Source: Nostoc sp. GT001 (GTDB lineage Bacteria > Cyanobacteriota > Cyanobacteriia > Cyanobacteriales > Nostocaceae). Taken from it: DNA of 18,475 nt. A program made the position numbers and the translations under genes. Within the stretch, counting starts at the first letter, position 1. Each line of letters starts with the position of its first letter. Below the pieces are notes generated by a model. That model did not search any database. It saw only the letters and a program-made list of their open reading frames with translations, and had not been told where the DNA came from. The stretch spans positions 118,174-136,648 of the forward strand of contig NZ_JAUDRJ010000001.1 in assembly GCF_030382115.1 (NCBI RefSeq), given 5' to 3'. This document shows, one piece after another, positions 1-18,475 of the stretch.

Positions 1-292
1 GGAATTGGCTTATTCATCTGAATCTCAGCAGATGCAGTTAATCAGCGATGGTGCTATTTCTTCCACAGGAAGCGATGCCTGCGGCGGGCTACGCCTACGC
101 ATTCATAGGCTATGGGAAAATCAAAACTTGTAAGATGCCTCAAGTGCTATCTTAAAGCACTTGGGAAAGTTGAAGCGACCGTATTTGACAGCTATGGAGA
201 AGAAGCTGTTGAGTGTGATTGAAAAAGAATACGGCATTATAGATGAGATACCCCGTAATTTTCAATCAACCAAGGAATAGGAGACAACAGTA
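1..292. other. Intergenic region with repeat and possible gene remnant
   Basis: No intact gene is visible here. On the plus strand a frame opens after a stop at about 130 and runs to a TAG at 280-282, reading roughly DASSAILKHLGKLKRPYL and ending in NFQSTKE. It has no good start codon, so it could be the 3' end of a decayed gene; I do not recognise the protein. An interspersed repeat lies at 72-100. The sequence AGGAGAC at about 281-287 is a good ribosome binding site for the antitoxin-like gene starting at 293. Confidence 0.4.
72..100. repeat. Short interspersed GC-rich repeat (Nostocales type)
   Basis: A GC-rich segment in AT-rich surroundings, starting GCGATGCC, with core GGCGGGCTACGCC and ending TACGC. 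Its halves are partly self-complementary. From memory, near-identical short palindromic repeats are scattered in many copies through Nostoc and Anabaena genomes. Only one copy is obvious in this window. Confidence 0.5.
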
Positions 293-547
293 ATGCAAAG
301 TATTAAGTTATGTTCTCATGTTGGGGCTGACGGCATTTTGCACCTTGAGATTCCCGTTGGCATCACAGACAAAGAAATGGAAGTCGTGGTGATTTATCAA
401 CAAATAGAACCATCAACACATACAAAAACACCAGAAGAACTGGGATGGTCACCCGGCTTTTTTGAGCAGACTTACGGTAGTTGTCAAGACGATCCAATTG
501 TTATTGACTATGAAGGTGATTTTGAGACAAGGGAAGAAATTCTGTGA
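293..547 (+). CDS. Antitoxin-like small protein (partner of truncated VapC)
   Basis: An 84-residue acidic protein with a short beta-rich N-terminal part (IKLCSHVGADGILHLEIP) and a C-terminal tail with the motif ELGWSPGFFEQTYGS. Cyanobacterial proteins of this shape are commonly encoded just upstream of VapC-type PIN ribonucleases and are taken to be their antitoxins. A strong ribosome binding site (AGGAGAC) lies about 5 bases before the ATG. Its TGA overlaps the GTG of the downstream toxin remnant (GTGA), the usual translational coupling in such modules. Because the toxin is broken, this would now be an orphan antitoxin. The family assignment rests on context and general resemblance, not on a decisive motif. 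Confidence 0.65.
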   Translation: MQSIKLCSHVGADGILHLEIPVGITDKEMEVVVIYQQIEPSTHTKTPEELGWSPGFFEQTYGSCQDDPIVIDYEGDFETREEIL

Positions 548-645
548 GGTATTTATTAGATACCAATGTTTGCACTCGTTATCTCAACGGTAGGTCGCTC
601 TTAATTCGAGAACGTTTACAATCACAAAATCGAAGCTGTGACTAA
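544..645 (+). pseudogene. vapC: Truncated VapC-type PIN-domain toxin
   Basis: A GTG start overlapping the antitoxin stop opens a frame reading (M)RYLLDTNVCTRYLNGRS then LLIRERLQSQNRS, stopping at TAA after 33 codons. The opening LLDTNV-x-YLNGRS is the hallmark N-terminus of PIN-domain VapC ribonucleases, with the first catalytic Asp at residue 6. Such toxins are usually about 130-150 residues, so roughly the last three quarters, with the remaining acidic catalytic residues, are missing. The sequence after 645 is AT-rich and shows no continuation in another frame, which points to deletion rather than a simple frameshift. The product should be inactive. Confidence 0.75.
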
Positions 646-770
646 ATGAATATTAATTAATTCAGTTAAATTTTAGTAAAATTATTTTATTTTTAGAGAA
701 TTGTACACTAAAGTAAACGTTATTAATAACCCAAAATATTTTAAATTATTCTTAAAGCACAAAGGAAAAA

Positions 771-1217
771 ATGAATAATAACGTTCTTGTTCCCATCGAA
801 TTTGAACTTGCAGCAATAAAAATAGCCCAAGTGCATTTCCCTTGGCTACGTTTTAAATTATCTCCTATCCAGGAGAAGGGAAGAGTCTACAATCGCTTAT
901 CAGACGCTATTTATTTTGAAGCTTACTTTCAAAATAGTTTAATTGATTATGATCCTCTCCACAAACATAATTACTATCCTAGTTTTAACTTTTACTTGTT
1001 ACCAGGAAAGAAACTAATTCAGTTAAGTGGCTGGTGGCGCGATCAGGTGTTAACTTTTATCTACGCACCATTAGACCCAGAACCATATAACAAGCACTGG
1101 CAAAATGACAAAAACTTGGCTGTATCTTGCCCCTATCCAGACGGCGATAAATTTGAACAGATGGCAATCGCTTTATTTCCTTTAGTTCAAGAGTATTTAG
1201 TAGGGTATGAGGGATGA
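771..1217 (+). CDS. Hypothetical protein, unrecognised
   Basis: A 148-residue soluble protein with no signal peptide or membrane segment, rich in aromatic residues (for example FPWLRFKL, HNYYPSFNFYLLPG and LSGWWRDQVLTFIYAPLDPEPY). I do not recognise a catalytic motif. The start is supported by AAAGGAAAAA just before the ATG. It follows a 125-base AT-rich gap after the truncated toxin and stands alone on the plus strand. The compact alternation of short beta-like segments and a C-terminal helix (FEQMAIALFPLVQEYLV) suggests a small single-domain protein. The neighbourhood of toxin-antitoxin and HNH genes hints at an accessory role, but no function can be assigned. Confidence 0.7.
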   Translation: MNNNVLVPIEFELAAIKIAQVHFPWLRFKLSPIQEKGRVYNRLSDAIYFEAYFQNSLIDYDPLHKHNYYPSFNFYLLPGKKLIQLSGWWRDQVLTFIYAPLDPEPYNKHWQNDKNLAVSCPYPDGDKFEQMAIALFPLVQEYLVGYEG

Positions 1218-1559
1218 TGCTGCTTCTTCAATTGTCTAGGATTTTTCAGCCAAGCCATCTAATAGCTCAACTTACCTAGTCAACCCCTAGAACCTACTGT
1301 CAGGATCGTAATCTTTAGTTTTTTGCTTCGTATATTGGGTAAACTTTGGCTCAATTGCTTAAGGAGGTTTTCACTTGGGTTTTATCCAACTGTGACTTTA
1401 AGCAAACCTACTTCTTACTACCTAAAGAAGCGATCGCCGTTTATAATGTTGGTACTCCTTGTCTTTATGCTGCCAGTATTTATCTACAGTTTCTTTGGTA
1501 ACCGAAGATTCGCTGTTAAAATACCACCAGTCCGCTAAATTAAACGAGACATACAGCCT
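1218..1559. other. Region with two overlapping doubtful small frames
   Basis: Two plus-strand frames compete here. One, starting at a TTG at 1323 and ending at 1538, encodes 71 residues with a hydrophobic stretch FIMLVLLVFMLPVFIYSFFG that could be one membrane segment. The other, running to a TAA near 1503, reads LAQLLKEVFTWVLSNC and continues through LPKEAIAVYNVGTPC. It reads the HIP1 site at 1430-1437 as EAIAV, a common HIP1 reading in real genes. Neither has a convincing start. This may be a decayed gene fragment. Confidence 0.3.
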
Positions 1560-1799
1560 ATGATTACTCAAATGATGGTTCAACCCTCATTCTGGGTAGA
1601 TTCTGGAATAAAACTCAGTAAAGTTAGGGACATACATTTATTTAAATTTACTGAAGAATTACAGTCTCGACTCGAAGAATTGTCTGAGAAAAAGAAAGCT
1701 GGATTGCTAACCACAGAAGAAGATGCTGAATTGGTAGGCATATTGGAACTAGATAGAATTTTTACCTTGCTCAACGCCAAAATCATTTCTGAATCATGA
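1560..1799 (+). CDS. Small helical protein paired with HNH endonuclease
   Basis: A 79-residue protein, mostly predicted helix, with a charged heptad-like segment LQSRLEELSEKKKAGLL followed by TTEEDAELVGILELDRIF. I know of no catalytic motif. Its last four bases (ATGA, 1796-1799) overlap the start of the HNH endonuclease gene, so the two are almost certainly translated together. Small proteins of this type often precede HNH genes in cyanobacteria and could be an inhibitor, antitoxin or structural partner; that role is inferred from gene order alone. No clear Shine-Dalgarno precedes the ATG. Confidence 0.65.
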   Translation: MITQMMVQPSFWVDSGIKLSKVRDIHLFKFTEELQSRLEELSEKKKAGLLTTEEDAELVGILELDRIFTLLNAKIISES

Positions 1800-2254
1800 C
1801 AGTTAATGATGCAACCAAAAAATTAGTCAGACAAAGAGCAAAATTTCTTTGTGAAGACTGTCATTCTTCAGAAGAAGCAAGTGCTGCTCTATTTTCTATT
1901 GACCATATTGTACCCCAGTCTCTTAAGGGTTCGGATGAACCTGATAATCTGGCATTAGCCTGTCAGCGTTGTAATGGATACCGCTACAATTTCACCACTG
2001 GAATTGATCCAGATACAGGCCAGATGCTACCTCTGTTTAATCCACGTCAGGAAAAGTGGTCAGACCACTTTATTTGGTCAGCAGATGGTCTAAAAATTAT
2101 TGGAATTAGTTCTTTAGGACGAGCTACAAGTAATCGTTTAGACCTCAATGATGAACGTCATAATGAAGGGTCTATTGTCAAAGCTCGTCGTCTTTGGCTC
2201 AAAGGTGGTTGGCATCCACCTGATGAAGATCCGCGACAAGTAAAAGAGTTTTGA
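1796..2254 (+). CDS. HNH endonuclease
   Basis: A 152-residue protein with a canonical HNH (His-Me finger) nuclease domain in its first 60 residues: a zinc-binding C19-x2-C22 pair, the catalytic IDHIVP (D36-H37), N51 in PDNLALAC, and the second zinc pair C56-x2-C59 followed by N60. The part after residue 60 (FTTGIDPDTGQMLPLFNPR, then a WSDHF segment) is the extension typical of cyanobacterial HNH proteins, with RRLWLKGGWHPPDE near the C-terminus. It is expected to nick or cut DNA with a divalent metal; its target cannot be told. It overlaps the 79-residue upstream gene by 4 bases. The short length and the partner make a small defence or selfish cassette possible. Confidence 0.85.
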   Translation: MTVNDATKKLVRQRAKFLCEDCHSSEEASAALFSIDHIVPQSLKGSDEPDNLALACQRCNGYRYNFTTGIDPDTGQMLPLFNPRQEKWSDHFIWSADGLKIIGISSLGRATSNRLDLNDERHNEGSIVKARRLWLKGGWHPPDEDPRQVKEF

Positions 2255-2391
2255 TTTGCAATTTCCTTAACTGTATGAGTAAAGGCAAAGTTTTTAGGCT
2301 TAGAGAAACTGATATTCGATGAAAAATGCGAGCGCACGCTCGGTGTTCTTAAGGGCTAGACCATCACTTAAATGTTGATTAACCAATAACT
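2255..2391. terminator. Convergent gap with GC-rich hairpin, possible terminator
   Basis: The gap between the plus-strand HNH gene and the minus-strand PEP-CTERM gene contains a perfect palindrome, CGAGCGCACGCTCG, at 2329-2342. It could terminate both convergent transcripts, but only a weak T-rich stretch (TGTTCTT) follows it on the plus strand, so the call is tentative. Confidence 0.3.
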
Positions 2392-3033
2392 CTAAGTCGA
2401 TGTTCTATGTCGGCGTAGCAGAAAACCCACTCCAATTAAGCCGATGCTAAATATCGCCGTGGTATTTCTCGGTTCTGGAACTGTTTGAAACGTTTGAAAA
2501 GAACCTGAGATTAGAGGTAGACCTCTTACAGGAGCAGTTGGATCTGGGTTAAGTGTAAGATTTTCGGACAAGATCAGTGTGCCAATCGCACCGTCAAATG
2601 TACCCGATCCACCAGTAATACTTATAGTATTAGAAACCGTGCCCACAAAATTTTGAAAGTCAAGGGTAGCAGTACCTCTGGTGGTTCCGAATAGCTTATC
2701 TGCTCCTTGACCAAAAATTGTAATTTTACCAAGTGGTAAGTCGTTTAATCCAAACGTTGCTGGATCTGGCTCAATTGTAATCACACCTGTATTATTGTCG
2801 AGATTGCCATAGCTGATATTTACAAGTCTAGTTAGACCGTATGGCGCATTAGCACTTTCACCTATATTGGTTATTTTTAAAATGTTTCCTGCGATCGGTT
2901 CAAGAGTAGTTTCTGAATTGTAGATAGCTGAAAATGGATATTGTATCTGCGCCACTACTTTTTTTGTACCTAGTCCAAAACTTAAAAGCGCCGCAGCTAC
3001 CGGAGTGAACCATACAGCCCGTAATCTAAGCAT
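2392..3033 (-). CDS. PEP-CTERM sorted exported protein
   Basis: A 213-residue secreted protein. Residues 1-29 look like a signal peptide (hydrophobic FTPVAAALLSFGLG, probable cleavage after VVAQ). The central part is a beta-rich, Gly/Thr/Asn-rich domain with no enzyme motif that I recognise. The C-terminus from about residue 185 is a PEP-CTERM sorting signal: VPEP, a hydrophobic helix (AIFSIGLIGVGFLL), then basic RRHR. Such proteins are exported and processed by an exosortase, which is not encoded here. It is co-directional with the metallophosphoesterase upstream (91-base gap), but no functional link is evident. No strong ribosome binding site is visible. Confidence 0.8.
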   Translation of the reverse strand: MLRLRAVWFTPVAAALLSFGLGTKKVVAQIQYPFSAIYNSETTLEPIAGNILKITNIGESANAPYGLTRLVNISYGNLDNNTGVITIEPDPATFGLNDLPLGKITIFGQGADKLFGTTRGTATLDFQNFVGTVSNTISITGGSGTFDGAIGTLILSENLTLNPDPTAPVRGLPLISGSFQTFQTVPEPRNTTAIFSIGLIGVGFLLRRHRTST

Positions 3034-3124
3034 AACTAATTTGATTTTGATATTAGGTAGTGTTTACTTTCACTAAAGACAAGCTACCGTAAATTTCTCA
3101 AAAAATAAACCATCTAATTAACTG

Positions 3125-4075
3125 TTACTTAGATGATGTTATAACTGAGCGGTTCAAAAACCACTCAAAATAGCTAATCTCTGGAATTACACCCATTCTC
3201 ACTGGTAAAACGGAAACTCCTAGTCCACGCGATACGTACAGGGCAATCGCACCATCTCGATACCAACCACTGACATAACGTCCGCTACCAGGAGGGCGTA
3301 AAGGAGCAAAGCCAAGGAATGATAATTGGCCACCATGAGTATGCCCTGATAACATATATTGTGGTTTGTATTGTGTTATCTTTGCTAACTCATCACTTGA
3401 AAATGAGTCTCGATATGCTGGTGAGTGGGCGAGTAATAAATGGTTTTGTTGAGGACGAAGACCTTGAAGTGATTTGATTAAATCGGGTTTACTGACTAAA
3501 TCATCCAATCCCGTGATTAATATAGAATATTCGCCATATTTATGTAAAATACTTTGATTAACTAATAAGCTGCAATTATAAGTGGCATAGATTTTTGTCA
3601 AACGTTTTAAATCGACACCTGCCCAGTATTCCCAATTACCCATAATTGCATACTTAGCTGTTTGCTTATCAAGAAGCGACAAAAAGCGATCAAATCCATC
3701 AAGCTGTTCAACTTGATCAATTGAATCTCCAGTAAATAGTACAATGTTTGGGTTAAGTTTATTAACTTGTTCGGCGATACGTTGTGCCCGATTATTAAAT
3801 TGTTTGAGATGGAGATCGCTGATTTGGACAATCTTAAAACTATTCTTGTTAGAAGTGATTTGTTGATTTAGTTGATGACGTGTGACCACGAAGCGATTCG
3901 GCTCAATGATAAAAGCATATAGAACCAGTAAACAAAAGCTAACACTGATAGCGAGTAGAATAAATAGGCACTTTCTTCTCTTCTTTTTTGCCAGCATTAG
4001 TTTAAGTTTTCTAAAATTATCTGAAAATAATACAGGATATAGTTGCACATCCCCTAGTGGTAAGCTAATCAGCAT
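3125..4075 (-). CDS. Membrane-anchored calcineurin-like metallophosphoesterase
   Basis: A YkuE-like metallophosphoesterase. Numbering from an ATG at 4075, the metal ligands are D87 and H89 (QISDLH), D117 (TGDS), N147 (GNWEY), H217 (LLAHSP), and H245 and H247 (SGHTHGGQ). The third motif reads GNWE rather than the usual GNHE/GNHD, so the His normally beside the Asn is a Trp. A basic stretch KKKRRK precedes one membrane helix (LFILLAISVSFCLLVLYAF), so the catalytic domain is probably outside the membrane. The ATG at 4075 lies inside the terminal repeat of the adjacent IS. The native start is more likely the internal ATG at 3997 (290 residues, MLAKKKRR). The IS probably separates the gene from its original promoter. 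Confidence 0.85.
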   Translation of the reverse strand: MLISLPLGDVQLYPVLFSDNFRKLKLMLAKKKRRKCLFILLAISVSFCLLVLYAFIIEPNRFVVTRHQLNQQITSNKNSFKIVQISDLHLKQFNNRAQRIAEQVNKLNPNIVLFTGDSIDQVEQLDGFDRFLSLLDKQTAKYAIMGNWEYWAGVDLKRLTKIYATYNCSLLVNQSILHKYGEYSILITGLDDLVSKPDLIKSLQGLRPQQNHLLLAHSPAYRDSFSSDELAKITQYKPQYMLSGHTHGGQLSFLGFAPLRPPGSGRYVSGWYRDGAIALYVSRGLGVSVLPVRMGVIPEISYFEWFLNRSVITSSK

Positions 4076-5252
4076 TTAAGCTGCAACATAGCTGAAATTA
4101 CCTTTATGTTTTATATTCCGATGCCACCTAATCACTAACTCGCCTTGATTCAACAGCTTATCTAGCAGTGATTTTAATTCATCTACTGATTTAAATAACC
4201 GATGAGCAATATATTCTTTACATGAATGCCAGACTAACTCGATAATGTTGTAATTATGGCTGTAAGCGGGCAAGAACTCTAGAACAAAATTTGGGAATTC
4301 TTCAGATATTTTAGCTAGAACATCTTTGCGTTTATGAAAACTAGCATTATCTAAAATTAAAATAATCTTTGGCCCATATTTCGCAAAATCCTCACCAAGG
4401 TTTCCTTTGCTTAACCATTCTTGCTTAATTAATTCATTTAATTGTTGTAATTGCTCATAAAAAATATCTGCGTTCCCTTTTTTAACAAAAAAGCATACTC
4501 GTTTTCGGTCTAGTTCTCTGATTGCTCCCATTACATTTACTCGACCACAACGCCGTTGACCTGGAACATTCTTGCGTTTTCCTTTTTTACCCCAACCCTT
4601 GCGACGAATCACGCGTAAACTAAAACCACTCTCGTCCCAAAACCATACCTGTAAACGCTCTGGTTGCTCTCGCGCTATTGATAAATATTGAGTAAGTTTC
4701 TCTTTAAACTTCGCTCTTTCAAGAGGATTTTGTTTATCTTCTAGGTCATATTTAGCCCAGATATAACTATACTTTTTTCTCTTTAATATCCTCCTAACCT
4801 GAGAGCTACTTAAATCAATTCCTGTTTCTTTTGTTAAATATGTGGCTAATCTTTCTGCCGTCCATCTGCCGAAGTCGTAGCCTAAATCTGATGGTTCTTG
4901 GTCAACAGTTTTTAATAACAGTTCAATATATTCAGGAGTCGCTTTTCGATAATGTTCATACTCTCTTTTATTATGTAGAGTTTCTAGCTCATCTGGATCA
5001 CCATGCATACACCAATATGCCACTGTTCTGTGCGAACAGCCTAAAAATTTAGCCATTTCGTGTTGCGGTTTCCCATCATTCTGTAGCAGAATAATTAAAA
5101 TTCTTTCCCTGACGTGTGGTTTGTCGCTCTCTTTTAGAGCTTGCTGTAAGGAGCTAACTTGTTCTGGCGTTAAAAAGTTCTTGGCTGGGGGCGGCATCGT
5201 CGCTTTTAAACGGCTTCATCTTCTTATTATGCAACTTAAGTGACGATTAGCT
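4063..5252 (-). mobile_element. Complete IS630-family insertion sequence
   Basis: A 1190-bp element bounded by imperfect inverted repeats, 4063-4085 and 5230-5252 (AGCTAATC then CA, TTAAG and TGCA; 19 of 23 positions match). It is flanked on both sides by TA (4061-4062 and 5253-5254), the target duplication expected of IS630/Tc1/mariner elements. It contains one uninterrupted transposase gene and seems potentially active. It is inserted in the space between the minus-strand metallophosphoesterase and the plus-strand SLH gene. Confidence 0.85.
4076..5197 (-). CDS. IS630-family DDE transposase
   Basis: A 373-residue transposase in one frame. The N-terminal third holds a helix-turn-helix (MAKFLGCSHRTVAYWC, about residues 48-63) and a second winged-helix region (TKETGIDLSSSQVRRILKR, about 122-140). 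The RNase-H-fold catalytic domain follows, with D188 in WFWDESGFS, D283 in ILDNASFHK and E320 in YNIIELVWH, a D-D-36-E spacing typical of IS630. It should bind the terminal repeats and insert the element at TA. Its TAA is directly followed by an in-frame ATG of the metallophosphoesterase frame (TAAATG). Confidence 0.93.
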   Translation of the reverse strand: MPPPAKNFLTPEQVSSLQQALKESDKPHVRERILIILLQNDGKPQHEMAKFLGCSHRTVAYWCMHGDPDELETLHNKREYEHYRKATPEYIELLLKTVDQEPSDLGYDFGRWTAERLATYLTKETGIDLSSSQVRRILKRKKYSYIWAKYDLEDKQNPLERAKFKEKLTQYLSIAREQPERLQVWFWDESGFSLRVIRRKGWGKKGKRKNVPGQRRCGRVNVMGAIRELDRKRVCFFVKKGNADIFYEQLQQLNELIKQEWLSKGNLGEDFAKYGPKIILILDNASFHKRKDVLAKISEEFPNFVLEFLPAYSHNYNIIELVWHSCKEYIAHRLFKSVDELKSLLDKLLNQGELVIRWHRNIKHKGNFSYVAA

Positions 5253-5254
5253 TA

Positions 5255-5588
5255 GAGCAAACTTCCGTGTAGCTGCGGATTCAAAAACTACACATCGCTC
5301 TAAAAGCGAAACTCAGTTCATCGCCTAAGACCAATCGATTTTCTCTCTTACTGCCGAAAGTCCTTCTAATGTGGGCTATTGCAGTGGTATGTTGGGGGAA
5401 ATCTAGCGCGGAGATTCAGTTTGGGAGCTTTTGTGTTAGAAAAGCTACTACTGAGGGAAAATTTAAAACAAGATACTGTGTTGGAGACAGTGGTCGTAAT
5501 TGCTACAAATTACAGAATTACACAACAAAAGTGGCAACATATATAAATATAATTCTTACGAGATGTATTAGCTTTCCGGCTTTTGTGA
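5255..5588. other. Upstream region of SLH gene, no gene seen
   Basis: Between the right end of the IS and the SLH gene I see no convincing coding sequence; the open frame here has no protein character. An inverted repeat GTGTAG/CTACAC lies at 5267-5293, without a T-tract. This stretch presumably holds the promoter of the SLH gene and, before the IS inserted, that of the metallophosphoesterase. I cannot place a -10 or -35 box with confidence. Confidence 0.4.
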
Positions 5589-7502
5589 ATGATAATCAGT
5601 TTATTAAAGCTCCTGAAAAAAACTTCAGTAGCCATCTTTGTCTTAACTCTATCAAACCCCAACGCCCTAGCCTTTACTGACACCCAAAGCTATTGGGCAA
5701 AACATTGTATCGAGCAACTAAAAGAGCGTAAACTGATTACAGGCTACCCCGATGGTAGTTTTCGCCCAGAAACAACAGTGACACGCGCCCAAGCAGCAGT
5801 GTTAATGCTAAATGCTTTTCCTGATTCACCAGTGAAACGCACAGCTATGTCATTTAAAGATGTACCTGCTGATTATTGGGCGAATAAAGCAATTTCTACC
5901 GCTTACCAAAAAGGATTTTTTTCTGGTTATCCTGGTGGTATTTTCCAGCCAAACCAACCAATCCCTCGTGCCCAAATCATTGGTGTTGTAGCTGGGGGGA
6001 AAAATTACAGCCCTTTACCTAACCCAATGCAGATATTACAAGAATATTTTAACGATGCGGGGCAAATACCTAACTATGCCCAAAATGCGCTTGCATCTGC
6101 CACGATTAATAGTATTGTTGTCAATTATCCCAATGTAAAACAGCTAAAACCACTACAAAGCGCGACTAGAGGGGAAGTTGCGGCTTTAATGTGTCGGGCG
6201 CTAAATATTTACACGGTTCCCCCACAATATATTGCTGGAGTCGAAGTAGACAGCCAAGAAATACGTCCTTTACCAGGAAAACTTGATATTATTCCCACCT
6301 TCAACAGTAATAGTCCTGAACTGGTGACAACTGAAGGAATTTTACTATCAACTTTTCCCCCAGATGGGAAACAAGTACATGAAGCACATTTAAATTATCC
6401 CTTTGAAGGCAGATTTGATATATTTGCTCATCATATCGTCAGGGCAGAAACACCAGCCCAAAGCCGCACTGTATACCAAGGGATAATTGTACATAATCCG
6501 GGAAATGAACCTGTCACAGTGCAAGTATTACTTGCAGCTAGTTACCTTACCAAAGAAGCACAGTTTATTGCTTTAGCTGATATGGTTGAAAATCCCCAAG
6601 GTACAGTTTACTCTGAAGCTGGCGATCGCACAATGAATGATGTACTGCGAGGAGTTCGGCAAGAGATTTTTCCCCAAAAGCTGGTGATAGAACCAAAAGA
6701 AACTAAAATACTAGCAAATTTACCAATTCCGGTACAGGCTTCTTCTTCTAACGGTCGCACTACAATGATGCGCTTGGCAAGTAGTAGTCCAGTTTATATC
6801 GCAAATTTAGCCAAAAATAGTAATATTTCACCGACTTTAGGCGAGTGGCAAGAGCTTCTGGATACAGGTAATTTAGCAGGAAAGCGTGACCCCATTCCAA
6901 CACCTCTTGACCCTCCCAGAGAACCAACGGTATTTAGTCGCGTCGCTGGTGTATCCCAAGGAACGCAATGGAAAACACAAATTACGGACAATTCCAATGT
7001 TTCCGAGTTAACAATACCCTCACCAGGAAAGGCGTTTTCTTATCCTTTGGGAACTGTACATTTAATTACTCTTAGCACTGGACAAATTCAAAGTGCAGCG
7101 ATGTTAAAACGTTATCCTGATACTGCTTACTTTGCTCACAGTAACTATGGTGTTGAGTACAATCTAACTTTGCCTCTAAGAAATATTACGAATGAAACCC
7201 AAACTATAACTGTGTCAATACAAACTCCTGTGAAGGATGAAGGGGGAACAGATAGACTACTGTTTTTAAAGCCAGGTGTAGAACAAATATTCTTTCGGGG
7301 AACGGTGCGGGTGCGTTACATAGATGATAATGGCTTAGAAAAGACGCGCTATGTGCATTTGGTACAGCGTCGGGGACAAAGGGGCGAACCATTGGTGACA
7401 CTGAAGATGTTGGCGAGTGGAAAGCGACAAGTACAGATAGACTTTTTGTATCCTCCAGATTCTACGCCACCACAGGTTTTGACGGTGAGAACAAAGACGT
7501 GA
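5589..7502 (+). CDS. SLH-domain protein with DUF3370-like C-terminal region
   Basis: A 637-residue exported protein. The N-terminus has a short basic start, a hydrophobic core (VAIFVLTLSNPNALA) and likely cleavage near residue 28. S-layer homology repeats follow: repeat 1 about 29-75 (FTDTQSYWA to GYPDGSFRPETTVTRAQAA), repeat 2 about 88-135 (FKDVPADYWA to GYPGGIFQPNQPIPRAQII), and a degenerate repeat 3 about 150-205 ending ATRGEVAALMCRAL. From about residue 215 to the end the sequence fits the cyanobacterial domain I know as DUF3370 (IRPLPGKLDIIPTFNSNSP, EGRFDIFAHH, GIIVHNPG). SLH domains bind peptidoglycan-linked polysaccharide or act in the cyanobacterial outer envelope. The role of the C-terminal domain is unknown. 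It appears to be a monocistronic gene. Confidence 0.88.
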   Translation: MIISLLKLLKKTSVAIFVLTLSNPNALAFTDTQSYWAKHCIEQLKERKLITGYPDGSFRPETTVTRAQAAVLMLNAFPDSPVKRTAMSFKDVPADYWANKAISTAYQKGFFSGYPGGIFQPNQPIPRAQIIGVVAGGKNYSPLPNPMQILQEYFNDAGQIPNYAQNALASATINSIVVNYPNVKQLKPLQSATRGEVAALMCRALNIYTVPPQYIAGVEVDSQEIRPLPGKLDIIPTFNSNSPELVTTEGILLSTFPPDGKQVHEAHLNYPFEGRFDIFAHHIVRAETPAQSRTVYQGIIVHNPGNEPVTVQVLLAASYLTKEAQFIALADMVENPQGTVYSEAGDRTMNDVLRGVRQEIFPQKLVIEPKETKILANLPIPVQASSSNGRTTMMRLASSSPVYIANLAKNSNISPTLGEWQELLDTGNLAGKRDPIPTPLDPPREPTVFSRVAGVSQGTQWKTQITDNSNVSELTIPSPGKAFSYPLGTVHLITLSTGQIQSAAMLKRYPDTAYFAHSNYGVEYNLTLPLRNITNETQTITVSIQTPVKDEGGTDRLLFLKPGVEQIFFRGTVRVRYIDDNGLEKTRYVHLVQRRGQRGEPLVTLKMLASGKRQVQIDFLYPPDSTPPQVLTVRTKT

Positions 7503-7697
7503 TTTAGGATTTAGGATTAAGTCTCGTGCTTTACGCAAAAAAAACGAATAATCTTGAAGTTGGCATTACAAAGATTAGAAGTCAGTATCAGCTAACGTAT
7601 CACATAGGACGGCAGTAAGCTACGCTTGTAGACAAAAACTGGACATCCCCTCAAAAATGGTGATGATTAATTTAATCTACGATAGTGTCTAAACTTT
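7503..7697. other. Gap with heptamer tandem repeat
   Basis: Directly after the SLH stop is a short tandem run of GATTTAG-like heptamers (7502-7520), of the kind known as short tandemly repeated sequences in heterocystous cyanobacteria. The rest presumably holds the promoter of the nuclease gene. No gene and no clear terminator hairpin are visible. Confidence 0.4.
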
Positions 7698-8576
7698 ATG
7701 CGCTTAATCAATCGTTTTCAGGCTCTAGCTATTGCCACTGGGCTAGTTGCGTTGTTGGGATGTGCGCCAGCGCCAAGCCAGCCACCAACATTAACTCAGT
7801 CGCCGACACCGACAACAGAAAAACCATTACAGCCAACGCCGATTGTACTTACCTCAATAAGCCCTCACCTGCTTTTGGGCAATCCCAGCAGCGCAACTCC
7901 AACGAGCATTACTCCAGATAATTACCTCATGGTAAAAAACCAGTACGCGCTCTCTTACAACCAAACCAAAGGGACTGCCAACTGGGTAGCTTGGCAGTTA
8001 AATAAAACCTGGCTTGGCGATGCTGAACGCCAAAATAACTTTCGCCCTGATAATACTTTGCCTGCTGGTTGGGTGCGGATAACTCCCAGTGCTTACGCAG
8101 GTTCAGGATATGACAAAGGGCATATTGCACCATCGGGCGATCGCACCAAGACGGTAGAGGATAACACTGCCACCTTTTTGATGACCAACATGATGCCCCA
8201 GACACCCGATAACAATAGAAATACGTGGGGGAATTTAGAAGATTATTGTCGAGAATTGGTAAGCCTTGGAAAAGAACTTTACATTGTTGCAGGCCCTTTT
8301 GGTAGTCTTGGCGAACCCCTAAAAGGTAAGGTGACGGTTCCTCAAACTACTTGGAAAGTCGTTGTTGTACTAGACAGCCCTGACTCTGGTCTTGAAAGTA
8401 TTACCGCCAATACTCGTGTCATTGCAGTTAACATACCCAACCAAGAAGAATTAAATAATGATTGGAGAGCTTACAAAGTCAGTGTTGACGAATTAGAAAA
8501 ACTCACAGGCTATGATTTTCTCTCTAATATTTCGCCAAACATTCAAGAAGTTATTGAGAGCAAAGTAGATTTGTAA
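7698..8576 (+). CDS. nucA: NucA-type DNA/RNA non-specific endonuclease, lipoprotein
   Basis: A 292-residue sugar-non-specific nuclease of the His-Me finger family. The N-terminus is a lipoprotein signal (FQALAIATGLVALLGC, lipobox LLGC with Cys22), then a Pro/Thr/Ser-rich linker to about residue 75. The nuclease core has GYDKGHIAPSGDRT with the general base H142, then N173 in NNRNTW and E181 in NLEDY. These spacings (+31 and +39) match H124, N155 and E163 of Anabaena NucA as I remember it. The usual DRGH is here DKGH, a conservative change beside the catalytic His. It should degrade DNA and RNA with a divalent metal outside the cytoplasm, anchored by lipid. It converges on an inhibitor gene ending 5 bases away. 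Confidence 0.9.
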   Translation: MRLINRFQALAIATGLVALLGCAPAPSQPPTLTQSPTPTTEKPLQPTPIVLTSISPHLLLGNPSSATPTSITPDNYLMVKNQYALSYNQTKGTANWVAWQLNKTWLGDAERQNNFRPDNTLPAGWVRITPSAYAGSGYDKGHIAPSGDRTKTVEDNTATFLMTNMMPQTPDNNRNTWGNLEDYCRELVSLGKELYIVAGPFGSLGEPLKGKVTVPQTTWKVVVVLDSPDSGLESITANTRVIAVNIPNQEELNNDWRAYKVSVDELEKLTGYDFLSNISPNIQEVIESKVDL

Positions 8577-8581
8577 ACAAC

Positions 8582-8986
8582 TCAAGTTTCTACAATTTTT
8601 GTAAAAATTCCTGCTAAATTTCCTGCCGGGGTTTGACCAACTACATAAACATCAATCTCTTTACTGCTGAGGCGATACACCTGCAAATTACTCAGGTTTC
8701 TCTTAAGTTCCTGCACAAGGGTTTTAAATCGTTTTACGGTTGCTTTCTCTTCTCCCTCATGCCAATCTTCTTCTGTCGTTGCCACTTGAAAAAAATCGTC
8801 AACCCCCACAATTTTAATGGGTGTATCTTGAGGGTGATTTGTCTGTTGTATAACTTTCTCTGGTGTAGCAGGCGGTGTAGCTGACCATAAGAATGCTTCT
8901 AAGGGGCACTCAAACTCGCTCATCATGAGTAAGCCGTCGGATGCTTGTTTTAACTGTTCTAAAATTTCTGAATTAGTTTTGGTCAT
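8582..8986 (-). CDS. nuiA: NuiA-type nuclease A inhibitor
   Basis: A 134-residue acidic cytosolic protein very close to my memory of the Anabaena NucA inhibitor NuiA (135 residues): MTKTNSEILEQLKQASDGLL at the start, VYRLSSKEIDVYVVGQTPAG and a C-terminal KIVET. NuiA blocks NucA by inserting its C-terminal Thr near the active-site metal, and Glu24 is a contact residue. Both positions are kept here (E24 and the last residue T134). It would protect the cell from NucA before export. The gene is convergent with the nuclease, with 5 bases between the stops, rather than in the same operon. Its ATG overlaps the stop of a decayed upstream reading frame. Confidence 0.9.
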   Translation of the reverse strand: MTKTNSEILEQLKQASDGLLMMSEFECPLEAFLWSATPPATPEKVIQQTNHPQDTPIKIVGVDDFFQVATTEEDWHEGEEKATVKRFKTLVQELKRNLSNLQVYRLSSKEIDVYVVGQTPAGNLAGIFTKIVET

Positions 8987-9117
8987 AAGCCATCATCATA
9001 GGGTGTAGTTTACCGCCGCAGGGCGAGCAGCCCAAGTCGGTGGCAGCAGTAATTTGAGTTAAAGTAGCAGAGAATTGTACATCATGATTGCGATCGCTCA
9101 GACGCTGTTGAACTAAG
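8977..9117 (-). pseudogene. 3' remnant of a gene overlapping the nuiA start
   Basis: On the minus strand a frame without start codon reads LVQQRLSDRNHDVQFSATL, then TQITAATDLGCSPCGGKL and HPMMMAYDQN, stopping at a TAA (8977-8979) that overlaps the first codons of the inhibitor gene. It carries a HIP1 site in frame (9090-9097, read as SDRN) and looks coding in composition. Upstream the frame is lost at a TGA inside the structured RNA-like segment. It is best read as the C-terminal end of a gene that was once translationally coupled to nuiA. I do not recognise the family; the CSPC motif could bind metal. Confidence 0.45.
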
Positions 9118-9260
9118 CCAGTGAGTCACCCCACTGACTCGTCTTCAAAACCGTGCATAAGGAGCCACCTTGTTGAGGTAGGGGACTTGCAGTCATCCCT
9201 GACACCTGGGAGGATGGAATTTCACCATCACGGAAATTGAGTTGTCATGGTTCTGTATGC
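9118..9260 (-). ncRNA. Structured RNA remnant, group II intron-like or HEARO/omegaRNA-like
   Basis: Read on the minus strand this stretch contains a run of motifs that I associate with conserved structured RNAs: GTGAAATTCC, then CAGGGATGACTGCAAGTCCC, CAAGGTGGCTCC, GCACGGTTTTGAAGACGAG, and a perfect hairpin GAGTCA-GTGGGG-TGACTC (9123-9140 on the plus strand). The GCACGGTTTTGAAGACGAG part closely resembles cyanobacterial group II introns as I remember them. The same style of sequence also occurs in the HEARO/omegaRNA upstream of IscB. No reverse transcriptase and no IscB gene follows, so it is a remnant or a stand-alone RNA. Family choice and limits are uncertain. Confidence 0.45.
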
Positions 9261-9307
9261 CTTATTAGGGCTACTTATTCATGCCTGTCATCCCTAAGCA
9301 TTTATGC

Positions 9308-9452
9308 TTATTTTGACAGAACGAATCGCACATCATCCATCCAACCACACTCGCAATCCCAATGCACCCGCGCTGACCAGTCGCGGTCAAACTCATACCC
9401 GCACTGGGGACACTTGCCAGTAAACATAGGATGGGTATCTAGTAGCTCTAGC
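9308..9452 (-). pseudogene. 3' part of the gene split by the transposon
   Basis: The minus-strand frame continues the gene whose 5' part lies at 15634-15877. After one copy of the CTAGC duplication is removed the reading passes in frame from LTQQQQ into LELLDTHPMFTGKCPQCGYE and ends FVLSK at TAA (9308-9310). This fragment carries a C-terminal zinc-ribbon-like pair, CPQCGYEF and CECGW. Without its 5' part it has no start and should not be made. Confidence 0.85.
9448..9452. repeat. Target-site duplication CTAGC, left copy
   Basis: The five bases CTAGC directly before the left end TGTCACTGG are repeated directly after the right end at 15634-15638. A 5-bp duplication is characteristic of Tn7, Mu and Tn5053-type transposition. 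That the flanking gene becomes in-frame when one copy is removed confirms it. Confidence 0.9.
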
Positions 9453-9477
9453 TGTCACTGGAAGCATAACTTTTCCG
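9453..9477 (+). repeat. Left terminal inverted repeat of Tn7-like element (site L1)
   Basis: It reads TGTCACTGGAAGCATAACTT and continues TTCCG, matching the complement of the right end (15609-15633) except for one base inside (GCATAAC against GGATAAC). The outermost TGT is the conserved Tn7-type end where strand transfer occurs. It includes the first TnsB-like repeat at 9460-9477. Confidence 0.9.
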
Positions 9478-9527
9478 TCACGGAAGGCTTATGCTTCTAA
9501 TACACTTCAGAAAAGTTATGCTTCCAA
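9460..9527. repeat. Left-end array of three TnsB-like repeats with hairpin
   Basis: L1 (9460-9477) is GGAAGCATAACTTTTCCG. L2 (9481-9499) is CGGAAGGCTTATGCTTCTA and L3 (9509-9527) is AGAAAAGTTATGCTTCCAA. L2 and L3 are oriented opposite to L1. L1 and L2 form a near-perfect stem: GAAGCATAA pairs with TTATGCTTC and TTCCG with CGGAA, around loop TCA. In Tn7 the sites in the left end all face the terminus, so this layout is unusual. The hairpin might also stop tniQ transcription from leaving the element. Confidence 0.75.
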
Positions 9528-9607
9528 GCACAGATGAACAAAAATATTGGTTTATCCCAAAAGAATAGGTTGAACATGATTTATTAAATCATGATTATCG
9601 TGGTGTA

Positions 9608-11188
9608 TCAATTTTCATAACCGAGTTCCTGTCGAGTTTTAAATAAGGCATCTTGAAAAAATTGCTCCCGTGTATATCCTGGTTTGGTTAAAAGTTTCCT
9701 AACTTGAGCAAGAGTAGGTTCTTTTCCTTGGTTATGAAGCTTAGAAATAGCCTCATTCATTTCATGAATCACTTGATTTCTCTTCTCTAATGTGCAAGCG
9801 TTTCGATATTCTTTGTGACGCTTGGAGATTTGATAGCAAAGTTCAGGGAAGAGTTTATACAATTTGGCACTCTTTATTGGGAGACTTTTCGTAAGAGATT
9901 GCATTGAAGGAGGAGGATTTACTATGAGTGCTGCTTCCAAAAAATTTCTGATTTCTAGAGAATACTGATTAAAATTTTTCAAACGCTCAGTACGACGATG
10001 GAGCTTGAGTGCTTGATATAATTCCGGACAATAATATTTGATAGAATGCCGAGAACACTTAAGCCTTTTAGCAACTTCTGTAATACTTGGAGGAACTTCT
10101 TCAAGAAGAGCTTGTGTAAGAACTTGTCGAATTTTTATCTTGTCTAATTTTGTTGGCTTTGGTTTATCATCTTGCTCTTTTCCTTTGACAAATAGCTGAG
10201 AACTAACCTTTAATTTCCCAATAAGAGTATTAATATCTTCGGTAAAAAATTTCAGAGGAGATGTTTGGAAAGCGGATGTAATTTGTAAGAGTTTATCAAT
10301 TCGGGGAATTCGTTTATTGTAAAGGTAAATAAGTATGTTTTCACTACGAACACCAATAAAACGAGTAAATGTAGCTATTTCCCCTTTAGTAATATTATTA
10401 GCATTCAAATAAGTATTAAGAACTTGAGCAGTTCTATCCCTAGTTGGTAAAGAAGATAGGTGAGGAGCAGCAGCAATTAATTCACCCATACTGATTGTTA
10501 CATATTCTTGCCATTTAATATTATCTTTATATATGGTTTGATGGTAGGTTTGAATTGATGAGGAAGATCCTAACCAGTTGCCACAGTGGGAACAGTAACC
10601 AAGTTGCATCTGTTTTCCGATTATCGGGAGGGTCTGACGGCAATGAGGACACTCCTCAAGTAAATATTGATAATGGTGAAGACAAATTTTAACTGGATCA
10701 AGAAACCAAAGTAAAGGAATATATAAAGGTTTTTTATTTGTTTGCCATTCTTCATAGCAAACTGGACACCAAGCTTGATGGTCACGAAATAGTTGATGAT
10801 AAGTAGTAATCTCAGACCAAGAAAGCATCGTGAGAAATGATAAATCATTACGTAAAGTTAAAGCTTCTAGCTGTTGAGATAATTTAGTGCTAGTTAATCC
10901 TAATCCATTGAAAGATTTGGAATTGTGAGGCGATCTAAGTAATCGGTAGATTATTTGGCTATAATCAGATAAATCTTTTCTATCAAAATCCTTGAGAATG
11001 TTGGGATGAAGTAGCTTGTTGACAGTAACACAATGAGCTTGAGATAAACGAATTATATAACTGGTCAAACTTTCACACTCAGCTGTTCCAATTCCAATTG
11101 GCTCTAAAGAATATAAACGGCTACATTGAGAACTTTTCGGCTGGTGTAACTCTAACGACTCATAAATATTTAATTTTTTATAGTTCAT
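9608..11188 (-). CDS. tniQ: TniQ/TnsD-like target-selection protein
   Basis: A 526-residue target selector. The N-terminal TniQ domain has the signature ESLTSYIIRLSQAHCVTVNK (about 39-58) and a zinc cluster: C141-x2-C144 (CPVC), C169-HH, C180-x2-C183 (CPHC) and C199-x2-C202 (CSHC). A Xre-like helix-turn-helix follows (about 265-315, IDKLLQITSAFQTSPLKFF). The C-terminus holds three similar DNA-binding-like modules: PSITEVAKRLKCSRHSIKYY, then PSMQSLTKSLPIKSAKLYKL, then EPTLAQVRKLLTKPGYTREQ. At this size it is like TnsD rather than the short TniQ of CRISPR-associated transposons, which implies sequence-specific site recognition. It overlaps tnsC by 11 bases. Confidence 0.88.
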   Translation of the reverse strand: MNYKKLNIYESLELHQPKSSQCSRLYSLEPIGIGTAECESLTSYIIRLSQAHCVTVNKLLHPNILKDFDRKDLSDYSQIIYRLLRSPHNSKSFNGLGLTSTKLSQQLEALTLRNDLSFLTMLSWSEITTYHQLFRDHQAWCPVCYEEWQTNKKPLYIPLLWFLDPVKICLHHYQYLLEECPHCRQTLPIIGKQMQLGYCSHCGNWLGSSSSIQTYHQTIYKDNIKWQEYVTISMGELIAAAPHLSSLPTRDRTAQVLNTYLNANNITKGEIATFTRFIGVRSENILIYLYNKRIPRIDKLLQITSAFQTSPLKFFTEDINTLIGKLKVSSQLFVKGKEQDDKPKPTKLDKIKIRQVLTQALLEEVPPSITEVAKRLKCSRHSIKYYCPELYQALKLHRRTERLKNFNQYSLEIRNFLEAALIVNPPPSMQSLTKSLPIKSAKLYKLFPELCYQISKRHKEYRNACTLEKRNQVIHEMNEAISKLHNQGKEPTLAQVRKLLTKPGYTREQFFQDALFKTRQELGYEN

Positions 11189-12365
11189 GAGTTTTAATTC
11201 CTACAGAATCTCGTTGAGGTTTACGTTGTCCTACAGCTTTTTTACGTTTTTTTAATTCAGAAGATTGTTCTGGTGATAGCCCAAGTGCTTTTGCAGTTTT
11301 TTGTTTCAAGATGGGTTGGCTGACTAAACCTAATTCAATACGTAGTTTTTCAACTTCACCTTCAATCTCTGCGGCTCTTTTTTCACCCTCCTTAATTGCT
11401 TTAAAAATATTTCGACATTGACCTACTGACAAAGCTCGTCGTTCTAAATGGCTAATTGTCACAATGTTTGCTTCTTCTGCCAGTGCATCAGCCAAAGCAT
11501 TATTCAGCCAATTTTTCAGAATCCCAACACATCCTAAACTGCGTTCATAAAGGTAGTTCCAATTAGACAAGAAATCAGGTTCTTCAACTGTTGGGATTTG
11601 ACATTGAAAATTCCAAATAACACTCTGCCAAATTTCTCTGTCTTCGATGAATTCAGCGTTATAACGAGGCAAGTGAATATAAACACTACGCCGACTTAAT
11701 TGCTCACCAATATCGTGAAGAGTTAGCAACTCATACGTTCCAATTAAACCATGTAAAACTTCTGTACGATTGGCTAGAGATTTAATAGCTTCTGGCACAT
11801 CGGTTAGCTTACGTCCGCTGGCTATCGCTAGTAGATGATGAGCTTCATCAATAAAGAAAGTCTGAGGTCGTCGGTGTTTCAGGGATTGTTCTAATGCCCA
11901 TCCCAAATCAGTTTCAAGAATTTTTTGCTTAATGACAATTTTACCTTCATTATCTGAGTAAATTCCTTGTACTCCGTAGTTAATCTTGTGATTAATAAAT
12001 TCTTTTGGTTCATGAAGGGCATATAAACATCGTTTGAGATGATCTTTAGCATTGAATAGACCAGATTTTTGTACAACTGCTTCTACACTGGCAAATGGAA
12101 TGCGTCCTCGGTCAACTTCCATTTCTTTCCATAACTCTTGAACTATCCATTTTTCAGCGAGCAAGCGTAATTTGGTTTTGCCTACTCCAGTTGGGCTAAA
12201 AATAAAAATAATTTTGGACTCTCCACAATGGCGAATAATAGGCTTAAGAGTTTCAAAAGCTTCATTGAGATAAGGATGCCCCATTGTATAGTTGTCAAAA
12301 TAATTCAGTCGGGCTTGAAGTGGTGCAGTAAGTAATTCCGGCGTAAATAGTCTGTCTGTTGACAT
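11178..12365 (-). CDS. tnsC: TnsC-like AAA+ transposition regulator ATPase
   Basis: A 395-residue AAA+ ATPase. Walker A is SPTGVGKT (57-64) and Walker B is TFFIDEAHH (D173, E174); NRTEVLHGLIGTYELL is a likely sensor 1 region and LSRRSVYIHLPRY an arginine-finger-like region. In Tn7-like elements TnsC forms an ATP-dependent filament on DNA that links the target selector to the TnsAB transposase and gives target immunity. The C-terminal tail (about 340-395) is basic and helical, a place where partner contacts are usual. It starts 2 bases after the tnsAB stop and its end overlaps tniQ by 11 bases, so all three are one translationally coupled operon. Confidence 0.92.
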   Translation of the reverse strand: MSTDRLFTPELLTAPLQARLNYFDNYTMGHPYLNEAFETLKPIIRHCGESKIIFIFSPTGVGKTKLRLLAEKWIVQELWKEMEVDRGRIPFASVEAVVQKSGLFNAKDHLKRCLYALHEPKEFINHKINYGVQGIYSDNEGKIVIKQKILETDLGWALEQSLKHRRPQTFFIDEAHHLLAIASGRKLTDVPEAIKSLANRTEVLHGLIGTYELLTLHDIGEQLSRRSVYIHLPRYNAEFIEDREIWQSVIWNFQCQIPTVEEPDFLSNWNYLYERSLGCVGILKNWLNNALADALAEEANIVTISHLERRALSVGQCRNIFKAIKEGEKRAAEIEGEVEKLRIELGLVSQPILKQKTAKALGLSPEQSSELKKRKKAVGQRKPQRDSVGIKTHEL

Positions 12366-12367
12366 AA

Positions 12368-15085
12368 TTAGTAAATTTTGAAGAGTTTGAGTTTTTCAGG
12401 ATTAACTTCTAATGCAGATTCTCTTGAACTATTCAATTTATTCTGCTCTTTTTCTTCATTGATAGTTTGGCTTTGAATGTAAGGACTTTGTAAAGGTAAT
12501 TCTCCTTCGATGACCTGAAAAACTTCCTGTGCTTGTTTATCTCGCAAGCGTTGTTCGAGTAAAATTTCTTCACCCTCAAGGCTGGCAATAAATTCTCCGA
12601 GTTGTTTAGCTCGAATTTTGTAACTAGAAGTATGGTTTTGTTTTTGTTTCTTGAGTTGGGTAGTTGCTATTTGAACTTCTTTTTCAGAACGTCCTCGGAA
12701 TAGAGAATAATATTCACTAATGCACTCAACCCATTGTCCCCAAACATAAGCATAGGCAATCCCTGCATTAAAAGGATCATATCTAACATCGACTGAAGTA
12801 TTTTCTATTTCTGGGTCACGAAAGGTATTTGACCAGTAGTATTTCTGCTCAACTTTGACTCCTTTTCCTGGCTGCACTTTCGCTCTACTCTTGTTAGTAG
12901 TAGGCAAAGTTAGGATGCGAAAATTTTCGTCATAGGGAATACGACGATGGTTACGACTACCATATTGAGCAATTCCTGCACTAAAGACTTCTCGTGGACT
13001 CTGCCCTTCTAAACTTGGATGTTCAATGATGTCATAAATAGAGTAAGCCCATTCACACAGATATAAGTATAACCATCCCAAAGTCCACAGTGATAAATTC
13101 TTGGGACTGACTGATTTAGTCATCAGTCTGACTTTTTTTGTAATTTGGGTATTGCCAGCTAAATTGTAGAAAAACTGGGTGTTAGTAGTTCCAAACAAGC
13201 GTTCACACACGCTACTAAATCGAGATTTGGTAGTAGGGCGATGCTTAAGAGTACATTCAAACAAAGCCAGCAAAGTTTCAAAATAAGTGCTATAAAATTC
13301 TTTAGCGTTATCTGTGACGATAGTTTGAGGCAGCCGTCCATAACGTTTTACACATATTCGCAGCACCATCATACACGAACGATAGGAAGGAGGATCATAG
13401 CTGGCATAAACTCCTAAAATCCGCCGAGAGAATGCATCCACAAGTAATGTTATCCAAACTCTTCCAAGAACTTTTCCTGTTTTAGAGCATCTGAGTTCAA
13501 TATCTGATTCGGTGTGGTCAATATGGCAAATATGGAAGGGAAAATCCCCATGACGAGGTGTTGTTACTTCTAACTCCCAATAAAAGGGTTCTAATTGATA
13601 AGCACCGCGAAGTCCTTCTCTTCTGACAGTTTGTTCGTAACCAGAACGTTTTTTAATTTCTTTGATAAAAGTTTTATAACTGGGAACTTGAAGTTCAGAA
13701 ATTCCGGTTTCGACACAGAAGTGGACAAATTCGTTATAAACGGACTGTTTGCACTTTTGTTTTTTAGTTTCGTATTTTTCTGTAATAAATTTCTCTATCA
13801 ATTTGAGAATATGTTGAGGTAGCTTTCGATGACGATTACCTTTTTTATTCTCAAAATGTAGTATTCCCAAGTAGCCATATCCATATTTTTGTTGTGCTTG
13901 TTTGTAAGCTGTCAACCAATTTCTTAAAGAGCGTTCTTGTGGTGTATTTGTTTTAATTGGTTGTCCATCTAAATAAGGATAAATCAAACGATAACGACGA
14001 TTAGCTGCCATTAGGTCTGAAAAGCTAGCTCTTTTAAATAAATCCATTACTTGATTATCAAATTCATCCGTTTTCTGAGTACTGGATTTGGTGATTTTAC
14101 CTTGTTTTACTAAATCATCAAAAGTTGTCAAAGATAATGTGACAATTTGCTGCTCTTCTGTTTGAAGTAAAACTTCTGCTTCTCCTACTAAAGTAATGGT
14201 CAGACTTTTGCCGCTATACAAAACGGCTATACCAGGGGTAAGTTCAATTCCTAGTGAGTGAATGGTATTTGTCGTTGATTTAGATAAAATGATTGCGCTA
14301 TACGTTTCTTCGTATAGTTTGTCAATAAATAAAAGACATCTTTCGGCTTCTACCAATGGAAATGCTGTTAAATTTACATAGATTTCTTCATCAGCAATCA
14401 GATGATAAATGTCATCTGTACTGACCCCTTCACCATGATGAAGAAGATTTGCTAAAGTTATACCTGGTTGTGCAGATATCATTGAAAGGATGGTATTTCG
14501 AGTCGCTTTTGCCACTTCAAAAGCATCTGCTTTATAGTAATCTGCCAAAAATTCTAGATTACGATGTAGTGTCCAATTAATCTCAGCATTTGACCAAAGA
14601 CGGAAAAAGAAGCCAAACTGTTGAGCATATTGTTCAGCTTGTGGGCTGTGCCACTGACTGTCATCACCTAAAATGTAACGCCGAGAGCTTTTTTGAGCTA
14701 ATTGATGTAATTTCTCTTCTGGTTTACACTCTACCCATCCAACAGAGTTAGTACGGATAACAAAGAAGTCTGGGGTAATGTAAAAACCAAGATTGCGTCC
14801 TGATGCTTCTTGATAACTGAGTTTAAAAGACGGAGGTTGGTCGTAATACTCTAGAACATCTTCATCATGTTCGAGTTGGTAGATAAAAGGAAGTTCTACT
14901 TTATGAGACTCAAATTGAATGCTCAACCCCATCTTTCGACTAGGGTAACGTCCTGTAACATTGTTATGAGTGCCTCTGACACGACGGGAGGGAGTAGATG
15001 AGCGGACTTGTTGGATTTCCTGTTGTGCTTTCTCTGATAGCTTTAGACAGCAGCACCATTGGTTAAATTCATCATCACTCAGCAT
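12368..15085 (-). CDS. tnsAB: TnsA-TnsB fusion transposase
   Basis: A 905-residue fusion. The N-terminal part (about 45-250) is a TnsA-like restriction-type endonuclease: acidic E64/E72 in ELPFIYQLEHD, D106 in ITPDFFV and E119-x-K121 in GWVECKP, the PD-(D/E)xK pattern, followed by the winged-helix part. The rest is TnsB, a DDE integrase: helix-turn-helix DNA binding (about 340-500), then D523 in HICHIDHTES, D592 in IVTDNAKEF and E628 in SVCERLFG, and a C-terminal Mu-type beta barrel and coiled tail. Together they cut both strands at each end, so cut-and-paste movement is expected. All catalytic residues are present. GAGGAAA before the ATG is a good ribosome binding site. Fused TnsAB is known from some cyanobacterial elements, including type I-B CASTs. 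Confidence 0.93.
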   Translation of the reverse strand: MLSDDEFNQWCCCLKLSEKAQQEIQQVRSSTPSRRVRGTHNNVTGRYPSRKMGLSIQFESHKVELPFIYQLEHDEDVLEYYDQPPSFKLSYQEASGRNLGFYITPDFFVIRTNSVGWVECKPEEKLHQLAQKSSRRYILGDDSQWHSPQAEQYAQQFGFFFRLWSNAEINWTLHRNLEFLADYYKADAFEVAKATRNTILSMISAQPGITLANLLHHGEGVSTDDIYHLIADEEIYVNLTAFPLVEAERCLLFIDKLYEETYSAIILSKSTTNTIHSLGIELTPGIAVLYSGKSLTITLVGEAEVLLQTEEQQIVTLSLTTFDDLVKQGKITKSSTQKTDEFDNQVMDLFKRASFSDLMAANRRYRLIYPYLDGQPIKTNTPQERSLRNWLTAYKQAQQKYGYGYLGILHFENKKGNRHRKLPQHILKLIEKFITEKYETKKQKCKQSVYNEFVHFCVETGISELQVPSYKTFIKEIKKRSGYEQTVRREGLRGAYQLEPFYWELEVTTPRHGDFPFHICHIDHTESDIELRCSKTGKVLGRVWITLLVDAFSRRILGVYASYDPPSYRSCMMVLRICVKRYGRLPQTIVTDNAKEFYSTYFETLLALFECTLKHRPTTKSRFSSVCERLFGTTNTQFFYNLAGNTQITKKVRLMTKSVSPKNLSLWTLGWLYLYLCEWAYSIYDIIEHPSLEGQSPREVFSAGIAQYGSRNHRRIPYDENFRILTLPTTNKSRAKVQPGKGVKVEQKYYWSNTFRDPEIENTSVDVRYDPFNAGIAYAYVWGQWVECISEYYSLFRGRSEKEVQIATTQLKKQKQNHTSSYKIRAKQLGEFIASLEGEEILLEQRLRDKQAQEVFQVIEGELPLQSPYIQSQTINEEKEQNKLNSSRESALEVNPEKLKLFKIY

Positions 15086-15243
15086 GGCATTTTCCTCACT
15101 ATTCGACTCTCAGTATTGGGAGTATAAGAATAGTTATCGCCTAATATACATCTATATTGACTTAAATTAGATGTAAATTAACTCAATTTAATCTGGCTGA
15201 TATAGGGAAGTAAAATAAGCTGAAAGTGAGCAGTAACTAATTT
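15086..15243. promoter_or_regulatory. Divergent control region with inverted repeat, candidate operator
   Basis: The 158-base AT-rich space between tnsAB (minus) and the CopG-type gene (plus) contains an inverted repeat TACATCTA (15147-15154) and TAGATGTA (15168-15175), separated by 13 bases. A ribbon-helix-helix repressor such as the adjacent gene product would typically bind such a site, so autoregulation and control of the transposase operon are plausible. I could not place promoter boxes with confidence. Confidence 0.4.
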
Positions 15244-15432
15244 GTGAGTAAACGAATTAACATCACCTTACCCGATTCTGTATTAGATGATCTGGAGTGG
15301 TGGGCACAATTCCAAGGACGGCCTACCGCTAATCTTGCTGCTTTTCTGATTGAGATGTCTATCAAAGAAGCAAAGGATAAGGGGATATTTCCTGATAAAA
15401 CAGACTCTAATGACAATGTTCTAAAAAAGTAA
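15244..15432 (+). CDS. CopG-type ribbon-helix-helix protein
   Basis: A 62-residue protein with the ribbon-helix-helix pattern: N-terminal beta strand SKRINITLPDSVLDDLEWWA (residues 2-21), then a turn (GRPTANLAAF) and helix 2 (LIEMSIKEAKDKGI). Such proteins bind DNA as dimers and often act as repressors or antitoxins. It starts with GTG and has no clear ribosome binding site. It is inside the transposon, divergent from tnsAB, and no toxin partner follows it. The likely role is repression of transposition genes, inferred from position. Confidence 0.75.
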   Translation: MSKRINITLPDSVLDDLEWWAQFQGRPTANLAAFLIEMSIKEAKDKGIFPDKTDSNDNVLKK

Positions 15433-15478
15433 GAGTTTCCTTGAGTTATTGATTTTTATGAAAACTAACTTGGACTCA

Positions 15479-15527
15479 CAGAAATCTTATGCTTCCAATT
15501 TGGGCTTTCGGAAAAGTTATGCTTCTA
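15479..15527 (+). repeat. Right-end internal TnsB-like repeats R3 and R2
   Basis: R3 (15479-15498) is CAGAAATCTTATGCTTCCAA and R2 (15509-15527) is CGGAAAAGTTATGCTTCTA. Both are direct repeats of the terminal right site and face the right terminus, as expected for TnsB sites in a Tn7-like end. The apparent open frame across this stretch is only a by-product of the repeats. Confidence 0.75.
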
Positions 15528-15608
15528 GTCACTTAAAGATAAGCGTCATCATCCAACATGAACATAAGGGTTATAGAGTTTTTCACAGAAATGTTATTGT
15601 TCCACTGG

Positions 15609-15633
15609 CGGAAAAGTTATCCTTCCAGTGACA
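15609..15633 (-). repeat. Right terminal inverted repeat of Tn7-like element (site R1)
   Basis: Ends CTTCCAGTGACA, preceded by CGGAAAAGTTATC. It matches the complement of the left end with one internal mismatch. ACA is the conserved Tn7-type terminus, and the target duplication CTAGC follows immediately. Confidence 0.9.
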
Positions 15634-15638
15634 CTAGC
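15634..15638. repeat. Target-site duplication CTAGC, right copy
   Basis: Direct copy of 9448-9452 immediately outside the right terminus ACA. Confidence 0.9.
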
Positions 15639-15877
15639 TGTTGCTGTTGAGTCAAGCGCTGTTGCGGTTGCAAAATTAGTTCGCCGTTGTAGTAGGTTGC
15701 GCCTTCTGGCTCCCACAGTTCCTCTGGTTCGGCGTTGGGGTCTTCTCGAAAATCTAGGCAACTGTTACCGTCTACCCCCGTCGGATGTACGACACAGATG
15801 ATGTGGGGGTTATGGGCGTAAAGGAAACAGCGATCGCACTCTGGTAATTTCGGCATAGTACCAGTGTATTGCCACAA
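15634..15877 (-). pseudogene. 5' part of a cysteine-rich gene split by the transposon
   Basis: Start and N-terminal two thirds of a small cyanobacterial protein of unknown function: MPKLPECDRCFLYAHNPHII, then CVVHPTGVDGNSCLDFRE and ELWEPEGATYYNGELILQPQ. The likely native start is the ATG at 15856 (MPKLPECDRC) rather than the one at 15877. The frame now runs five codons into the transposon end (VSLEG) and stops. Joined to 9308-9447 it gives 127 codons from the first ATG, with Cys pairs at both ends (CDRC...CVVH and CPQCG...CECGW), which suggests metal binding. Two HIP1 sites lie at its 5' end and just upstream. Confidence 0.85.
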
Positions 15878-15963
15878 AACAGCGATCGCTCGACTGAGTG
15901 CAACTTTTCCTCTAAGAAGTATCGAAACTGCATTACTGACCGAGGAGTAATTTTGATTTACTT

Positions 15964-16983
15964 TTAATAGTTACCAACTCCAAATTGTTTAAGCTGTTGT
16001 CTCAATTCATACTTGTTACCATCTGGTAAGATAGCACCTGTCAAGTCGGCATCAGTTAAATCAGTACCATTTAAGTTCGCATTTGTTAAATCGGTGTTAC
16101 GCAGATCGGCATTGCTAAGGTCGGCATTGCTTAAGTCAGTATTTTTAAGAATGGCATTTTTAAGAATAGCACTTTTGAAGCAAGCACTAGGCAAAAAGCG
16201 TCCGCTCAAGTCGGCATTTTGTAAGTCAGCGCAGTATAGCAGAACTTCAGCATCAACACAACCTGATAATGTTGGTAATGCTTTCTTGATTCTTTTTATA
16301 ATGCGTGAATCGGTAAGACTTAAGTTAGCGTTACTTAATTTTGCGTAACCTAATTTAGCACCCTTGAGTTTAACATTATTTAAGTTGGCATTAGTCAATT
16401 CAGCCTGTTCTAAATTCAACTCACCTATCAATCCTACGTCACTTAGAAATCGAATGATGCGTCCTTTGCGTTCTCCGTCTTTATCTAGCCTGCGTAGTAT
16501 TGATAAAGTACACGCGCGCGCTGCGTCTAGTAATGCATTTAGTTTAGGGTCTTTGAAATTCGTATCTTCTTGTTTTTTAGTAATTAACAGTTTTAGTTCT
16601 TTGTCTATAAGTAGTTCTGAAATATGTTTGAAGTAAGCCAGCATCGCTTCTTCACGAGAAGTAATATCAACTTGTTGTTTTTCACTACGCTGAAATTGGT
16701 ACAACACAATTGGAATCGCAAGTGTACCAGCCAGCCCTAACCAGTCCCAAAGTGTTTTACCTGATTGAAAATGCTCAGTAGTTTTTGTAAGTTTAACAAT
16801 TTTTCCATCTCTAGGATTAATTACCTCTTCTACAGTTACTGATTTATTAGAGTCGGCACCGAATCCAACCCAATTCACTCGGTACAATACAGGAAGAACT
16901 GCAATAGCTCCAGCAATAGCTAGCACTATTATTAGTAGCTTACGCTTTGTGTTCCAGCCATTCAGAGGTTCTTGCACGCTCAT
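15964..16983 (-). CDS. Membrane-anchored pentapeptide-repeat protein
   Basis: A 339-residue protein with two hydrophobic segments, LLIIVLAIAGAIAVLPVLY (about 16-34) and LWDWLGLAGTLAIPIVLYQF (about 78-97), then a helical cytosolic region. Two blocks of pentapeptide repeats (A-D/N-L-x-x) follow: about 193-222 (LNLEQAELTNANLNNVKLKG) and about 250-320 (ADLQNADLSG...NTDLSNADLSNADLRNTDLT), separated by a basic insert RIIKRIKK. Such repeats form a right-handed beta helix. These proteins are very common in cyanobacteria and most have no known function. It appears to be a single gene, unrelated to the transposon. Confidence 0.85.
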   Translation of the reverse strand: MSVQEPLNGWNTKRKLLIIVLAIAGAIAVLPVLYRVNWVGFGADSNKSVTVEEVINPRDGKIVKLTKTTEHFQSGKTLWDWLGLAGTLAIPIVLYQFQRSEKQQVDITSREEAMLAYFKHISELLIDKELKLLITKKQEDTNFKDPKLNALLDAARACTLSILRRLDKDGERKGRIIRFLSDVGLIGELNLEQAELTNANLNNVKLKGAKLGYAKLSNANLSLTDSRIIKRIKKALPTLSGCVDAEVLLYCADLQNADLSGRFLPSACFKSAILKNAILKNTDLSNADLSNADLRNTDLTNANLNGTDLTDADLTGAILPDGNKYELRQQLKQFGVGNY

Positions 16984-17309
16984 AGTCGGTAACTCTCATG
17001 AATACACATATATTTATATTGATTCGGGTAGTACCTAATTCCTGATAAATAACTAGAACTTACGCACGCTCACAAAAATACTATCTTGTGTATTAACGGA
17101 AGTTGGTTGTTTCAAGCTTTTGACGACCAACTTCACATAGAGAGCTTTTATGGGCAATCGCCCTTAAGGCGACTTGTCAACGTTGCCGCAAATAATATTA
17201 GCGCCTACCTAAATATAGGTAAGCGCTATTGTTTTATTTCAATTCAGGGAGAAAATATAGTGAAATGAGGGGACTGATTTTTACGATTAATTAATTCCAA
17301 TTTGGTTGA
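16984..17309. other. Intergenic region with hairpin, no gene seen
   Basis: No convincing gene; a 60-codon plus-strand frame here has no protein character. A near-perfect inverted repeat AGCGCCTACCT/AGGTAAGCGCT (17200-17227, loop AAATAT) is followed on the plus strand by ATTGTTTTATTT. It resembles an intrinsic terminator on that strand, although no gene leads into it. It may also be a copy of a dispersed palindromic repeat. Confidence 0.4.
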
Positions 17310-17621
17310 TTACAAAGCACTGCGGCTAGTTAACGCGTTCCACAAGAAGACTGCGACAATTGCACCAAGAACTGCTACCGCGATACCGGGAATGCTAAGA
17401 GTTGAAGCTGCTAGAGTAAAGGTTCCTGTATTGAAGAATACACCCAGACTGCCACCAACAAAAGCACCGATGATTCCTAATAAGATTGTTCCGAGAATTC
17501 CGCCACCTTGATGACCGGGGTAGATAGCCTTGGCAATAGCACCAGCAATTAGACCTAAAACAATCCAAGCAAGAATATTCATTGTTTTAATTTGATAGAC
17601 GTTTTTTACTGACAAATACAC
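17310..17621 (-). CDS. GlsB/YeaQ/YmgE-family small membrane protein
   Basis: A small hydrophobic protein of the transglycosylase-associated (GlsB/YeaQ/YmgE) family: WIVLGLIAGAIAKAIYPG, then GGGILGTILLGIIGAFVGG and a third hydrophobic segment (IAVAVLGAIVAVFLWNAL). Three membrane helices with Gly-rich faces are typical, and members are often stress-induced, but their biochemical role is unclear. The true start is probably the internal ATG at 17582 (MNILAWIV, 90 residues), the family's usual N-terminus; the 13 residues before it do not fit. Confidence 0.88.
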   Translation of the reverse strand: MYLSVKNVYQIKTMNILAWIVLGLIAGAIAKAIYPGHQGGGILGTILLGIIGAFVGGSLGVFFNTGTFTLAASTLSIPGIAVAVLGAIVAVFLWNALTSRSAL

Positions 17622-18373
17622 AATAGCAATCTAAATATTGACATTCAATCTACCAACAGAACCAACTATTAATAGCCTTGAGGATGAATACTATTACTTC
17701 TGGTGATATACCCCATAACTGAAATGGATAATCAATAAAAAAACTCCTAGTTGGTCTAAAACCAGGAGCTGATAAATTCTTTGCTTGATAATTGCAGTAT
17801 ATGCATTTCTAATGATTTATCTCATCTACTTTAAGAATCAAGATAAGTTTGAAAGCAGAATATTAATTTGATAAGGTAAAGCATAGCTAAACTGCCAAAA
17901 GTACGGATTTATACAAAATTAATCTAGATATTCACTGTATTCGCTTTTCCGGGATTTAGGGCAATATTTCTCCAGAATCGAGTAAATAATTGACTGTACC
18001 AGAATTTGGAGTGCTGACAACAGGTGGATGATTCACCATTAAGTGCAGTTGCGAATCTGACTTCTACCGTGCAATACAAAACTGCCCTAGACCAAAGCTA
18101 GAGAGGTTTTTGATAAAAATAAATATATAGGAGACAATTAATGTTGTCCCCAGTTAATGCATAGTGAATACCTTTATAGAACCCATTTGATATCTATACA
18201 GAAGGGCAATCGAATTTGGCTGAACTACGAGCTAAGTTACAAATTTTATAGATTGATCGTCAGGATTTTTTTCTTGCTTTTTTTGTCGCTAAACACGACT
18301 GTATTGTAGGGTAATGTATCCGTTAAGAGCGGAATTGGCAGCCTAAAACTGGGGCTTTTATGATCGAGTTCGC
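17622..18373. other. Long gap with no convincing gene
   Basis: About 750 bases. A minus-strand terminator lies at 17733-17768. A 27-codon minus-strand frame (17956-18039, MVNHPPVVSTPNSGTVNYLL to GEILP) looks more protein-like than chance and may be a small gene or remnant. On the plus strand a good ribosome binding site AGGAGA (18129-18134) precedes an ATG opening a 7-codon frame (MLSPVNA, 18141-18164), which could be a leader peptide or the 5' stub of a lost gene. Nothing else is supported. Confidence 0.4.
17733..17768 (-). terminator. Intrinsic terminator on the minus strand
   Basis: Read on the minus strand: stem CTCCTGGTT, loop TTAGACC, stem AACTAGGAG (9 pairs with one G-U), followed by seven T. 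This is a good Rho-independent terminator for a transcript arriving from the right. No sizeable minus-strand gene lies between it and 18374, so the transcript it serves may be a small RNA or the 27-codon frame. Confidence 0.6.
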
Positions 18374-18475
18374 CTACCGTTCAATGATCCATCGTGTTGC
18401 AATTGGGACAAATTCTGCTTTGCCTTGGGCTGCTTTTTCGGCTTTCGTCGGCTTAGGTGCAAGTTGACTTCTATC
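18374..18475 (-). pseudogene. 3' fragment of a probable DDE transposase
   Basis: The minus-strand frame enters from the right edge and reads QLAPKPTKAEKAAQ, then KAEFVPIATRWIIER, and stops at TAG (18374-18376). The RWIIER segment matches the catalytic Glu region (RWVVERTFAWL) of IS5-like transposases. The frame stops right after that Glu, where a functional enzyme continues for some 40 residues. It therefore looks truncated. The rest of the gene is outside the window, so the family call is tentative. Confidence 0.5.

Follow-up and report, generated by a model that had tools for sequence, protein, structure and literature searches.

The window, i.e., the whole stretch of 18,475 nucleotides analysed here, holds a Tn7-like element inserted in a small zinc-ribbon-like gene (Table 1). 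The preliminary description had listed tnsAB, tnsC, tniQ and a CopG-type gene as its only contents, and Pfam matches bear this out: TnsA and TnsB domains, an AAA+ TnsC and a TniQ are all present, with the Mu_C match in TnsAB falling 0.1 bit short of the cut-off. TnsAB keeps its catalytic positions (D106, E119 and K121; D523, D592 and E628), and residues 5-863 of its 905 match 9bw1_M, a chain of a type I-B CAST complex, with 1093 bits. In TniQ, an XRE-type helix-turn-helix (HTH) at about residues 250-320 is accompanied by two more HTH-like repeats. RHH genes of the same kind lie at the same position in L053, L099, L100, L106 and L103 (the last without tnsAB), and the stretch with the inverted repeat beside this gene resembles, by eye, those of L053, L099 and L106.

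Table 1. Features of the element and of the interrupted gene, in window coordinates.
Feature	Position	Strand	Remark
Interrupted small zinc-ribbon-like gene, 3′ part	9308..9452	-	tniQ side of element
Target-site duplication (TSD) copy 1, CTAGC	9448..9452	.	
Terminal inverted repeat (TIR), tniQ side	9453..9477	+	24/25 positions match other end
TnsB-binding-like 16-mers GGAAGCATAACTTTTC region, tniQ side	9460..9525	.	copies 9460-9475 (+), 9510-9525 (-)
Degenerate copy of TnsB-binding-like 16-mer, tniQ side	9480-9497		
tniQ, target selector, full-length, 526 aa	9608..11188	-	TniQ domain, zinc-finger cysteines
tnsC, AAA+ regulator, 395 aa	11178..12365	-	AAA_22/TniB match; Walker A SPTGVGKT
tnsAB, fused TnsA endonuclease and TnsB DDE transposase, 905 aa	12368..15085	-	TnsA_C, rve, Mu_C
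Inverted repeat, 13-nt arms, between tnsAB and RHH gene	15142..15180	.	candidate operator
RHH_5 (CopG-like) small protein, 62 aa	15244..15432	+	divergent from tnsAB; candidate repressor (PMC9938897)
Four TnsB-binding-like 16-mers, tnsAB side	15481..15626	-	15481-15496, 15511-15526, 15588-15603, 15611-15626
Terminal inverted repeat, tnsAB side	15609..15633	-	
Target-site duplication copy 2, CTAGC	15634..15638	.	
Interrupted small zinc-ribbon-like gene, 5′ part	15639..15856	-	ATG at 15856; TTG alternative at 15877

The lack of cargo and of CRISPR components claimed earlier also holds. Six other internal frames of 60-75 aa have no Pfam match, a search for tRNA genes and tandem arrays found neither, and family matches within the element are confined to the four transposon genes, with no Cascade gene or CRISPR array. 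Direct repeats of at least 20 nt within 150 bp are restricted to the two ends, and Rfam returned no family at gathering score (one chance-level snoRNA match, E 0.83), so a hidden CRISPR or RNA is rejected.

The boundaries are defined to the base. Two copies of TGTCACTGG are present in the window, at 9453 (+) and 15633 (-), a count reached in 3 of 200 shuffles (shuffle mean 0.12), and, read inward, the two ends are identical at 24 of their first 25 positions. A search around TnsAB for TIRs flanked by a 5-bp TSD gave, at the cut-offs used, a single pair, with 19 of 20 TIR positions matching and 6181 bp from end to end. The 16-mer resembling a TnsB-binding site has six matches across the element with at most three mismatches, as against a mean of 0.06 and a maximum of 1 in shuffles. 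The ends thus read TGT...ACA, with several TnsB-like sites and a 5-bp duplication, as in Tn7-like elements, and the inverted ends, the CTAGC duplication and the length of 6181 bp were all correctly drawn in the preliminary description.

Joining the flanks produces an open frame of 127 codons with a TTG start. The exact in-frame restoration of the split gene therefore stands, whereas the figure of 127 codons applies to the TTG frame, the natural gene having some 120 codons because homologues start at the internal ATG. The joined protein is matched in 83 of the 208 genomes of the host's family (own genome counted), and homologues do align over the predicted junction, which is crossed without a gap in 20 of 20 loci among the joined-protein matches listed. 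At the DNA level, pANSO36C aligns to the joined flanks with 91.6% identity over 358 columns, and none of its three gap positions lies within 40 bp of the junction. The intact gene is found on p057_I and pC052_G as well, next to the same nuclease and NuiA genes, which brings the empty sites to three Nostoc plasmids. The conserved part of the gene faces the tniQ side of the element. The element itself lies in a plasmid-like piece of the cyanobacterial genome.

Where this element belongs was read from trees built without I-D, V-K and I-F CASTs and Tn7. In the unrooted TnsAB tree it groups with L158, L159, L051, L160, L161 and L162 (support 100/99), the first three of which adjoin a tRNA gene. Besides the window element, this seven-row group is a mixture of three pairs, one with two TniQs per row, one with a single TnsD and one with a short TniQ. 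Placing its TnsAB in a single clade with those of I-B2 CASTs is rejected (AU p 1.8e-4). L125 and L126 are presumably Tn5469, an identification made from their closely related host and the length of that element, and membership of their clade (L125/L208/L215) is likewise rejected (AU p 5.8e-5). The kinship with source elements of TnsAB-type CASTs, as first put forward, consequently fails for TnsAB. Judged from its neighbours in this unrooted tree, the element is probably related to the tRNA-homing elements by reduction or by a swap of TniQ, TnsD having been lost here and not gained by the others. Among the loci compared, none was recognised as an I-D CAST; Cas10d is matched in 13 of 24 genomes of named relatives (12 above the cut-off), a genome-level count unlinked to the TnsAB loci and taken from a sample that left out the genome of L198.

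What remains of the CAST kinship is weaker and would be located in TniQ. In a careful tree of 34 hand-picked rows, the window TniQ and that of I-B2 CASTs share one side of the tree (support 96/95), where a node with 90/85 unites them. Neither the rival placement, which groups the I-B2 TniQ with the tRNA-homing TnsD (p 0.07), nor constraining it with the hand-picked compact set (p 0.123) is rejected. The mixed side of compact and CAST rows has a support of 83 in a quick 81-row tree and 97 in a quick 122-row tree. When the TniQ tree is left free, other single-TniQ rows interleave with the I-B2 and hand-picked compact rows. TniQ as a lone query against genome and viral contigs was unproductive, and the nearest sequence, at 82%, is the TniQ of L098.

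We are confident that the locus is a complete Tn7-like transposon without cargo, a member of the subfamily in which TnsA is fused to TnsB; its insertion into this Nostoc-type genome looks recent. Judging from its protein families, TnsAB would bind the repeated 16-mers at both ends, with TnsB cutting and joining the 3′ ends and TnsA cutting the 5′ ends, and we propose therefore that the element exits by cut-and-paste; TnsC would bridge the element ends and the target, and TniQ would choose the latter by binding DNA next to the insertion. The RHH protein may repress tnsAB through the inverted repeat in the intergenic region. The suggestion that this minimal element could be active is supported insofar as it seems intact enough. 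It is quite improbable that the element is a dead relic that has become fixed where it stands, a reading for which its single full copy in its own genome and the decay of L098 (a remnant with its ends lost) could be cited, as the four frames are open throughout, the catalytic residues intact, the TSD perfect and the halves of the interrupted gene still in frame. Among compact kin, four near-identical copies occur in genome G419, and the TSDs of three of them are perfect; a 5702-bp Desmonostoc contig is a single element from end to end. Given the TnsAB tree, it is also very unlikely that the element is a minimal form close to the ancestor of TnsAB-type CASTs, of the small autonomous kind that later recruited Cascade. 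CRISPR-guided transposons have several relatives reduced in this way, and the window element is one of these but does not have the look of an ancestor.

As for its choice of target, it is possible, if doubtful, that the element is site-specific, its TniQ recognising the zinc-ribbon-like portion that is conserved in the family of the interrupted gene. The HTH and the two HTH-like repeats kept in TniQ, the position of that conserved part on the tniQ side, the target motif found, mostly on the same side, in sister compact elements with a full-length TniQ, and the commonness of the gene family, on Nostoc plasmids too, point in this direction. However, a single insertion is known, and among ten homologue regions (partial match or control) one is intact (L278, the genome's own paralogue), two are only frameshifted (L275, L276) and seven are truncated. 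Four of these, truncated on the 3′ side (L272, L273, L274, L277), have no Tn7-like end within the next 120 bp, and inspection by eye showed none at the three with a 5′ truncation. Repeated insertion into this gene is accordingly rejected. The break in L272 falls close to the residue of the window junction, without a Tn7-like end. The element might instead, and we say so tentatively, be an untargeted mover like Tn5469, with a TniQ that only activates TnsC. This would agree with the unrelated flanks of the TniQs closest to it by tree (the short-TniQ group), with the Tn3 motif (see below) being found in none of the seven short-TniQ flanks scored, and with Tn5469, for which PMC11406308 gives untargeted transposition as apparently the only mode, but the window TniQ retains a C-terminal HTH region that short TniQs lack.

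The motif of the sister clade, that of L108, is a Tn3-type TIR whose edge lies 54-58 bp away from the insertion, first spotted by eye in the same flanks that were later scored. It is missing in 4 of 13 elements (L132, L116, L174, L055), and when left out of the matrix, L109 was unrecovered (p 0.17) and L110 only weakly recovered (p 0.027), L108-L111 being four insertions in a single genome. The repeat at L109 and L110 was recognised by eye as a second variant, GGGG...ACGCTAAG, which we take to be a Tn3-family end pattern. Outside this set of 13 elements, the motif keeps its register in L089 and in a remnant within L105; in L166 it is located on the tnsAB side and in L111 on both sides. Targeting of such repeats by the window element itself is rejected (p 0.485 on the tniQ side, 0.380 on the tnsAB side). 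Our literature searches, which covered open-licence papers, listed no report of Tn7-like elements targeting Tn3 TIRs, and such a preference, if borne out, would give these elements one more way of choosing a target. In a joint reading that we consider rather unlikely, compact elements with fused TnsAB and full-length TniQ would hunt mobile DNA, one clade inserting immediately within the inverted repeats of Tn3-family elements and the window element, with the same kind of multi-HTH TniQ, at another, plasmid-associated site, whilst the I-B2 CAST TniQ would descend from these autonomous selectors, having lost the C-terminal half that binds DNA, and the CAST TnsAB from a different branch. The element adds an intact, base-exact, single-selector member to a group that mixes CRISPR-guided and protein-guided targeting; its full-length TniQ is close to short ones, perhaps including that of I-B2 CASTs, and it is small enough for testing unmodified.

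Compared with known systems, the closest TnsABs are those of the dual-TniQ, tRNA-adjacent elements (67% for L158, 58% for L048), and L048, a cousin in the same genome, has similar ends (79% over 75 bp and 72% over 151 bp). These have a second TniQ (TnsD) and an adjacent tRNA, both missing here, and L048 is 16,791 bp long with cargo, whereas the window element is cargo-free. The short-TniQ elements (L053/L162, L099, L100, L103, L106, L161), compact where their ends are known, share the position of the RHH gene in five cases (none detected in L161), 62% of TnsAB (L053) and 43-44% of the N-terminal half of TniQ, but their TniQs, of about 309-333 aa, lack the C-terminal half. The type I-B2 CAST (PmcCAST, L171) likewise has a fused TnsAB, a TnsC and the TniQ fold; the window element is without its cas genes, CRISPR and tRNA-homing TnsD, and their TnsAB clades differ. 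L125/L126 have a TnsAB of 909, a TnsC of 375 and a TniQ of 273 aa, as against 526 aa for the window TniQ, which is therefore not short; L125 is 4904 bp long with the TSD GAAGA, and the RHH query detects no gene alongside it, unlike in the window element. Tn5469 of Fremyella diplosiphon / Tolypothrix PCC 7601 is described, in PMC11406308, as a cargo-free cyanobacterial element with one TniQ, features common to the window element, with its fused TnsAB, which works like Tn5469 yet belongs to a different lineage, their TnsABs falling in different clades.

The inverted ends noticed in the preliminary description, TGTCACTGG, occur twice in the window, inverted and exactly at both ends of the element (9453 to 15633, 6181 bp), where 24 of 25 bp are identical when both ends are read inward, and a CTAGC target-site duplication (TSD) is present on both sides. 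A search for terminal inverted repeats (TIRs) with a 5-bp TSD around TnsAB (fused TnsA endonuclease and TnsB transposase) returned, at its cut-offs, this single pair. Joining the flanks gives a single open frame, as had been claimed, but the claimed 127 codons are a count from TTG, and the internal ATG of the homologues brings it down to 120. Across 208 family genomes, including the one that holds the element, the joined protein has matches in 83, and all 20 returned loci align without gaps across the predicted junction. On three Nostoc plasmids the intact gene adjoins the nuclease gene and the nuclease-inhibitor gene that also stand beside it in the window. One of them, pANSO36C, aligns across the empty site over 358 columns at 91.6% identity. 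Together, ends, duplication, open frame, gapless homologues and empty-site plasmids mean that both the boundaries and the gene restoration are real.

The window's contig, C1 (361,862 bp), is probably a plasmid, given that contig C3 takes up 7.3 Mb of the 7.9-Mb genome; the left flank matched 37 plasmid records, 26 of them from Nostoc. The genome holds one full copy of the element, and a 16,791-bp cousin, L048, with TSD ACAAC, two TniQs and an adjoining tRNA-Ala, whose HerA-like, methyltransferase-like and PDC-M55C/HEC-05-like cargo is likely defence. A second TnsAB-TnsC-TniQ element on C1 (L049), the ends of which were not found, lies in the clade holding the Tn5469 group. The window's non-specific nuclease and NuiA-type inhibitor genes, which are adjacent, are neighbours also on several Nostoc and Tolypothrix plasmids.

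As first described, the element is occupied by TnsAB, TnsC, TniQ (the target selector) and an RHH_5 (CopG-type) protein; six other frames of 60-75 aa inside it matched no Pfam family. TnsAB keeps D106, E119 and K121, and also D523, D592 and E628, conserved residues that in these families form the predicted TnsA and DDE sites respectively, and the Walker A motif of TnsC is intact. A 16-mer that is present twice at the left end (tniQ side) and four times at the right end (tnsAB side), six copies in all, looks by sequence like a candidate TnsB site. Scans of the element placed direct repeats at its ends only and detected neither a tRNA nor a tandem array, nor any Rfam family that reached its gathering score. 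An inverted repeat lies between tnsAB and the RHH gene, and a similar-looking one was seen by eye in three relatives (L053, L099, L106) with the RHH gene in the same position. Since RHH_5 repressors adjoin cas12k in V-K CASTs, according to PMC9938897, the RHH_5 protein here can fairly be regarded as a candidate repressor.

Positions and properties of the features discussed (positions within the window or the named locus)
Feature	Locus and position	Strand	Length	TniQ	tRNA
TnsAB	window		905 aa
TnsC	window		395 aa
TniQ	window		526 aa
RHH_5 protein	window		62 aa
Nuclease and inhibitor genes	window:7698-8986
Own-genome cousin	L048, C3:1780816-1797606
Second own-contig element	L049:1643-6718
Tn3-type TIR beside insertion	L108:9026	+
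Tn3-type TIR beside insertion	L110:8764	+
Tn3-type TIR beside insertion	L115:9139	+
Tn3-type TIR beside insertion	L056:15661	+
Tn3-type TIR beside insertion	L109	-
Tn3-type TIR beside insertion	L111:6938	-
Tn3-type TIR beside insertion	L117:6925	-
Tn3-type TIR beside insertion	L133:6693	-
Tn3-type TIR beside insertion	L067	-
Inverted Tn3-type TIR pair	L249:1200-1524
Decayed relative	L098:7407-9872
Mini-element	L116:6070-6386		317 bp
Adjoining copies	L109:12456-13344
Seven-row group	L158			two TniQs	tRNA-Thr
Seven-row group	L159			two TniQs	tRNA-Val
Seven-row group	L051			one TnsD	tRNA-Ala adjoining
Seven-row group	L160			one TnsD
Seven-row group	L161, L162			short TniQ
Compact elements (n=13)	window, L108, L109, L110, L115, L125, L174, L195, L201, L208, L215, L216, L231

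The full-length selector of the window element stands in an informative place. Compact elements with full-length TniQ share a flank motif on the tniQ side, and this is a Tn3-family TIR: a Tn3 transposase frame precedes it by about 157 bp in L257, L260 and L262, the last two of which end exactly at its CCCC, and in L111 it was seen by eye as an inverted pair with TSD AATTT. Weight-matrix scoring of 13 sister-clade elements found the motif clearly in seven: six recovered by leave-one-out, and L067, which had been held out throughout. In these the insertion lies 54-58 bp away from the TIR edge, on the tniQ side. In the same register L109 and L110 carry another form of the TIR, which leave-one-out recovers weakly or not at all; the remaining four show no motif. 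L166, outside this set, has it on the tnsAB side. It is absent from seven flanks of the short-TniQ group (lacking the C-terminal half), from eight elements of other clades and from the window flank (p 0.485). Compact elements of the sister clade sit just inside Tn3-family TIRs in the cases that show the motif. By analogy the window TniQ, with a single insertion known, may read the split gene in its 3' portion. In L249, Tn3-type TIRs form an inverted pair about 300 bp apart with TSD AACAG, a probable Tn3-derived miniature element.

Of the 141 loci surveyed for compact relatives, 130 contained a TnsAB frame that reached 250 aa or more. Ends and TSD match in 16 rows shorter than 7 kb and in nine longer ones, L048 included; the 16 come down to 13 once the weak match L207 and two loci present in duplicate are set aside. 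Four near-identical copies occupy separate sites in genome G419, TSDs flanking three of them, and a whole Desmonostoc contig (L053) is a single element, end to end, as would be expected of a collapsed repeat. The decayed relative L098 (TniQ 82%) runs straight into a Tn3 transposase fragment. The L116 mini-element (TSD GCAAT) has the same ends as a full element 5 bp away, and is probably a MITE of a Tn7-like transposon. In L109 an older, decayed copy immediately adjoins a more recent one, and the 5-bp target CCCAG recurs between the two and on both far sides: repeated use of one site. Assemblies of Bacillota, Acidobacteriota, Chloroflexota and Gammaproteobacteria contain fused-TnsAB elements too (L184, L186-L188, L190 and L194, the last on a contig of only 5.8 kb).

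The suggestion that the element resembles the ancestors of CASTs was not borne out. Its TnsAB belongs, in a careful 32-row tree, to a seven-row group with 100/99 support, which includes elements with TnsD, the tRNA-homing TniQ, and a single clade with five type I-B2 CAST rows was rejected (p 1.8e-4); L171 is taken as I-B2 from its TniQ, matching 8fcu_P (entry title, type I-B CAST) over all 329 residues, and from its host and tRNA-Val setting. A clade with the Tn5469-type rows L125, L208 and L215 was likewise rejected (p 5.8e-5). What is left is a weak lead to CASTs through TniQ. On an unrooted 96-row tree, four state changes are needed to account for 13 rows scored as compact and 19 as tRNA-adjacent (L162 and L168 have no testable TSD), so that stripped-down elements would have had several origins, or homing would have been regained several times.

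The window element is of an ordinary kind for its subfamily, and cleanly delimited. The length of L125, 4904 bp, presumably fits that of Tn5469. Cargo-free Tn7-like elements are a known minority, since 96% of 6,549 carry cargo by the count in PMC8649781, and Tn5469, in the account of it in PMC11406308, is a known case, without cargo and with a single TniQ.
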